A stretch of DNA of 64,000 bases from Pseudophaeobacter sp. EL27 (GTDB lineage Bacteria > Pseudomonadota > Alphaproteobacteria > Rhodobacterales > Rhodobacteraceae). The position numbers were made by a program, and so were the translations under genes. The DNA lies in NCBI RefSeq assembly GCF_900313025.1, contig NZ_OMPQ01000009.1, forward strand, positions 388,072 through 452,071. Reading direction: 5' to 3'. The notes beneath the pieces were generated by a model. That model made no database searches. It saw only the letters and a program-made list of their open reading frames with translations, and was not told the origin of the DNA. This document shows positions 1-64,000 of the stretch, piece by piece (position 1 is the first letter of the stretch; every line of letters begins with the position of its first letter).

Positions 1-210
1 GGTGCCAGTGTCTTCAAAGACATGCACCCGAACACCAGCGTCGCGCAGCGTTTGTGCGGCTGTATCAAACTCTTGCAGCGCCTTCTTGCGTACAACCTCG
101 GGCTCTCCGGCGGAGGTTTGAAAGGCATTGTCGCCCTGGGTATCCGGGTTTGAGCAAAAGTGATGTGGCCGGATCATGACCACAGCGGAGGGGGCTTGCA
201 GGTTGTTCAA
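1..210 (-). CDS. ctlX-like amidinotransferase/hydrolase, N-terminal part
   Basis: The gene runs off the left edge, so only about 70 N-terminal residues are visible. Read from TTG at 210 they begin LNNLQAPSAVVMIRPHHF and continue with NPDTQGDNAFQ. This RPHHF...NP.T..DN.FQ pattern is typical of the ctlX/arginine-deiminase-related guanidino-group hydrolases (pentein fold). The TTG overlaps the TGA stop of arginase (TTGA) and has GGAG six bases upstream, which suggests translational coupling. ATG at 177 is a possible later start. Together with arginase and the Lrp-type regulator it probably serves arginine/citrulline degradation; the exact substrate is inference. The catalytic Cys/His region lies outside the window. 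Confidence 0.7.
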   Translation of the reverse strand, partial: MNNLQAPSAVVMIRPHHFCSNPDTQGDNAFQTSAGEPEVVRKKALQEFDTAAQTLRDAGVRVHVFEDTGT

Positions 211-1133
211 TTGTAGCTCCGGGTTGGCCGATCAAAGACACGACGCCCCAGCGCAGAAGCGCAGAGGTCGACCATCAAATGGGCGGTGCGGCCGCGTTCA
301 TCCAGAAAGGGGTTCAGCTCCACCAGGTCCAATGAAGTCATCAGGCCGGAATCATGCAGCATTTCACAGACCAGATGTGCTTCGCGCACAGTCGCGCCGC
401 CCGGAACCGTGGTGCCAACTGCCGGCGCCACCGAGGGATCGAGGAAATCCACATCCAATGAGACATGCAACAACCCGTTTGCCTCTGCAACACGATCCAG
501 GAAGCGGGCCAACGGCCCGGCAATGCCGTTTTCGTCAATGTCGCGCATGTCATGGCGACGGATATCGCTTGCTTCCAGCGCCAGGCGCTCAGGCGTGTCC
601 ACAGAGCGCAATCCGATCATGCAAACGTTTTCCTGCGGAACCGGGTTCGCCACTTTGGGGAAGCCCTCAAACCCATCGCGTCCGGTGAAATAGCCCACCG
701 GTGTGCCGTGCAAATTGCCGCTATCGGTGCTCTGTGGGGTGTGAAAATCTGTATGTGCATCCAGCCACAAGACAAACAGGGGCCGCCCCACGGAGGCTGC
801 ATAATCAGCTACGCCGACGACAGAACCAAGCGACAGGGCGTGATCACCGCCAAGAAAGATCGGCAGCCCCTTGGCCATGGAATGTTGGGCAATGCTGGCA
901 AGCGCAGAAGTCCAGCCAATTGTCTCATTCAACGCAAAAATGGCGCTGCCCTCCACATCCGGATTATGTGGGGCAGGGCTGAGGTTTCCCAGATCCGTGA
1001 CCTCATGGCCGAGCCCAGACAGCGCTTCGCCTAAGCCGGCTGTGCGAAAGGCATCCGGCCCCATCAGGCAACCGGACCGGCGTTTGCCGCTGTCAACAGG
1101 GGCGCCAATCAGAAAACAGGTCTTTTGCGTCAC
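207..1133 (-). CDS. rocF: Arginase
   Basis: Arginase hydrolyses L-arginine to ornithine and urea in the cytoplasm using a two-manganese centre. The 308-residue product has the family length and all metal-binding signatures: GGDHALSLGS, DAHTDFHTP (DAHxD) and SLDVDFLDP (DxDxxDP). The open frame extends upstream to 1199, but GTG at 1133 (MTQKTCFLIGAPVDSG) is preferred because GGAGAG lies seven bases before it and the family fold starts there. It overlaps the downstream ctlX-like gene and is divergent from an Lrp/AsnC gene, the usual arrangement for arginine-inducible catabolism. Confident call. Confidence 0.93.
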   Translation of the reverse strand: MTQKTCFLIGAPVDSGKRRSGCLMGPDAFRTAGLGEALSGLGHEVTDLGNLSPAPHNPDVEGSAIFALNETIGWTSALASIAQHSMAKGLPIFLGGDHALSLGSVVGVADYAASVGRPLFVLWLDAHTDFHTPQSTDSGNLHGTPVGYFTGRDGFEGFPKVANPVPQENVCMIGLRSVDTPERLALEASDIRRHDMRDIDENGIAGPLARFLDRVAEANGLLHVSLDVDFLDPSVAPAVGTTVPGGATVREAHLVCEMLHDSGLMTSLDLVELNPFLDERGRTAHLMVDLCASALGRRVFDRPTRSYN

Positions 1134-1185
1134 GGTGAAACTCTCCACTTCTAATACAGTAGGATGTAAAAATCTCCGAAACGAG

Positions 1186-1199
1186 GTGGTTGTAACCAC
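1186..1199. promoter_or_regulatory. Palindromic operator candidate between arginase and Lrp genes
   Basis: Perfect inverted repeat GTGGTT-GT-AACCAC in the 113-bp divergent intergenic region. A TATAAT hexamer at 1221-1226, 20 bases before the regulator start, could be the -10 of the Lrp gene. Lrp/AsnC regulators commonly bind such sites and control the divergent gene; binding here is inference. Confidence 0.5.
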
Positions 1200-1246
1200 T
1201 CAAATTCACCGATATGTACGTATAATAGTCGAAACGGAGGCCTAAT

Positions 1247-1672
1247 GTGGATAAAACGGACGAACGCCTGATAGCCGCATTGCGGCACAATGCCCGTGCC
1301 AGCCTGTCGGACCTCGCGCTCCAGCTTGACCTCTCGCGTACAACCGTTCGGGCCCGGATCGAACGGTTGCAACTGCGCGGCGATGTGCTCGGCTTTACCG
1401 TTGTTCTGAAAGAAGATGTTCTGCGCGATCCGGTGCGGGGATTGATGATGATCGGAATTGAAGGGCGCGGGGCCAGCCGGATTATTCGTCAGCTGCAAGG
1501 GTTGCCAGAGGTGCGAGCGATCCACACCACCAATGGGCGCTGGGATCTCATTGTAGAGCTGGGGACGGAAACCCTGGAAACTCTGGATGCTGCACTTGCC
1601 AAGATCCGCACCTTTGATGGGGTGGTGAGCAGTGAAACCAATCTGCTTTTGGCCACCAAAAAGGATTCTTAG
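1247..1672 (+). CDS. Lrp/AsnC family transcriptional regulator
   Basis: A 141-residue DNA-binding regulator. Residues 1-50 (MDKTDERLIAALRHNARAS, then DLSRTTVRARIERL) form the AsnC-type winged helix. Residues about 65-135 form the ligand-sensing RAM domain (GRWDLIVELGTETLETLD). The start is GTG at 1247, with GGAGG six bases upstream; the overlapping ATG at 1245 is in another frame. It is divergent from arginase across a palindrome at 1186-1199. It therefore probably activates or represses arginase/ctlX in response to an amino acid such as arginine or ornithine (inference). Length and motifs match the family, with no defects. Confidence 0.88.
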   Translation: MDKTDERLIAALRHNARASLSDLALQLDLSRTTVRARIERLQLRGDVLGFTVVLKEDVLRDPVRGLMMIGIEGRGASRIIRQLQGLPEVRAIHTTNGRWDLIVELGTETLETLDAALAKIRTFDGVVSSETNLLLATKKDS

Positions 1673-1701
1673 GACAAGCTGGCGCGTGAAGCTGGGGCGG
1701 C

Positions 1702-2169
1702 TTAGGGTTTGCTGCGCGCTGCGGCAATCCACAGACCCGCAAGCACAAAAGAGATGATCGCATTCCAGCTGGCCATTGACAGCGTAAACAACTCCCACGG
1801 AACCTCATCACAACGGACAAGCGGAGCGCCCATGATCTGCTCCATCAGTTGTTCAGGCGTGAGGTTGTCAATGGGACCCGAGGTACAGGTCGTAGGCCCT
1901 TCCCAGTAGCCGCGCTCGACCCCGGAATGGTAGATGCCAATTCCACCTGTGGTCAAAGCGGCCAGGGCGCCAAGATACAAAAATGTCGTACGCCCTACAC
2001 CGGGCAATAGAAATGCCAGGATGCCAATGCCAATGGCGGCCAAATGCGGGTAGCGCTGCCAATAGCACATCTTACAGGGCGGCATCTCACCGATGTATTG
2101 AAAACCCAGCGCACCCAGCATCATAGCGGCGGACCCTAAGGTTGCCAGCAGGATCAGAATTCGTTGCAT
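1702..2169 (-). CDS. dsbB: Disulfide bond formation protein DsbB family
   Basis: An inner-membrane quinone-linked oxidase that re-oxidises periplasmic thiol oxidases of the DsbA type. The 155 residues hold four hydrophobic helices. The first periplasmic loop has the redox pair CKMC just before WQRYPH, a DsbB signature. A second Cys pair lies in the later loop (TTCTSG and VRCDE). The stop of yqaA at 2171 and this ATG at 2169 are one base apart, so the two genes form an operon. Alphaproteobacterial DsbB proteins of this length are common. Confidence 0.88.
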   Translation of the reverse strand: MQRILILLATLGSAAMMLGALGFQYIGEMPPCKMCYWQRYPHLAAIGIGILAFLLPGVGRTTFLYLGALAALTTGGIGIYHSGVERGYWEGPTTCTSGPIDNLTPEQLMEQIMGAPLVRCDEVPWELFTLSMASWNAIISFVLAGLWIAAARSKP

Positions 2170-2170
2170 A

Positions 2171-2749
2171 TCACAGATACCTCAGCGCTAGAAATCCGCC
2201 AAAGAGGAGCACCATAAAGACGGTAAAGACAAGCCCCAAACGCTGTTCGATAAAGTCACGAATTGGTGCGCCAAAGGCACGCAACAAACCTGCCACAATA
2301 AAGAACCGCAGTGCACGGGCCAAAATGGAGGTTACCAGAAAGGTCATCAGCGGCATGCCGGTCCAGCCTGACATGATCGTGATGACCTTATAGGGGAAGG
2401 GGGTGATGCCTGCGCCCAGAACAGCCCAGAAGCCAAAGTCGTTGAACTTATGGTTGAATTCTTCGATCGCCGCGCCTTTGCCCATAGCCTCGAGGATCGG
2501 CTGGCCCAGGCTTTCATAGAACATAGCGCCAATAGCATAGCCCAACAACCCGCCAGCAACCGAGGAAACAAGAGCAACCAAAGCGATCAGCCAGGCGCGG
2601 GAAGGGCGCGCCAGGATCATTGGTATCATCAGGACATCAGGGGGAATGGGAAAGACTGAGCTTTCAACAAAGGAGACCGCAGCGAGCCACCACAGAGCAT
2701 GACGATGATCCGCGAGAGACATGGTTTGATCATAGAGCCTGCGCAGCAT
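2171..2749 (-). CDS. YqaA/DedA-family membrane protein
   Basis: A 192-residue polytopic membrane protein of the DedA (SNARE-associated/VTT) superfamily, YqaA branch. Visible features are the amphipathic entry around FVESSVFPIPPDVLMIP, the Gly-rich GGLLGYAIGAMF helix and the GAGITPFPYKVITI segment, which contains the conserved charged/proline motif of this family. DedA proteins act in lipid scrambling and membrane homeostasis; the exact role of YqaA members is unsettled. AAAGG lies eight bases before the ATG. It is the first gene of a two-gene operon with dsbB. Confidence 0.82.
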   Translation of the reverse strand: MLRRLYDQTMSLADHRHALWWLAAVSFVESSVFPIPPDVLMIPMILARPSRAWLIALVALVSSVAGGLLGYAIGAMFYESLGQPILEAMGKGAAIEEFNHKFNDFGFWAVLGAGITPFPYKVITIMSGWTGMPLMTFLVTSILARALRFFIVAGLLRAFGAPIRDFIEQRLGLVFTVFMVLLFGGFLALRYL

Positions 2750-2890
2750 CTGGCATACCTTTGCTTTTTCACGTTATATGCGGCGTCGCATGGTGGCGTG
2801 GTGAGGTCAATAACGACGCAGTCAATGCGGTGGTTTCTTGCCAGTTTTCTTCGGTCACAAGGACATATGCCTCTGGACCTCTGGGGCGGG

Positions 2891-2912
2891 CTTGGGTCGG
2901 ACTTGGGTCGGA
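2891..2912. repeat. Two tandem copies of an 11-bp unit
   Basis: CTTGGGTCGGA is repeated directly twice, just before a tRNA-Leu-like remnant. It lies in non-coding sequence; no function is evident. Confidence 0.6.
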
Positions 2913-2922
2913 AAAGGGCGTT

Positions 2923-2990
2923 GCGCAAGTGGCGGAATAGTAGACCCAGGGGTTTCAAAATCCCAGGCCTCGGGGCCGCAGCTCTTGCCT
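2923..2990 (+). pseudogene. tRNA-Leu-like remnant
   Basis: GCGCAAGTGGCGGAATAGTA followed by GAC matches the acceptor and D-arm of bacterial tRNA-Leu. Then come an anticodon-like arm with loop TTCAAAA and a variable-arm-like hairpin GGCC-TCGG-GGCC. No T-loop of the GGTTCGA type and no matching 3' acceptor strand follow, so it cannot fold as a normal tRNA. It reads best as a decayed tRNA-Leu gene, perhaps damaged by insertions. The rest of 2750-3179 shows no gene I recognise. Confidence 0.4.
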
Positions 2991-3179
2991 GCTGGTGTAG
3001 CCCCCCAATGCACATGTCTTACTCATTGAAATAGAAAAGTGATCCCCGTATCTTTATGTGAGAAATTGCATCCACCTGGGGGAACAACCGCTCGGGCAGG
3101 TCGCCACAAAAATGACGCGGGGCACACCTTTGCGTCGCCTCTCCCGTCACTTTGAGTCACCGTCCAGGTTACAAGTGAC

Positions 3180-3495
3180 GTCATTCTCCACCGAATATCC
3201 CGCCGCCGATGCCCATGTTGGGTCGCTCGTTATTGTAAGTCCAGAACCGTTGACCATGACCGGTCAAGACGTTCATGGACCAAGTCTCATTTGGTATGTC
3301 AGGCACCGCCAGCGGTTTAGGCTTGTCCCGTTTCAGCCACTTCTTGGGCTTGATCCGCAGGTTCAATTCAAGCTCGCAGTAGATCCGGCAAACGCGTTTA
3401 TGGTGCCAGACAGAGCCCTGCACGTTGCGCAGGTACAGAAAACACAGACCAAAACCCAAGGTCCGCCTGTTGCTCGTCAACTTCACAAGCCATTC
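3180..3495 (-). pseudogene. IS3-family transposase OrfB remnant with internal deletion
   Basis: The minus-strand frame contains RRTLGFGLCFLYLRNV, HHKRVCRIYCELELNLRIKP and PNETWSMN. This is the N-terminal half of an IS3-family OrfB just before the DDE catalytic core. It then jumps directly to TYNNERPNMGIGG, the conserved C-terminus. The whole DDE domain (about 100 residues) is deleted, so it cannot be active. An OrfA remnant of the same kind lies at 4190-4440 in the same orientation. The IS256 fragment at 3495-4020 lies between them, which suggests a nested insertion. Confidence 0.75.
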
Positions 3496-4020
3496 GGCGG
3501 TTCCAGCCGTCCTTTTCAAAATTCCAGATGGTCAGTAGATCAGCTTTGTGGCCGCATCATCGGTCGGGAAAGAGCCCTGTGTCTTGAGGGATTTGCGGAT
3601 GACACGGCTCAGTCTTTCAATGGCCATCGTGGTGTAGATGATCTTGCGGATTGCCGGATCGAAGGCGAAATAGGGGATCACCTCCTGCCACGCTCACGGC
3701 CTGGCCAGAGCGATTGAGCCAAATTTTCGGGCCCATTTTTCCTCGAACGCACCAAGCTGAGCAGCGGCCTGATCGGCTGTTGCAGCTCCGTAAATAGCGC
3801 GCGGATCGAATGCCAGGGCCTTGCGCCCCTTTCAGGCGCAGAAGTTCAGAGAATGGCGCATCAACTGGACGATACAGGTCTGGACAGCGGCCTGCGTAAA
3901 GGCCAGCGTGGTTCCCTCGATACTGCCTTTCAGCCCATCGACTACTGAAATCAAGATGTCCTAAACTCGACGGTTTTTATTCGTTCATCACCAAGATCCA
4001 GAATTTGGCTCCTTCGCTGT
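3495..4020 (-). pseudogene. IS256 (Mutator)-family transposase remnant
   Basis: In translation on the minus strand, EGAKFW, DILISVVDGLKG, TCIVQLMRHSLNFC, FDPAIRKIIYTT, RVIRKSLKTQGSFPTDDAA and KLI appear in the order of the C-terminal half of IS256-family transposases. Several in-frame stops (for example after LNFCA, and before AWQEVIPYF) and a frameshift near 3530 interrupt it. The N-terminal half is absent. It is an inactive fragment fused at its 3' side to the IS3 OrfB remnant. Confidence 0.75.
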
Positions 4021-4189
4021 CAGCGCTCCGGAACTGGCCCTTCAGGCGCTTTCTGGCTGTGGCATTGCGTCGGTTCGGTTGGTTCAGCGGCGCGTCCTTG
4101 CTTTTCTCAGGATACATGAATCAAAGCGCAGTTACACAGAAGAACGGAAACGCTCCAAGGACCGTTGTCGACAGGTGTCGCGGCAAGTT

Positions 4190-4440
4190 TTCCTCCTAGT
4201 TCTCCCTGAGTATACGGCTCTCACGTCAGAGTAGATCATTCTCTTGGGCTAAGCTCACATCCTCTTTCGACACCACATCTGTGTTTCTATATGCGGTGAT
4301 CCACCTGTTCAGTGTAGATATACCTACACCAAGATCATCAGACATTTGTTTTTGCGCGAGCCTTGAGGTCAGCGCTTATCGCACCGCATTCCGTTTAAAT
4401 TCATCTGTCGATTTCAGCCCAATAGTCAGTCTCCTTTGTT
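4190..4440 (-). pseudogene. IS3-family OrfA remnant
   Basis: The minus-strand frame reads LKSTDEFKRNAVR, then stop, then LTSRLAQKQMSDDLGVG, STLNRWITAYR, DVVSKEDVSLAQENDLL, stop, RESRILREN. This is the helix-turn-helix and leucine-zipper OrfA of an IS3-family element, with at least three stop codons. It pairs with the OrfB remnant at 3180-3495. Inactive. Confidence 0.72.
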
Positions 4441-4690
4441 GCAATAAATGTTATCAAAGGATTGGCATCAAACCGGGGGAGGTGGGCATCAAGTACTCCT
4501 TCAGAACAAAGGGCGGATACGGTGAAGCTTAGCTATGTCCCACCCGCGGCGGCGGTAGGGGGGTGAAAGATGTGACTGAGGTCACTAACCGGTTGGCCTT
4601 CATTGCCATAGCTGTTGAAATCCTCCGAAGAAAAAACACGACGATAATGGGTTGACCCCCAAGGAAACGCCAAATAAACCAGCGCTCAGT

Positions 4691-4776
4691 GCCTCTCTGG
4701 TGGAATGGTAGACACGAGAGATTCAAAATCTCTTGCTCGCAAGGGCGTCCCGGTTCGAGTCCGGGGAGAGGCACCA
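4691..4776 (+). tRNA. tRNA-Leu(CAA)
   Basis: Complete 86-nt class II tRNA with encoded CCA. The acceptor stem is GCCTCTC/GAGAGGC. The anticodon stem AGAGA/TCTCT encloses loop TTCAAAA with anticodon CAA at 4724-4726. The variable arm is TGCTCGCAAGGGCG, and the T-arm is CCCGGTTCGAGTCCGGG. Its 3' end faces the accessory region to the right, so it is a plausible integration site. I found no second copy of its 3' end in the window. Confidence 0.96.
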
Positions 4777-5429
4777 CTTCAAGTTGAATTCAGCTGAATT
4801 CCGTGGCAGTCACGTTCCCCGCTCCAGCACACTAATTTGGTACTGAGGCAGGAGTTCAAGGTCGGCTGAGTGGAGGAAGCAGGCGTTGTCTCAAGCAATA
4901 TGAACAGCTGCTATGTGTGCCTGTTCCAAATAAAAAGATCGCTTCGATCCAACCAAATGAGGGACTTGCCTGACCCTGAAAATCCAAAGGCAATCGGTAA
5001 GCTCTCTGACTTTACCAGAACTCGAAAACTTGCGTCTTTTCCGAGCCGATCCCAAGGGGAGCCCAAGAAATAGATGGAAGCGCCCGGTTGTTGAAGGATA
5101 CTGTATGAAGTGGGCCAGTTTATCTGCAAGTTGTCGATGGTCCAACCATCTGACGTAGCTTGCCTCAGACCGCCACCATCATCTCCTGCCATCCGTATTG
5201 GGCTCTCGCCCGGTTTGTCCATTCTTCTGGCCTCTAATTTTTCACGATCCTAGCCAGCTTCTTCACGGTTTCGGTAAATCCGGCTTCCCGTCGCAGTATC
5301 AAAGACAGCCTAGCCATTTTCAGATACGACGAGCAGCTCTTCGTTCGAGCCGTCAAAACCCGCACAGAAGACCTGACGGAGAAGTGACTAGGGGCAGTCG
5401 TGCCCATCAGGGCCGCAACCTAGGACACC
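4777..5429. other. Intergenic accessory DNA, no supported gene
   Basis: About 650 bp on the 3' side of tRNA-Leu. A minus-strand open frame at 4911-5222 (103 codons) has AGAGG eight bases before its ATG, but the product resembles no family I know. It contains FSGSGKS, a P-loop-like string out of context. I treat it as unsupported. Confidence 0.4.
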
Positions 5430-5887
5430 ACGGGACCATCCGCTGCGGTGGGGCCCGACCGCGCCAAGGATAGGCCGCTTGGCCTTTGCCGCCTCGATAC
5501 GGTAGGCGCATGTTCAGCGTCTTTTGTCGGCGGCACAGCGTGCTGTAATCCGGCATCGCCCAGTCCAACCCTGCCAGCCGTAACAGGCTTTCGACAAAGC
5601 CAGAGGTCTGGTGGAGCGGCATGCCAAACAACACTTTCAGCGTCAGGCAGATCTGGATCGCGGCATCACTGAAACTCTGATGCCGACCGCGTTTGCCGTT
5701 CGACGTCGGCACCCAGACCATCTCGGGATCAAACCAGATTGTCAGCGGTCCACGACGCTTCAATGCCGTGTTGTAGGTCGACCAGTTCATGGTCTTGTAC
5801 TTCGTAGGCGTCCAACTGCTCATGGCCTCCAGCTATCATGCTGGATTCACCGCGTGAATCCTCTCAACCCATTTGCGCGACAAAGCC
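5430..5887 (-). pseudogene. IS5-family (IS903-like) element, truncated after the N-terminal part
   Basis: The terminal inverted repeat GGCTTTGTCGCGCAAATG starts at 5887. The transposase frame from about 5823 reads MNWSTYNTALKRRG, WFDPEMVW, GKRGRHQSFSDAAIQICLT, FGMPLHQTSGFVESLLRLAG and DYSTLCRRQKTL. That is the N-terminal third of an IS5/IS903-type transposase. Homology stops near PYRGGKGQ; the DDE core and right end are missing. The missing C-terminal half of a similar element lies at 17341-17742 on the opposite strand. Confidence 0.8.
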
Positions 5888-5931
5888 GTTGAAATGTGTA
5901 AAAAGGAATTGCTATTTAGGTTACCTTGATA

Positions 5932-6420
5932 CTATCTAAACCCAAGTTTGGAGCGTGTAGCCATAACTTCTGCTTTAAACCTGTATCCCCTAACAAGGCC
6001 AGAATACTGGTCAACAGGCCACCAATCCTCACTTCCAGGCCAACTCCGCCAGAGTTGCCCCCAGCGATCCTGGATGTGGGCAATACAGGTGCTGCCGCCG
6101 GGGCTTGAGCCCGCCTGCCTGTCGTTTGGCCAGTACCAGGTCAAATCCTGACACAGGTTTCCTTGAGCATCGATATTCCAAGTTCCTGCTCCCAAGCTGT
6201 CACTGCTGTCCTTGCACCAAGCTCTTACCTGTCCACCTGGGGAGAAATAGATACCTCCATCGCAACCGTTGTCCCAAAGGTCAGTTTTACCAGAGTACGC
6301 CTTTGTTATCTTTGAAATATTGGCAGGTTTAGCTCCCCCAGGGAGAGAATCCGCCATCGTAGCAGTCGAGGCAAACACTGAACAACCTATCACTATAAGG
6401 GCTTTGCCGAGCGACCGCAT
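5932..6420 (-). CDS. Secreted DUF995-type protein
   Basis: A 162-residue exported protein. Residues 1-23 (MRSLGKALIVIGCSVFASTA, then TMA) form a Sec signal peptide. The mature part has the pattern AYSGKTDLWDNG, GIYFSPGGQVRAWC, GAGTWNIDAQGNLC and C-terminal Cys/Trp-rich motifs. These resemble DUF995, a family of small periplasmic proteins often placed near alphaproteobacterial exopolysaccharide genes. GGAG lies seven bases before the ATG. It is divergent from the polysaccharide synthase fusion at 6914, which supports a role in that polysaccharide's export or binding (inference). No biochemical function is known to me. Confidence 0.65.
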   Translation of the reverse strand: MRSLGKALIVIGCSVFASTATMADSLPGGAKPANISKITKAYSGKTDLWDNGCDGGIYFSPGGQVRAWCKDSSDSLGAGTWNIDAQGNLCQDLTWYWPNDRQAGSSPGGSTCIAHIQDRWGQLWRSWPGSEDWWPVDQYSGLVRGYRFKAEVMATRSKLGFR

Positions 6421-6913
6421 AATACTTCTCCAATTTGAACTAAACTCTTCGAATATGTAAAAGCCACTGAAGCAAGGTCAAGCAATTTTGGCGAGACAAA
6501 CTGTTTCCAAAATGGTGACTGCGATTGGTTTTCCCACAGCTGCTGAGCTTTGCTGAGTCGCATTATAGATGATGGGCTCTAGTAGAGGTGTTTTGCAAAC
6601 AATGTCAGGGTATCTTAGGCATTGTTCTCTTAGCGCCCCCTCCAGACCCTGAAAAAACCTAAAAACACGTTAAAAAGCGAAAGAAATTTGACTGAAATTG
6701 GCTTAAAGTCAAAATGAGCTGATTGAAGCAGCATTTTGATCTGCGTTTGAGTTTCTGTGGGGGACGCTCAGACGGTTTGTCTCGCTGAGGCACGATCTTT
6801 ATGCACCTGGGGTGAGGAGTGCTCGTGTCGCGAGCGATTGGAATTTCATGTGCCTGTTCCGCACATGAAGCAAACTTAGAATGGCTGGTTTTGCACTCTT
6901 TGGAGGGCTCATT
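6421..6913. other. Divergent intergenic region upstream of the polysaccharide cluster
   Basis: About 490 bp, AT-richer than the core genes. It must hold the promoters for the DUF995 gene (minus) and the synthase fusion (plus). I see no ORF with family resemblance and no convincing operator. Confidence 0.4.
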
Positions 6914-9900
6914 ATGAAGCGCTATACGTTTCATAGTGAGATGCTGCCGTCTGCAGCGTCTGCAACCAAAGTCTTTGAAGATCCGGTTCAGCGGCGTTCA
7001 AAGCGCGTTCGTCGGATCTTTCTTCTTTGCCTCATTGGGCTTTCAGCCTGGCTTTGGTTTTTTGTCAAGGATCTAGGTGTCTGGTCCCCGTTCTCCACCT
7101 TGGAACCTGGTCGGGAAGTTGCGCACCAAGATGAAAGCGTGATTACGCTTGAACACAAACACTCTGCCTCTCATGATCATGTCATTCAGACCCAAGCCCC
7201 GACATCGGAAGCCTCTGAAACTTGCAGGCCGTTTGAACAGCCCGTTTTTTCTGCCATGGCTGAATCTGCGTTTACACCCAGGTTGTTTGCTCACCTGCCC
7301 ATTGCTTATGAATGGGCACATCTTTCGCTTGCGGATGAATGTGCCCGTCCGAGTGTTCTTGTTCCTGAGTGGATCACGCTTGAAGTTGAAAAGAACGTTC
7401 TATCTGTGTCCTTGGCGAGCAATGATACGCGTCTTGCTGTCACAGAGTATGTTGCTGAAACAGAACGAGCAACTAGCTTGCTTCCTGTTGTATCGCTGAA
7501 CACATCTGGAATTCCGGACCATCTCGTAGATCTATTGGTCGAAAAAAACAGCAAAGCTGCAACCGTTGCTTCATTGGCTGAAACGCTAACCGCCTTGAAC
7601 GCACAGGGAACCTGTCTTGATTTCAATACTCTTAAGGTCGACGACATGCAGCGTCTTGCGCCGTTTTGGAGTGAGTTGACAACCCAGTTTCGAACAAAGG
7701 GTTTGGTCTCGTGTATCGTTTTGAACCCCGAACAAACGCTTTGGCTACAGCCTGACCTGATCCAGGCATTTGATCAGGTCATTTTAAAAATGTTCCAAAC
7801 CCCTTGGGTCGGGTCTGCGCCAATGCCGTTAGCGTCTGATCAATGGTTTGAAAGTACTTTGGGCCAAGCGGTACAGGGAATTGGACCAGAACGCCTGGTT
7901 GTAGCTCTTGGCAACTTTGCAGTGGATTGGACTTCAGGGACGGCGATGCCCGAAACATTGTCCTACTCAGCGGCGATGCAGCGAATTGGAAAAGCTGAGG
8001 CCGAAGTGCAATTTAGCTCCAAAACATCCAACAGTTTCAGTAGGTTCACTGACGGCAAGGGGATTCTACATAAGATTTGGATGCTCGATGCCGCGTCAGC
8101 TCACAACCAGCTTGCGGCGGTCCGGAAGCTGGGAATCGCAAATGTTGCCGTTTGGTCTCTGGGCCAGGAAGATCCTGGCCTGTGGAAAGTACTTGCTGGA
8201 GAGCTTGAGACTAAGGACACATTGAGTGCGCAGCTGGCGATGGTCGATTTGCAAAACTATGTGGACTACGCCGGTAAAGGTGCGTTCTTGCGTATCAAAG
8301 CGGAAGCAAATGTTGGTTTTCGCCAAACCAGTTTTGATCTCGTGAGCGGTCGGCTTACTGAGCAAACGTATAGCACCATCCCCACTCCCTATTCGGTTGA
8401 GCGTTATGGCAAGCCGGAGGCCAGGAAATTGGTCCTAACATTTGATGACGGCCCGCATCCGGAATACACCAAGGATATTCTGGACATTCTGCGAGATACC
8501 AACACGCCTGGCTCCTTCTTTGTGCTTGGCCAAAGCGTTATGAATGCTCCCGATCTGTTGAACCGTATCGTTGATGAAGGGCACGAAATCGGTGCACATA
8601 GCTTTTCGCACCCTAGAATGGATCAGATTTCGGAAACACGGTTAGAGCTCGAGTTCTCTCTCCTAGATCGTATAGTTGCCGGAGTCGCTGGTCGCGGATC
8701 CCTGCTTTATCGGGAGCCATTCTTGCGAAGCGGTGGCCCCATCAGCGCGGCTCGGGTTGCTTCATTGATGGAAGCTCAAAAGCGTGGATACATCATTTCG
8801 GGCATGGATATTGTTCCCAAGGATTGGGAGGGCTGGAGCAGTGAGAAAATCGCGTCCTATGTAATTGAGCAAGCGGAAATGGGGGCAGGTAATGTCATTT
8901 TGTTGCATGATGGTGGTGAGGATCGAAGTGCTTCAGTTGCGGCCCTGCCTTTGATCATCAATGAGTTGCGTTCAATGGGGTTTGAGTTCACGACTTTGGC
9001 GGATCTTTTAAGTACCACTCCAAGTGCATTGATGCCGATACGAGAAGGAGCCTATCCAATTTTTGACAGGATTACTTTTTCCGCCGCCGCAACTGCGAAG
9101 GATGCAATTGTTGTTATCTTTTGGATTGTGCTGTGCATCGGTGTAATCCGATCTGTCGCAATTATTTTGATGGCCTTGGCAAACCGTCGCAACAAAACGA
9201 TTGAGTTTGACAATGACCCTAAAGTGGCGGTGATCATCCCCGCCTATAATGAACAGGATGTCATTGCTAAGTGTATTGAGAGCGTGCGTGCCTGCACCTA
9301 TGGGAACTTGGACATTATTGTCGTTGATGATGGGTCTACGGATAACACTGTTGCTGAAGTCCTTAAGTTTAAAGAACGAAGCGAAGTGCATCTTGTTTCT
9401 CAACCCAATCAAGGGAAGTGGAGCGCGCTCAATCGTGCTATCATGATGGTCGACGCCGAATATGTTGTTTGCATCGATGCTGATACACAGATCAGACAGG
9501 ATGCAATTGATCATCTAGTGAAGCACTTTGATGACCCCAAGGTTGGGGCAGTGGCTGGCAAGATCATGGTCGGAAACCGGACCAATCTGCTGACGCGCCT
9601 TCAGGCCTATGAGTATGCAACCTCGCAGAACATTGACCGCAAGGCATTTGACATGATCAACGGCATACTTGTAGTGCCTGGGGCTATCGGGGCCTGGCGT
9701 GTCGAAGCGCTGGAAAAGGTTGGATTGTATTGTTCTGAAACCCTGACTGAAGACACTGACCTAACAATCCAGGTCAACCGGGCTGGGTACAGGGTAGTCT
9801 ATGAAAAACTCGCGCGCGGCTATACCGAAGCACCCGAACGGGTAGGGCAACTCTTGAACCAAAGACTCCGCTGGTCTTTGGGCATGTTTCAAAGCGCATG

Positions 9901-10339
9901 GAAGCACAAGGCGGCAATACGAGAAGGACGCTCGATTGGTCTGATCTCAATCCCTGATATGTTTGTCTTTGGTTACTTCTTCCCGCTACTCGCCCCAATC
10001 GCAGACCTGTTCATCGCGGTATTGGTCTATTCTCACTTTTCTGGTGGCTGGACTGGGGATGTGGGCTCATCCCTCGACCCCAACCAAACCAAGTTTCTGT
10101 GGGCCTACCTGACTTTGCCTGCGCTTGAATTCCTGATTGCCTTCTTTGCCATTTCCACCGATCGAGAAGAAAGCAACTGGTCTCTGCTTCTTTTCCCTTT
10201 GCAGCGTGTGTTTTACCGTCCGTTGCTATATTTCTCGGTCATGCGGGCGATTTTGCGAGCTCTGACCGGGCGTTTGGCCAATTGGAACTCGCTCAAACGA
10301 CAAGGGCGAGACTACCAGTTGGCGACACATAATCTATGA
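6914..10339 (+). CDS. Trifunctional GH18-like / polysaccharide deacetylase / GT2 synthase fusion
   Basis: A 1141-residue membrane enzyme that should polymerise and de-N-acetylate an amino-sugar polysaccharide (poly-GlcNAc-like, inference). Start ATG 6914 has GGAGGG seven bases upstream; an ATG at 6881 lacks one. Order: one membrane helix (residues ~34-50), GH18-like barrel (~110-470), NodB deacetylase (~505-700, with LTFDDGP and HSFSH), a helix near 727-755, GT2 domain (~769-985), then C-terminal helices. GT2 signatures are VAVIIPAYNE, VDDGS, CIDADTQI, EDTD and QRLRW, as in processive synthases. The topology puts GH18 and NodB outside and GT2 in the cytosol. The barrel strand usually ending in the catalytic Glu reads LDFNTL, so that domain may be inactive. 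It is like PgaB and PgaC joined. Its ATGA stop overlaps the next gene. Confidence 0.85.
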   Translation: MKRYTFHSEMLPSAASATKVFEDPVQRRSKRVRRIFLLCLIGLSAWLWFFVKDLGVWSPFSTLEPGREVAHQDESVITLEHKHSASHDHVIQTQAPTSEASETCRPFEQPVFSAMAESAFTPRLFAHLPIAYEWAHLSLADECARPSVLVPEWITLEVEKNVLSVSLASNDTRLAVTEYVAETERATSLLPVVSLNTSGIPDHLVDLLVEKNSKAATVASLAETLTALNAQGTCLDFNTLKVDDMQRLAPFWSELTTQFRTKGLVSCIVLNPEQTLWLQPDLIQAFDQVILKMFQTPWVGSAPMPLASDQWFESTLGQAVQGIGPERLVVALGNFAVDWTSGTAMPETLSYSAAMQRIGKAEAEVQFSSKTSNSFSRFTDGKGILHKIWMLDAASAHNQLAAVRKLGIANVAVWSLGQEDPGLWKVLAGELETKDTLSAQLAMVDLQNYVDYAGKGAFLRIKAEANVGFRQTSFDLVSGRLTEQTYSTIPTPYSVERYGKPEARKLVLTFDDGPHPEYTKDILDILRDTNTPGSFFVLGQSVMNAPDLLNRIVDEGHEIGAHSFSHPRMDQISETRLELEFSLLDRIVAGVAGRGSLLYREPFLRSGGPISAARVASLMEAQKRGYIISGMDIVPKDWEGWSSEKIASYVIEQAEMGAGNVILLHDGGEDRSASVAALPLIINELRSMGFEFTTLADLLSTTPSALMPIREGAYPIFDRITFSAAATAKDAIVVIFWIVLCIGVIRSVAIILMALANRRNKTIEFDNDPKVAVIIPAYNEQDVIAKCIESVRACTYGNLDIIVVDDGSTDNTVAEVLKFKERSEVHLVSQPNQGKWSALNRAIMMVDAEYVVCIDADTQIRQDAIDHLVKHFDDPKVGAVAGKIMVGNRTNLLTRLQAYEYATSQNIDRKAFDMINGILVVPGAIGAWRVEALEKVGLYCSETLTEDTDLTIQVNRAGYRVVYEKLARGYTEAPERVGQLLNQRLRWSLGMFQSAWKHKAAIREGRSIGLISIPDMFVFGYFFPLLAPIADLFIAVLVYSHFSGGWTGDVGSSLDPNQTKFLWAYLTLPALEFLIAFFAISTDREESNWSLLLFPLQRVFYRPLLYFSVMRAILRALTGRLANWNSLKRQGRDYQLATHNL

Positions 10340-12900
10340 ATCGAAGAACTCTGTTGAAATCGGCTGTTACCGGCCTGGCTTTGCTTCCCTTCGGAGCAGG
10401 GTCTTCACTGGCCGTTTCGTCTGTTCAACAAACTATTGTTGTACTGTCTGGAATAAATGAGGAGACATCCTTCCCACATCTGATTGCGGTTTTGGATGCG
10501 TTGTCAGATCAGAACATACCTGTTGTTTGTGCCATCTCACCATTTGACTCCGCACAGCAACAACACGGTGCAGCTAGTAAACTGGCCCAACTCTTGCAAG
10601 GATATCTGCTAGGTGGCAGCAACATTGAGATTGCTCCCTACCTTCCCGATTTGACAAATCAATCACCTCACTTCCAAGCACGATCATCTTTTGAAGCTTC
10701 TCAGGCATTGCAACGGTTGCTTCTACCTTTAAAAGGAACAACCGTACGTAACTCAATCCGGACAGTTGTTTGTGATGACTCTGATAGTCCGACTGCGCCC
10801 ACTGGAGTGCGGTCAGCTGGAATTCTCAATGTGCTTGTGCTGCCGAACGAAAACAGCCCAGTCCAATCGCAAACATGGGATACGGGTACTGTACGGCTGT
10901 TTGGTGGGCAAAAGATTTCGCTAGGCTCATTTCAACATTTGCTTACAGTGCAAGAAGCAAACAGCAGTCAGCGAGTGATTTATCTTTCAGCACAAGAATT
11001 CTCCCAATACCCCATCAATGAAATAGAGGTCGCCGCAAATCAGTTTTGCTCTGAGCTGTCACAAGCGGAGTTGGACGGGGTTCTATCCCTTGAACCTGCC
11101 TCGGATCTGCAGTTGCGCAACAATTATGAGTTTAAGCGACACTTGTGCTGTCTTCTGGTTCGCCCCGCAGAAAACGATGCACCGCTATTGTCGTCCTATA
11201 CTGAATTTAGGGCTACGCTCACTAGGATGGGGGTGGCGTTCACAGAAGTGAACGACCCTGGCCACGATCCTTTCGGTTCTCTTCGGGGGTTCTGGGTCCC
11301 CTCGGATATGACGCAAATTCAAGCAGCTCAGGGTCTGGCTTGGCCCAAGATGATTCCTATAGAAATCCCCAAAGTCCGACCAGATAGGGCTATGATAATC
11401 CAAACCACACGTCCACTTGGTTCTGGGGTTGGAATCGTTTTTCGCGCCGCCGAACATGGTCAAACGGGCTTTGACAGCAACGGTCTATTGAATGCTATCG
11501 AACTTAAAATCCACTCCGAAAACTCGATCGGGCAGCTGCAGCAGGCAGTCGGCGGTATGGATGACCTGATCATTTCCATTCACCCTTCCTTTCTGCTCTC
11601 TCGTCCTGTTCGCAACACGTTTTTTGAGCTGGTCTCACAGCTTTTGAACGATGGGGTCACCACGTCTCTGCCTATTGATCAATTCGTTCGATTTCGAGCA
11701 CCGAAAGATCCAATTTCGTCGCGTAGACGCAAAGTCTCTGCAGCGCAACCGGCACTAAGGCAGCCCAGAAAGCCCCTGAAACGTATAGAAAAAGATAAGC
11801 TAATGGAGGATGCACAAGTTGCGTGGCGGTATTTCACCCGTTTCACAAACAGGAAAACCGGGCTGTGTCCCGCCACGGTGAATTCAGCACCAGGTGGGCG
11901 CCTGCATGAGACAGTAACCATGTGGGATGTGGGGAGCCACATAAATGGACTAATTGCAGCAACACAGATTGGTCTGATCGACAGAAAGAAGTTTGAGAGT
12001 TCCATCAATAAAATTCTTCCGAACATCATTGGCCGCACCTCGCAGGAACGGCGTTTGCCCCAAGGTTGGATACGTACAGATCGTCATAAATGGGGTAACA
12101 AGAATTTTGATGGAAGTGATGCAGGACGCCTGTTGTCTTCACTCGACAATCTGCGCCGGTTTGGTGGGTTTGAAGACCAACTCGAAGAACTAGTGGCGTC
12201 CTGGAGCCTGCAAGACATCATAGTAGACGGAAAAATCCATTCAGTTTTAGATGGAGAACTGACCTCATCCTATGTGTCCCACAGTGCCCACTATTCGGCA
12301 TTGGCCTTTCGCAGATGGGGTCTAGGCGTCCAATCCCCCTATGAGGTTTTGAAAGGGACTTCAGAAACAGATGATCAAACTGCATTGCTAGAGGCGGTTG
12401 CCAAAATTGGTCCCATTGGGGCTGAACCGCTGCTGTTAGAAGCGATGGAAATGGGCATGTCCCGCGAAAGTGCCTATCTTGCAGATGTCCTTTTTTCGAC
12501 CCAGGTCGAGGAGTTTAATGAAACAGGTCGCTTGATCTGTGTCTCTGAAGGACCAATCGATCGGAATCCTTGGTTTACCTATCAAGGTCTTCAGCTCGAT
12601 ACGGAACAACGGACCTGGGCAACAGATACTGTCGGTAAGGAGCCAGAATATCGGACACCCGATTTCCGAGAAAACTTCTTGGTAATTAGTACAAAATCAG
12701 CCTTTCTATGGAATGCCTACCAACGCCATGAGTATTCGGACAAACTTTTGAACTTTGTCCGAGAAACATCAAAAACAGGAAATGGTTTTGCATCCTCCTC
12801 TTTTGTCAAAACTGGGCGCCCAACTGAATCTTACTCTGATCTAAATACCAATGGCGTAATTCTCCAGGCTCTAGCCCGTCACCTCGGAGTGGCAGGCTAG
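10336..12900 (+). CDS. Tat-exported DUF3131 protein with deacetylase-like N-terminus
   Basis: An 854-residue exported protein translationally coupled (ATGA overlap) to the synthase fusion. Residues 1-27 (MNRRTLLKSAVTGLALLPFG...) form a twin-arginine signal. Residues ~33-450 look like degenerate polysaccharide-deacetylase/TIM-barrel folds (VLSGINEETSFPHLIAVLDA, VVCAISPFD), without a clear metal triad. From about residue 488 the DUF3131 glycosidase-like domain begins: AWRYFTRFTN, TMWDVGSHINGLIAATQIGL and FDGSDAGRLLSSLDNLRRF. DUF3131 proteins occur with surface-glycan synthases and are related to (alpha/alpha)6 glycosidases. It probably trims or organises the polymer made by the upstream gene (inference). 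Confidence 0.75.
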   Translation: MNRRTLLKSAVTGLALLPFGAGSSLAVSSVQQTIVVLSGINEETSFPHLIAVLDALSDQNIPVVCAISPFDSAQQQHGAASKLAQLLQGYLLGGSNIEIAPYLPDLTNQSPHFQARSSFEASQALQRLLLPLKGTTVRNSIRTVVCDDSDSPTAPTGVRSAGILNVLVLPNENSPVQSQTWDTGTVRLFGGQKISLGSFQHLLTVQEANSSQRVIYLSAQEFSQYPINEIEVAANQFCSELSQAELDGVLSLEPASDLQLRNNYEFKRHLCCLLVRPAENDAPLLSSYTEFRATLTRMGVAFTEVNDPGHDPFGSLRGFWVPSDMTQIQAAQGLAWPKMIPIEIPKVRPDRAMIIQTTRPLGSGVGIVFRAAEHGQTGFDSNGLLNAIELKIHSENSIGQLQQAVGGMDDLIISIHPSFLLSRPVRNTFFELVSQLLNDGVTTSLPIDQFVRFRAPKDPISSRRRKVSAAQPALRQPRKPLKRIEKDKLMEDAQVAWRYFTRFTNRKTGLCPATVNSAPGGRLHETVTMWDVGSHINGLIAATQIGLIDRKKFESSINKILPNIIGRTSQERRLPQGWIRTDRHKWGNKNFDGSDAGRLLSSLDNLRRFGGFEDQLEELVASWSLQDIIVDGKIHSVLDGELTSSYVSHSAHYSALAFRRWGLGVQSPYEVLKGTSETDDQTALLEAVAKIGPIGAEPLLLEAMEMGMSRESAYLADVLFSTQVEEFNETGRLICVSEGPIDRNPWFTYQGLQLDTEQRTWATDTVGKEPEYRTPDFRENFLVISTKSAFLWNAYQRHEYSDKLLNFVRETSKTGNGFASSSFVKTGRPTESYSDLNTNGVILQALARHLGVAG

Positions 12901-12911
12901 AGGGTAGGGGG

Positions 12912-13544
12912 TTAGGTATTTACGCAGGTGCTGGTTGATATCTCGCCCGGTAGAACTGGATACCCCCTTTGCGGATTCAAAATAACTGTTTGAATTCCGG
13001 TAATCCTGTTCATGCAGGCGTCAGAAAATCCCTCTCCAACTGAACGCCCTCCAACATAGATATCGAGCCATTCGTACCCCTGATAACCGCTATGGCAAGG
13101 TCCGTTTTGCGGGTTGTTTCCATCCCCACACAGATCCTCCACAATTGCGTATTTACGTAGGTTTTGCACATAGAACCTCGTCCCAGCCGGGTAATCCATA
13201 GTACTCTGGCTCCCTCGCTTCACATGACCCACAGCCAAGGTTATGGGGTCGTCATAGGTTCCCGTGCCTCCAGCAGAGCGGTGGATGACGGGGCGAGCGA
13301 TCCGTGCAGATCCTCTGGGAGTATTATCCCAGTAACTGTACCCAGTAAGGAAAACGGTCATGGATGTTTCTCCACCGGCGGACGAGACACTCCCGCCAGT
13401 AACTTGCGGCGCTTCAATGTCTGAAAGAGAACGCTTGCTAACTGCATTTTCCGCTCGGGAAGTAAGTTCTGTTCCAGTGCTGCAAGCTGAGAGTGCGAGT
13501 GAGGCAAAAGTGGAGGTGACGAATTTTAGTGGGATATTTGACAT
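12912..13544 (-). CDS. Lipoprotein with 3D/double-psi-barrel-like domain
   Basis: A 210-residue predicted lipoprotein. The signal peptide ends in lipobox LSAC with Cys21. ATG 13544 has GGAG seven bases upstream and is preferred over the longer frame to 13589. The C-terminal ~150 residues contain MTVFLTGYSYWDNTP, DPITLAVG, PAGTRFYVQNLRKYAIVEDL, CGDG and WLDIYVGG. The PxGTRFYV...KY.IVED...DIYV layout resembles 3D/double-psi barrel hydrolase-like domains, where the Asp residues are catalytic (inference). A paralog lacking the lipobox lies at 17851-18381. It ends 12 bp from the DUF3131 gene, convergently, so a cell-wall or glycan role is plausible. Confidence 0.65.
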   Translation of the reverse strand: MSNIPLKFVTSTFASLALSACSTGTELTSRAENAVSKRSLSDIEAPQVTGGSVSSAGGETSMTVFLTGYSYWDNTPRGSARIARPVIHRSAGGTGTYDDPITLAVGHVKRGSQSTMDYPAGTRFYVQNLRKYAIVEDLCGDGNNPQNGPCHSGYQGYEWLDIYVGGRSVGEGFSDACMNRITGIQTVILNPQRGYPVLPGEISTSTCVNT

Positions 13545-13811
13545 TTCTTGACTCCGATAAAAGTTAAGGCTGAGTGTGAGTGTTTCCAAACCGTGACCAG
13601 TATCGAATTAGAAAGTTTATTATTGAAAAAGCCGGCATATATAAATGAATAAATATTGATGTAGTGCTTTAACCTTCAGTTACTTCTATTGCGTCAAAAT
13701 TAAATTTAACAACTCCAGTAAAACTCTCACTTCCAGCGGGTTAACGTAAAGTTTTTTGGACGCCAAATTTTGGAAAAATTTTATCTTTGGAGAATGGGGT
13801 CTCGCAAATTG

Positions 13812-14773
13812 GGCTCAGGACCAATTGATTTCCGTTTGGCGGCTTAATTTGCCGCGTTCAAGACGAGCGGTGAATATGTCAGATCTATTCTGATTAAGAG
13901 ACGAGCAGATGGTGCGTCTGGAGCCCTTCTACCCAAAGCCCTACGGCAAACCTCGCGTTGATGACAAACGTGTTTTGAGCGGGATCATCTTCATCAATCG
14001 CAATGGCTTACGGTGGCGCAACGACCCTGCTGTCTATGCTCCACACAGTGAAACGGGACCGTCGCCCTTTCGAGGCGGCGTAAGCCAGGGGAACGCTCTA
14101 CAACCTCTTGAAACGGTGGAGCAACAAAGGCATCTTCGCACAGATGATGGTCGGTCTGGCTGCCGATCTCGGCGAAGAAAAGACCATGATGATCCCTCTC
14201 GGGACATCACCTGCGTGATACTCTGCCGGGCAGAGGACCCGACCTATCTGAAAGCTCACCGTACAGCGACCAGCATGGCCGCGAAAAAGGGGGAGGGCGT
14301 GGACGTCTGATTGGCCGGAGTTTGAAGGATCAGAATTTGATCCGGGGGATCAAATACCCTGAAAACGGGCGTCATGAACACCAAACTGCACACCATCTGC
14401 GACAGCCAGGAACGTCCTACCGACCTGTTCGTCACAGCAGGACAAGTCAGCGACGACATCGGCGCCCGCGCTTTGGTGAGTAGTATGCCTACCCTCGAAT
14501 GGCTGCTCGGGGACCGAGGATACGACGCTGATTGGTTCCGAGAAGCATTGAAAGGCAAAGGGATACGCGCCTGCATCCCGGGTCGGAAGCAACGCAAGAA
14601 AATCGTGAATTGTGACAAGCGCCGTTACAAACGTCGCAACCGGATCGAAATCATGTTCGGCAGGCTTAAGGATTGGCGACATGTGGCCACCCGATACGAT
14701 AGGTGCCCCAAGGTATTCCAATCAGCAATCGCCCTCGCGGCTCTCGTCATTTACTGGCTATGAGTCCTGCCCC
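13812..14773 (+). mobile_element. Degenerate IS427-type (IS5 family) element
   Basis: It has the left terminal sequence GGCTCAGGACCAATTGATTT, and its right end matches the intact copy at 19437-20268. It is 962 bp versus 832 bp, because of short insertions near 14030-14090 and 14190-14230. OrfA carries a stop right after SDLF and frame changes. The OrfB part (14374-14763: MNTKLHTICDSQERP to ALVIYWL) is open and highly similar to the intact copy. No TA target duplication remains. Inactive, diverged relative. Confidence 0.8.
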
Positions 14774-14953
14774 TAGATGAGGGGTGACTACAGTGGTTTG
14801 AAAGTGAAAATCCAGAGACAATCCAAAACAGTTCCGTCCACTGTTTACATAACTCTTCAAGTCTCCTGAAAATCAGTAAGAAAACACGATTTCAAAAAGG
14901 TCAAAATTTCGGCAAAATAGAGGTGAATTTTAACCGTCAGGGAAGTTACTCCA

Positions 14954-15934
14954 ATGTTAATGCTTGCTGTACTTGGGTTCACACTAGCCGCCGGTGCTTT
15001 GATCTCAATTTCCGATGATGATGACTTCACAGAGTCTGATACGGGTGGTGGTACTGACACTGGAGGTGGCTCCGATACGGGAGGCGGTTCCGACTCGGGT
15101 GGCGGCGGTATAGACAGCGAAGATGAAGAGTTTTACGGCGGCGCAGAGGACGACAATGTTTCTGGAGCTACTGGCGACGACACTCTTTATGGTGGTGCTG
15201 GCAATGACACCCTCACCGGTGGTGAAGGAAACGACGGGCTTGACGGAGAGGATGGAGAAGACAGTCTCGACGGAGGTGATGGTCTTGACGTCCTTCAGGG
15301 GGGGTACGGAGATGATGTCCTCGTCGGCGGATCCGGAAATGATTTCCTTCAGGGCGAATCTCAGGATGACACTCTGAACGGTGGAGCTGGCGATGATGGG
15401 CTTCACGGCGGGAACGGAGCTGATCATCTAAATGGCGGCATTGGGGATGATCTACTAAACGGCGCTTCGATCGAGATTGAGGATAGGCTGTTGGATGAAT
15501 GGCTTACAAGCTTTGAACCTAGCCAGACAACGACAAACATTGGCAGTACTGAAGACGCAATTGTTGATGACTTTATTGGCGACACGCTTGATGGCGGGGC
15601 TGGTGAAGACACTCTGATTGGAGGCGCATTTGATGTGCTTACAGGCGGTGCGGATGCCGATGAGTTTGTGGTGGGTGACTGGTCAACTAGTGGATATGTC
15701 GCAACAGTGACTGACTTCGATACAAGTGAGGACATGATTATGTATCGTTATGATGAGACTGGCTCTGAACCAGAAATCTCTATGAACATGACTGCCAATG
15801 AAGACGGGACAACAAACGTCGAAATACTTGCAAATGGACTGCCAGTGCTAAACTTGGAAAACGTCGCAGATGATTTTGACATTTCCACTCACCTGGGAAT
15901 GGTTGCAACTTCGATGGCGACCCCTTCGACCTAA
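14954..15934 (+). CDS. RTX-repeat (hemolysin-type calcium-binding) protein
   Basis: A 326-residue acidic protein. An N-terminal hydrophobic segment (MLMLAVLGFTLAAGALISI) precedes a Gly/Ser/Asp/Thr-rich linker (~residues 30-55). Then about ten nonapeptide repeats of type GGxGxDxLx follow (DDTLYGGAGNDTL, GGSGNDFLQG, GGAGDDGLHGG). After a break (residues ~175-205), two further repeat units and a C-terminal domain follow (DADEFVVGDW). RTX repeats form calcium-binding beta-rolls in secreted or surface proteins, usually type I secreted. No type I transporter lies nearby. The gene is flanked by IS copies. Confidence 0.8.
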   Translation: MLMLAVLGFTLAAGALISISDDDDFTESDTGGGTDTGGGSDTGGGSDSGGGGIDSEDEEFYGGAEDDNVSGATGDDTLYGGAGNDTLTGGEGNDGLDGEDGEDSLDGGDGLDVLQGGYGDDVLVGGSGNDFLQGESQDDTLNGGAGDDGLHGGNGADHLNGGIGDDLLNGASIEIEDRLLDEWLTSFEPSQTTTNIGSTEDAIVDDFIGDTLDGGAGEDTLIGGAFDVLTGGADADEFVVGDWSTSGYVATVTDFDTSEDMIMYRYDETGSEPEISMNMTANEDGTTNVEILANGLPVLNLENVADDFDISTHLGMVATSMATPST

Positions 15935-16021
15935 AAAGGGAGGAGGCGTGCTTCGCTGAAAAGTTATCGATTTGCGGTTAGTCCGTTCCTTGTAAAGGAG
16001 ACTGACGATTAAGCGATCAAG

Positions 16022-17340
16022 TGAACCGCGCCGGTTTTTCCGGATACTGTTGAGTTCGTATTTCAAGCTGCAATTTTGTCTGATTTCAAGGCTTGTTCAT
16101 ACTGCTCCTCTGTTTCGATTGGCGTGATGTAGCCAAGAGGTTCTAGCAGGCGCTCCTTGTTGAACCAATCGACCCATTGAAGGGATTCCCATTCGACCTG
16201 ATCTTTGGATTTCCAAGGTCCAAGGCGTTTGATGACCTCCGTTTTGAACAGGCCGATGATCGTCTCGGCCAGCGTGTTGTCATAGCAGTCCCCCACACTG
16301 CCGACGGGCGGTTCCAAACCGGCGTCAGCGAGGCGTTCAGTTTATTTGATCGACACATTTTGGCTGCCGCGATCGGAATGATGGAAGAGCTTCTTAGCTG
16401 GCCTGCGCGCATGGATCGCCTGTTCGAGAGCATCCAGAACAAATTGCGTGTCCTGTGTTGTTGATGCCTTCCAACCGACGATCCGGTTGGCAAAGGTATC
16501 AATGACGAACGCGACATCGACGAACCCACGCCAGGTCGAGACGAACGTGAAGCCTGACACCCAAAGCTCGTTTGGCATTGAAGCCCTGAACTCGCGATTT
16601 ACCTTGTCCAGCGGGCATTGATCCGCAGGCTGACCACAGGTCGTCTTGATCTTCTTGCCGCGCCTGGCGCCTTGAATGCCGAGTTGCCGCATCAAACGCT
16701 TAACCATGTAACGAGCGATATCAATCTTCTCGCGTTTCATTGCATGCCACAGCTTTCTTGCGCCGTAGACAGATCGGTTTTTCGTCCAGACGTTCTTCAT
16801 CTCCTTGCGCAGATACGCATCGCGCTTAGCACGCTCAGAAGCCCGGTCAGGATTACGTTCAATGGCCAAGCGTTCATAGAAAGTCGAAGGGGCGATTTGC
16901 AGAACGCAGCAGATCGGCTCGACCCCATGCTCCCCTCGAAAGTCTTTGATGAAGGCAATCATTTGCGAAATGGGCGGTCGAGCTCCGCCTGTGCAAAATA
17001 AGCAGACGCCGTTTTTTAGGATCTCATTGGCCTGACGCAACTGCGGGTTCTCGCGCTCAAGTTCCTTGAAGCGATCTCGCGCAGCCGTTGTCACGCCATC
17101 GCGTTTGCCGGTACCCATCTCATCCTGCTTGACCCAGATGCGCAAGCTGTCCCTGCTGCACCCAACTTTCTCAGAGATCGACAATATTGCCGCCGATCTG
17201 CCGGCGTATTCTCTCTCGTGATCCAATACCATCCGCACCGATCGGGCGCGCAGTTCCTCTGGATAGCATGTTCCGTTCTTCGTCTTTCCCATGACCCAGT
17301 ATCCTTACTTCTGGGTCTCCGGAAAACAAGAGGCAGTTCA
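16022..17340 (-). mobile_element. IS3-family insertion sequence
   Basis: A 1319-bp element. The left end TGAACCGCGCCGGTTTTTCC and the right end (read inward on the minus strand) TGAACTGCCTCTTGTTTTCC form imperfect inverted repeats beginning TGAAC. Flanks (CAAG left, ATGG right) show no target duplication, so the element may sit at a rearrangement junction. Its right end abuts the truncated IS5-type fragment at 17341. Confidence 0.8.
16063..17292 (-). pseudogene. IS3-family transposase (OrfAB) with one nonsense codon
   Basis: One frame spans OrfA (helix-turn-helix, GCSRDSLRIWVKQ; zipper, ELERENPQLRQANEILK) and OrfB (MIAFIKDFRGEHGVEPIC; DDE signatures FVSTWRGFVDVAFVID and HHSDRGSQ). A TAA at 16342-16344 interrupts SIK-stop-TERLADAG, in the same frame as the rest (VGDCYDNTLAETIIG, containing the last catalytic Glu). 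Normally OrfB is reached by frameshifting; here a run of six A joins the frames directly. The single stop probably inactivates it, because the catalytic Glu lies after it. Confidence 0.82.
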
Positions 17341-17742
17341 ATGGCCTGCATGCGTCCATGTTACCAGAGTTGCTCAACCAAATCCCATCAGAGCAGGACA
17401 TTGGAGCAGTCACCGCCGATGGGGGGGATGACACGCGCAAATGCCACGATGCGATTGCTGCCCGAAATGCCCATGCCGTCATTCCGCCGCGCAAGAATGC
17501 CAAACCCTGGAAGCCAAACAGCGCGGGAGCCATTGCCCGGAAGGAAGCAGTCAATGCGTCGCGATACCTTGATCGCTCAATCTGGAGAAGGTGGAGCGTA
17601 TATCACCGTTGAAGCCGCCTCGATACCAACCTCATCCCTTAACCGCTACACCGCCCTTGGCATACCTGTCACTGAGGTAGTAGGCTAAGTCCGTCTGGGG
17701 AAAGGGGAAGATCGACCTTCACCCGATTGGTGCAACAAAGCC
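17341..17742 (+). pseudogene. IS5-family (IS903-like) element, C-terminal half
   Basis: The frame from about 17346 reads MLPELLNQIPSEQDIGAVTA, DTRKCHDAIAARNAHAVIPP, KNAKPWKP and TIWRRW-like SIWRRWS. After a short deletion it ends with LNRYTALGIPVTEVVG and a stop. The right terminal repeat (minus strand GGCTTTGTTGCACCAATCGG) starts at 17742. The N-terminal part was removed where the IS3 element now ends. It is related to the N-terminal fragment at 5430-5887. Confidence 0.78.
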
Positions 17743-17850
17743 GAGTGCCGTAACAAAGATGTTGAGGAAATTCACAAGACGAGAATCGATCTTAATTGGA
17801 AATATCTGTTATCTTGCATTGGGCTGAAGTTACAATGTTTGAGAGGGTCA

Positions 17851-18381
17851 TTGCGTAAAAGGAAGAACTTACTTTTTCTCTTGTTGATCATTGGTTTGGT
17901 TCTACTATTGTGGCTACCAAAAGAGCGCCGCATGACTGTGTTCTTAACTGGTTACAGTTTCTGGGACAACACCCCACCTGGATCGGCAATTATTGGTAGG
18001 CCTGTAATCCATAAAACCGCTGGCGGTATTGGCACATTCCTGGACCCGATTACACTTGCTGTGGGGTGGCGTATTCATTTTGGATGGCACTTCGAAGACT
18101 TCGAGCCAGGGACACGATTTTATATCCCAAAGCTGCGAAAGTATGCGATTGTTGAAGACCTGTGCGGTGATGGTAACCAACCACAAAATGGACCTTGCCA
18201 CTCAGGGTGGAAGGGGCATATTTGGCTCGATATCTACGTGGACGGTAGTTCAACGGGAGCAGAGGTGGCTAACAAGTGTATGGAACGGTTGACTGGTATT
18301 CAAGAGGTCTTGCTTAACCCTCGAGCGGGCTACCGTGTCGTTGCAGGTCCAATAGCAGAGACAAGTTGCCTAGTATTTTGA
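17851..18381 (+). CDS. Membrane-anchored 3D/double-psi-barrel-like protein
   Basis: About 176 residues. TTG 17851 with GAGAGGG just upstream gives MRKRKNLLFLLLIIGLVLLL, a single N-terminal anchor; TTG 17839 is an alternative. The globular part (MTVFLTGYSFWDNTPPGSA, PVIHKTAGGIGTF, DPITLAVG, PGTRFYIPKLRKYAIVEDL, CGDG, PQNGPCHSG, WLDIYVDG) is clearly paralogous to the lipoprotein at 12912-13544 but lacks a lipobox. The layout resembles 3D/double-psi-barrel domains of lytic or expansin-like proteins (inference). It is isolated among IS fragments. A duplicated, differently anchored pair suggests action at two envelope sites. Confidence 0.6.
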   Translation: MRKRKNLLFLLLIIGLVLLLWLPKERRMTVFLTGYSFWDNTPPGSAIIGRPVIHKTAGGIGTFLDPITLAVGWRIHFGWHFEDFEPGTRFYIPKLRKYAIVEDLCGDGNQPQNGPCHSGWKGHIWLDIYVDGSSTGAEVANKCMERLTGIQEVLLNPRAGYRVVAGPIAETSCLVF

Positions 18382-18619
18382 CTGCGAAAGAAGTTTTGTT
18401 TTTTTCAAAGAAAAAGAAGGCGGCGTTCAGTATGTGCCATTTTCGAAAATCCCTCCTTAGATCGAGGTTGTTGCACAACTCTGCTTAGAAACGATCAATA
18501 TCGTGAAGTCATCCGTTTACACGGGCTGTATGAGCAAACCATACGCCAGCCCGCCAGCGTCCAATCAGCTGCTCCATTTACATTGTTCCAAGCACAAGCG
18601 AGACGCACTGTTGATCTGG

Positions 18620-19096
18620 GTGAATACAGGTATGGCCTATCTCGCACCGCAGTGTTCCACATCTCTGATAGGTGGCAGATGTCCTTGTTTGCCGGGCCTG
18701 GGTCCATTCCGTTCTGGACACGCTCGGCCCATCATTCGCGGAGCTTTAGAGCGTCGTTTCGCGAAATCTGATCAATGGGAATCGGGATTGGGTTACGGCG
18801 CCCGTCTTTGGGTGCCACCAATTGAAGGAAATTGGCCACGGCCTTGTCGCGCGGGTTCTTCCAGCGTTTCAGTTGTTGAACGGTTTTCTGGTGTGCCTGG
18901 TGTGGGTCAGCCCATAATATTCATCTCTCAGTTCGGTGAGGGTGGGCATGGTTTCGGCCTCTGACAGGCAATCTGTGTGGAGCGATTGGGGCACCTGTGA
19001 AACGGGCTGTCCATCGGCCCCAAGCACAAGCCTAGAATTGCGTTTAGGAACGCGCTTTACCCAGTAGTACCGGCCACGGTCATTGATCACACCCAA
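18620..19096 (-). pseudogene. Tyrosine recombinase (integrase) remnant, N-terminal part
   Basis: From a TTG at 19096 the frame reads MGVINDRGRYYWVKRVPKR, GADGQPVSQVPQSLHTDCL. This is a common N-terminus of Rhodobacteraceae site-specific integrases. After a frameshift near 18905 it continues in another frame with LKRWKNPRDKAVANFLQLV, RRNPIPIDQISRNDALKL, a stop, then WAERVQNGMDPGPANKDI. These are the core-binding domain motifs of the same family. The catalytic domain (R..HxxR..Y) is absent. It is the relic of an integrated element, at the far end of the accessory zone that starts at tRNA-Leu. Confidence 0.75.
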
Positions 19097-19138
19097 ACCC
19101 TGTTACTTCGCACGTCTTCGGAGCTTATCGCGCTCTAA

Positions 19139-19162
19139 TGTTGCGGGAATTGTTGCGGGATT
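19139..19162. repeat. Two tandem copies of a 12-bp unit
   Basis: TGTTGCGGGAAT followed by TGTTGCGGGATT, just upstream of the integrase remnant. This could be an old recombinase or excisionase binding site; that is inference from position only. Confidence 0.5.
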
Positions 19163-19233
19163 GGGAAATACCGGTCAACCGGCCTAAAAGGGCATTCTGG
19201 TAGAGTGATTGAAATTAGGCCTATAAAAGAGAA

Positions 19234-19260
19234 AAGGCTCGACGGAAAACGTCGAGCCTT
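19234..19260. terminator. Strong hairpin, terminator-like
   Basis: Perfect 11-bp stem AAGGCTCGACG / CGTCGAGCCTT with a five-base loop, flanked by A and T tracts on both sides, so it could act on either strand. It lies upstream of the integrase remnant in a stretch without genes (19097-19436). Confidence 0.6.
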
Positions 19261-19436
19261 ATGAATTCTGGCCCACTTGAGAGCCTTCAGTCCTTCCAAC
19301 CTTCATTTGAAATTAGTTAAAATTATCATTCCGATATATCGGTATCGGGGTGGAATTTCCGGAGAAATGTTACGGGATTTGTTACTGGCAATCTTGGCCG
19401 ACAACCAGTTCAGATACGCAGCCATGAAAGAGGCTA

Positions 19437-20268
19437 GGCTCAGGACCCATTGATTTCTGTTTGGCTACGTGATGCATCGCGTTCAAAACGAGCGGTGAAC
19501 ATGTCTGATCTTTTCTGGTTAAGCGACGAGCAGATGGCGCGTCTGGAGCCCTTCTTCCCAAAGTCCCACGGCAAACCTCGCGTTGATGACAGGCGTGTCT
19601 TGAGTGGGATTATCTTAATCAATCACAACGGGTTACGGTGGCGCGATGCACCCAGGGAATATGGACCACACAAGACGCTCTACAATCGTTGGAAGCGATG
19701 GAATGACAAAGGTATCTTTGCCCAGATGTTGGTCGGCTTGGCCGCCAACCACGGCGAAGAAAAGACGGTCATGATCGATGCAACGTACCTCAAAGCCCAT
19801 CGCACAGCGTCCAGCCTTTCGGTGAAAAAGGGGGACGTGGACGTCTGATCGGGCGCACCAAGGGCGGCATGAACACAAAGTTGCATGCGGTTTTTGACAG
19901 TCAGGGACGCCCTTTGAATCTGTTTGTCACTGCTGGTCAGGTCAGCGACTACACTGGTGCGAGGGCGTTGGTCTGCAGTCTACCAAATGTCGAATGGTTG
20001 CTGGGTGATCGCGGCTATGATGCCGATTGGTTCAGAGAAGCGTTGAAAGACAAAGGGATACGCGCGTGCATCCCAGGCCGCAAACAGCGCAAGACAACTG
20101 TCCGATATGACAAGCGCCGCTACAAACGTCGCAATCGGATTGAGATCATGTTTGGCAGATTGAAGGACTGGCGCCGTGTGGCGACGCGGTACGACAGGTG
20201 TCCCAAAGTCTTCCTCTCAGCAATCTCTTTCGCCGCTTTGGTCATCTATTGGCTATGAGTCCTGAGCC
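19437..20268 (+). mobile_element. Complete IS427-type (IS5 family) insertion sequence
   Basis: An 832-bp element starting GGCTCAGGACCCATTGATTT and ending with the matching inverted sequence (GGCTCAGGACTCATAG on the minus strand). It is flanked by TA on both sides (19435-19436 and 20269-20270), the target duplication typical of the IS427 group. It carries two overlapping transposase frames. It looks intact and is potentially still mobile. Confidence 0.88.
19501..20258 (+). CDS. IS427-type transposase, two frames joined by -1 frameshifting
   Basis: OrfA (19501-19848) starts MSDLFWLSDEQMARLEPFFP and contains the DUF4096-type N-terminus (WRDAPREYGPHKTLYNRW) and MIDATYLKAHRTA with the first catalytic Asp. 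OrfB includes 19869-20258 (MNTKLHAVFDSQGRPLNLF, LLGDRGYDADWFRE, RRNRIEIMFGRLKDWRRV) with the remaining DDE residues. A slippery A5G5 run at 19825-19834 lies just before the OrfA stop. Slipping back one base there continues as GRGRLIGRTKGG into OrfB. This programmed -1 frameshift is known for the group; here it is inferred from the run and the open frames. Confidence 0.82.
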
Positions 20269-21437
20269 TAAGGACTAGCCTCCTCGCTCAATATGTTTCT
20301 AGGATCTTGAAAGGGGAGGGGCTTCACAAGTTTGGAGCGGGTAACGGAAGGCAAGTGCACGAGTGAAGGAGGTGAAAATGAATGTTTTACAATAGAATGG
20401 TCTTCGATCTCGTTAGGTGGTAGTTGCCTTTGTTGAGGGATTTGTTGAACCTGAAACGGTTGATCTTGAAGCCGAAAGCACTAGGACACTATTAGTGGTA
20501 GTAGTGCTGCCCAGCGCTACTGGTTTTCCAAAAAAGCGCTGGATACTGGCCTCAAGTGGCCTGTCTCAGCTACCAGCCCGAGAACAACCAAACAAAGAAA
20601 CTCAATGCAGAGAGGCCTATCATGGTGTTGACAGCTGTTTGGACACGTCGGGGAGACGTCGCCAAGGTCGTACCAATGTCACAACCACAGTCTGGGCAAG
20701 TTGGTATCACGGATGCCTCACACACTTTGCATTGAAGGTATGCCGAACCCACAGCCTTGCCAGGTTTGTCATCCATTTCCAGGCTGGCAAAGAGACCCGC
20801 CTGATGGCAGCCATGACAGATGGCATCCGAATGGAAATGGTCAAATTTGCCTGTTCCCCGGTGCGTGCAATATTGGCGGCGGTGCCGCGCGCTCCGTTTG
20901 GACCAAGGTCGCAGTGCTGGTCAGGGCAAACTCCTGCGATTTCCAAATGCTCATGACGTGAAAAGAACCGAATACCCGGACCTAACCTGGCGAGCTCAAA
21001 AACCCAGGCGGCGAGGCCAAAGCCGGTGTCCTGCTGCTGGATAGCCGCCAACTTGGCAGCCGAAGTGGTGGGAAAGAAGCCATCTTTTATAGGATCGTGC
21101 CGAAAATCCTCAGTTTCCACCCATCGGTCCAAGTGTTCTTCATTGTTGGGTTTTCATTTGCCTTGGAGGATTTTTCAATCTTCGCGCGAACAAAAATGCC
21201 CCCGGAATAGTCGGGAAAAAATGACGTTCACACCAATGCGGTTCGAGACTGGGGCCTGCTCAGGCGGGTCTGGTTTCGGTCTTAAAGGTCTGTGTAGGGC
21301 TCTTTGAGGTAAGGTCAGTATTTTGTGTGGCGCAGGTTCAAAGGTTCGCCCATCAAACAAACCACAGGGAGCAGTTGAGAGCCAATAGTCGACACGAAGA
21401 ACACCGCTAGGGCGATATCGTGTGTGAAAACTCACTA
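20269..21437. other. Accessory DNA, mostly without recognisable genes
   Basis: About 1.2 kb between the IS427 element and the siderophore locus. AGGAGGTG at 20368-20375 precedes an ATG with only five codons before TAG. The one candidate gene is the Cys-rich frame listed at 20570-20776. Nothing else resembles a family known to me. Confidence 0.4.
20570..20776 (-). pseudogene. Zinc-ribbon membrane protein, possibly a degraded gene
   Basis: A 68-codon frame (MDDKPGKAVGSAYLQCKVCE) with two CxxC pairs (CKVC and CPDCGC), the spacing of a zinc ribbon. A C-terminal membrane helix (NTMIGLSALSFFVWLFSGW) follows. The same frame stays open upstream to about 20920 with more Cys/His (DAICHGCHQAG), while CPDQHCDLG lies in a neighbouring frame. 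This suggests a longer Cys-rich protein broken by a frameshift near 20870. No ribosome-binding site fits the visible ATG well. Function unknown. Confidence 0.35.
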
Positions 21438-21453
21438 ACATGCACTTGCATGT
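21438..21453. promoter_or_regulatory. 16-bp palindrome upstream of the first TonB receptor
   Basis: ACATGCA-CT-TGCATGT, perfect 7-bp arms, 93 bp before the receptor ATG. Position and symmetry suit a repressor or activator dimer. The regulator is unknown; the MarR-family protein encoded downstream of the receptor is one candidate (inference). Confidence 0.5.
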
Positions 21454-21546
21454 GATAGCGGGTAAGCATAAAACCGCTGACGAAAATGCCTCGCCAGCCC
21501 CGATTCAGGGCAAGCCCAGCACCAACCTGAATCCTTGGGGACTAAC

Positions 21547-23517
21547 ATGGCTATCCAAATTGCCGCGCTGCGCGCCCGTCTTTTGTGCGGGACTGCGCTT
21601 ACACTTATTTCTGCACTGCCTGCCGTCGCACAGGAGCTTGAGGGGGATGTCATCTCTCTCGATCCGATCCTGGTGCGCCAGCAAGATGAAAAGGGCAATG
21701 CCGCCGACCGCGCTTCGTCGGTCTATGTGGCGGAGGCTGAACTGGAACGCGCCCGGATGGGGGATGTTAAAGACCTGTTTGCGGGTATCGCCAGTGTCTC
21801 GGTCGGCGGTGCTATCCCGGTTGCGCAGAAGATTTTTGTCAACGGCATCGATATGTTGAACCTGGCGATCCAGGTGGATAGCGTGTCGCAGAACAATCGG
21901 GTTTTCCACCATCTTAGCGCCAATGCCTTTGATCCTGGCCTGATGAAATCTGTGCGAGTTGATCCCGGTGTCGCGCCTGCAGATGCAGGCCCGCGGGCTA
22001 TGGCAGGCCGTGTGGTCATGGAAACGGTGGATGCCGCAGACATCCTGACAGAAGGTCAGAGCGTCGGAGGCACCGCACGTATGAGCTACGGTGACAACGG
22101 CGGAACGACACAGGGCTCGTTGACCCTGGCTGGAGAAAGCAACGGCTTTGAAATCGTTGCCTATGCCAAACGCGCTACCGGTGACAATTTTGAGGACGGC
22201 GACGGCACCGAGATGACCGGAACCGCGGCCAATATGACCGCAGGCCTGCTGAAGCTGGGCTACGAATCCGAGCAGGGGCACCGGGTTGATTTCTCTGCGC
22301 AGCAGATTGAAGACGAGGAATGGCGCAACGATAAGCCGAACTTCGGCCCAAGCTCAGGCGGCACATATGCCTATCTGATCAAGCGCTATAACTATTCTTT
22401 GCGCTATGAAAACGTGAACAACACTGGCCTGTGGGATCCCTCCGCAACCCTTGGCTATTCGGGCACTGATGTCGACCGCCCGAATGATGCCTGGGCCGGG
22501 TCTACCAATTCCACCTCGCGTACCTACTCTCTGGTGCTGCAAAACGAATTCCACCTGTCTGACAGCAACAGCATTACCGCCGGTGTCGATTTCCAGAACC
22601 GCAAGACCTCGATCTCTGGCTCTTGGGTGACACCGGATTCCGCTTCGGAAGAATCTGACAATATCGGCATTTTTGCCCAGGCGCGTCTTGAGCCGACGGA
22701 TCGCCTGAGCCTCTCTGCCGGCATACGCTATGACTGGCAGGATTTTACCGGTTATCAATGGCTGCCGACCGATACCATTCATAGCTCCTCCCATAGTGGT
22801 GCCAGTGGGAATCTGTCAGTGGTCTATGACCTCACGGATAACGTCTCACTGCGGGCAGGATACTCGAATGTCTTTGGTGGCCTGGACCTTGGTGACAGTT
22901 TTGAGTTCTGGTTGACTCGTGATTATTCTGGCCTGCGGCCGTCTCGCGCGCAGAACATCATCATCGGGGCTGACTGGACCCCGGGCGCCTGGACCATCAG
23001 CAGTGAGTTGTTCAAGACAAAATTTGCTGATGCGCGAGACGGTACCAGCGTCGTTGATTTTGAAAGTCAGGGTGTAAACATCGGTGCGACCTATGGCTGG
23101 GCCAGCGGCTTTGCGCGTCTGACCTATGCCTATAGCGATGCCTCGCTCGATGGTGCCCCGTCGAGCAACTTTGATCTGCGGGACTTTGGCGCACCTTTGG
23201 GGCATGTCCTTGCTGTCGAAGTGCAGCAGGAACTGATGCAGTATAACACGCTGGTGGGTGGCAGCATTGAAACGGCAGCATCCTATGACGCTGGCGGATC
23301 TTACGCGGGCCAAGAACTGCCTAGCTATGTTGTCGCCAATGTCTTTGCCGAATACTCACCACCTGCCTGGAACGGCGTGACCATTCGCGGCAGCATCAAC
23401 AACCTGTTTGATGAAACCTATGCGGATCGGGCGACCTATGGGGGCGAATTTGCAGGCTTCCAGACTTTGAATGAACCCGGAAGATCTTTCGTCGTCGAAG
23501 CAGTGATGAAGTTCTAA
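21547..23517 (+). CDS. TonB-dependent outer-membrane receptor (siderophore/iron type)
   Basis: A 656-residue outer-membrane transporter. ATG 21547 has GGGGA six bases upstream (TTG 21535 is a poorer alternative) and opens a signal peptide ending PAVAQ. The plug domain starts after a TonB-box-like VISLDPILV, with DLFAGIASVSVGGAIPVAQK and VNGIDMLN. The barrel ends with NNLFDETYADRATYGGEF and the C-terminal Phe (EAVMKF) needed for barrel assembly. It is the same subfamily as the receptor at 28258. A neighbouring MarR regulator, binding protein and FecCD importer suggest uptake of a ferric siderophore. The ligand is not determinable by reading. Confidence 0.87.
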   Translation: MAIQIAALRARLLCGTALTLISALPAVAQELEGDVISLDPILVRQQDEKGNAADRASSVYVAEAELERARMGDVKDLFAGIASVSVGGAIPVAQKIFVNGIDMLNLAIQVDSVSQNNRVFHHLSANAFDPGLMKSVRVDPGVAPADAGPRAMAGRVVMETVDAADILTEGQSVGGTARMSYGDNGGTTQGSLTLAGESNGFEIVAYAKRATGDNFEDGDGTEMTGTAANMTAGLLKLGYESEQGHRVDFSAQQIEDEEWRNDKPNFGPSSGGTYAYLIKRYNYSLRYENVNNTGLWDPSATLGYSGTDVDRPNDAWAGSTNSTSRTYSLVLQNEFHLSDSNSITAGVDFQNRKTSISGSWVTPDSASEESDNIGIFAQARLEPTDRLSLSAGIRYDWQDFTGYQWLPTDTIHSSSHSGASGNLSVVYDLTDNVSLRAGYSNVFGGLDLGDSFEFWLTRDYSGLRPSRAQNIIIGADWTPGAWTISSELFKTKFADARDGTSVVDFESQGVNIGATYGWASGFARLTYAYSDASLDGAPSSNFDLRDFGAPLGHVLAVEVQQELMQYNTLVGGSIETAASYDAGGSYAGQELPSYVVANVFAEYSPPAWNGVTIRGSINNLFDETYADRATYGGEFAGFQTLNEPGRSFVVEAVMKF

Positions 23518-23530
23518 ATCTCGGCACTCG

Positions 23531-23567
23531 CTGCCCTGGAGCCAGATGGTTTCAGGGCAGCAGTTTT
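23531..23567. terminator. Hairpin between convergent receptor and MarR genes
   Basis: Stem CTGCCCTG / CAGGGCAG (23531-23538 and 23553-23560), followed on the plus strand by CAGTTTTAT. It overlaps the stop of the minus-strand MarR gene and probably terminates the receptor transcript. Confidence 0.6.
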
Positions 23568-24031
23568 ATCAGCAGGCGAGACAGGGCATAGGCCTCGTCG
23601 GTTGTCATATGAGGACCAATTTCGCTTTGCATCGCACCCCAGTAGACAGGCCAGATCCGGGCGTGCATACCCTTGCCCTGCTCGGTCAGAAACAGGATCT
23701 GCTTGCGGCGTCCATCAGCAATGAACTCGCGGCGCAGCAGCCCAGCTTTTTCCATCCGGGCAACATGTCGCGACAGCGCATATTGGGCGACAAAGAGCTT
23801 GTCTTCCAGGGCGGCCATGGGCTGGCCATCGGGGCCAGCCAGCTCGACCTCAAGCAGGATTTCATACCAGATCGGATCATTGATGCCGCAGCTCTTTAGT
23901 GCCTTGGCAATACGGGGCAGGAATTTGCGTTGGGCACGCATGATGTTGAACCACACACGATTGTAGGAAACGACAGGGGTGTTGTCTCCGAAATAATCTG
24001 CACTGCTGGAGTGTTCTTCTCTGGCCGTCAT
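23552..24031 (-). CDS. MarR family transcriptional regulator
   Basis: A 159-residue winged-helix regulator. The helices around IWYEILLEVELAGPDGQPMA and LEDKLFVAQYALSRHVARME (recognition helix) and the wing LLRREFIADGRRKQILFLT match MarR, and C-terminal dimerisation helices follow. Convergent with the TonB receptor and divergent from the DUF2218 gene. It is therefore a plausible local regulator of iron uptake genes; its ligand is unknown. A short AGG motif lies upstream of the ATG. Confidence 0.82.
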   Translation of the reverse strand: MTAREEHSSSADYFGDNTPVVSYNRVWFNIMRAQRKFLPRIAKALKSCGINDPIWYEILLEVELAGPDGQPMAALEDKLFVAQYALSRHVARMEKAGLLRREFIADGRRKQILFLTEQGKGMHARIWPVYWGAMQSEIGPHMTTDEAYALSRLLIKLLP

Positions 24032-24123
24032 AGGGAAACCTACTGGTTGTACCGCGGCTATTCTAGTCGGCTATGAGGCCGAAGTTCAACACCCCGAATG
24101 AAAGAAAAACAGGGAAAGACAGA

Positions 24124-24432
24124 ATGTTAGTAGCCAATTCTAGCCAGGACGACACATCAAGAACCGAAACGAAATTCCGCTCCGCCGGATACCTCGCTAC
24201 AATGGCAAATCATTTCTCGCGGAAAATCGAAGTGACTGAGGTCGAAGGTGCACTGCATTTGCAGTTCATCTGTGGGCTTGCGGTGCTTCGGGTGACCGAG
24301 AACACCTTGCATATCCGCATTGAGGCGCCCTCAAAAGAGGAGATGCAGCAGACTTGTCAGGCGGTCGAAAGCCATCTGTTGCGTTTTGCTTTTCGCGAAG
24401 AGCCTGAACCTCTGGTCTGGTGCGACCTGTGA
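24124..24432 (+). CDS. DUF2218 protein
   Basis: A 102-residue cytoplasmic protein with the DUF2218 pattern: FRSAGYLATMANHFSRKIEV, FICGLAVLRVTENTLHIRI, AVESHLLRFAFREE and a final W-C-D-L. The same domain forms the N-terminus of the siderophore-interacting protein at 36694-37746, so this stand-alone copy probably serves the same iron pathway (inference). ATG 24124 with GGGAAAG upstream is chosen because the domain begins just after it; the frame is open from ATG 24073. Its molecular role is not established. Confidence 0.72.
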   Translation: MLVANSSQDDTSRTETKFRSAGYLATMANHFSRKIEVTEVEGALHLQFICGLAVLRVTENTLHIRIEAPSKEEMQQTCQAVESHLLRFAFREEPEPLVWCDL

Positions 24433-24556
24433 CGGAGCTCTGGCCTTTGCCTGCAGCCCGGAAGCGCTGGACAGGGCAAAAACAATTCAATAGTCACATG
24501 ACGAAACCCCTGCAGAGCCAGCTTCGGTCAGCCATGCAATATTGATGGAGAGATCA

Positions 24557-25456
24557 ATGTTGAAATCGCTGATAACCCTGGCTGCACTGGCCTGCAGCAC
24601 TGCCGCCTTTGCCGACCCTGTCGAGATCCGGACCTATCGTGGGACAGAACAGGTTGAAGCCCTGCCTGAAAAGGTGGCCGTTTTTGATGTCGCCGCATTG
24701 GATACGCTTGCCGCCTTGGGGGTGAAACCCGCCGGTGTCATTGGTAATCTCTATGTTGATTACTTGGGCGAGGTGGCACAGGGGGCCGAGGTCGTGGGGG
24801 CCTTGTTTGAACCCGATTTTGAAAGCATCAATGCGCTGGCGCCAGACCTGATCCTCGCTGGGGGCCGTTCTTCTACCCAGACAGAGGCGCTGGCGGAGTT
24901 TGCCCCAACCCTGGATATGACCATCTATGGCGATGACCTGATGGGCGTGGCGCTGCAACGGCTCGAAGACTATGGCCGCCTGTTTGACAAAGAGGCCGAA
25001 GCGACAGCCCTGCTGGACAGTTTTCAGGCCAAACTGGATCAGACCAAATCCCTGGCGCGCGGCAAAGGCACTGCGCTGATCGTGATGACAAACGGTCCCA
25101 AAATCTCTGCCTTTGGCGCCAATGGACGCTTTGGCTGGCTACATACCACGCTCGAGGTGCCGCAGGCTGCTGCCGATCTGGGGTTGAATGCACACGGCGA
25201 GGCGGTCTCGGCTGAGTTCATCCGCGACGCCAATCCAGACTACCTGTTTGTCGTCGACCGCCTGTCGGCCATTGGCCAGGGCGGCGAGGATGCAAAAGCC
25301 ACGTTGGACAATGATCTGGTACAGCAAACCACGGCCTGGCAGAAAGGCCAGGTGGTCTATCTGGATGCAGCCAGTCTCTATATTGCAGGCGGTGGAATAC
25401 AGTCGATGAACCGGGTGCTGGACCAGCTGATCGCAACCTTTGAGGCGAATGGCTAA
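24557..25456 (+). CDS. Iron-siderophore ABC transporter substrate-binding protein
   Basis: A 299-residue periplasmic binding protein of the helical-backbone (FatB/FhuD-type) class. The start is ATG 24557 with GGAGAG four bases upstream. The signal peptide MLKSLITLAALACSTAAFAD is followed by KVAVFDVAALDTLAALGVKP, FEPDFESINALAPDLILAGG and VYLDAASLYIAGGGIQSMNR, which are typical of this class. First gene of a four-gene operon (binding protein, two permeases, ATPase) with 3-8 bp gaps or overlaps. It should deliver ferric siderophore from the outer-membrane receptors to the inner-membrane permeases. Confidence 0.88.
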   Translation: MLKSLITLAALACSTAAFADPVEIRTYRGTEQVEALPEKVAVFDVAALDTLAALGVKPAGVIGNLYVDYLGEVAQGAEVVGALFEPDFESINALAPDLILAGGRSSTQTEALAEFAPTLDMTIYGDDLMGVALQRLEDYGRLFDKEAEATALLDSFQAKLDQTKSLARGKGTALIVMTNGPKISAFGANGRFGWLHTTLEVPQAAADLGLNAHGEAVSAEFIRDANPDYLFVVDRLSAIGQGGEDAKATLDNDLVQQTTAWQKGQVVYLDAASLYIAGGGIQSMNRVLDQLIATFEANG

Positions 25457-25459
25457 CCC

Positions 25460-26416
25460 ATGCCGCGTCTCTGGCTACTGGTCTGCCTCTGCTTGATCCT
25501 GCTGCTATCCGTGCTGTCCGTCTTTGTCGGGGTGATTGACCTTACCCCGATGGCGCTGTTGCGGGATCCGGAGGCGCTGCAATTGCTGGCGGTCAGCCGT
25601 CTGCCGCGCACTGCGGCTGCGGTGCTGACGGGCTGCTCCATGGCGGTCAGCGGTCAGATCATGCAGATCCTGGTGCGCAATAAATTTGTCGAGCCAATCA
25701 GTGCTGGCACGGGGCAGGCGGCGGCGCTGGGTATCTTGCTGTCGGTGCTGCTGTTCCCGGCCGCGGGGGTGGCGGTCAAGATGGGTCTGGCGGCCATTAC
25801 CGCATTGCTGGGAACGCTTGGATTTCTGGCACTGGTGCAGCGCCTGCCTCCAACCGAGCCCCTTTTGGTGCCGCTGGTGGGGTTGGTCTATGGTGGAATC
25901 TTAGGTGCGGTGATGGTGTTCATCGCCTATCAGGCGGATCTGATCCAATACATCGATGTCTGGATGCTGGGCGAGTTCTCCGGCGTGATTAGGGGCCGTT
26001 ATGAGCTGTTGTGGCTGGCGGGGATTACCGCCTTTGTCAGCTATCTGATCGCCGATCAGTTTGCCATTTTGGGGCTGGGGCGCGACATGAGCCTGAGCCT
26101 CGGCCTAAACCATCGCCAAGCCATGGCCATGGGGCTGCTCTGTGTCTCGGTCCTGTCGGCGCTGACCGTGGTGACCGTGGGCATGTTGCCCTTTGTTGGG
26201 CTGATCATTCCAAATCTGATCAGCCGCCATTTGGGGGATAATCTGCGTGTCACCCTTCCGGTGACGGCACTGTTGGGCGGTGTTTTTGTGCTGGGCTGCG
26301 ATATTCTGGCCCGGGTGGTGCGCCATCCCTATGAGGTACCGGTGGGTACGATCTTTGGGGTGCTGGGGACCTTTGCCTTTTTGTGGCTGATCTATGCGAG
26401 GCCCCGCAATGCTTAG
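25460..26416 (+). CDS. FecCD-family siderophore permease 1
   Basis: A 318-residue inner-membrane permease with about nine to ten hydrophobic helices. Conserved FecCD motifs are SRLPRTAAAVLTGCSMAVSG, ISAGTGQAAALGIL, GLGRDMSLSLGLN (the coupling region for the ATPase) and MLPFVGLIIPNLISRHLG. It starts three bases after the binding-protein stop. It overlaps the second permease by eight bases, and the two subunits should form a heterodimeric channel. Confidence 0.88.
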   Translation: MPRLWLLVCLCLILLLSVLSVFVGVIDLTPMALLRDPEALQLLAVSRLPRTAAAVLTGCSMAVSGQIMQILVRNKFVEPISAGTGQAAALGILLSVLLFPAAGVAVKMGLAAITALLGTLGFLALVQRLPPTEPLLVPLVGLVYGGILGAVMVFIAYQADLIQYIDVWMLGEFSGVIRGRYELLWLAGITAFVSYLIADQFAILGLGRDMSLSLGLNHRQAMAMGLLCVSVLSALTVVTVGMLPFVGLIIPNLISRHLGDNLRVTLPVTALLGGVFVLGCDILARVVRHPYEVPVGTIFGVLGTFAFLWLIYARPRNA

Positions 26417-27353
26417 GCTTCGTTTCCTCTGGCTGATCCTGGCGCTTGTCGTGGTCTCAGCGCTGTTCCTGACCCTTGGGGCCAAGGGAAGCTGGAGCTT
26501 TACGCTTTGGTTTCGCGGCCAAAAACTGGCCAGCCTTTTGCTCATTGGCGGCGCGGTCTCAACCGCGACCATCCTGTTTCAGACCATCACCCATAACCGC
26601 ATTCTGACCCCCTCGATCATGGGGTTTGACGCGCTGTTCCTGTTGATCCTGACCCTGATGATCTTTGGGATGGGGGCAGGGGGCTATGCGCAGGTGCCCA
26701 AGGTGACGCTGTTCCTGATCAATCTAATCCTGCTGAGCCTGTCGTCGGTTGCGCTGTTTACGTTGCTGCTGCGCGACCAACGCAGGGATCTGATGCGCAT
26801 GGTGCTGACCGGCATCATTCTGGGCGTGCTGTTTCGCTCGTTGGTGCTGTTTATCCAGCGGTTGATTGATCCAAGCGAATTTGCGGTGCTGCAATCGGCC
26901 TCCTTTGCGCGCTTTAACAAGGCAGACCCTGATCTGTTGCTGGTGAGCGCCGCTCTTGTCTGTCTGACCTGGGGCGCTGTTTGGCGGATGCGGCATCGGC
27001 TTGATGTTCTGGCCCTGGGCGAGGTGCTGCCGGTTAGCCTGGGGGCGGATCCGCGACGGGGTCAGCTCGTGGTGTTGATGCTGATTTCAGTGCTGGTTTC
27101 GGTCTCGACCGCGCTGGTGGGGCCGGTGGCCTTTCTGGGACTTTTGGTCAGCAGCCTGACGTACCGGGTGATCCCCAGCTGGCACCATGGCCATATCCTG
27201 CCCGCCGCGATTCTGATTGGAGGCATCACATTGGTGGGCGGGCAATTGTTGCTGGAGCGCGTTTTGCACTTTGAAACCCCGCTTGCCGTTGTGGTGGAAT
27301 GCCTTGGTGGGTTGGTCTTTTTGATTTTGATCCTGCGAAAGGGCAGCACATGA
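26409..27353 (+). CDS. FecCD-family siderophore permease 2
   Basis: A 314-residue partner permease. ATG 26409 overlaps the end of permease 1, indicating coupling. FecCD motifs are KLASLLLIGGAVSTATILFQ, NRILTPSIMGFDALFLL, ALGEVLPVSLGAD and VGPVAFLGLLVSSLTYRV. Its stop overlaps the ATPase start (ATGA). It completes the transmembrane pair of the first iron importer. Confidence 0.87.
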   Translation: MLRLRFLWLILALVVVSALFLTLGAKGSWSFTLWFRGQKLASLLLIGGAVSTATILFQTITHNRILTPSIMGFDALFLLILTLMIFGMGAGGYAQVPKVTLFLINLILLSLSSVALFTLLLRDQRRDLMRMVLTGIILGVLFRSLVLFIQRLIDPSEFAVLQSASFARFNKADPDLLLVSAALVCLTWGAVWRMRHRLDVLALGEVLPVSLGADPRRGQLVVLMLISVLVSVSTALVGPVAFLGLLVSSLTYRVIPSWHHGHILPAAILIGGITLVGGQLLLERVLHFETPLAVVVECLGGLVFLILILRKGST

Positions 27354-28102
27354 TCCGCATCCGCAATGTCGGCCATAAGATTGCCGGGCAGACCATCCTG
27401 CAAGGAGTAGACCTAGATATCCCACAGGGGGGGCTGACGGCGCTTGTCGGGCCCAATGGCGCCGGGAAATCTACGCTTTTGTCGCTGCTTGCTCGCCTGC
27501 AGACCCTGCAATCCGGCCAGATCGAGATCAACGGTCAGGATCTTGGGCAGGTTAGCCATGGCGATCTGGCGCAGCTGCTGGCCATTCTGCCGCAGGTTCT
27601 GACCAGCACTCACCGTATCAGTGTCGAAGATCTGGTTGGCTTTGGCCGTTATCCCTATAGTCGGGGACGGTTGGGGCCTAAGGACCGTGAGATTATTGCA
27701 GAGGTTCTGCAAAGCTTTGAGCTGCAAGAGATCAGGCACCGGTTTCTGGATACCCTGTCGGGCGGGCAGCGCCAACGTGCCTATACCGCCATGGCCTGGG
27801 CGCAGGACACCGAATACCTGCTGTTGGATGAGCCGCTGAACAATCTGGACATCGCCGCCTCGCGCAGCCTGATGTCGCGGCTCAAAACCCTGGCAGCACA
27901 GCTGGGGCGCACAATTGTCATTGTCCTGCATGACATCAACTACGCGGCAGGCTATGCGGATCATATCGTCGCCATGAAGGCCGGGCATGTCGTCACGGCC
28001 GGGCCGCCTCGGGAGGTGGTTAGTGAAACCTTTTTGCATTCGATCTTTGACACGGATGCCAAGGTGATCGTGTCCAATGACAGGCCACTGGTGATCGTTT
28101 GA
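27350..28102 (+). CDS. Siderophore ABC transporter ATP-binding protein
   Basis: A 250-residue cytoplasmic ATPase. ATG 27350 overlaps the permease stop; the longer frame from 27299 is inside the permease. Walker A is GPNGAGKST, the Q-loop region ILPQVLTSTHRISVEDLVGF, the signature LSGGQRQR, Walker B YLLLDEPLNNLD, and the switch His is in VLHDINYAAGYADH. The organisation is that of FecE/FepC-type importers. Last gene of the operon; 155 bp separate it from the next receptor. Confidence 0.9.
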   Translation: MIRIRNVGHKIAGQTILQGVDLDIPQGGLTALVGPNGAGKSTLLSLLARLQTLQSGQIEINGQDLGQVSHGDLAQLLAILPQVLTSTHRISVEDLVGFGRYPYSRGRLGPKDREIIAEVLQSFELQEIRHRFLDTLSGGQRQRAYTAMAWAQDTEYLLLDEPLNNLDIAASRSLMSRLKTLAAQLGRTIVIVLHDINYAAGYADHIVAMKAGHVVTAGPPREVVSETFLHSIFDTDAKVIVSNDRPLVIV

Positions 28103-28257
28103 CCCGCGCAGCTGCGACAACTAGCCCCTGATTGAAAAGTTGCCCCTGACAGGTCTTGAAGACTCATAAACCAGCCCTTAACAGCTTGTGCCAGCCACCC
28201 CCTGCTTCGAATGCATGCCGGGACCCAGCCATTGATCCCATCCTTTAGGAGGCGAAA

Positions 28258-30216
28258 ATGGCCACTAAAAAACTCTCCCTATTTCTGCTGATGAGTACTG
28301 CCCTGGTGCCCGGAATGGTCACGGCTGAAGAGATTCTGCTGGACCCCATCAATGTCAGCGGTGAAGTTGAAAACGAGCACGGCACTGTAGTGCTCTCCGG
28401 CGAAACACTTGAGGATCTTGCCCCTCGCGAGATGTCAGATCTGTTTGCCGGTGAAGCCTCGGTGATGAGCTCGGTCATTCCCACCGGTAACAAGACCTTT
28501 GTCAACGGGCTGTCCAGCTCGATGATGAATGTCACCGTTGATGGCACCCTGCAAGGCGATGGTGTGTTCCACCATGCCACCACCGGCATGTATGATCCGG
28601 CCCTGTTCAAAGCTGCCACCATCAAACCCGGTGTTGTTGCCGCCGATGATGGGCCTCGGGCCAATGCGGGCTCGATCTCTTACGAGACCAAGGATGCGGC
28701 GGATCTGCTGCAGGAGGGCGACAATTTCGGCGGGGTGGCCAGCCTGTCCTATGACAGCAACAGTTCCACTTTCCGTCGCGACCTCACTCTGTTTGGTCGC
28801 CAGGGCGCCTTTGAATATATTCTTTATGGATCTAAGGCGACAGGCGATGATTATGAGGACGGCGCGGGCACGACCTATCGCGGGTCCGCCGCAGATCTGA
28901 CCTCTTTCTTGGGGAAGATCGCCTACCAGTGGGAGAATGGTTACCGGCTGGAGTTCTCTGGATCTGGAAGCCAGGACACTGGCTGGCGGCAGGCGCGGCC
29001 AAACTTTGGCGACCTCACCGCGGTGGTGTTTCCGCTGTTTGACACAGAGGTCGAACAGAGCAACTACAGCCTGACGCTCAAGAATGAAAACGCCACTGGC
29101 GGGTTCTCCCCTGAATTCCACCTCGGCTTTTCCTCCAGCTTGCTCGATCAGGGTGACCCGGTCGACCCGAGCTACACCCGGCCTTTGTGGGGCGGCGAGG
29201 TTGAAACCTGGAACGGTAAGATCCAGAATGAATTCCTGTTTGGCAATCACAGCCTAACCGCTGGGATCGACTTTTTTGAACAGACAGGCACTGGTGGGGC
29301 GGTTCAGGGCCGCTACACTGATCCGGCATTGATCGGGGGTTCCTTTGGTCCCTACACCGAGAAAACCAGCAATATTGGCATCTTTGCCCAGATGCGGTCT
29401 GACCTTTCCGATGCCTTTTCCCTGTCCTATGGCCTGCGGGCGGATCATCAGGACTTCACCGGCTGGGACGGGACCAAGCTTTCGGATGACGGCTTCTCCT
29501 ACAATATCTCAGGCAGCTATGCGCTGAGCGAAGCAGTGACGCTTGAGGCTGCCTATTCGCAGGTCTGGGGCGGCTATGAGCTTGGCGAAACCGCGATCAT
29601 CAACTACTCCTACCCCTGGGTGAATTACGCAGGCATGCAGGCGCAAGAGACCGAAAATATGCGTATTGGCCTGCAGGTGAATACTGGAAACTGGGATGCG
29701 AGCTTTGCTCTGTTCCGCACCGATGCCGAGAATATCCGCACACGCAACAGCGCCGATCAGGCGACTTCGAGCAATATCGTCACCGAAGGTGTTGATGCCT
29801 CGCTTGGCTATAACTTTGCATCAGGCTATCTGCGCGGCACCTATACCTATGCCGACGTGACCGAGGATGGCCAGATCTCCAACACCACCAACTATTATGC
29901 AGCCCAGCCCATGGGGCATATCCTGGCCATCCAGGGGGCCTTTGACGTGGCAACCGATTGGAGAGTCGGCGGCACCGCCGAGGCGGCCCTGTCGCTGGAT
30001 CTCGCCAATACCACACTGCCGGGCTATGAGGTGGTCAATTTGTTTGCCGAGTATAAACTCGTTCGTTTTCAGGGGTTTACGGTGCGTGCCGAGATCAACA
30101 ATCTGTTCGACAGCTACTATATCTCGCGGGCGACACAGGGCAGCGACAATAGTCGGGTGCTGGCCTATGGCGAACCTGGGCGCTCGCTTGCGGTCACGGC
30201 CCGGCTGGCATTCTAG
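28258..30216 (+). CDS. TonB-dependent outer-membrane receptor (siderophore/iron type)
   Basis: A 652-residue receptor with AGGAGG six bases before its ATG. The signal peptide ends near MVTAEE, followed by a TonB-box-like EILLDPINVSG. The plug has MSDLFAGEASVMSSVIPTGN and KTFVNGLSSSMMNVTVDG; the barrel ends in NNLFDSYYISRATQGSDN and a final Phe (TARLAF). It is paralogous to the receptor at 21547 with the same unusual plug opening, so the two form one subfamily. A strong terminator follows at 30243. The adjacent Fes-like esterase suggests a catecholate tri-ester ligand (inference). Confidence 0.87.
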   Translation: MATKKLSLFLLMSTALVPGMVTAEEILLDPINVSGEVENEHGTVVLSGETLEDLAPREMSDLFAGEASVMSSVIPTGNKTFVNGLSSSMMNVTVDGTLQGDGVFHHATTGMYDPALFKAATIKPGVVAADDGPRANAGSISYETKDAADLLQEGDNFGGVASLSYDSNSSTFRRDLTLFGRQGAFEYILYGSKATGDDYEDGAGTTYRGSAADLTSFLGKIAYQWENGYRLEFSGSGSQDTGWRQARPNFGDLTAVVFPLFDTEVEQSNYSLTLKNENATGGFSPEFHLGFSSSLLDQGDPVDPSYTRPLWGGEVETWNGKIQNEFLFGNHSLTAGIDFFEQTGTGGAVQGRYTDPALIGGSFGPYTEKTSNIGIFAQMRSDLSDAFSLSYGLRADHQDFTGWDGTKLSDDGFSYNISGSYALSEAVTLEAAYSQVWGGYELGETAIINYSYPWVNYAGMQAQETENMRIGLQVNTGNWDASFALFRTDAENIRTRNSADQATSSNIVTEGVDASLGYNFASGYLRGTYTYADVTEDGQISNTTNYYAAQPMGHILAIQGAFDVATDWRVGGTAEAALSLDLANTTLPGYEVVNLFAEYKLVRFQGFTVRAEINNLFDSYYISRATQGSDNSRVLAYGEPGRSLAVTARLAF

Positions 30217-30242
30217 GCCACAGGCGTGACATGACAATCAAC

Positions 30243-30274
30243 GGCCCCGGATGTTCCGGGGCCGCTTTTTCTTT
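30243..30274 (+). terminator. Rho-independent terminator after the second receptor
   Basis: Stem GGCCCCGGA / TCCGGGGCC with a three-base TGT loop, followed by GCTTTTTCTTT. Confidence 0.85.
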
Positions 30275-30329
30275 GGCAAGTCTTACTTAGCTGGCCTCCT
30301 GCGTTCCTTTTCAGAGATTCCGTACCGCG

Positions 30330-31550
30330 ATGGAAAACGTACGTCCTGCATGGATCTGGCCCGAGGCAGAGCCGCTTCCAAGTGCCTGGCTCAGAGGCCA
30401 TGTCTCACAGAAGAAAGATCGGCAGAGCGGGGTGTTATTCTGGCAGGACATATCGCAGTTGTCCTGCCCGGTTATGGAAGAACAAGAGCCGGATCCGCAG
30501 GGGCGGCTTTGTCTGACCTTTTTGTGGCGAGGCGATGACCAAAGCCACCCCTGGCTGATCGGCGGGCCAAGCGCTGATCATCTGCCGCTTTGGCAGATCG
30601 AACGCAGTAACATTTGGTTTCGTACGATCTGGGTGCCCCGGGATCTGGCGCTGGCTTATCGTTTTGCGCAGATCCCGCCGTCTCAGACCAAAACGCAGGA
30701 TGCGTTTCGCGCCGCTGTTCGCCGAAGCCTGAGGCCCGACCCCTTGAACCCCGATACCCTGTCCGGCGCTTGGCAGGGACATCAGGAGGCCTTTAGCACC
30801 ATCGACTTACAGCGCGAGCGGGGGGCACATCCTGCAATGCAGCCACTGGTGAACGATCTGGGGCACAGCCATCACTTTGCTTTTCATAGTCGCCTTTTGA
30901 ACGTCCCCCGTGACATCTACATCCAGGCGCCGCCACCCAGTTTGACACGTCCTGACCCGCAGCGGTTGTTGGTCCTGCTGGACGGGGAGAGATGTGAACA
31001 GGTCTTGCAGCTGCCAGAAGTACTGGCAGCTGCACAGATTTCTGGTCAAATCCCTGCCACAAGTGTGGTCTATGTTGGGGCAGGCCACGGAGCAAACCGG
31101 GCGCAGGAGCTGGGGGGCAATCCTGCCTTTGCCCGCGCGCTCTCCTGTGAACTGCTGCCGCGGGTCGAACAGGTTCTGAGTCGCAGATTTGCTCCTGTGC
31201 AAACGCAGATCGCTGGGGCCAGTCTGGGCGGTCTGGCGGCGCTACATACGGCTTTGCTTTTTCCAGAGAGGTTTCAGCAGGTGATCGCGCTGTCGGGGTC
31301 TTTCTGGTGGCCGGGCTTTGCAGAGTTGATGGCTGCTATCGATCTGCGGCTCCTGCGCACCCGGTTTTCTGTTGGCTGTTATGAGCGTAGCGGTCTGTTT
31401 GGGCGCCCCGACTTGGTTGCGGCGTCCGAACAGGTTGCAAAACACCTGCAAAAAAGGGGCGCGGAGGCTGCGGTTTCTATCCGCAGTGGCGGTCATGACC
31501 CGGCCCTGTGGCGGCAGTCCCTATTGCAGGATCTTATGAGCCTATCGTGA
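30330..31550 (+). CDS. fes: Enterochelin esterase (Fes)-like hydrolase
   Basis: A 406-residue cytoplasmic serine hydrolase, the length of Fes. It should cleave the ester backbone of a tri-catecholate siderophore after import to free iron. The N-terminal all-beta domain contains LCLTFLWRGDDQSHPW and WFRTIWVPRDLALAYRF, typical of the enterochelin-esterase N-domain. The C-terminal alpha/beta-hydrolase (D-family, esterase-like) has nucleophile elbow GASLGG, SGSFWW and the catalytic His in GGHDPALWR. It sits between two receptors. No siderophore biosynthesis genes are in the window, so it may act on siderophores made by other organisms (inference). Confidence 0.83.
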   Translation: MENVRPAWIWPEAEPLPSAWLRGHVSQKKDRQSGVLFWQDISQLSCPVMEEQEPDPQGRLCLTFLWRGDDQSHPWLIGGPSADHLPLWQIERSNIWFRTIWVPRDLALAYRFAQIPPSQTKTQDAFRAAVRRSLRPDPLNPDTLSGAWQGHQEAFSTIDLQRERGAHPAMQPLVNDLGHSHHFAFHSRLLNVPRDIYIQAPPPSLTRPDPQRLLVLLDGERCEQVLQLPEVLAAAQISGQIPATSVVYVGAGHGANRAQELGGNPAFARALSCELLPRVEQVLSRRFAPVQTQIAGASLGGLAALHTALLFPERFQQVIALSGSFWWPGFAELMAAIDLRLLRTRFSVGCYERSGLFGRPDLVAASEQVAKHLQKRGAEAAVSIRSGGHDPALWRQSLLQDLMSLS

Positions 31551-31756
31551 TTGTTCCCTGGGGGAGTTTCAGGGGTAATCTCAGGAAAACTTGCCGTCGC
31601 AGTTGCCGGTAAGCCGCGATGAAATATGACAAATCAGCAACAGAACAGCGCGCCGCCCTCGTCACTCTTGACCTCCCCCACCGGAGTTCTTAGCGCAGCA
31701 ATACCCAGCTCTCCGTCAGGCAAAAACAATAACCGCAGCATAGGCGGAGATGGGAT

Positions 31757-33856
31757 ATGCTTTTACACCGAACGACCGTTTCGATTTGGGCTTTGATGGC
31801 GGGAACGCCTCTTATGGCCCAGGTTGTTGACCTTCAAGAAATCAATGTCTCGGGCGAGACCGAGGAAGCCTATTTTGGCAAGAGCGTCGCACTCGACACC
31901 GGAACAGTGTCCAAGACTGGCGATAGCATTCTGGAAACGCCTCGCTCCATCAGCGTGATCACCGCACAGCAGATGGCTGAGCGTGGGGCGCAAAGCGTGG
32001 ACCAGGTTCTGCAGTACTCGGCCGGGATTGTTGGTGGCCAGTGGGGCCAGGATGCCCGCTCGGATTGGTCTCTGATCCGTGGCTTTTCCCCCTCGACGCT
32101 GCACGACGGGCTGCCCTCGCGCTATGGGTTTTACAACGATACCCGACCCGAGACCTTTATGCTGAACAGTGTTGAGGTTCTCAAAGGTCCGGCCTCTGGG
32201 CTTTATGGCAGCGGTTCTGTTGGCGGGGTGGTCAATACCACCTCAAAAACAGCGGCGCAGGATGCCGATAACATGGTGCAGGTTCAGGCGGGCTCCAATG
32301 ATCGCATGCAAATCGCCGGGGATGTCAGCGGCGATCTGAACGCGGCAGGCACGTTGCGCTATCGCCTTGTTGGATTGCTGCGGGACTCCAAGGATTCAGT
32401 TGATTTCTCCCAGGATGATGCCATTGCCCTGGCGCCTTCGATCACCTGGCGGCCCAGTGAAGATACCGAGCTGACCGTGCTGGCCAACTATCAGAAGAAC
32501 GATGGCAGCCCACTGATCCAGTTTGGCTCGATCTATGGGACATTACTGCCGGCAACCGGCTTTGGCACCGGGACATATCTGGACAGTGATACCTTTATCG
32601 GTGAGCCGGGTTTTGACACCTATAACACCGAGCAGCGCGCGATCACCGCGATGTTCAAGCACCGCTTCAATGCGACCTGGAGCATGAATGCCAGTGCGCG
32701 CTATCTGGAGGGTGAGTCCCTGTACCAGCACGCCTGGTGGGCTTTTGATAACTTTGGGACCGGGCGCTACAATCCGGATGGCACCATCAACCGGACGTTT
32801 TACCGGGCTGAAAATGAGCTGAAGACCTGGGGCCTGGACAGCTACGCCACAGCTGAATATGGCCTGGGTGGCTTTGATATGCGGACCATCATCGGGGCCA
32901 GCTATACCCAGGGCTACTATGACAGCGATACCGGCTATGGGGCCCAGGTCGCGCCGATTGATCCGTTCAACCCAACCTATGGCGGGTTCAACCCAATCAC
33001 GGTGACCGATACGGCAGGCAATACAATCACTGAATGGGGCGTCTACGTGCAGCAGCGCGCAGTTTTTCAGGATCGGCTCTTTGTGGATCTAGGCCTGCGA
33101 TATGGCGATATTGAAACCGGCACCAGCAATGGCAGCTTTGGCGCCACAACGGTGGCCGCACAGGACAGCGCCTGGACCGGAAACGCAGCGGTGCTCTATC
33201 GCTTTGACAGTGGTTTGGCCCCTTACCTCAGCTATGCCCAAAGTTTCCGCCAAGATGCCATTGGCGCCGATGTCAATGGAACCCCATTTGAGCCAACCGA
33301 GGGAGAGCAGTTCGAGCTGGGTCTGAAGTATCAACCCGTTGGCACAGATACACTGCTGACGGTTGCGGCCTTTGATCTGACCAAATCCAATCTGACAGTT
33401 GCAGATGCCGCCAATCCCGGCTTTCAGGTGCAAACCGGAGAGGCCCGGGCCAAGGGCTTTGAGCTTGAGGCCTTCCACCGCTTTGGCGATGTCTCGGTCA
33501 ATTTTGCCTATACCTATCTCGATACCGAGGATGCCGAGGGGGATTACATCGCCCAGGTCCCAAAAAATGCGGCCTCGTTTTGGGTGAATTACGAACCGCT
33601 TGATGGGGCCATGGCTGGTTGGAAGCTGGGCGCTGGCATGCGTTACAACGGCGAAGCCTGGGGCGGTGCCAGCACCTATTTGACGCCATCCTATACGCTT
33701 TATGATGCGGCGGTGTCCTATGGCCGGGACAACTGGCTGGTAGCGCTGAACGTGCGTAACCTCACAGATGAACGCTACATCAGTACCTGCCAGTCCGGTG
33801 CCTGCTACTTTGGCGAAGGCAGAAATGTTGCCCTGACTCTGACCTCCAAGTTCTAA
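31757..33856 (+). CDS. TonB-dependent siderophore receptor (FhuA/FepA-like class)
   Basis: A 699-residue receptor with GGAG seven bases before its ATG. The signal peptide ends PLMAQ. The plug shows the siderophore-receptor motifs DSILETPRSISVITAQQMAE, VLQYSAGIVGG, LIRGFSPSTLHDGLP, VEVLKGPASGLYGSGSVGGV and VNTTSKTA. The barrel closes with NVRNLTDERYISTCQSG, CYFGEGRN and the final LTSKF. This is the classical TIGR01783-type receptor and differs in sequence from the other two. It probably takes a hydroxamate or mixed siderophore, but specificity cannot be read off. Confidence 0.9.
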   Translation: MLLHRTTVSIWALMAGTPLMAQVVDLQEINVSGETEEAYFGKSVALDTGTVSKTGDSILETPRSISVITAQQMAERGAQSVDQVLQYSAGIVGGQWGQDARSDWSLIRGFSPSTLHDGLPSRYGFYNDTRPETFMLNSVEVLKGPASGLYGSGSVGGVVNTTSKTAAQDADNMVQVQAGSNDRMQIAGDVSGDLNAAGTLRYRLVGLLRDSKDSVDFSQDDAIALAPSITWRPSEDTELTVLANYQKNDGSPLIQFGSIYGTLLPATGFGTGTYLDSDTFIGEPGFDTYNTEQRAITAMFKHRFNATWSMNASARYLEGESLYQHAWWAFDNFGTGRYNPDGTINRTFYRAENELKTWGLDSYATAEYGLGGFDMRTIIGASYTQGYYDSDTGYGAQVAPIDPFNPTYGGFNPITVTDTAGNTITEWGVYVQQRAVFQDRLFVDLGLRYGDIETGTSNGSFGATTVAAQDSAWTGNAAVLYRFDSGLAPYLSYAQSFRQDAIGADVNGTPFEPTEGEQFELGLKYQPVGTDTLLTVAAFDLTKSNLTVADAANPGFQVQTGEARAKGFELEAFHRFGDVSVNFAYTYLDTEDAEGDYIAQVPKNAASFWVNYEPLDGAMAGWKLGAGMRYNGEAWGGASTYLTPSYTLYDAAVSYGRDNWLVALNVRNLTDERYISTCQSGACYFGEGRNVALTLTSKF

Positions 33857-33920
33857 GCGTGGCGTGCGTGCGAATGGGCTGGCCGCCGGTTCATACGCAC
33901 CTCCTGCCTTAATAAACGAA

Positions 33921-33953
33921 GGCCCCGCGCTATCTCGCACGGGGCCTTTTTCT
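33921..33953. terminator. Bidirectional terminator between convergent receptor and TonB genes
   Basis: Stem GGCCCCG / CGGGGCC (33921-33927 and 33940-33946), followed by TTTTTCTTTC on the plus strand and preceded by GAA on the other. It serves the receptor gene, and probably the nine-gene minus-strand operon as well. Confidence 0.8.
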
Positions 33954-33992
33954 TTCTGTAATTTCGCCAGGGTGAACGTCGGGTTGGGCTCG

Positions 33993-34835
33993 CTATTTGG
34001 AAAAACTCATGGGCAGGTTGAAGGTAAATTGAGAAGCGCCAATACCTTTGGGGGCTTTGGGGAATTTTCCGGCACGGGAGACCGCCTTTAGCGCGGCCTG
34101 ATCAAAGGCAGCAACGCCTGAGGATTTGGCGACCCGGTAGTTGACCAGCGCGCCGCTGGCCGCCACCGTAATGCGCAGGACAACCCGGCCAGAACCGCGT
34201 GCCCCTGCAGGATAGCGTTTGCGTCGCTCAATCCGGGAGCGGATTTTTGCCCCCCAGATCGACTGAAGTTTGGCCCTTTGCCCAGCCGAGATGGTCGCCG
34301 TGCTGGCACCGCCCGCTGCCCCCGCCTGAGCCCCACCACCAGATCCGGCAGCACGTTGTTCTGCACGGCCAGCAGAGGTCTGATTGGAGGTCTGCGCCGT
34401 TGGCGGCGTCTCGACTGGTTTAGGGGCTGGTTTGGGCCTGGGTTTTGGTTCCGGCTTTGGTTCAGGTTCAGGTGGCGGCGGGGGCGGCGGCGTTGACTGG
34501 TCAATCTCCACCACATCCGCCTCCACCGGCTCCTTTAAGGCCACAAGCACAGCGGCACGCGGCGCATCGGCCAGTTCAAACTCTGGCATCTGCGGCGCCT
34601 CTGTTGGTGCCAGGGGCTGTTCCAGCTCCGGGTTTTCCATCTGTGGACGCGGCGGCGGGCGCTCCCAGGCTTTGACCATTTCGGCAACCGTGGCACTGGC
34701 GGCTTCGATCGAAACCATAGCCTCCCCCCCGGCACCGCTGGACTGCACGCCAGTTTCCGTGGCTGAGGCAAAAAGGCTGACATGAATAAGCGCGGCCAGG
34801 CCAGCAAACAGGGTGACTTCTGCGGTGCGTTTCAT
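33993..34835 (-). CDS. tonB: TonB energy transducer
   Basis: A 280-residue periplasm-spanning TonB protein. It has one N-terminal helix (VTLFAGLAALIHVSLFASA), a long Pro-rich stretch near residues 110-145 with PPPPPPEPEPKPEPKPRPKP, and a Gly/Ala linker. The C-terminal TonB domain (~residues 195-280) has RSRIERRKRYPAGARGSGRV and AFDQAALKAVSRAG. It transmits proton-motive energy from ExbB/ExbD to outer-membrane receptors. Last gene of the nine-gene operon; its ATG overlaps the stop of the ExbD gene before it (ATGA). Confidence 0.9.
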   Translation of the reverse strand: MKRTAEVTLFAGLAALIHVSLFASATETGVQSSGAGGEAMVSIEAASATVAEMVKAWERPPPRPQMENPELEQPLAPTEAPQMPEFELADAPRAAVLVALKEPVEADVVEIDQSTPPPPPPPEPEPKPEPKPRPKPAPKPVETPPTAQTSNQTSAGRAEQRAAGSGGGAQAGAAGGASTATISAGQRAKLQSIWGAKIRSRIERRKRYPAGARGSGRVVLRITVAASGALVNYRVAKSSGVAAFDQAALKAVSRAGKFPKAPKGIGASQFTFNLPMSFSK

Positions 34836-35227
34836 TGCGGGCTCACCACCAGTTCGGCGCGGGCAAGCCCTGCAGTAGCCAGCTTTTTCAGAATGCCAGC
34901 CAGAGTAGTGGCTTCCAGCTTGGCATCCGCGCGCAGCAGTACCACCGGAGCATCGGCGCTTGCGCGTGCCAGCAGCTCCAGCGCGGCCTCACCTTCGATG
35001 CCGTCAAAATGCATCCTGCCTTTGGCATCTATGTAGAGCACTGGTTCAGCTTCGGCCTCCGCCTCAAGATTGGCACCGGGTGGCGTGACCTCAAAGGGTT
35101 CGGGCTGCGCCAGATGCGAGGTCATCAGAAAGAAGATCAGCAGCAGAAACACCACATTGATCATCGGCACGATGGATTCCGCACGCGGGCGTTTCACAGG
35201 AGGGGAAAGGTCCATTGCGTGTCTCAC
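34832..35227 (-). CDS. exbD: ExbD-family protein with Asn at the proton-carrier position
   Basis: A 131-residue membrane protein with a single N-terminal helix and a periplasmic domain. In ExbD/TolR the helix carries an essential Asp (PxxDVxFxLLxFF). Here the motif reads VPMINVVFLLLIFFLMTS, with codon AAT (Asn24), while the paralog at 35224 keeps Asp. The Asp carries protons, so this subunit probably cannot do so alone and may form a heterodimer with the other ExbD (inference). The GTG start at 35227 overlaps the previous stop (GTGA); ATG 35215 is an alternative. It overlaps tonB downstream. Confidence 0.85.
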   Translation of the reverse strand: MRHAMDLSPPVKRPRAESIVPMINVVFLLLIFFLMTSHLAQPEPFEVTPPGANLEAEAEAEPVLYIDAKGRMHFDGIEGEAALELLARASADAPVVLLRADAKLEATTLAGILKKLATAGLARAELVVSPQ

Positions 35228-35601
35228 TCCACCAGCACGACATTGACCAGCCCGGCGTCGCGCAGCAGGGTTGTTACATCGATGATACGTTGCAGATCCG
35301 CCCCATCGCGGCCGCGCAGGATGAGGATATCCTCGGGCGAGGACATCAGCGGCGCAAGCGCCTGTGGCAGGTGACTGTCGGCAACGGGAACGCCGTTCAG
35401 ATCCAGATTGCCCGCCCCAATCCCCACCAGCCGTGGCGGCCCGGTGTATTCACCGCCGCGCCCGGCAAGGGGCAGCTCCAGAACAGCATCGCTGCCAAAG
35501 CGCGAGGCCAGCATAAAGAAGACCAGCAGCAAAAAAACCACATCGATCATCGGCGTCAGGCTGGGTTTGCGCCTGGGGCGCCTGGCTTCGGTGAACTGCA
35601 T
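35224..35601 (-). CDS. exbD: ExbD-family proton-channel subunit
   Basis: A 125-residue ExbD. ATG 35601 (MQFTEARRPRRKPSLTPMID) is chosen because the family starts with this basic cytoplasmic tail; the longer frame lies within exbB. The helix PMIDVVFLLLVFFMLASRF keeps the conserved Asp (Asp20). The C-terminal periplasmic domain contains ILRGRDGADLQRIIDVTTLL. Four bases after the ExbB stop; it overlaps the next ExbD. It works with ExbB and TonB to energise receptor transport. Confidence 0.9.
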   Translation of the reverse strand: MQFTEARRPRRKPSLTPMIDVVFLLLVFFMLASRFGSDAVLELPLAGRGGEYTGPPRLVGIGAGNLDLNGVPVADSHLPQALAPLMSSPEDILILRGRDGADLQRIIDVTTLLRDAGLVNVVLVE

Positions 35602-35605
35602 CGCC

Positions 35606-36697
35606 TTACTCGGCCGCCATGGGGAGGTCTTGCGGCGCCTCGGCGACAAACAATCGGGTGGCACTGTCTTCAATATCCTGACGGATTCGGGTGATGACGG
35701 ATTCAAACCAGGTAAGGGCTGCCGAGGCCGGGATGGCCACGGCCATGCCAGCGGCCGTGGTCAACAGCGCTTCCCAGATACCCCCGGCCAGCAGCGCAGG
35801 ATCGGCCTTGGAGCCCGCCTGTTGCAGCGCCTGAAAGGCGGCGATCATGCCCAGAACCGTGCCCAACAGACCCAGCAGTGGTGCAATTGTCGCAATCAGC
35901 TCCAGCGCGCCCAGCCCGGTGCCTGCCCGTGCCAGGTGTTTTTTGGCAATCCTTGCAGTTTCTTCCCGGGCGCGATCCTCAGGGAGTTGGCGCAGGGCAG
36001 TCAATCCGGCGCTGACCACCTTGGAACGAATGCCCATCCGGCCCTTAACAATGGCCAGAGCCGCCGCAGGATTGCCGGCTTCATAGGCCAGAACCGCCTT
36101 GCTGGCCTTGCCACGGGACCAGGCGCCGATCAGGGCCAATCGCCAGATCTTCCAAAGGATCAGCGCCAGGGTGATCACCGAAAGCGCCGCGATAGCCCAG
36201 ATCGAAGGGCCGCCATCGCGCAGGAATTTCATCGCCTTGCCAGAGGTTTCCTCAGCCAGCAGCAACATTTCTTCCTGTCGGCTGAGCGGCTCCAGGGCGG
36301 GGAGTTCAACAGCGACACTCGGCGCGGTTTCACCGCTTAATTCGGCAGGCGCGGCGGCTGGGTCTGAAACCTCTGGCGAGACGGGAGAGGGGGAGACTGG
36401 CACGGCTGTGGTCGGACTGTTGCTGGCCGTCGCTTCGGCAGCAGGTGTCGCAGGCGCTGCCATTGGCGCGGTGACCTCTGCTGCGGTGCCTTCGACAGGG
36501 GTGGACAGGGTCGGGCGCGCCGCAGTCAAATCAGTTGGTGACATAGGCTGGGTCGCCAGCCCACTGCCTGTGCTGTCCACAGTGGGCGCGGCAAGGACGG
36601 GGGCTGAAGAGGCAGGGGCCTGAGCCGTTTCTTGCGCCGCACCGTAGGAGGCAGTGGCCAACAACAAGGCAGCTGAGAGAGAGATGTACGGGGTCAT
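35606..36697 (-). CDS. exbB: ExbB/TolQ-type proton-channel protein with long periplasmic extension
   Basis: A 363-residue ExbB. A signal peptide (MTPYISLSAALLLATASYGA) is followed by ~130 residues rich in Ala/Pro/Thr/Ser, longer than in E. coli ExbB. The membrane part then follows: GPSIWAIAALSVITLALILW, then ELIATIAPLLGLLGTVLGMI and GGIWEALLTTAAGMAVAIPA, the MotA/TolQ/ExbB core. ATG 36697 has GGAG six bases upstream and overlaps the stop of the siderophore-interacting protein gene (ATGA). It forms the energising complex with the two ExbD proteins downstream. Confidence 0.9.
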   Translation of the reverse strand: MTPYISLSAALLLATASYGAAQETAQAPASSAPVLAAPTVDSTGSGLATQPMSPTDLTAARPTLSTPVEGTAAEVTAPMAAPATPAAEATASNSPTTAVPVSPSPVSPEVSDPAAAPAELSGETAPSVAVELPALEPLSRQEEMLLLAEETSGKAMKFLRDGGPSIWAIAALSVITLALILWKIWRLALIGAWSRGKASKAVLAYEAGNPAAALAIVKGRMGIRSKVVSAGLTALRQLPEDRAREETARIAKKHLARAGTGLGALELIATIAPLLGLLGTVLGMIAAFQALQQAGSKADPALLAGGIWEALLTTAAGMAVAIPASAALTWFESVITRIRQDIEDSATRLFVAEAPQDLPMAAE

Positions 36698-37746
36698 GGC
36701 TTGCTCCAATAGGCGGCGAGGTAGCTGGTTCCGGGGGCTGGTTTGTCGACCTTCAGGGCTTCACGCACGGGCGTCACATCTAACTTTTCGCTGGCCAGCC
36801 ACAGGAAGTGATCCGGGTATTCCTGATGCGCCGCCAAAGCCTGTTGCGGCAGATCCTGGGCCTCTTCGCGGGTGAGCCAGGTGAGCGCGATGCCTGCAGG
36901 AGCAGTGATGGGGTAGCCGCAATCCGCGCCCTGGGCGGCGACAAGGGTCACTTGGCCCTCGCTATTGGCAGGTAGGGTTTCGAGAATGCGCGCCACTGCT
37001 GGAAAGGCGGTTTCATCGGCAAAGATGCAGATCTTGGAACTCTCTGGAATGCCGCCGCCGCCGGGCCCTGCGATGACCAGCAGATCGCCAGTGCTGGCGC
37101 CCCATGCCCAGTTGGTTACACGGCCCCCGTCATGCAGGAAGACGTCAAAATCCATCAACCCCGCCTCCCGGTCGATCCAACGGGTGGTATAGGCCGGGCG
37201 ATGCAGCGCCTTTTCCCCTTTGGGCCAGACCGTGGCGCCATTTTCCGCAAGGCTGGGCCATTCCGGTTCGGTGCAATCGGCGGCGGGCAAGAGCAGGCGG
37301 AAGTGGATGGCGTCATCCTGAAAACTGCTCAGATCATCGGCCTTGATGCGCACCCGGAGAAAGGCGGTTCCCACCGGGGTGATAGAGACGACCCGGGTAA
37401 AGTGCAGATTTGGCGGGCGGTTGGGCAGGGTTGCGCTATCCGACCAGCGCAGATCCTTTGCCGCTTCGGGCAGCAGGTGAGACAGGGTTTCGCTAAAGCT
37501 GTCCTTGAGCATGAACAGACGGTCCGGCAGCGCCGCTGAAATACGAATGCGGATACCATCTTCTGCGGGTTCAAAGCGGTATTGCCCAAAGGAGGGCACT
37601 TCGATGCTGACAGCGCGCTCGCTGTCTTCCACCACCTGCAGCTTGTGCTCCTGGGCCTGGTGCAGCATCACCTGCCGCATGGCTGTATAGGACAGGCCCG
37701 TCAGCAGGGCTGTGGCATCAATTGGGAAACTTGGGTTTATTGTCAT
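36694..37746 (-). CDS. DUF2218-siderophore-interacting protein fusion (ferric-siderophore reductase)
   Basis: A 350-residue cytoplasmic protein. Residues ~15-95 form a DUF2218 domain (RQVMLHQAQEHKLQVVEDS, SFSETLSHLLPEA), related to the stand-alone copy at 24124. Residues ~110-350 form the ViuB/YqjH-type flavin-dependent reductase: HFTRVVSITPVGTAFLRVRI, PAYTTRW plus FDVFLHDGGRVTNWAW (FAD region), and IFADETAFPAVARILE. It should release iron by reducing ferric siderophore. Nine bases after the ATPase gene; it overlaps exbB. The DUF2218-SIP fusion is a known arrangement. Confidence 0.87.
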   Translation of the reverse strand: MTINPSFPIDATALLTGLSYTAMRQVMLHQAQEHKLQVVEDSERAVSIEVPSFGQYRFEPAEDGIRIRISAALPDRLFMLKDSFSETLSHLLPEAAKDLRWSDSATLPNRPPNLHFTRVVSITPVGTAFLRVRIKADDLSSFQDDAIHFRLLLPAADCTEPEWPSLAENGATVWPKGEKALHRPAYTTRWIDREAGLMDFDVFLHDGGRVTNWAWGASTGDLLVIAGPGGGGIPESSKICIFADETAFPAVARILETLPANSEGQVTLVAAQGADCGYPITAPAGIALTWLTREEAQDLPQQALAAHQEYPDHFLWLASEKLDVTPVREALKVDKPAPGTSYLAAYWSKP

Positions 37747-37755
37747 GCTACGATC

Positions 37756-38538
37756 CTATTCGGGGATGACATGTGGGGTGCCGTGCACCGGGTCGGAAAT
37801 GATCTGACATTTGAGATCAAAGACCTGTTCCATATTGTTTCGGGTGACGACCTCGTCGGGGCTGCCCTTGGTGAAGATAGCGCCCGCGCGCAGAGCGATG
37901 ATGTGATCGGCAAAGCGCGCGGCCAGATTGATGTCATGGAGCACCATGGCCACGGTCTGATTGCTTTGCTGGTTAAGCGCCTGGATCAGGGACAGAAGCT
38001 CGATCTGATGCGGCAGATCCAGGTAGGTTGTCGGCTCATCCAGCAGCAGGATCTCGGTGTCCTGCGCCAGGGCCATAGCGATCCAGGCGCGTTGCCGCTG
38101 ACCACCAGACAGGGCCTCGAGTGGGCGGTTGGCATGAGGTGCCATGCCAGTCAGGTCCAGCGCCCGGCCCACGGCTTCGGCATCCTGATGGGACCATTGT
38201 CGCAGTGCTGATTGATGGGGCGTGCGGCCGCGCGTCACCAGATCCCGAACCGTCAGCCCTTCGGGGGCGCTCGGCGATTGCGGCAGGATGGCCAGACGTT
38301 GCGCAACCGAGCGGTTGGCTTGCTTGTGGATGCTCTTGCCATCCAGCAGGACCTCGCCGCTGTCGGGTTTTTGCAGCCGCGCCAGGGATCTGAGAAAGGT
38401 GGATTTTCCGCAGGCATTGGGCCCGACAATGACGGTGATCTTGCCATCCGGAATATCGGCACTCAGCTCTTGCAGGATCGGGGTTTTGGCAAAGGCAACC
38501 GACAGGGAGTTGGCGTGCAGGCGGGCAGGGGCATTCAT
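37756..38538 (-). CDS. Siderophore ABC transporter ATP-binding protein (second system)
   Basis: A 260-residue FecE/FepC-type ATPase. Walker A is GPNACGKST, Q-loop LAILPQSPSAPEGLTVRDLV, signature LSGGQRQR, Walker B ILLLDEPTTYLD, and the switch His is in VLHDINLAARFADH. Its ATG directly abuts the stop of the permease before it (TGAATG), so translation is coupled. With two permeases and a binding protein it forms the second complete importer of the locus. Confidence 0.92.
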   Translation of the reverse strand: MNAPARLHANSLSVAFAKTPILQELSADIPDGKITVIVGPNACGKSTFLRSLARLQKPDSGEVLLDGKSIHKQANRSVAQRLAILPQSPSAPEGLTVRDLVTRGRTPHQSALRQWSHQDAEAVGRALDLTGMAPHANRPLEALSGGQRQRAWIAMALAQDTEILLLDEPTTYLDLPHQIELLSLIQALNQQSNQTVAMVLHDINLAARFADHIIALRAGAIFTKGSPDEVVTRNNMEQVFDLKCQIISDPVHGTPHVIPE

Positions 38539-39555
38539 TCAGAGCTTTCCTTTGCGAAATTGAACCATCAGCAGCCAGATCATCACCGGGCCACCGATCA
38601 GGGCGGTAAAGACGCCCGCGGGCAGTTGAATGCTGGGAACCATGCGAGAGGCCGTATCCGCTGCCAGCACCAGCAGGGCGCCGATCACGGCTGCTCCCAG
38701 CAGGGCTGGCCTGCCATTGGGCACCAGGGCGCGCGCAATTGGTCCGGCAGCAAAGGCCACAAAGGGCAGGGGGCCGGCGGTGCAGACGGCAAAAGCGGCC
38801 AGCAGAATGCCCAGACCGGTGAGTCCCAGGCGCAGCGGCGATAGCCGCAGGCCCAGGCTGCTGCTTAGGTCATCCGACAGGCCAAGCCGGGCCAAGGGGA
38901 AATGGATCCAGAAGATCGCCGGAGCCAAAAGGAGCAACCCGGACCAGACCACTCGGACATCCTGCCAATCGCGTGCGTTCAGCGTGCCAATCAGCCACTC
39001 GGCCATATCTGCGGCGGTTCTGGCGTCGGTCCGGCTCAGCAGCAGATCAGCTAGAGCGGCGAGGGCAAAGCCTATGCCAAGCCCAATCAGCACTAGGCGT
39101 TGGGGTTGCAGCCCGTTCTTCCAGGCCAAACCTACAACCAGAATGGCTGTAAACAGCGCACCGACCAAGGCTCCCAAGAGCACATTGCCGCCGGTCAGAA
39201 TGATTGCAATCAGTGCGCCGCAACTGGCGCCAGCGTTAAAGCCAATGACATCCGGAGAGGCCAGCGGGTTGCGCATCATGGTTTGAAACATCGCCCCTGA
39301 CAGGCCAAAACAGGCCCCGGCGCCAAGGGCTGTCAGGATCCGTGGCAGGCGGTGATCCATCAGGATCATTCTTTCAATCTCTGAACCCGCTCCCAGCAGC
39401 ACGCTGAGCCAGCTGGTGTCAGAAAAAGCATAGCCGCCAAGGCGCAGGGCCAGAACCGTGCCCAAGGTGACCAGCAGCAAGAGGCCAAAGCCGACAGCAA
39501 CAGCACGCGGTGAGAAGGACTGGGACAGGAAGGGCAGGCGCAGACTCCAGCTCAT
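38539..39555 (-). CDS. FecCD-family siderophore permease (second system, B)
   Basis: A 338-residue permease. ATG 39555 overlaps the stop of the preceding permease (ATGA); the longer frame to 39720 is internal to that gene. Motifs are DHRLPRILTALGAGACFGLS, MRNPLASPDVIGFNAGASCG, DDLSSSLGLRLSP and GPLPFVAFAAGPIARAL. About ten membrane helices. It pairs with the upstream permease. Confidence 0.9.
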   Translation of the reverse strand: MSWSLRLPFLSQSFSPRAVAVGFGLLLLVTLGTVLALRLGGYAFSDTSWLSVLLGAGSEIERMILMDHRLPRILTALGAGACFGLSGAMFQTMMRNPLASPDVIGFNAGASCGALIAIILTGGNVLLGALVGALFTAILVVGLAWKNGLQPQRLVLIGLGIGFALAALADLLLSRTDARTAADMAEWLIGTLNARDWQDVRVVWSGLLLLAPAIFWIHFPLARLGLSDDLSSSLGLRLSPLRLGLTGLGILLAAFAVCTAGPLPFVAFAAGPIARALVPNGRPALLGAAVIGALLVLAADTASRMVPSIQLPAGVFTALIGGPVMIWLLMVQFRKGKL

Positions 39556-40583
39556 AGCGCAGTGCTCCCATTGCGGCGGATCAGCCAGACAAGTGCGGGC
39601 CCTCCAATCAGGGCGGCCATAACCCCCGCCTGAATATTGCCGCCAAAGACTGGCAAACGCCCGGTGAGATCTGCCAGGATCATCAGCCCGGCCCCCAAAA
39701 GAGCGGAAAACAACAGGCACCAGCGCATATCTGCGCCGGAAAGGCGCCGCGCCATATGGGGAACGATCAGACCCACAAAAGCGATGGGGCCGGCCATAGA
39801 CACTGTAGCACCGCAGAGACAGACTATGGCACAGAGGGCAAGTCCGCGTGCCAGCCCAACACGCAGGCCCAGGCTTCGGGCGGTGTCCTCGCCCAGCATC
39901 ATGGCGTTCAGGTTGAAGGAAGAAACTGCGGCAAGCGCCGCGCCCAAGGCAAAGAAAGGCAGCAAGGCTGCAAGCGTTGGCATTTCAATACCGTCCAAGC
40001 CGCCCAGCACCCAAAAGCGATAGACATCCAGGCTGCGTTGGCTGATCAGCAAGAGGCTGCGCCCAAGCGCCAGGAACAGCGCGCTGAGGGCCGCACCTGC
40101 CAGGATCAGTCGCAATGGTGTGCCCCGACCTGCGCCGCCCAGGAAGAACACCAGAACCGTGCTGATCAGCCCGCCGCCCATGGCAACCCAGACAAAGGAG
40201 GCCGGGTCGGAAATGCCCAGCAGGAAGATACAGAGGATCACCCCCAGCGAGGCCCCGCCATTGATGCCCAGCAGTCCGGGATCCGCCAGCGGGTTTCGGG
40301 TCAGGCTCTGGATCAGCGCGCCGGAACTGGCCAGAGCGCCCCCCGCCAGCCAGGCGGCCATCAGCCTAGGCAGCCGCATGCCCTGAATGACCAGATGATC
40401 AGCCTTGGTGGCATCATAGGCCACAAAGGACTCCCAGATGCTGTACCAGCTGATCGGGCGCAGGCCAAAACGCAGCGACAGGGCCGACAGCAAGAGTAAG
40501 CATAACAGAATCGTCGGCAGCCAGATCTGACGGGCCGAGGCGCGGCGGTATGAGAGCGGGGATATGGTTTCGAGGATCGTCAT
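39552..40583 (-). CDS. FecCD-family siderophore permease (second system, A)
   Basis: A 343-residue permease starting at ATG 40583 (MTILETISPLSYRRASARQI), one base after the binding-protein stop. Motifs are GMRLPRLMAAWLAGGALASS, LTRNPLADPGLLGINGGASL, GEDTARSLGLRVG and GPIAFVGLIVPHMARRL. It is like the FepD/FhuB-type subunits. The frame to 40691 overlaps the binding-protein gene and is not used. Confidence 0.9.
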   Translation of the reverse strand: MTILETISPLSYRRASARQIWLPTILLCLLLLSALSLRFGLRPISWYSIWESFVAYDATKADHLVIQGMRLPRLMAAWLAGGALASSGALIQSLTRNPLADPGLLGINGGASLGVILCIFLLGISDPASFVWVAMGGGLISTVLVFFLGGAGRGTPLRLILAGAALSALFLALGRSLLLISQRSLDVYRFWVLGGLDGIEMPTLAALLPFFALGAALAAVSSFNLNAMMLGEDTARSLGLRVGLARGLALCAIVCLCGATVSMAGPIAFVGLIVPHMARRLSGADMRWCLLFSALLGAGLMILADLTGRLPVFGGNIQAGVMAALIGGPALVWLIRRNGSTAL

Positions 40584-40584
40584 G

Positions 40585-41646
40585 TCAAAACCCTTCTGGC
40601 AGCAGGCCTGCCTCGGCGGTGCTGGTAACAGCGCTGGCCGGGTCACCATCCATGGCGGCCTCCAGCAGGGGCACCAAGCGATCCAACGCATAGTTCAGGC
40701 TTAGAGGGCTGGAATGGGACAGCGCCGCCGAGAGCAGCACATCAGCATAGATCTCGCGGCCCTCACCATAGGCGCGCAGGGTCGGGCGTAGCGGCATTCG
40801 TTCGAGCCGACTGACAGAGCCGCCCGCATCCAGCCAAATGAGAGCGTCAACATCGATTGGGGACAGGTCTTCTGGTGGGATCAGCACGTAGTAATTGTTG
40901 AAAGAGGCCTTGGTGTTGATGGCATCCGGCACCTTGAAGCCCAGGGCTTCGATAAACTGGCCACGGATATCGCGGGCGGAATAGGCCCCGTTCTGACCTG
41001 CCCAGACCATGACGGAACTGGCCCCTTGCCACTCCGGATGGGCCTGGCGAATCCCATGGAAACGCGCGTCAATTCTGGCGATGATTTCTTCAGCCTGATC
41101 CAGGCGTCCGGTGGCGCGCCCCAGGGTCCGCAGCATCTCCTGCCAGGGGGTTCCATAGTCGCCATATTGGGCTTGTGGCGGTACGGTTGGGGCAATGCGG
41201 GACAAGAGCTGATATTCACGCCTCGTCATGCCCGACCACTGACCGACAATCAGGTCCGGCTGCATGGCCGCGATGGCCTCGATATCGATTTCGCCCTGCA
41301 TGACGATCGGCCTCGCCTCACCCAGTGCGTCAGCGGCCCAGGGCCAGACGCCGTAGGGATGAGGGCCGAACCATTTGCGCAGGGCATGTGGCGGCTTGCC
41401 CAGAGACAACAAGAAATCGTGGCCAATAAAGCTGAGAGAAACAATGCGACTTGGCCCGGCTTGAACTGTCGTCTCTCCAAATTGGTGTTCAATCACAACA
41501 GGAAAAGCTTGAGACTTGGCATCTTTGGGGGCAGACGCGAGTGCCAAAACAACAGCAAACAGACCCAGGTGAAGAAACCGGATTAGAAAACTCGAAGATC
41601 TAAAAGTCGAAAGAACCGAAGGTCTTGAGACGAAGCTAAGATGCAC
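40585..41646 (-). CDS. Iron-siderophore ABC transporter substrate-binding protein (second system)
   Basis: A 353-residue periplasmic binding protein, first gene of the nine-gene operon running to 33993. The basic, hydrophobic N-terminus (residues ~1-46, ending near AKSQA) is the export signal; the true start may be an internal Met. Class motifs are RIVSLSFIGHDFLLSLGKPP, IEAIAAMQPDLIVGQWSG and VMVWAGQNGAYSARDIRGQF. It binds ferric siderophore for the permeases at 39552 and 38539. Confidence 0.87.
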   Translation of the reverse strand: MHLSFVSRPSVLSTFRSSSFLIRFLHLGLFAVVLALASAPKDAKSQAFPVVIEHQFGETTVQAGPSRIVSLSFIGHDFLLSLGKPPHALRKWFGPHPYGVWPWAADALGEARPIVMQGEIDIEAIAAMQPDLIVGQWSGMTRREYQLLSRIAPTVPPQAQYGDYGTPWQEMLRTLGRATGRLDQAEEIIARIDARFHGIRQAHPEWQGASSVMVWAGQNGAYSARDIRGQFIEALGFKVPDAINTKASFNNYYVLIPPEDLSPIDVDALIWLDAGGSVSRLERMPLRPTLRAYGEGREIYADVLLSAALSHSSPLSLNYALDRLVPLLEAAMDGDPASAVTSTAEAGLLPEGF

Positions 41647-41986
41647 CAGACTGCTCCAACGAGCTGTGACAGGAGCAATCCTACGCAGCTATTGTGTGGT
41701 ATGGCTGGGCGTTGAAGAGGAGGGACACTCCACAACACCTTGCTTCGATGAAAAGGTATGAGACGGATCCATATTTTTCCTTACAGGTTTTGTCAAGAAT
41801 TGTGATGGGCTAAGAACTCAAAACCCAATTACCTCGAAAATTCCCTGAACAGGATTGGTCCTTCGCACTACAACACCTCCAACCCAAACAGTCACTCTTC
41901 TGAAACGGTCCACCGCCAAAACAACGGGGTGCGAATATACCCACGTTGCGAGGCGGCAGAAGGACCCGTGATCGTTTTGAGAGCGC
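41647..41986. other. Promoter region of the nine-gene iron operon / edge of accessory patch
   Basis: 340 bp without a supported gene. The promoter of the minus-strand operon must lie near 41650-41800. I see no clear Fur, Irr or RirA-type palindrome by eye. Confidence 0.4.
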
Positions 41987-42289
41987 CTATCGGCGGCGGG
42001 TGGCAAAGGCCTTGGCTAGGGCACGGTAGAAATGCCGGGGAAAACGGCGACCCGCTGCGGCGTTCATTTTCGGGTAGAACTTGAAAGCCTTTTGATAGGT
42101 GGGGGCCTTGTCAGTGAATGCAAAGATCTTACTCGGAGCTTTGCGCCCCTTGCGTTCATAGATGCCCGGTGTCATCCGCCCGCCAGCCCGTGGCGTGAAG
42201 TAGCGCGCGACCGATGATCGGCGTTTGCGGCGGCCCGAGGCTTTGGTTTCGTTCTGAGCTGCATCCCCCTGCGCCTTAAGGCCAGACAA
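41987..42289 (-). CDS. Phage-like small basic protein
   Basis: About 100 residues, strongly basic (KRRSSVARYFTPRAGGRMTP, GIYERKGRKAPSKIFAFTDK, RFPRHFYRALAKAFATRRR). It resembles C-terminal parts of structural proteins in rhodobacterial prophages (inference, not a firm family match). It is probably the 3' remainder of a larger phage gene, because no ribosome-binding site is evident and it stands alone. It marks the left edge of the phage-derived patch. Confidence 0.4.
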   Translation of the reverse strand: MSGLKAQGDAAQNETKASGRRKRRSSVARYFTPRAGGRMTPGIYERKGRKAPSKIFAFTDKAPTYQKAFKFYPKMNAAAGRRFPRHFYRALAKAFATRRR

Positions 42290-42494
42290 TACCTTTTGGA
42301 TCTGGCCTGGCGAGGCGACCCAAGTCGCAGACAGGAAGGTTGGGCCATGTTAGTATAACAAAGGAAAAATTGGCCCGCGGCCGTTCCGATGTTTCAAAAA
42401 CTCAAGCTGGATAAACTGTAACGAATAAGAAGCGAGGCATTTTACCTTAGGTGAGGCGATCAAAAACTACTAAGTTGCTTCGATCAGTATCTAA

Positions 42495-43040
42495 CTATTC
42501 TGAAGCGCCAAAATAGCTAATTCCATTGTTTTGTGCCGCAACTTTGTTCGCAGGCATCCAGACTTCACCTACCAAAATACCTATGTCTGTTACGCCAGAA
42601 TTCTCGACATGAAATCTGACAGGGTTGCCAACGACTGAATCCCGGTGAAGATCAAGCGCAGCCGCGTTTTCCAACCCTTGAACGTAGGCCTCAAACGCTG
42701 TTTCTTTCAGGATTTGCTTCAAGATTGGATTTTCTTTGAAATCCAGGCCTGATGAACCCGGAATTCCCAAAACTTCATATCCAGCGGAACTGCCCGGTGC
42801 CTTGGTAGGAACGATCACGATTCCGCCATTTGAAGCAAAGGAGTTCGATGCGATCTCTGACATGTACGCTTGCATGTCAGCGACTCCTGACTTCCCACTT
42901 CGGTAACCAATTTTACACGCCACCCGTTCAGGCGTGCTTTTGAACTCCATACAGATACTTTCCGCGGAAGCAGTGGTGACCAACGCAACATTTAGCGCTA
43001 AGCCAGAAAACAAGATCGTTGAAAAACTCATCCGGAACAT
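42495..43040 (-). CDS. Secreted protein of unknown function
   Basis: A 181-residue exported protein. AGGAG is eight bases before ATG 43040 (and only two before ATG 43046). A signal peptide ends near TTASAES. The mature part begins ICMEFKSTPERVACKIGYRS with two Cys that could form a disulfide, and has a long helical middle (LKQILKETAFEAYVQGLENA). I recognise no family. It lies 14 bp after the membrane-protein gene at 43055, so the two probably form an operon. Lower GC than the core genes suggests acquired DNA. Confidence 0.5.
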   Translation of the reverse strand: MFRMSFSTILFSGLALNVALVTTASAESICMEFKSTPERVACKIGYRSGKSGVADMQAYMSEIASNSFASNGGIVIVPTKAPGSSAGYEVLGIPGSSGLDFKENPILKQILKETAFEAYVQGLENAAALDLHRDSVVGNPVRFHVENSGVTDIGILVGEVWMPANKVAAQNNGISYFGASE

Positions 43041-43054
43041 TCTCATATCTCCTT

Positions 43055-43738
43055 TCAGGATTCATTGCAGTATACGTGGTTTTCTATGCCTTCACTTTTG
43101 TAGGCTTCACACATTTCGTTGCGATCCTCTGCAGAGAGACCAATAACATTTGACGATGTGTCCAGTGGTTCTTGTCTACTTATGAAAGTTGGCTGGATCC
43201 TCGTGGTGGGTTGGTAAAACGCCGGGTATGCTGCTCCATCTTCCACAATGATGCGTTGGGACGTAAATAGGGGAGCGCATACCATAAATGCACCTACAAA
43301 AAGCATGAAGATCCCCGGGGAAGAAGACGCAATCGCAATCTTGAAATCGGCGGTCGTAGCTTCGACTTCTGCCTTTCCCACACGCACCCTAGAAAGGATG
43401 AAAATTGCCCCACTCATTACCAAAATTGACCCAAAGGCAGCGTTCATGAATCGTAGCCAAGTGCGCGTTGCCAAGAGAGAGTCTGCTCTCGACTGCCTAT
43501 TTTCTAAAGCATCGTACTCAAGAGAAATCCATGCTAGAAGATTGTGATCAACCTGACCCGATTTATAGATGTGCTGTAGTGTTTCTACTGAACGTTTTGA
43601 GTTTTCATTTTCGATGCCATCTATGATGGCATTCATACCGACAAAACTTGATCCCACGAACCAAGCCGTGGCGGTTAGAATTAGACAGTATGTTAGCCAA
43701 AATGTAGCGTTCGAATGATAAGGCTTGCTCTCCGACAT
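43055..43738 (-). CDS. Membrane protein of unknown function
   Basis: A 227-residue protein with three probable membrane helices: FWLTYCLILTATAWFVGSSF, FGSILVMSGAIFIL and GIFMLFVGAFMVCAPLF. A soluble loop of about 60 residues separates the first two, and a C-terminal tail ends EAYKSEGIENHVYCNES. No family recognised. First gene of a probable two-gene operon with the secreted protein at 42495. It is next to the patatin gene in the accessory patch. Confidence 0.5.
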   Translation of the reverse strand: MSESKPYHSNATFWLTYCLILTATAWFVGSSFVGMNAIIDGIENENSKRSVETLQHIYKSGQVDHNLLAWISLEYDALENRQSRADSLLATRTWLRFMNAAFGSILVMSGAIFILSRVRVGKAEVEATTADFKIAIASSSPGIFMLFVGAFMVCAPLFTSQRIIVEDGAAYPAFYQPTTRIQPTFISRQEPLDTSSNVIGLSAEDRNEMCEAYKSEGIENHVYCNES

Positions 43739-43941
43739 CGTGTACCTGTACCTAAATTAAAGTAAATCACTGCGACAACTATAAGCTATCCATATAGCCA
43801 TCGGATTTTCGAGTTCGTTCCCAATATATCAAATGGAGATATTGTCGTTAGAGTGCCCCTCATCCTTGAGTAACTACTCCTCAAGGATGCTTGGCCTCGG
43901 TATAATCTCCGAACCAGAAGTCCCGCAACCATAGCGCATGC

Positions 43942-45753
43942 CTAGACTCCAGTTCCACCAGCTGCATTTCCACCTGGTGAAAGATCAGGAGATGCAACAA
44001 GTCGCAGCCCAGCATCATAGTCTGGTGTCACACCACCGGATACCATTTGAGCATCGTCTTTGGCATCGATGCGTTCTCCCAAATCCGCCAACTCATCCAA
44101 GGCTGGCTCCAAGACTTCTGCAGGCCAGTTCGGCGTTTTGGGAGGATAAAAGTCCGATTGATGAAGTCGAGCCAGCTCTTCATACGTCCAATTTTCTGGT
44201 CCTGCTCGATGCGTCTTGATCGCATCATGCATGCCCGGCAGCGCCTTTTCCAATTCCGGTAGGAGACAGAGCGCCCTGCGCCAGCGGTTTTCGTCAAAGT
44301 CAAATTCGTCAACCAGCTTGCGCCCGGCTTCTGCTCCGTAGTCCTTCAGCTGCTTAATGACCTCCGGTGGCATGGCTATATTGCTGCCGCCTTGGTGCGG
44401 CTCCAGCCTGACAGTGACTACACGCTCATACATCCCGGGAACCTCGGCTTGTAGCTTGTCTTGCCAATCCTTGGCCGTATTGAAAATTGAGGCCAAAAAA
44501 CCGAGGAGACCAGTGATAGGCTGTACAGGCAGGTGCAAACGATCACGAATGCCCTGGTCGAAATGAATTCGGTCTTCGGTTTCGCTATGTCGCGTCTTGT
44601 CGAAACTGTCCAAGGAGATCGCAAATGTTGGGCGGCGCGGTAGCCACGCATCGAAGAAATGGACCGGTAGATTGGACGCAATGCCGCCATCAGAGAAGAG
44701 GCAGCGCACCCAAGATTTCCCTCCGTTCTTCGCCTTGTCCTGCCGATAGAGTGGCACGGCTTGCAACAAAATCGGAAAGCTGAGTGACATACGCGCCATC
44801 AAGACCACTGGGAAATCTCCGCCCAAGGGCATCGGATAGAGTTCCTTGCCCTCTGGTCCTGTTGATTTTCCACCATTTCCTACCTGCACCATGTAATCAA
44901 CCACCCGTTTGGGAAGGATTTTCTCGAACTCATGAGGATTGAAAAAGTATCCTGGCATTTTCAAAGGCAGGGAGTATGGTCGGCGTGACGTAAGATCAGT
45001 TGTCATTGTTGAAAGAGCGATGCCCGGCGCCTGGTCGCCCCGACCTTTTTGCAGATCTCCTAGCGTAAGAGGTGTTTTTGGAGGGCTATCTTGCCAGTGC
45101 CCCGCAATCTTATCGACGCGGTCTGCCAACCAATCACTGATGGCCTGAGTTTTTCCATCTCCTACGCCGGGCTGTGTTGTGCCGGGTACCATGCCATAGT
45201 CATTGGCCTTCAGCTGTGCCGAAATTGTTTTGATGAGGGAGAGTACCAATTGGACCACTCCCCAGGCTAGTCCAGCTCCGACACCCAGGATCCCAAGACC
45301 GATCCCGCCACCAGCAACGCCGGCCACTACGCCACCGGCGGCTATCAGCGAGCCATTGCGCAGGGGCTTGCGTCTATAAGACTTCAATTTGGGCCAGATC
45401 ACTTTGATCAGTTTAAACCAAGAGGGTTTTTTCTCTTTCTGCTTCAGTTCCTGGTATTCGATGAAGGCCTCAAAAAAGGGGGCGAGGTCCTTTGATGGTT
45501 GGAGATATCGGGTAAGGTTGTCGCCAAGTTCATCCGAAAGTGCTGCAATTTGGTCAAACCCAGTCTCATCGTCTTGGTCTGGGGAGGTCTGCCGCCGGTA
45601 CTCAGCTGCCGCTGCAACCGTTGCAGCAATCGCCCCAGCTGATGTTCCTCCGACTGAACGAAGTCGGTAGTCTTTGCCGATCCTGTAGATGGCCTGCGGG
45701 TAGACGACACCTGAAGTGGTCCCGCCCTTCATGATCAAATCACATTCTCTCAT
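43942..45753 (-). CDS. Patatin-like phospholipase with membrane segment
   Basis: A 603-residue lipid acyl hydrolase. ATG 45753 has GGGGGA six bases upstream; TTG 45771 would be too close. The patatin signatures are complete: oxyanion loop KGGTTSGVVYP, nucleophile elbow GGTSAG (Ser38) and the catalytic Asp in FSDGGIASN. An insert at residues ~135-175 is hydrophobic (SLIAAGGVVAGVAGGG, LGVGAGLAWGVVQLVLSLI) and may anchor it to membranes. Patatin effectors act in some anti-phage systems (for example CapV in CBASS). No cyclase, sensor or Cap2/Cap3 gene lies nearby, so a defence role is only a hypothesis. Confidence 0.75.
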   Translation of the reverse strand: MRECDLIMKGGTTSGVVYPQAIYRIGKDYRLRSVGGTSAGAIAATVAAAAEYRRQTSPDQDDETGFDQIAALSDELGDNLTRYLQPSKDLAPFFEAFIEYQELKQKEKKPSWFKLIKVIWPKLKSYRRKPLRNGSLIAAGGVVAGVAGGGIGLGILGVGAGLAWGVVQLVLSLIKTISAQLKANDYGMVPGTTQPGVGDGKTQAISDWLADRVDKIAGHWQDSPPKTPLTLGDLQKGRGDQAPGIALSTMTTDLTSRRPYSLPLKMPGYFFNPHEFEKILPKRVVDYMVQVGNGGKSTGPEGKELYPMPLGGDFPVVLMARMSLSFPILLQAVPLYRQDKAKNGGKSWVRCLFSDGGIASNLPVHFFDAWLPRRPTFAISLDSFDKTRHSETEDRIHFDQGIRDRLHLPVQPITGLLGFLASIFNTAKDWQDKLQAEVPGMYERVVTVRLEPHQGGSNIAMPPEVIKQLKDYGAEAGRKLVDEFDFDENRWRRALCLLPELEKALPGMHDAIKTHRAGPENWTYEELARLHQSDFYPPKTPNWPAEVLEPALDELADLGERIDAKDDAQMVSGGVTPDYDAGLRLVASPDLSPGGNAAGGTGV

Positions 45754-45949
45754 ACCCATTCCCCCAAACAACTAAACCAATCCCACTACCGTGAGAGTTG
45801 TCGCGCAACCTGTCAACACAACAAAAAGTCAGCGCACTTCGCCCCTGAAGCATGCTGTTCTTGGAAATCTAGAGATCCGGCACTCATTTTTTCGAATGTG
45901 ACAAGCCAACCCAAACTGACGTTTGTTGGGCTCCCTAGGAGAAATTCGC

Positions 45950-47036
45950 CTAGTCGAACCTTCGCTCCATAGCTCTAAGTGCGGTTTCTTGGAAGCTGGG
46001 AGAGTGATGGCCGTAGACCTTCTCGATGGTCTCTGCGCTGGTGGAAAAGAAGCCGACCGCGTCCCAGATACTGGCTCCGTTCTGGAGGGCCCAGGTGATC
46101 GCGGTATGCTTTAGAGTGTGGGGTGTGCAAGGAGAAACACCAGCCTCATGTACTGCCTTTGAGAATGCCCGTTTCAAATCTCCCACTCGAGCGCCCTGGT
46201 ACTCAACTGCCCAATTCGCGCCGCTCGCGCGCCAGCGACGTAGGTGAGCTGCCAACTGGCGAGGTATTCGGGCAGGGGCTCGGCGCTTCTTCGTCTGACG
46301 CTCACCGCCGCCGCGGCGGAACATGATGCCCTGATCTAGATCGAACCAGCCACCCACGGTGTTTGGCTCAAACCCCATGCGCAAGATCGCGTCCTTCCTG
46401 GTACCAGTGTAGAGGGCAATAAGGATGAACTTGGCGAGATGCTTCGCCTTGTGACCGCGATAAGCGATCCATAGCAGCCGTGCCGCCTCATCCCGGGTCA
46501 ACCAGCGCTCTGTTGGTTCAGGTTTGGCCGGCAGGGTCACGGCAGGTGCAGATGTGATGAAACCTTCGGCGTGGGCATAGTTGATGGCTCTTAGCAGAAC
46601 TCCAAGTTCTCAGCGCACGGTTCCCGGTGATATGGGGGGCGAACTCAGTTGGTTCTTTGGTTTCAGGATCTCGAGCTATGACCTTTTTGCGGGTCTTTGC
46701 GTATCGACGACAGGTTTCGCCCTTCACATGGCTCAGTTTGAGTTCGGACCAGATGGGAACCAGAGCATCTAAAGCGTAGCCAATCCGCTCCGGTGCGGCC
46801 ACTGTTGGGGCGTATTCTTCGGCATAGACCGCCAGCACTTCGCCACAGGTTACGTTGGCCGACTCATTTGCAGAACTTTCCCGTCCTTTGGTGGCGATGT
46901 AGGCTGCGAGCGCTTTTTCAGCTTCGAGGCGGCTTGTGCAGCCCGTTGACCGGTCGGGCTGGCCGGTGTCGCGGATGTACCAGAACGGGCGATGCTTGAA
47001 TTTATGGAGGCGGGCGCCTTTGCTTGGTTTTGGTAT
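45950..47036 (-). pseudogene. Phage tyrosine recombinase (integrase), broken
   Basis: The full-length relic starts at 47036 with IPKPSKGARLHKFKHRPFWY; related integrases start MPKPSKG, so the ATG has become ATA. It continues STGCTSRLEAEKALAAYIAT, TCGEVLAVYAEEYAPTVAAP and GETCRRYAKTRKKVIA. A frameshift in a C6 run near 46640 and an in-frame TGA near 46613 (GTVR-stop-ELGVLL) follow. The catalytic domain (45950-46540) is open: YTGTRKDAIL, PHTLKHTAI and YGHHS. Its first 187 bp overlap the HTH gene in a different frame. Three defects make it inactive. Confidence 0.82.
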
Positions 47037-47191
47037 TTTTTCACCAGTGGCTTGAAGTCGTTTCTGTCGATGCGAATTTCGCGGCCCATCCTAACGAGAA
47101 AGCCGTGGCTTTCTGCAGCGGAACGTAGACTTGCCTTCGGGATGCCCAGCTCCTTTGCCGCTTCATCCAAGGTTGCAAGGTCTGGTATCAT
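46850..47191 (-). CDS. Excisionase-like HTH DNA-binding protein overlapping the integrase
   Basis: A 113-residue protein. ATG 47191 has GGAGAG four bases upstream. Residues 1-50 form a MerR/excisionase-type winged helix: LATLDEAAKELGIPKASLRS, then FLVRMGREIRIDRND. The C-terminal ~60 residues (rich in Ser, Thr, Ala and Lys) are encoded in the same DNA as the integrase N-terminus, but in another frame. From memory, similar Ser/Thr/Ala-rich tails occur in related HTH-integrase pairs, so the overlap may be an inherited design. It probably regulates excision or integrase expression (inference). Confidence 0.65.
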   Translation of the reverse strand: MIPDLATLDEAAKELGIPKASLRSAAESHGFLVRMGREIRIDRNDFKPLVKKYQNQAKAPASINSSIARSGTSATPASPTGQRAAQAASKLKKRSQPTSPPKDGKVLQMSRPT

Positions 47192-47556
47192 GGTTCTCTC
47201 CATCAAGGGTTTGTGATTTTGGTGTATTTCGGTTCCAGGGTTAAGGTTTTGAACAAATTTGCACGCTAGAGGTGTTGTTAGGCACGCGGGTCGTCCGCCT
47301 ATTAGGGTGCCACAAAGCTTGTTGTCACAGGCATAGAGATTGGGTGTGCGTGCTGCGCCCGATCTTTTACGTTTCGACTTACCCAATACATATAACTCAT
47401 GAATTCATTAAGTTATGCGGCCTTCTTGACCGAGGGTCTTCCGATGTATTGACTCCACTGATTTACAGCGGCGGCCATCATCTCTGGAAAAGACCGACTG
47501 CGTAGGTGGACGCGATCAGGCCCGGGTGGTGCTCGGTGGATAGCGTTCCACTTCTT
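47192..47556. other. Intergenic region of the phage-derived patch
   Basis: 365 bp between the HTH gene and the methyltransferase-like gene. No ORF with family resemblance, and no clear tRNA fragment or attachment repeat seen. Confidence 0.4.
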
Positions 47557-48111
47557 CTACTCATCCGATCCGTGTTCTGGTTCCGGTAGTCGGTTGGTTT
47601 TAGCTAGGGAGGGCAGGCCGCGGAGATACCAGCCAGTGTTCTTGTAAGCAGGTTCGCCAAACCAGAACGGTTGCACCATATGTGGCTTGGGCAGATCTGC
47701 AGGCATGCGATCCCTGGCGAGGTCGTTCATCTCCGGGTTTTCGATAGCGACACACTCAATAGGTGCCGCCCAACAAGTCGTGAAAATGTCGATACCCAGT
47801 TCAAACTCGGCCCGCATATCCTCAAGGCTTTTCCCTTTGGGTAGCTTCTTGGGTTGGGTCCATTTTCCAGGGCCACTCATCCAGCGACGGCCGGAGCGGC
47901 AGAGGCGTGTGCAGGGCGGGTGCATGACCGCGAGCAGATCCCAGCCTTCGAGCAGGATGCCATCACGGATATCGCAGCGGATATAGTGGTTTGAGCCATC
48001 TTCTGCAGCTTCGATATCGCAGGACCACACATCATGTGCAAGCGCTTCAAAGGCGCGGCGGGCAATACCGCTGGTCTCGCATCCGATTAGGGCCGCAGAG
48101 ACCGCTCGCAT
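47557..48111 (-). CDS. Phage-type DNA methyltransferase-like protein
   Basis: A 184-residue protein starting MRAVSAALIGCETSGIARRA. GCETSGIARRAF is like the AdoMet-binding loop of C5 methyltransferases. WDLLAVMHPPCTRLCRSGRR holds a PPC motif, equivalent to the PC motif with the catalytic Cys. Such short proteins are frequent in rhodobacterial prophages. It is shorter than true cytosine methyltransferases and lacks an obvious target-recognition domain, so enzymatic activity is uncertain. Its start overlaps the truncated plus-strand phage gene beginning near 48092, a sign of a junction between phage segments. Confidence 0.6.
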   Translation of the reverse strand: MRAVSAALIGCETSGIARRAFEALAHDVWSCDIEAAEDGSNHYIRCDIRDGILLEGWDLLAVMHPPCTRLCRSGRRWMSGPGKWTQPKKLPKGKSLEDMRAEFELGIDIFTTCWAAPIECVAIENPEMNDLARDRMPADLPKPHMVQPFWFGEPAYKNTGWYLRGLPSLAKTNRLPEPEHGSDE

Positions 48112-48259
48112 TCACCGCGCCCATCTGGCGCGCGCTTCAGATGAGGCCCGCGGCTGGGTGGCGTTTTCCAATGACCTGCAATCTATGGAGGGACGCCATG
48201 CGCCTTTATCCCCTTTGCTTGCCGCTACTGCTGACCGGCTGTTTCGGGCCGGAAAGTGA
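48092..48259 (+). pseudogene. 3' end of a phage Rz-like gene
   Basis: The plus-strand frame AAETARIHRAHLARASDEAR, GWVAFSNDLQSMEGRHAPLS, PLLAATADRLFRAGK ends with TGA at 48257. It lacks any start and is cut by the neighbouring methyltransferase-like gene. The next gene (48198) is nested in it in another frame and encodes a small lipoprotein, the classic Rz/Rz1 spanin arrangement. I infer an Rz-like remnant. Confidence 0.5.
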
Positions 48260-48446
48260 GCCGGTTACGCCACCACCCAGAGTGCCGCCCGATCTGCTGC
48301 AGCCCTGCGCTGGCTACACCGGGCCAGTGCCGCAGTCTGAAGGACAGATCTCGGATGCCCTGATTGCCGAGGCGCGGGGCAGGGCCTGTGCAAATGGCAG
48401 GCTGGCGACTGTGGCCGAAATTCTGGAGGTGTCCTTTGCGCAGTAA
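48198..48446 (+). CDS. Rz1-like small lipoprotein
   Basis: An 82-residue lipoprotein: MRLYPLCLPLLLTGCFGPES with lipobox LTGC (Cys15). A Pro-rich stretch (VTPPPRVPPDLLQPC) follows, then AEARGRACANGRLATVAEIL. GGAGGG lies five bases before the ATG. It starts inside the Rz-like frame, offset by one, as outer-membrane spanins do. Probably a leftover phage lysis gene; with the partner truncated it may have no function. Confidence 0.55.
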   Translation: MRLYPLCLPLLLTGCFGPESEPVTPPPRVPPDLLQPCAGYTGPVPQSEGQISDALIAEARGRACANGRLATVAEILEVSFAQ

Positions 48447-48564
48447 ATTTCGTAGTGGGCCGCTTTGCGGACGAAGCGGGCTTTCACTGCGGTTGCGCCA
48501 ACGTCCGCTTCCAGAAATAAGCTCTTTCCTTTAGTCTGGACCGTACAGCACGAGAGGAGATGAA

Positions 48565-49694
48565 ATGAATACCCGGCGAGGACTGTTTCTTTTCCTTTTT
48601 TCTTAGTTCTTGGCCTTGTTTGGTGGCGTCTGTTTTATACAGACAAACGAACACCCACATCTCCTGTAGAAGTGCCTCTGGCATGGTTGGACGAAAACAC
48701 CCTGCTAACTGGCGAGCGAAATACGCTCTATATCAGGAAAGACGGCAAGAACAGACAAACGTTGCTGTCCCTTGACGGAGAAGAATTCAGCTTCGGCGGC
48801 TTTTGTATTAGTGACGCCAACTTTTGGTTTGCGACATCGAGGGTCGAGCGGTATGTTGGTGGAGGAGTTTCAAGTACGCTGTCCAGAAAGCTCCGGCTTC
48901 CTGTGGTCAGCTGGGAAAATGGGGTGCCCCAGTTTGACCATCCGGTTGAACACGAATGGCTAGACGAACCTGCTTTACCAGACTGCACAGTTGACCTCAA
49001 AGCAAATGAAACAAATGCTTTTCTGAGGGGGTCTCAGACATACCAAGAGAAGCGCAGCATTGATATCGGCGGTAATCTCATAAAACTAGAACACGCGACC
49101 GGAAACTATGCCCGGTTGTTCCCTGGCAACTTGTTTCTGGATCGAAACCCTGCGGGCCTTATCCATCTGACAGGCCAGCAAGCTACAAGGTACGTTTTCC
49201 CGGAGAGCTACATAAGCCAGCTTGAAATCGGGCGGCGACTGGGATGGGGCGAATTGCTTTGGGATTCAGGGCTTAACCAGGCACTGTTCGTTCACAACAC
49301 GTGCGGACCTGGACAAAGCGGGCCTGATTGTAGACGCAAGGCTCTCTGGCTTACGGCATCTCTGGAGCCGATTTCCGATTTCGAAATGCCGGGTGAGTCA
49401 CTCCTCGAGATCAAGAACGGATACACCTGCTTTTCCTGTGGTTGCGGCTGCAATAGCCATGAAGAGCTATATGTGATGGGCGGTGAAGTGTTTCTGCATG
49501 TCTGGGGGTACCCAGTGAAAAATCTCACCCGTGGTGTGTATCGGCTGAAGCAAAAGAGTACCGGTCCTGCCTGGGAGAAGATCATATCTGGGCGTCCTCA
49601 ATCGCCGATAGCGGTCAGTCCAAATGGCCGACAGATCGCGTACTTTGAACTTTCGAGGCTCGGAGATCAGTTTCGCATTGTTCAGATTGATTGA
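48565..49694 (+). CDS. Exported protein of unknown function, frameshifted in a T6 run
   Basis: ATG 48565 with GAGGAG upstream opens MNTRRGLFLFLF and then hits TAG at 48604-48606. Adding one T to the T6 run at 48596-48601 joins it to the long frame through FLVLGLVWWRLFYTDKRTPT. This gives a 376-residue protein with an N-terminal membrane anchor. The frame as written is open only from GTG 48672 (340 residues). The body has beta-propeller-like repeats (TLYIRKDGKNRQTLLSLDGE, SPNGRQIAYFE) and a Cys cluster CFSCGCGC. Family unknown. The defect may be a true mutation, phase variation or a sequencing error. Confidence 0.6.
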
Positions 49695-50005
49695 ACGAAC
49701 GTCGAGGATGGTTGGCCGCATTGGAGGTCAACGATTAGTTGGCACATATTTGATCTGTTCCATAGACGCTGACATTCGCCATTCCGCAACAACCTGGTCA
49801 AAATGGGCTCATTGAAGGCTTTCGCCGCGGCAGCAAAACAAGCTTGGCTACAAATCAGCAGCGACCACTGAACTCATCGAAAATTCGGTTCACACGTCTA
49901 ACGAAGGAAGGAGGCTTTACCAATAGAATCCAACTGAGATTTGGGAGTTTTTGTTACGTGTAACAGAAACTCTGAGGCTCACATCTGGCTAAGTCATTGA
50001 AGTAA
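49695..50005. other. Intergenic region on the 3' side of tRNA-Arg
   Basis: 311 bp with no supported gene. It is where an element integrated at tRNA-Arg(CCG) would begin. I see no repeat of the tRNA 3' end here or at 41.6-42.5 kb. Confidence 0.4.
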
Positions 50006-50082
<77 letters not shown>

Positions 50083-50209
50083 CAATGTAGGGGCGGTATA
50101 GCGGCCAAGAAACTGAGCCGCAATGGGAAAACCACAGACGTCGGAAAAATTTACCGTTGGAGGGGACCCGTCATAGGCCAGTTTTCAAACTGGCCCAAAC
50201 AGGGCTGTA

Positions 50210-50779
50210 TCAGCCATTCCAGCTGCGCACGACACCGCAGTCCATATGGACAAAATTCGAGCCGCGGTATTTGCCAACACCGCCGGCACGGCAGGCCTTT
50301 GCAGCATTTGCCATCTGGCTGACCGAGCGAGACGACAGACGCAGATCAGCGGCCTGTCCACGCATATGCAGCGAATTCTTTGCCACCCCGCGTGAGCGAC
50401 TGCGCAGCATCGCATTGGTTTGAGGGCTGCGATAACCGGAGAGCATCATATAGGGCTCACTCACATCCAACAGGTTGTGCGATGCCGCCATGATGTCGAT
50501 GGTCCGCAGATCCATGGACTTGACCTGATCAGTCCGCCAGTCGCGCATGAAGTGGTTGACCTCTTTGACTGCGTCTTTGATGTAGTCGCCGTCGATCCAG
50601 TAGATCATGTCGATACGTTCACCAGTGCGGCCCGAGAACATGCGAATGCGGCGAATGTCGCCCCCACCACGCAAGAAACCTGCTGCCTTGGAGAAAGTGG
50701 GAGCTGCTGCCACAGTTGTTGCCGCAAACGCACCCAGAAGTGCCCGCCGGGTCATGCCCGTCTTTGTAAGTTCTGCCAT
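50210..50779 (-). CDS. DUF882 (YcbK-like) M15A-type peptidase
   Basis: A 189-residue exported protein with a twin-arginine signal ([19 protein letters not shown]). The zinc-peptidase fold of family M15A shows [26 protein letters not shown] (HxxGxAxD) and [11 protein letters not shown] (third ligand His). The E. coli relative YcbK/MepK cleaves meso-DAP-meso-DAP (3-3) crosslinks in peptidoglycan. It is divergent from the LdtD-like transpeptidase that makes such links, the same pairing as ycbB-ycbK, so the genes probably balance one another. Confidence 0.88.
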
Positions 50780-51137
50780 GTCTTAACTACGCCATCCCGA
50801 ACGTGTTTAATCCTGCCTATGCCCGATGTTACGGACCTACTGCGCTTTTACCTGTGGTCGGTATGCCACAAGGGGAATCAATAACCAAGGTCCGTTTTGC
50901 CTGCGGTCAATTTGCCGAGGATTTTCGGCAAAAAACTGCGCAAAAGGGGACGAGTGGTTAATTTTTCCCCTAAGAGTAGCGTCGATTACTCCTAAATATG
51001 CGACTGGATCGCATCAAAGTCACACTGTCACAGCTTGGTTTCACAAACGTGAATGGACATTCTGGATTGTCTTTCATCAATAATTCATAGAGCTGCTATC
51101 ATTGTTATCGTTCATCGCTGTTGAGGACCTAGAAATT

Positions 51138-52763
51138 ATGACCAAAATCAACTCCCCGAGACTTGCTGCACGTCTCAAATATGGGCTTTTTGCGCTTGCT
51201 TTGGGCAGCGTGAGCGGTTTTGGTTTTGGGACCATGGCGACCGCGCAATCGACGGCCTTTCGCCAAGCGGTCGCTGAAACCGCCTCGGTTAACGATGGTG
51301 TTGCGCAGTTTTATCGCGAAAATACCTATTCTGCCCTTTGGACAGGGGATGACCAGGCATCAAGCCTGCGCCGCGCGGCATTGCTGCGTGCCCTGGAAGA
51401 GGCTTCAGCCCACGGATTGCCGGACCAATCCGGAACTGCGGCGGGCTTGGTAGAGCAGATGCGGAACGCCCGCACCGCGCGTGATTTTGGCCAGGTAGAG
51501 GCAGCGCTCAGCACTGCCTTTGTTAACTATGCTGCCATGGTGCAGACCGGATTGCTGAAACCCTCCAGTATTGACAGCGGCATGGTGCGCAAACGTCGCG
51601 ATCACGACGGTGCAGCCGTGCTGGCAGGCATGCGGGACAACCAGCCCTTTGCCTATCTGCGCACCCTGGTGCCGGCCTCGCCGCAGTATCGCGCCTTGAT
51701 GCGGGAAAAACTGCGCCTGGAGCTGCTGCAGGCGGCTGGTGGCTGGGGCCCAACGGTTCCTGGCAAGAAACTGGAGCCCGGTGACACTGGTCAAAACGTT
51801 GTTGCATTGCGAAACCGCCTGATCGCTCTGGGTTATATGGAGCGCAGCGCCACCGCCAGTTATGATCGTGTCATGGAACGTGCCGTCGAGAGCTTTCAGT
51901 CCGATCATGGGCTGGAAGTGGACGGTGTCGCCGGTGGCGGCACCCTGAAAGAGATCAACCGTCCTGTCCGGGATCGTCTGAAATCGGTGATTGTCGCCAT
52001 GGAGCGAGAGCGCTGGCTGACGCCGGAGCGTGGTGAGCGTCATGTTCTGGTCAACCAAACTGATTTCACCGCCAAGATCATCGACAATGGCGATGTCACC
52101 TTTGAGACCCGTTCGGTCATCGGCAAGAACGTGCATGACCGCCGCTCGCCAGAGTTTTCCGATGTGATGGAGCATATGGTGATCAACCCGAGCTGGCACG
52201 TGCCGCGCTCAATCATCACCAAGGAATACCTGCCCAAGCTGCGCAACAACCCCAATGCGGTTGGCCACATTCAAATCACCGATAGCCGGGGCCGGGTGGT
52301 CAACCGGGGGTCGGTTGATTTCTCGCAGTACACTGCCCGCAGCTTCCCCTTCGCCATGCGCCAGCCGCCCAGCACTCGCAACGCTCTGGGTCTGGTTAAG
52401 TTCATCTTCCCGAACAAGCACAATATCTATCTGCATGACACGCCGCAAAAGAGCCTGTTCAAACGTGAAGTCCGTGCATTCTCGCATGGTTGTATCCGTT
52501 TAGCGCAACCCTTTGAGTTTGCCTATGCGCTGCTGGCCAAGCAAACTGAAGATCCAATCGACTTTTTCCACCGGATCCTGAAATCTGGCAAGGAAACCAA
52601 GGTCGACCTGGAACAGCAGGTGCCTGTTCACATTATCTACCGAACCGCATATGTGTCCAACAAAGGCCGGGCCGAGTTCCGCCGGGATGTCTATGGGCGT
52701 GATGCCAAGGTCTGGTCTGCACTAGAGCAGGCCGGCGTATCACTGACTGACGTTCAGGGGTAA
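51138..52763 (+). CDS. L,D-transpeptidase, YcbB/LdtD type
   Basis: A 541-residue periplasmic enzyme that forms 3-3 peptidoglycan crosslinks. ATG 51138 ([20 protein letters not shown]) opens a signal anchor. A scaffold domain follows (~45-200). A PG_binding_1 domain lies at ~212-275 ([40 protein letters not shown]). The YkuD catalytic domain covers ~290-475: [26 protein letters not shown] and the active-site FSHGCIRL (Cys near 451). It is divergent from the DUF882 peptidase. The frame from 51102 lacks a better site. Confidence 0.92.
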
Positions 52764-52809
52764 ATTCTGGGGCCCGATCAGGAGCTTGAGCCGGAAAGGG
52801 CCCCTAGAT

Positions 52810-53883
52810 ATGTACACAGTTCGCGAAATCGCAGAGGCCATTGGTGTTGACGCGCAGGGTGACCTGGACCTGGTGATCGTCCGTGCGGCAGAGCCACAGG
52901 ATGCCGGACCGCAGGATCTGGCCATGGCTACTTCTGCCAAATATGCCGAAGGTCTTTCCCAGGGGGCGGCTCAAGTGGCCCTGCTGTGGGAAGGGGCCGA
53001 TTGGCAGGCCTTGGGTCTGAAGGCCGCATTGTTTGCCGCCCGCCCGCGCATGGCTTTGGGTGGTGTTTCTGTTCTGATGGATAAGGGGCAGGGCTTTGGC
53101 ACTGGCATTCACCCTTCTGCCGTTATTGATCCCACAGCGGTACTCGCAGAGGGCGTCTCGGTTGGACCTTTGAGCATCATTGCCGCCGGCGCAAAAATTG
53201 GTGCGGGTTCGGTGATTGGGCCACATTGCTATATTGGCGCTGAGGTAGAGATCGGCGCGGAGGCGCAGCTGCGCGAGATGGTCTCGATCGGTGCGCGGGC
53301 CCGCATCGGTGCCCGGTTTCGCGCCCAGCCCGGTGCTCGGGTCGGCAGCGATGGGTTTTCCTATGTGACTCCGGAAGTCTCCGGCGTGGAAAACGTGCGC
53401 AAGACCGTTGGCGATCAAGGCGATGCCAGATCGCAAAGCTGGCTGCGCATTCACTCGCTGGGCGCGGTTTCGATCGGGGACGATGTGGAGATTGGCGCCA
53501 ATTGCACCATCGATAATGGCACCATCCGCGACACTGAGATCGGATCCGGCAGCAAGTTGGATAATCAGGTGCATGTGGGGCATAACACCCGTATTGGCCG
53601 TGATTGTCTGATCTGCGGTCAATGTGGCCTGTCGGGATCGGTTGAGGTGGGCGACAATGTTGTTTTGGGTGGTCAATGTGGTGCTGCCGACAATATCTTT
53701 ATCGGCGACGGCGTGATTGCCGGCGGGGCGACCAAGATCATCTCCAATGTGCCTGCCGGGCGGGTGGTTATGGGCTACCCTGCGGTGAAGATGGAGACCC
53801 ATACCGAGATCTACAAAGCGCAGCGACGTTTGCCACGGCTGATGCAGGACATAGAAAACCTGAAAAAGGCTGTTTTCAAATAG
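52810..53883 (+). CDS. lpxD: UDP-3-O-acylglucosamine N-acyltransferase (LpxD)
   Basis: A 357-residue trimeric left-handed beta-helix enzyme of lipid A synthesis that transfers a hydroxyacyl chain from ACP to UDP-3-O-acyl-glucosamine. The N-terminal domain [18 protein letters not shown] is followed from residue ~100 by hexapeptide repeats ([40 protein letters not shown]). The catalytic His segment is [17 protein letters not shown] 52810 begins the conserved domain; TTG 52786 is possible. It is followed by a dedicated ACP and a KAS gene, so the three may act together on a special acyl chain (inference). Confidence 0.9.
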
Positions 53884-53931
53884 GGTTTCACCCGCTACAT
53901 CTTTCGCGACATCACAGATCAGGGGGCCAGA

Positions 53932-54189
53932 ATGAGCACTCAGGACAAGGTCATTGCAATTGTCGCCGAACAGGCGCTGCTTGAACCATCGGATGTAACC
54001 CTTACCAGCACCTTGGAAGATCTCGGGATCGACAGCATGGGGTTGGTGGAGTGCATTTTTGCCATTGAAGAGGAATTTGATATCTCAATTCCCTTCAACT
54101 CCAACACCCCAGAGGACAGCGATTTCGACATTTCGAACGTTGCCTCCATCATAGCCGGGATTGACAAATTAGTGTCACAGAGCGCGTGA
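53932..54189 (+). CDS. Acyl carrier protein
   Basis: An 85-residue acidic ACP with the phosphopantetheine site GIDSMGL (Ser35). Helix motifs are VIAIVAEQALLEPSDVTLTS and CIFAIEEEFDISIPF. It is not the housekeeping ACP by sequence (DSMG rather than DSLD) and lies between lpxD and a KAS gene, which suggests a specialised carrier. Spacing to neighbours is 48 and 31 bp. Confidence 0.9.
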   Translation: MSTQDKVIAIVAEQALLEPSDVTLTSTLEDLGIDSMGLVECIFAIEEEFDISIPFNSNTPEDSDFDISNVASIIAGIDKLVSQSA

Positions 54190-54220
54190 TATCAGCGTCT
54201 GAATCCCTGGGGAAAAACAC

Positions 54221-55429
54221 ATGAAGCGCGTTGTCATTACCGGAGCGGGGACAATCAATGCTCTGGGGCATTCGGTTGCTGCCACCTTTGAAGCCATGCG
54301 GGAAGGGCGCTGCGGCATCGGCGAGCTGGAGTTTCGCGACGTAGAGCGCCTGTCCATTCGGATTGGTGGTCAGGTGCGCGGTTTCGAGGCCGAGGGGCGC
54401 TTCAATCGTCAACAGATGAGCCTTTATGATCGGTTCACCCAGTTCACGCTGACGGCCGCTAAGGAAGCAATTGAGCAATCGGGGTTGGAATTCCACGGGG
54501 AGCTATCCGCAAAATCGGGCGTGGTTCTGGGTACCGCCGGGGGCGGGGTTTCCACCTGGGACGACAATTACCGCTCCGTTTATGAAGACGGCAAAAACCG
54601 GGTGCATCCCTTTGTGGTGCCCAAGCTGATGAACAATGCAGCTGCCAGCCATGTCTCGATGGAGTTCAACCTCAAAGGCCCCAGCTTTACCGTATCGACC
54701 GCCTGTGCCTCGTCCAATCATGCCATGGCCCAGGCCTTTCAGATGGTGCGCTCCGGCATGAGCCCGGTGATGATCACCGGTGGATCTGAATCGATGCTGT
54801 GCTTTGGGGGGGTCAAGGCCTGGGAAGGGCTGCGGGTCATGTCAAAAGAGGCATGTCGCCCCTTTAGCGCCAATCGCAATGGCATGGTCCAGGGCGAGGG
54901 AGCAGGGATTTTTGTCTTTGAGGACTATGATCACGCCCAGGCGCGTGGGGCGAATATTCTGTGCGAAGTTCTGGGCTTTGCCATGTCCTCGGATGCTTCG
55001 GATATTGTCATGCCCAGCAAACAGGGGGCGGCGCGCGCCATTTCAGGTGCATTGCAGGATGCAGGCGTTGACCGGGGCCGTGTTGGCTACATCAATGCCC
55101 ATGGCACGGGCACAGTGGCCAATGACAAAACCGAATGCGCCGCGGTGGCCGATGTCTTTGGTCCCCATGCTGACAATCTGATGATGTCCTCGACCAAATC
55201 CATGCATGGGCATCTGATTGGCGGCACCGGAGCGGTTGAGCTTTTGGCTTGCATCATGGCGCTCAAAGACGGGGTGATTGCGCCGACCATTGGCTATGAA
55301 GAGCCCGATCCGGAATGCGCCCTGGATGTGGTGCCAAATGAGGCCCGTGAAGCCCGGGTGGATGTGGCGCTGTCCAATGCCTTTGCCTTCGGCGGTTTGA
55401 ACGCTGTACTGGCCCTGGGGCGGATCTAA
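54221..55429 (+). CDS. Beta-ketoacyl-ACP synthase II-type (FabF/NodE-like)
   Basis: A 402-residue condensing enzyme with the complete Cys-His-His triad: VSTACASSNHAMA (Cys near 163), INAHGTGTVANDK and KSMHGHLIGGTGAVE. Near full FabF length with GSESMLCFGG. It elongates acyl-ACP. Position after a dedicated ACP and lpxD suggests it builds an acyl chain for lipid A or another envelope lipid rather than bulk fatty-acid synthesis (inference). A bidirectional terminator follows at 55452. Confidence 0.9.
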   Translation: MKRVVITGAGTINALGHSVAATFEAMREGRCGIGELEFRDVERLSIRIGGQVRGFEAEGRFNRQQMSLYDRFTQFTLTAAKEAIEQSGLEFHGELSAKSGVVLGTAGGGVSTWDDNYRSVYEDGKNRVHPFVVPKLMNNAAASHVSMEFNLKGPSFTVSTACASSNHAMAQAFQMVRSGMSPVMITGGSESMLCFGGVKAWEGLRVMSKEACRPFSANRNGMVQGEGAGIFVFEDYDHAQARGANILCEVLGFAMSSDASDIVMPSKQGAARAISGALQDAGVDRGRVGYINAHGTGTVANDKTECAAVADVFGPHADNLMMSSTKSMHGHLIGGTGAVELLACIMALKDGVIAPTIGYEEPDPECALDVVPNEAREARVDVALSNAFAFGGLNAVLALGRI

Positions 55430-55451
55430 ATCACGCGGAAGTACTGATAAC

Positions 55452-55488
55452 AAAAATCCACCGCAGATCCGGGACCAGCGGTGGTTTC
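55452..55488. terminator. Bidirectional terminator
   Basis: Stem CCACCGC / GCGGTGG (55458-55464 and 55478-55484), with AAAAAT before and TTT after. It separates the convergent KAS and ialB genes. Confidence 0.8.
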
Positions 55489-55505
55489 AACATGTTCTGG
55501 TCAGG

Positions 55506-56141
55506 TTACTGTTTCACTACGTCGACAATATTGTAACCGGCAGTAAAGCCCTTGAGTGACATCTTCATCTCAACCAGCTGATCTGGCGCAGGCGCAGGTC
55601 GCAGCGACAGAGTGGCTTCGCCGCCGGCCTTAAAGGTATCAATGTCTGCCTGTGTCAAACCAATCTGAGCGACGCAGCCAAGAGGGTTGCAAAAGGAATA
55701 GTTGTAGCGTTTGCCGGGGGCGCCATCGACCGAGATGGTCAAGGCAGCGGGCAGCAGCGTTTCCAGCGGCACAATAATGGTGGCACCGGCAACAGCCTGT
55801 CCACCGGGTTGATCAATCCGAAACAGCGAAACCTCGGCCATTGGGTTACCATTAGGATCCGTCAGAATTTGCAGCAACGAGCAGGGATCGGTTTCGGTGT
55901 CGGTTTTTATGCAGGCCAGATCCCAATCGCCATGGGTCTCTTTGGCGTAGCGATCACCCAGCTGTGGGGTGCCAGCATCGACGGGCTGGCCGAGATCCAA
56001 CATCTGATCGGCTGTTGATTCGCTGGCTTCGGCCACCGGTTCGGAGGTTTCGGTAGCAGCTGTGCCGCTTTCCTGGGCTGACAAAGCGCTTGTCACCGCC
56101 ATCAGCGCGGCCAGGGTCATCGGCGTAAGGGACTTGATCAT
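55506..56141 (-). CDS. Invasion-associated locus B (IalB) family protein
   Basis: A 211-residue secreted protein. The signal peptide ends near TSALSAQ, followed by an acidic Glu/Thr-rich segment (~25-60). The IalB domain follows: HGDWDLACIKTDTETDPCSL, LLQILTDPNGNPMAEVSLFR, AGATIIVPLETLLPAALTIS and FCNPLGCVAQIGLTQADID. The Cys pairs (C..C) are those conserved in the family. Named for Bartonella, but common in free-living alphaproteobacteria, where its envelope role is unclear. Confidence 0.87.
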   Translation of the reverse strand: MIKSLTPMTLAALMAVTSALSAQESGTAATETSEPVAEASESTADQMLDLGQPVDAGTPQLGDRYAKETHGDWDLACIKTDTETDPCSLLQILTDPNGNPMAEVSLFRIDQPGGQAVAGATIIVPLETLLPAALTISVDGAPGKRYNYSFCNPLGCVAQIGLTQADIDTFKAGGEATLSLRPAPAPDQLVEMKMSLKGFTAGYNIVDVVKQ

Positions 56142-56284
56142 GAATGCCTCATTATTCTCAGGTCGTTTGCAAAGGCTTTACCATGTTGAAGCAGGAGTGT
56201 CAGGTCTCAATCCCGCAGCCGCTGAAGAATAGGCAAGGAATTGACTGCAAGTTGAATAACAAGTGAAACGTTTGGAACCAAAGC

Positions 56285-56352
56285 AAAAAAGGAAGCTCTC
56301 CGGCTTCCTTTTTTGTTTCGTTCTCCCCGTCGGACTGGCCGACTTAGTTATT
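56285..56352 (-). ncRNA. Putative small RNA 1
   Basis: On the minus strand, TTGACC (56382-56387), a 17-bp spacer and TAACGT (56359-56364) form a good sigma-70-type promoter. About 68 nt downstream ends in terminator stem GGAAGC/GCTTCC (56291-56296 and 56303-56308) plus a T6 run. Between them lies a small stem GTCGG/CCGAC followed by GGGGAGAACG. No ORF fits. CCTCCT lies between -10 and the expected start, so it may be just outside the RNA. Promoter, compact size and terminator support an sRNA; its identity is unknown. Confidence 0.5.
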
Positions 56353-56537
56353 AGGAGGACGTTACGAAAGCCCTGTGCCTGGGTCAACATGCAATAGTAA
56401 AAAAATGTATCACTCTGCTGCTTTACCCGGATTTCTGGCTTTGTTTGCCCTGGAATCGTTTCGATTTTTGACTTTCACCCTACCAATGCTGTGCGGGGAT
56501 GTGAAAATGCGGAAAAAATAGGCAGAGATGTTAAGCC

Positions 56538-56624
56538 AAAAAAAGGGCCGTGCCTGCGGCACGGCCAGTCTGACAGGGAGGAAATGCCCGTCGCGATCTC
56601 GATTAGAGAGGACGGGCATGACAT
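56538..56624 (-). ncRNA. Putative small RNA 2 with exposed anti-Shine-Dalgarno linker
   Basis: On the minus strand, TTGAAA (56653-56658), a 16-bp spacer and TATATG (56631-56636) place a start near 56624. Stem 1 pairs ATGCCCGTC with GACGGGCAT (56584-56592 and 56611-56619). A single-stranded linker TTCCTCCCTGTC (56572-56583) follows. Then a perfect 9-bp terminator stem GGCCGTGCC/GGCACGGCC with T7 ends the RNA. Two hairpins with a CCTCCC linker are the layout of alphaproteobacterial stress sRNAs of the CcsR/CuckooS kind. The promoter resembles RpoH-type elements. About 87 nt, with no ORF. Identity is inference. Confidence 0.7.
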
Positions 56625-56752
56625 TGATCGCATATAAAAGTTAATATTCTGTTTTCAAGGGACAGGGCTTGCCAGCTGCGCCATCGACGCGATTCCTGGC
56701 GGTGGTTTCTACTGAGCTTTTGAGGGCATCTAATGGCAGGCAAAGGAAGACC

Positions 56753-58297
56753 ATGACGGACAAGATTTTTATTGGTGGTGGCGGTGAAGGTTACGGCGAA
56801 CCGCAGGAGATGAGCTTCAAATATGCCAATCGCCACGGGTTGATAGCCGGGGCCACGGGAACGGGGAAGACAGTAACCCTGCAGATCCTGGCCGAAAGCT
56901 TTTCCCAGGCTGGGGTTCCGGTGATCCTGGCCGATGTCAAAGGTGATCTTTCGGGGTTGGCTAAGCCCGGAACGCCTTCCCATAAGTTGCATGATGCCTT
57001 TACTGGACGGGCAGAGACAATCGGCTTTGACTCGTATCACTATCACAGCTGCCCGGTCACGTTTTGGGACTTGTTCGGCCAGCAGGGCCACCCGGTCCGT
57101 ACTACCGTCGCAGAGATGGGGCCTTTATTGCTGGCACAATTGCTGGAGTTGAGCGAGGCCCAGGAAGGGATCCTGAACATCGCCTTTCGACTTGCGGATG
57201 AACAGGCCTTGCCCCTGCTGGACCTCAAAGACCTGCAGGCGTTGCTGGTCTGGATCGGTGAAAATAGGGGCGCGCTGTCACTGCGCTACGGAAATGTCTC
57301 TCCGGCCTCAGTAGGGGCGATCCAGCGCCGCCTTTTAGTGTTGGAAAACCAAGGCGGAGCTGATCTCTTTGGCGAGCCGGCCCTGGCGCTTGAGGATCTG
57401 ATGCGTCAGGACCGCGAAGGGCGGGGCATGATCAATATTCTGGCCTCCGATAAGCTGATGGCAGCGCCCAAGCTCTATGCAACCTTTCTGCTCTGGCTGT
57501 TGAGCGAGCTATTTGAAGAACTGCCCGAAGTGGGCGATCCGGAAAAACCCCGATTGGTGTTCTTTTTTGATGAGGCGCATCTCTTGTTTGAAGATGCCCC
57601 CAAGGCGTTGGTCGACAAGGTGGAACAGGTGGCGCGGCTGATCCGCTCAAAAGGGGTTGGCATCTATTTCATTACCCAAAACCCTGGTGACGTACCGGAG
57701 GATATTCTGGGCCAGCTGGGCAATCGCATCCAGCATGCGCTGCGCGCCTTTACCGCACGCGATCGCAAGAACCTGAAGCTGGCGGCGGAGACCTACCGCG
57801 AAAACCCGCGCTTTTCGACCGAGGATGCCATTCGAGAGGTCGGGGTTGGCGAAGCGGTGACTTCGATGCTGCAAAAGAAAGGCGTGCCGGGCATTGTCGA
57901 GCGCACCTTAATCCGGCCACCCAGCAGCCAGTTGGGGCCGCTGAACAAAGCGGAACGCGCCGAAATGCTCCGGTCATCTGATATGGCAGGGAAATACGAC
58001 AAACCCATTGATCGCCACTCCGCCTATGAGATCTTGCTGGCGCGCACCAGTAAGGCGGCGGAGGAAGCGGAGGCTGCCGAGACCAAGGCGGAAGAGGCAC
58101 CGGAGCCCATGGCACGGGAATTCAATGCCGCGCGGCGTTTCTCCGGCTCCCGCATTCCGCGCTCATCATCGCGCAGGCATAGGCCCAAGGACACTTTTGC
58201 CTCTGCCATGTCGGAAGCTGTGATCAAAGAATTGAAAGGCACCACGGGTCGGCGTCTGGTGCGTGGTATCCTGGGCGGTTTGTTCAAAGGGCGTTAA
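56753..58297 (+). CDS. HerA-like/DUF853 ATPase (YjgR type)
   Basis: A 514-residue P-loop ATPase. ATG 56753 ([20 protein letters not shown]) has GGAAG upstream; the longer frame to 56669 crosses the sRNA promoter. Walker A is [11 protein letters not shown], Walker [13 protein letters not shown], and a sensor motif is [23 protein letters not shown]853/YjgR proteins belong to the HerA-FtsK superfamily; their role is not established. The C-terminal ~70 residues are Ala/Glu-rich and then basic ([17 protein letters not shown]). It stands alone, with a terminator-like structure after it. Confidence 0.85.
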
Positions 58298-58301
58298 CAG
58301 A

Positions 58302-58359
58302 ATAGGGGGCTGGCGTTTGCCAGCCCCCTATGGGTTCCGCCTTCGGCGGGGATATTTTT
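58302..58359. terminator. Double hairpin after the DUF853 gene
   Basis: A perfect 13-bp stem (58302-58314 with 58319-58331, loop GTTT) of ATAGGGGGCTGGC type. Then CCGCC-TTC-GGCGG (58337-58349) is followed by GATATTTTT. The second unit resembles a terminator motif I recall in many Rhodobacteraceae genomes. Confidence 0.7.
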
Positions 58360-58422
58360 GGCCAAATGAAATGGAGGCCAGGTGTGAAGGGGCGCTCAAA
58401 TCCGTGAGCGGCCTTTTTTTGA

Positions 58423-59745
58423 TTACTTTTCCGGGATCAAGCCACGGGGGCTGAAGCGCAGCACAAGGAGCAGGATCAATCCCATGGTGAAGAGACGCAT
58501 ATGAGCCGCATTCTCCATCAGATGTCCGCGCAGGAAGCTGCCTTCCTCGAGGCCGGAGGTCAGCAAGGTGATGAGCTCGAGACTCATGGGTTCAACCTTG
58601 ATCCAGAGGAACCAGATCAGGAAACCGCCGAGTACCGAGCCGAAGTTGTTGCCCGAACCTCCGACAATGACCATCACCCAGATCAGGAAGGTAAAGCGCA
58701 GCGGATTATAGGTCCCCGGTGTCAATTGCCCATCCAGGGTGGTCATCATGGCGCCGGCAATGCCGCAGATGGCGGAACCAAGTACAAAGATCTGCAAATG
58801 GCGCTTGGTGACGTTTTTGCCCATCGCCCGAGCCGCGACCTCGTTATCGCGAATGGCACGCATCATCCTCCCCCAGGGGCTTTTGAGGGCCATCTGTGCC
58901 ATCCAGAGAAGCGCGATCAAGACGATCGAAAACAGCATTGCATAGCCCAGCTTGACGTAGAGCGTAGAGCCCAGAACCGGATCCATTCCCAGGCTGGCAA
59001 ACCACTCGACATAGGCCGGGTCGTTTTGCAGATCGACCTCATAGGGGACGGGACGGGGCAGGCCGACGACGTTCTTCACGCCGCGCGACAGCCAGTCTTC
59101 GTTCTTGAGGATGGCGATGATAATCTCGGCAATGCCCAGGGTGGCAATCGCCAGATAATCCGACCGCAGCCCCAGCGCAGTTTTTCCGATCAACCAGGCC
59201 GTGCCCGCTGCCAGTAAGCCGCCAACAGGCCAGGACAGGATCACCGGCCAGCCAAGACCGCCGAGATTGCCTGAAATCGCCGGAGATATCTCCTCGATTG
59301 CTTCAATCGAAGGGTCAAACAGAGCGCGGTAGATCAGGAAGCCAACCACAAGAATGGCCAGAACCAGAAGGCTGCGCAGGCGACCTTTGGGAAGGACCCG
59401 GGTCACCGCAACGGCAGAGATCACTGTCAGCGCTCCCATGACCATTGCCATCAGAACGCCCGGCCCACCTGCGCTCCAGGCGCCCGGGGTGGGCGGTGTG
59501 GCGGTCAGGACAACAGCCAGGCCGCCAAGTGCGGTGAAGCCCATGATGCCCACATTGAACAACCCGGCAAAACCCCATTGCAGATTGACCCCCAGCGCCA
59601 TGATGGCAGAGATCAGCCCCATGTTGAGGATCACCAGCGACGAGTTCCAGGAACCCGAGAAAAAGCTCCAGTCGGTAAGGCCTTCGAGCAGGATCAGCAG
59701 CGCTACGGCGGCAAACATCAAGCTGTGTTTCATGGTGTCAGTCAT
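58423..59745 (-). CDS. livM: Branched-chain amino-acid ABC transporter permease LivM
   Basis: A 440-residue inner-membrane permease, last gene of the liv cluster. LivM motifs are NMGLISAIMALGVNLQWGFA, GLFNVGIMGFTALGG, LRSDYLAIATLGIAEIII and FLIWVMVIVGGSGNNFGSVL. The EAA-like coupling segment is MMRAIRDNEVAARAMGKNV. It is longer than typical LivM because of a hydrophobic insert near residues 105-190. Its ATG overlaps the livH stop (ATGA). Confidence 0.92.
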   Translation of the reverse strand: MTDTMKHSLMFAAVALLILLEGLTDWSFFSGSWNSSLVILNMGLISAIMALGVNLQWGFAGLFNVGIMGFTALGGLAVVLTATPPTPGAWSAGGPGVLMAMVMGALTVISAVAVTRVLPKGRLRSLLVLAILVVGFLIYRALFDPSIEAIEEISPAISGNLGGLGWPVILSWPVGGLLAAGTAWLIGKTALGLRSDYLAIATLGIAEIIIAILKNEDWLSRGVKNVVGLPRPVPYEVDLQNDPAYVEWFASLGMDPVLGSTLYVKLGYAMLFSIVLIALLWMAQMALKSPWGRMMRAIRDNEVAARAMGKNVTKRHLQIFVLGSAICGIAGAMMTTLDGQLTPGTYNPLRFTFLIWVMVIVGGSGNNFGSVLGGFLIWFLWIKVEPMSLELITLLTSGLEEGSFLRGHLMENAAHMRLFTMGLILLLVLRFSPRGLIPEK

Positions 59746-60752
59746 ACCGATTTCCCCTTGAAGAGCCCTGTCGGCTTGAACAGGAGGACGATGATCAGGA
59801 TCGCAAAAGAAACCGCGAATTTATAGTCGGTGCTCATCAGTTGCACCAACCCATCCGGGTCGAGATTGTCCGGCATCAAATACCGCAGAACCTTCTTCCA
59901 GGCATAGGTTATGGTGACCTCGGAAAAGGCGATGATGAAGCCGCCCGCGATGGCGCCCTGCGGGCTGCCCAACCCACCGACGATGGCGGAGGCAAAGATC
60001 GGCAGCAGCAGCTGGAAATAGGTGAAGGGCTTGAAGCTCTTGTCGAGCCCGTAGAGCACCCCCGCGATGGTGGCCAGTGTCGCCACGATCAGCCAAGTGT
60101 ACATCACCACGCGTTCCGGGTTGATGCCAGACAGCAGTGCCAGATCCTCATTGTCGGAATAGGCGCGCATGGATTTTCCGGTGCGGGTCCGGTTGAGGAA
60201 CCAGAACAGCAGCGCCACCACCACAATGGCCGTCACCACGGTGATGCCCTGAGTGGTCTTGATCGCCAGACCTTCGCGCAGGCCCGTCATTTCCTTGAAA
60301 GCGCGTGCCTTGATGATGAATCGTTCACCATCAGCAAAACGCTGATCGCCAGGCCCGATGATAAAGCGGACCAGCCCGTTCATCATGAACATCACACCCA
60401 GTGACACCATGACAAAGACAACAGGCTTGGCCTTCTGATCGCGATAGAACCGATAGACGGTGCGATCGGTTACCAGCACCAGCGCCATCGTCGCCAGAAT
60501 GCCAAAGGGCAGGGCCAGCAGGGCTGTTGGCAACACGCCAAACCCAATGCCCCAGGATTGGAACAACCAGGTGAACAGAATGGTCATCATGGTGCCAAAG
60601 GCCATGGTGTCACCATGGGCAAAATTGGAAAATCGCAGGATGCTATAGATCAGCGTCACCCCAAGGGCGCCGAGCGCCAGCTGGCTGCCATAGGCCACGG
60701 CGGGAATCATCACAAAATTGGTAAGCGCCACAATGGCATTAAGAAAATCCAT
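59742..60752 (-). CDS. livH: Branched-chain amino-acid ABC transporter permease LivH
   Basis: A 336-residue permease. The LivH pattern is SQLALGALGVTLIYSILRFS, NFAHGDTMAFGTMM, IGPGDQRFADGERFIIKARA, AYSDNEDLALLSGINPERV (coupling segment) and IFASAIVGGLGSPQGAIAGG. Translationally coupled to livM. Three bases after livF. Confidence 0.93.
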   Translation of the reverse strand: MDFLNAIVALTNFVMIPAVAYGSQLALGALGVTLIYSILRFSNFAHGDTMAFGTMMTILFTWLFQSWGIGFGVLPTALLALPFGILATMALVLVTDRTVYRFYRDQKAKPVVFVMVSLGVMFMMNGLVRFIIGPGDQRFADGERFIIKARAFKEMTGLREGLAIKTTQGITVVTAIVVVALLFWFLNRTRTGKSMRAYSDNEDLALLSGINPERVVMYTWLIVATLATIAGVLYGLDKSFKPFTYFQLLLPIFASAIVGGLGSPQGAIAGGFIIAFSEVTITYAWKKVLRYLMPDNLDPDGLVQLMSTDYKFAVSFAILIIVLLFKPTGLFKGKSV

Positions 60753-60755
60753 CGG

Positions 60756-61469
60756 TCAGCCCCCCAGGAAAGATTTGCGGACTTCGGGATCAGCCAAGAG
60801 CTCTTGTCCGGTGCCGGTATAGGCATTGCGCCCCTGCACCAAAACATAGCCTTTGTCTGCGATCTCAAGCGCTTGCTTTGCGTTCTGTTCCACCATCAGG
60901 ATTGGCAGACCAGTGCGGGCCACCTCGATGATGCGGTCAAACAGCTCATCCATCACGATGGGCGACACACCCGCCGTGGGCTCATCCAGCATCAAGACCT
61001 TGGGCTGGGTCATCAGCGCGCGGCCCACAGCCACCTGCTGACGTTGACCACCAGAGAGCTCACCCGCCGGCTGGCTGCGCTTGTCGCGCAGGATTGGGAA
61101 CAGATCATAGACCTGCTCCATGGTACCTGAGATATCATCGGTGCGAATAAACGCGCCCATCTCCAGGTTCTCTTCCACCGTCATCGAGGTGAAAATATTG
61201 CTGGTCTGGGGCACAAATCCCATGCCCTTGATCACCCGGTCCTGTGGGCTCAGCTTGGTGATATCTTCACCCCCCAACCGCACCGCGCCCGAGCGCACAT
61301 TCAACATGCCAAAAACCGCCTTCATCGCGGTGGATTTCCCGGCCCCGTTAGGGCCCACAATCACGGCAATCTCGCCAGGGTTCACGGCGATGGTACAGTC
61401 ATGCAGAATATCCGGCCCCTTGCCGTATCCTCCGGTCATGCCGTCACCAATCAAAAAGGGTTCAGACAT
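60756..61469 (-). CDS. livF: Branched-chain amino-acid ABC transporter ATPase LivF
   Basis: A 237-residue ATPase. Walker A is GPNGAGKST, signature LSGGQRQQ, Walker B VLMLDEPTAGVSP, and the switch region is LMVEQNAKQALEIAD. The LivF-typical DRVIKGMGFVPQTSNIF carries the Q-loop. The 87 bp upstream to livG hold a small GGGG-CAGAG-CCCC hairpin. It works with LivG on LivHM. Confidence 0.93.
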   Translation of the reverse strand: MSEPFLIGDGMTGGYGKGPDILHDCTIAVNPGEIAVIVGPNGAGKSTAMKAVFGMLNVRSGAVRLGGEDITKLSPQDRVIKGMGFVPQTSNIFTSMTVEENLEMGAFIRTDDISGTMEQVYDLFPILRDKRSQPAGELSGGQRQQVAVGRALMTQPKVLMLDEPTAGVSPIVMDELFDRIIEVARTGLPILMVEQNAKQALEIADKGYVLVQGRNAYTGTGQELLADPEVRKSFLGG

Positions 61470-61556
61470 GCGCGCCTCCCTGCATCATCTTTCCACAAAT
61501 ATTCCGGGGGAGCCGCGCAGCGGCGGGGGCAGAGCCCCAATTCACAGATGCTGCCA

Positions 61557-62342
61557 TCAGGCCTTCTCCAGCTTGTCTTTGTTTTTCAAGCCAGTCCCCA
61601 GATAGGCCTCGATCACCTGCTCATTGGCTTTGATCTCACCCAGGGTACCTTCGGCCAGCTTTTTGCCTTCGGCCATGCAGATCACCGGATCACAAAGTCG
61701 GCCGATGAATTCCATGTCGTGCTCGATCACCACAAAGGTATAGCCACGTTCTTCATTCAGACGCTTGATGGCATCGGCAATGGTATAAAGCAGGGTGCGG
61801 TTCACCCCGGCGCCAACCTCGTCCAGAAAGACGATCTTGGCATCCACCATCATGGTGCGCCCCAGTTCCAGCAGTTTTTTCTGTCCGCCAGAGACCTCGC
61901 CGGCCCGCAGATCGGCGATATGGCTGATGGTGAGAAACTCCAGCACCTCATCGGCCTTGGCCCGCAGCGCGCGCTCTTCATCGGCAATGCGTTTACGGCC
62001 AAACCAGGTGTTCCACAGGCTTTCACCCGATTGCGCGCCCGGCACCATCATCAGGTTCTCGCGGCAGGTCATCGAGGAAAACTCATGCGCAATCTGGAAG
62101 GTGCGCAGCAATCCCTTGTGAAACAGCTCATGCGGTGGCAGGCCAGTGATGTCTTCGCCATCCATGGTCACCCGACCGGAGGTGGGCTCTAATACACCTG
62201 CTATCACGTTGAAAAGAGTGGTTTTTCCGGCGCCATTTGGCCCGATCAAACCGGTTATGGACCCCTTGGCGATTTCGAGCGAGGCGCCGTCAACCGCGTG
62301 GAACCCGCCGAAGTGCTTATGCAAGTCCTCGACGACGATCAT
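61557..62342 (-). CDS. livG: Branched-chain amino-acid ABC transporter ATPase LivG
   Basis: A 261-residue ATPase. Walker A is GPNGAGKTT, signature VSGGQKKLLELGRTMM, Walker B IVFLDEVGAGVN, and the switch is VVIEHDMEFIGRLCDPV. The LivG-type GLLRTFQIAHEFSSMTCREN carries the Q-loop. Between livK and livF; a hairpin at 62389 separates it from livK. Confidence 0.93.
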   Translation of the reverse strand: MIVVEDLHKHFGGFHAVDGASLEIAKGSITGLIGPNGAGKTTLFNVIAGVLEPTSGRVTMDGEDITGLPPHELFHKGLLRTFQIAHEFSSMTCRENLMMVPGAQSGESLWNTWFGRKRIADEERALRAKADEVLEFLTISHIADLRAGEVSGGQKKLLELGRTMMVDAKIVFLDEVGAGVNRTLLYTIADAIKRLNEERGYTFVVIEHDMEFIGRLCDPVICMAEGKKLAEGTLGEIKANEQVIEAYLGTGLKNKDKLEKA

Positions 62343-62388
62343 ATCATGTATCCCCTGCCACTATTTTGCGGCTTTCTAAATTTGGAAC

Positions 62389-62409
62389 AGCCCGGGAAAA
62401 TCCCGGGCT
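62389..62409. terminator. Hairpin between livK and livG
   Basis: Perfect 9-bp stem AGCCCGGGA / TCCCGGGCT with loop AAA. On the minus strand it is followed by GTTCCAAATTTAG, with no U-run. It is probably a leaky terminator or mRNA-stabilising stem that lets livK be expressed above the transporter genes (inference). Confidence 0.6.
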
Positions 62410-62440
62410 GCTCTTTGACATTTTGATCCTGCAAGAGAGA

Positions 62441-63637
62441 TCAGCGGAACTTTACAGTGGTGTTCATGCCGTCTTTGACCAGGATTTCACGGTAGGAGCC
62501 AGCGCTCTCACCGGGGCCAATCAGCTCAACGCCGGTGGCGCCCTGGAAATCAACGTCCTTGCCAGCCGCGATCAGTTCCAGTGCCTTGCCCAGCTCGCCT
62601 GGGTTGATCACTTCACCGGGGGCGTTGGCAACATCCATGATCTTGGCGCCATACTCAGCAGGATCGGTCGAATTTGCCGCCTGCATCGCCAGCATGATCA
62701 GGGCCGCCGCGTCATAGGACTCGGACGCATAGGCCGAGGTGCCGTCAAAGCCGAGCGCTTTGGCCTGCTCTGCAAAGATGGCAGCGCCTTCGCTGTCGGA
62801 ACCGGCGATTTGGCCGTAAGAGCCGTCCAGGTCAGGGCCAACGTTTTTGGGCAGACTGTCACCGATCATGCCGCCAGGCAGACCAAAGGTGTCAAACGCA
62901 CCGGAGTCGAGCGAGGACTGAATGATACCCAGACCACCCTGATCAAGGTAGCCTGCAACAACCAGAATGTCGCCACCAGCGGAGGCCAGGGAAGCAACCT
63001 CAGCAGAGTAGTCGCCTTTGCCATCTTCATGCGCCGCAACGATGGTCACTTCACCACCCAGGGCTTCAAAAGAGGTCTGGATTGCGTCTGCCAGACCTTT
63101 ACCAAAGTCGTTGTTGGTATAGGTCAGAGCGATCGACTTAACGTCATGCTCCTGCAGGATTTCTGCCATGACCTGACCTTCACGCGCGTCGGACGGCGAG
63201 GTGCGGAAGAACAACCCGTTGTCTTCCATGGAGGACAGACCAGGCGAGGTTGCGGAGGGTGAGATCATTACCATGCCGTTTGGAATAGCAACGTTCTGCA
63301 GGATGGCGCCGGTCACACCGGAGCAGTCACCACCAACAATGCCGTTAACGCCTTCGGCGATCAGTTTTTCACCGTTGGCAACAGCCAGACCGTTGTCGAT
63401 GCAGCCGGTGTCGGCACGAATTGGGGTCACGGTGGCGCTGTCCAGCAGCATGCCGGACTTGGTGACTTCTTCCATCGCCAGCTCGGCGCCGGATGCCATG
63501 GCAGGTGCCAGCGATTCAATTGGGCCGGTAAAGCCAAACAATACGCCGAGTTTCACTTCCTTGGCATGGCCACCCGCATAAGCGGTGCCAGCAGTCAGCG
63601 CGAGGGCCGCAGTGGCCATCATAAGTTTTTTCATCAT
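62441..63637 (-). CDS. livK: Branched-chain amino-acid ABC transporter substrate-binding protein LivK
   Basis: A 398-residue periplasmic binding protein of the type I fold. The signal peptide is MMKKLMMATAALALTAGTAY-A. Motifs are VKLGVLFGFTGPIESLAPAM, GVNGIVGGDCSGVTGAILQN, NGMVMISPSATSPGL and ALTYTNNDFGKGLADAIQTS. GGGAG is four bases before the first ATG and seven before the second. First gene of livK-G-F-H-M. The natural ligand could be Leu/Ile/Val or another amino acid or amide. Confidence 0.92.
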   Translation of the reverse strand: MMKKLMMATAALALTAGTAYAGGHAKEVKLGVLFGFTGPIESLAPAMASGAELAMEEVTKSGMLLDSATVTPIRADTGCIDNGLAVANGEKLIAEGVNGIVGGDCSGVTGAILQNVAIPNGMVMISPSATSPGLSSMEDNGLFFRTSPSDAREGQVMAEILQEHDVKSIALTYTNNDFGKGLADAIQTSFEALGGEVTIVAAHEDGKGDYSAEVASLASAGGDILVVAGYLDQGGLGIIQSSLDSGAFDTFGLPGGMIGDSLPKNVGPDLDGSYGQIAGSDSEGAAIFAEQAKALGFDGTSAYASESYDAAALIMLAMQAANSTDPAEYGAKIMDVANAPGEVINPGELGKALELIAAGKDVDFQGATGVELIGPGESAGSYREILVKDGMNTTVKFR

Positions 63638-64000
63638 ATTTCTCCCAGTTTATTGGAACAAGTTCTGTTCATAAGGAACCCTAGGCAAGGCGCTCAAAAA
63701 AGAAAAGTCCCCTTGGCCAGCGACATCCTCCCGATGACACTTGCTCTACTTTTTGGACCGGCATCAATTTGCTGGCCTGATGAGGCGGATGCTCTACAGG
63801 GTTCGGTGCCCGAGGGGAAGAACTCTGAGTCCATTTTGTCGCAGTAAGACAGAGACCTGGACTCAAAACTCAGAGGGGGAGGATCAACTTCTCTGGTACA
63901 CACCCGGGGTAAGGCCTCTGGGCAAGCTGTTGAGAGACAATCAATTTTGCCTAAAATTTGATCATTTGGAAAAACATCGTGCCTTGGGAGGCATGTGAAG
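63638..64000. other. Upstream region of livK to the window edge
   Basis: 363 bp without a supported gene; the livK promoter should lie in the first ~150 bp. Open frames here lack ribosome-binding sites and family resemblance. Confidence 0.4.

Follow-up and report, generated by a model that had tools for sequence, protein, structure and literature searches.

A conserved tandem small-RNA locus of Rhodobacteraceae: an alphaR8-like RNA and a predicted sponge of its seed

Introduction

In the 64,000-nt stretch of Pseudophaeobacter sp. EL27 DNA analyzed here (the window), the spacer that separates ialB from a herA-like ATPase gene raises the question of whether two short minus-strand units at 56270-56660 are small RNA genes and, if so, what they do together. 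The original prediction regarded them as tandem small RNA candidates and a possible regulatory pair. Our analysis supported the interpretation as tandem genes and, at the level of probably, the pair: the core of the first unit (U1) is the complement of the seed of the second (U2), a link absent from the earlier proposal that gives the pair a likely function. The locus, a tandem of a small RNA and its predicted sponge, is real and conserved, with both genes maintained across Rhodobacteraceae, and it exceeds the earlier proposal in interest. The features are collected in Table 1.

Table 1. Features of the ialB-herA spacer and its neighbors (window coordinates; the 5′ end of U1 was inferred from its -10 box)
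Feature	Position	Strand	Basis or remark
ialB neighbor	55506..56141	-	PF06776, E 8.5e-36
U1, putative sponge RNA (approximately 65-70 nt)	56284..56352	-	conserved block, promoter, terminator, fold
U1 intrinsic terminator	56284..56315	-	folding, relatives
U1 anti-seed	56323..56341	-	complementary to 56562-56580
U1 core hairpin GUCGG-CCAGU-CCGAC	56329..56343	-	(nearly) invariant columns; loop unpaired in folds
CCTCCT	56353..56358	-	between -10 box and first conserved base; not conserved
U1 -10 box TAACGT, 17 nt from -35 box	56359..56364	-	relatives
U1 -35 box TTGACC	56382..56387	-	conserved in relatives
U2, alphaR8/SorX/SorY-like sRNA	56536..56620 (ends approximate)	-	sub-cut-off Rfam matches, family alignment
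U2 intrinsic terminator stem	56546..56566	-	folding, RNAalifold, relatives
U2 seed region paired by U1	56562..56580	-	complementarity
UUUCCUCCCU anti-Shine-Dalgarno 10-mer, alphaR8 type	56575..56584	-	exact sequence match
U2 first hairpin	56584..56619	-	folding; sequence variable among relatives, fold kept
TTAAC...TGCGAT conserved block upstream of U2	56627..56650	-	putative promoter and/or regulator site
HerA_C (DUF853) ATPase neighbor	56756..58297	+	PF05872, E 2.3e-220

Results

Two small RNA genes with their own terminators

The predicted units folded more stably than their shuffled versions (U1, -30.8 kcal/mol, z -3.7; U2, -38 kcal/mol, z -4.4), and terminator-like hairpins were present at both 3′ ends in the window, in agreement with the claim that each ends in an intrinsic terminator. 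The description of both as free of ORFs held insofar as no conserved ORF was seen and the ATG within U2 is missing from a close relative (L261), but mechanical ORFs of 69-70 aa span both units. The Rfam search that had been suggested gave a divided answer: at gathering scores nothing matched at 56270-56660, and at the E-value level no match covered U1, whereas U2 had sub-cut-off matches to three families. Elsewhere in the window (16888-17004, minus strand), the same database returned the ALIL pseudoknot RF01497 at 104.3 bits, a structure that serves IS3-type insertion sequences as a frameshift signal.

In U1, a AAUAACUAA-like lead precedes the hairpin GUCGG-CCAGU-CCGAC, after which come GGGGAG and a terminator; the almost invariant core is GUCGGCCAGUCCGACGGGGAG. 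In 142 of 143 U1-U2 pairs, the 65 nt preceding the core contain TTGAC (84 of 1430 control 65-mers), and at 17-nt spacing from it 102 of these 142 rows carry TAGCGT (59) or TAACGT (43), suggesting a sigma-70-like promoter of its own. A terminator follows the core in 142/143 pairs, compared with 3/143 shuffled sequences and 8/143 random windows from the same loci, and its stem is kept through 75 distinct inner arms. These terminators were counted by script, as MAFFT had misaligned them and thereby left our covariance models (R1 and R2) with poor structures. The promoter boxes, the short lead, and the pairing segment are conserved, in contrast to the variable bases ahead of the lead and the variable terminator sequence. 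CCTCCT, to which the original prediction drew attention at the start of U1, did not withstand comparison: it occurs in 2 of the 142 rows having the TTGAC box, among 106 different hexamers, and a position this variable is not conserved and probably not transcribed.

U2 consists, as had been proposed, of two hairpins with a largely single-stranded UUUCCUCCCU linker between them, as seen both by folding and by the family mean probability of being unpaired (0.69-0.91 across UUCCUCCCU). The 45 nt 5′ of the seed fold below -8 kcal/mol in 142/143 pairs (mean z -3.05 against mononucleotide shuffles), and this first-hairpin region differs in sequence in nearly every one of the 143 rows while retaining a stable fold. 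By raw script count, the U2 terminator is present in 139/143 relatives, with 47 distinct arms and persisting stems. The expectation of compensatory changes was borne out in part: in the RNAalifold analysis, 4 of the 8 base pairs in the U2 terminator showed changes on both sides, compared with none of the 5 pairs in the U1 core hairpin, which hardly varies, so that covariation gives no verdict for or against that hairpin.

An alphaR8/SorX/SorY-like sibling

The exact, mostly single-stranded UUUCCUCCCU 10-mer is consistent with the earlier view of U2 as an alphaproteobacterial anti-Shine-Dalgarno-type sRNA; in many relatives, it is replaced by CUUCCUCCCU. Membership in the CcsR/cuckoo type was rejected. 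Those RNAs carry the CCUCCUCCC motif in hairpin loops, which U2 lacks, and a Pfam scan of four neighboring proteins revealed no DUF1127. The proposed RpoH-like promoter likewise found little echo in relatives, CTTGAA occurring in just 3/143 upstream regions; conserved instead is a TTAAC box (123/143). This box reads CAAAGTTAACC, part of a palindrome, in 21/143.

The best E-value-level match of U2 was to SorX (RF02784; 35.9 bits, E 1.1e-6, cut-off 46.6), followed by suhB/mmgR (alphaR8/MmgR, RF00519; 34.6 bits, cut-off 41) and SorY (RF02651; 25.7 bits, cut-off 111), all below the gathering score; the SorY locus differs too. Among 16 further U2 loci, 14 matched SorX at E ≤ 0.01, the best at 44.8 bits (L013) and none reaching 46.6, and four matched RF00519 at the same threshold (33.4-36.3 bits). 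U2 is therefore best called an alphaR8/SorX/SorY-like sibling and no formal member of those Rfam families.

Distribution and synteny in the family

A BLAST search of the spacer against 394 family genomes yielded two separate conserved blocks, corresponding to the U2 core and the U1 core, in the recurring order IalB - U1 - U2 - HerA; at three of the loci (L032, L054, and L066), a branched-chain permease gene adjoins instead of HerA. By regular expression, 60 of 70 sources (the window and 69 loci) contain both cores as a same-strand tandem in which U1 follows U2 at a distance of 116-240 nt; the remaining 10 contain just one of the cores; these sources were picked by similarity, so the figures are no census. 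The U1 core pattern occurs in 251/388 family genomes (4 hits for the reversed control pattern), with a second match, probably by chance, in some genomes among the matches listed. A form with one extra loop base was found in 29/388 genomes (1 control hit); two of its loci, L173 and L174, look coding by eye.

The exact U1 23-mer occurs in at least 119 stretches of the named genome collection. Among the 80 listed, the carriers are nearly all what we take to be Rhodobacteraceae/Rhodobacterales, and a few are labeled to class or phylum only, or as Maritalea. These 80 loci were chosen on U1 alone, and 67 of them have the seed motif CCTCCCT within 450 nt upstream of U1; CCTCCCT-N2-6-GAC is present in 54/80, compared with 27/1600 control windows from the same loci. 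The other 13 comprise two with a variant seed, one that is cut off, and 10 in which no seed was found within 700 nt upstream of U1 (660 nt in L212). Where there is room on both sides, IalB and HerA both start within 900 nt in 53/54 named loci.

Departures from the tandem are informative. In one genome (G239), 19 kb separate U1, which stands with ialB, from U2, which stands with herA, and another (G311, L177) contains two U1 cores in tandem, 27 nt apart, as a natural two-site version. The separation, the U1 cores without an adjacent U2, and the doubled core are evidence that U1 may act in trans. Searching 289 class genomes with R1 brought up no convincing U1 beyond the family: 12 genomes had a hit at E ≤ 0.001, five of them inside the family, and five of the six outside matches examined consist of a terminator-like hairpin only. 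At L153, from another alphaproteobacterial family, the terminator holds the 15-nt U1 hairpin including the loop, probably by chance.

Complementarity of U1 to U2 and to its siblings

The U1 core and the U2 seed form 18 of 19 pairs, G-U counted, a match equaled by only 2 of 200,000 mononucleotide shuffles of the U1 core. On both strands of the window, no other site reached 17 or more pairs with the U1 core, save U1's own antisense. Across 60 loci, the predicted duplex ranges from -31.7 to -49.1 kcal/mol (mean z -4.15); it is weak in L024 (z -2.2) and weakest in L055 (z -0.9, 16/100 shuffles as good). An A:C mismatch lies inside the duplex in Pseudophaeobacter sp. EL27 and most other genomes. 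Duplex strength between GC-rich RNAs is no proof of regulation. U1 shows two features of a CrfA-type sponge: extended complementarity to the core of a sibling, as judged by duplex, cofold, and pairing counts, and its own promoter and terminator, as judged in silico.

In Rhodobacter sphaeroides, SorX and SorY have been studied as stress sRNAs and act on transporter mRNAs. The EL27 genome has further relatives of U2, namely L106 (SorX 95 bits, above the cut-off) and L111 (SorX 50.4 bits, above; SorY 52.5 bits, below); L111 was called SorY-like because, as at L104, a LysR-like gene and a purL-like gene flank it. The net cofold gain with U1 was -17.1 kcal/mol for U2, -20.7 for the SorX-like RNA, and -14.1 for the SorY-like RNA, whereas 40 shuffled partners of each gave means of -7.6, -8.8, and -7.4 and best values of -14.3, -18.4, and -13.5, respectively; the SorY-like gain is barely beyond its best shuffle.

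A second genome allowed the same comparison. In G051, SorY and SorX matches lie at 1,632,645 and 2,598,221, in agreement with the positions 1,632,642 and 2,598,224 given for R. sphaeroides 2.4.1 in the main text of PMC6238624, and we therefore took G051 as that strain. Its U1/U2 pair (L134) lies, by eye, between ialB and a catalase-like gene, with U1 near chromosome position 1,426,575 and U2 near 1,426,700 on the minus strand, and its U1 is predicted to bind U2, SorY, and SorX with similar strength (duplex, -41.9, -43.4, and -42.4; net, -15.1, -15.7, and -15.2). The catalase-like gene occupies the place that herA has elsewhere, and a HerA match was not found in the G051 genome; the U2 seed has diverged to CUCCCUGAACUGGACUGG.

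Covariation between the two RNAs is only suggestive. The U1 loop form CCAAGUC accompanies U2 GACUUG in 11/18 rows, compared with 1/124 without that loop form (Fisher 4.6e-11, with one row of another type dropped and 13 unclassified U2 counted as not-UUG). On a HerA tree covering 127 of the 143 rows, this association shrinks to 4 and 6 changes, mostly in one clade, which we read as about two independent co-changes. Six CCAAGUC rows have GACUGG and one has GACUCG, and L234 shows the reverse exception; an independent-pairs test had too few pairs for significance to be reachable, and the modeled energy gain from the co-change is negligible. With so few changes on the tree, covariation is weak once relatedness is counted, was rejected as proof, and carries no weight in our argument.

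Discussion

The genes, their conservation and synteny, and the complementarity with its in silico strength were computed here, and they suggest that U1 is probably a trans-acting RNA sponge (anti-sRNA) of alphaR8-type siblings. In this mechanism, U1 would be transcribed from its own sigma-70-like promoter and would display a small hairpin with the loop CCAGU and, 3′ of it, GGGGAG, while U2 would offer its UUUCCUCCCU seed, an anti-Shine-Dalgarno signature as in the SisA-D siblings of Caulobacter. The CCAGU loop and GGGGAG would pair with this seed and the flanking GACUGGCC, and the same U1 segment would pair with the SorX-like and SorY-like RNAs in the same cell through their CUCCCUGUUGGACU seed. 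Pairing would mask the seed, would probably open the foot of the U2 terminator, and would presumably lead to loss of one or both RNAs, whereupon the target mRNAs would be released. Transcription, the use of Hfq, the direction of the effect, and target release are the steps that we infer.

It is also conceivable, though unlikely, that U1 serves as a private antagonist of U2 alone and that its pairing with SorX and SorY is incidental. The tandem arrangement at most loci examined would fit such a role, as would the smallest of the three cofold gains, that of the SorY-like RNA, and the slightly stronger value for cognate than for permuted pairs (-36.57 and -36.21; 0/10,000 permutations, by a statistic that ignores relatedness). 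Against it, U1 is retained where U2 is missing or 19 kb off, the U1 of G051 is predicted to bind all three RNAs about equally, and the U1 base facing the U2 mismatch suits the G of SorX and SorY. The position of U1 upstream of ialB on the same strand at most loci could, in turn, indicate a cis-acting leader or attenuator of ialB that controls read-through with U2 as the effector, and RNAalifold indeed pairs the core GGGG with the 3′ arm of the terminator. That pairing, however, derives from an alignment with misaligned terminators, and in many rows it is either disrupted or G-U; a terminator found in 142/143 pairs with many different arms is what would be expected of a stand-alone RNA; we consider a leader very unlikely.

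Two further readings have little left to recommend them. The core might be a DNA operator rather than an RNA, given its inverted repeat (GTCGG-N5-CCGAC) just downstream of a strong promoter, which is highly improbable with a loop and GGGGAG tail nearly as conserved as the arms, a terminator after the core in 142/143, and one strong U1-model site in each of the six genomes searched. Scarcely more credible is the view that U1 itself regulates mRNAs and matches U2 only because an inverted duplication left this complementarity behind: complementarity alone does not prove binding in cells, and the mRNA partners of U1 were indistinguishable from chance in a three-genome scan allowing up to two mismatches (213 real and 179 control matches, so that we claim no mRNA targets for U1), but the conserved part of U1 coincides family-wide with the complementary segment, and an unused complement should have drifted.

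Returning to the sponge, we tentatively propose, at somewhat less than even confidence, that one old Rhodobacteraceae locus holds the genes for an alphaR8-type sRNA and for a sponge of all alphaR8-type siblings in the cell (U2, SorX, and SorY), forming a self-contained module that sets the threshold of regulons for oxidative stress and transport. If this is true, then, together with CrfA of Caulobacter, sponging of alphaR8 siblings would have arisen more than once or would be ancestral in Alphaproteobacteria, and U1 would be a missing off-switch for the whole sibling set in marine roseobacters and Rhodobacter-type bacteria. The idea is directly testable, since the pair is present in G051, where the positions of SorX and SorY fit R. 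sphaeroides 2.4.1.

Within the main texts of the open-licence literature searched (including PMC8307010, PMC3413700, PMC3688512, PMC6238624, PMC7866481, PMC5107571, PMC4809877, and PMC10253847), the U1/U2 pair was not found reported. In the scope of those papers, the U1 RNA, the family-wide tandem arrangement, and the link to SorX and SorY appear to be new; the sponge mechanism itself is already known from one recent case, CrfA. With respect to U2, the two-hairpin layout and the CCUCCCUGU..GACU seed are shared with SorX (RF02784) and SorY (RF02651), but U2 scores below both cut-offs and sits at ialB/herA, whereas SorX is placed at the 3′ UTR of an OmpR-like gene in the main text of PMC6238624 and SorY in a LysR/purL spacer. 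With MmgR/alphaR8 (suhB, RF00519), U2 shares the UUUCCUCCCU 10-mer, the upstream hairpin, and the terminator; it differs in its score (34.6 against 41 bits) and in having IalB and HerA_C as neighbors in place of the FGase gene to which, according to the main text of PMC12559287, alphaR8/MmgR is linked in most species. CcsR1-4 and the cuckoo RNAs are, like U2, alphaproteobacterial and carry a C-rich anti-Shine-Dalgarno-type motif, but neither CCUCCUCCC nor the association with a DUF1127 gene (main text of PMC10253847) is seen in U2.

For U1, the closest parallels are sponges. Vibrio QrrX, named in the main text of PMC12559287, resembles U1 as a sponge against sibling sRNAs (Qrr), in an unrelated sRNA family and organism. 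C. crescentus CrfA is described there as a sponge of four alphaR8 siblings, SisA-D, that share UUUCCUCCCU, a 10-mer defined in the same text (Vogt et al. 2025, PMC12559287). Because U2 has this exact 10-mer, U1 most likely works like CrfA, by analogy with that account. As far as that text describes CrfA, each of the two RNAs has its own small RNA gene and contains a G/A-rich segment that complements the UUUCCUCCCU core of the siblings, and in both systems several siblings per genome lie at separate loci. The role of U1 is here a prediction from its sequence; unlike CrfA as described there, U1 stands in tandem with one of its predicted targets, and its match covers the core and its surroundings, GACUGG among them, over about 19 nt.
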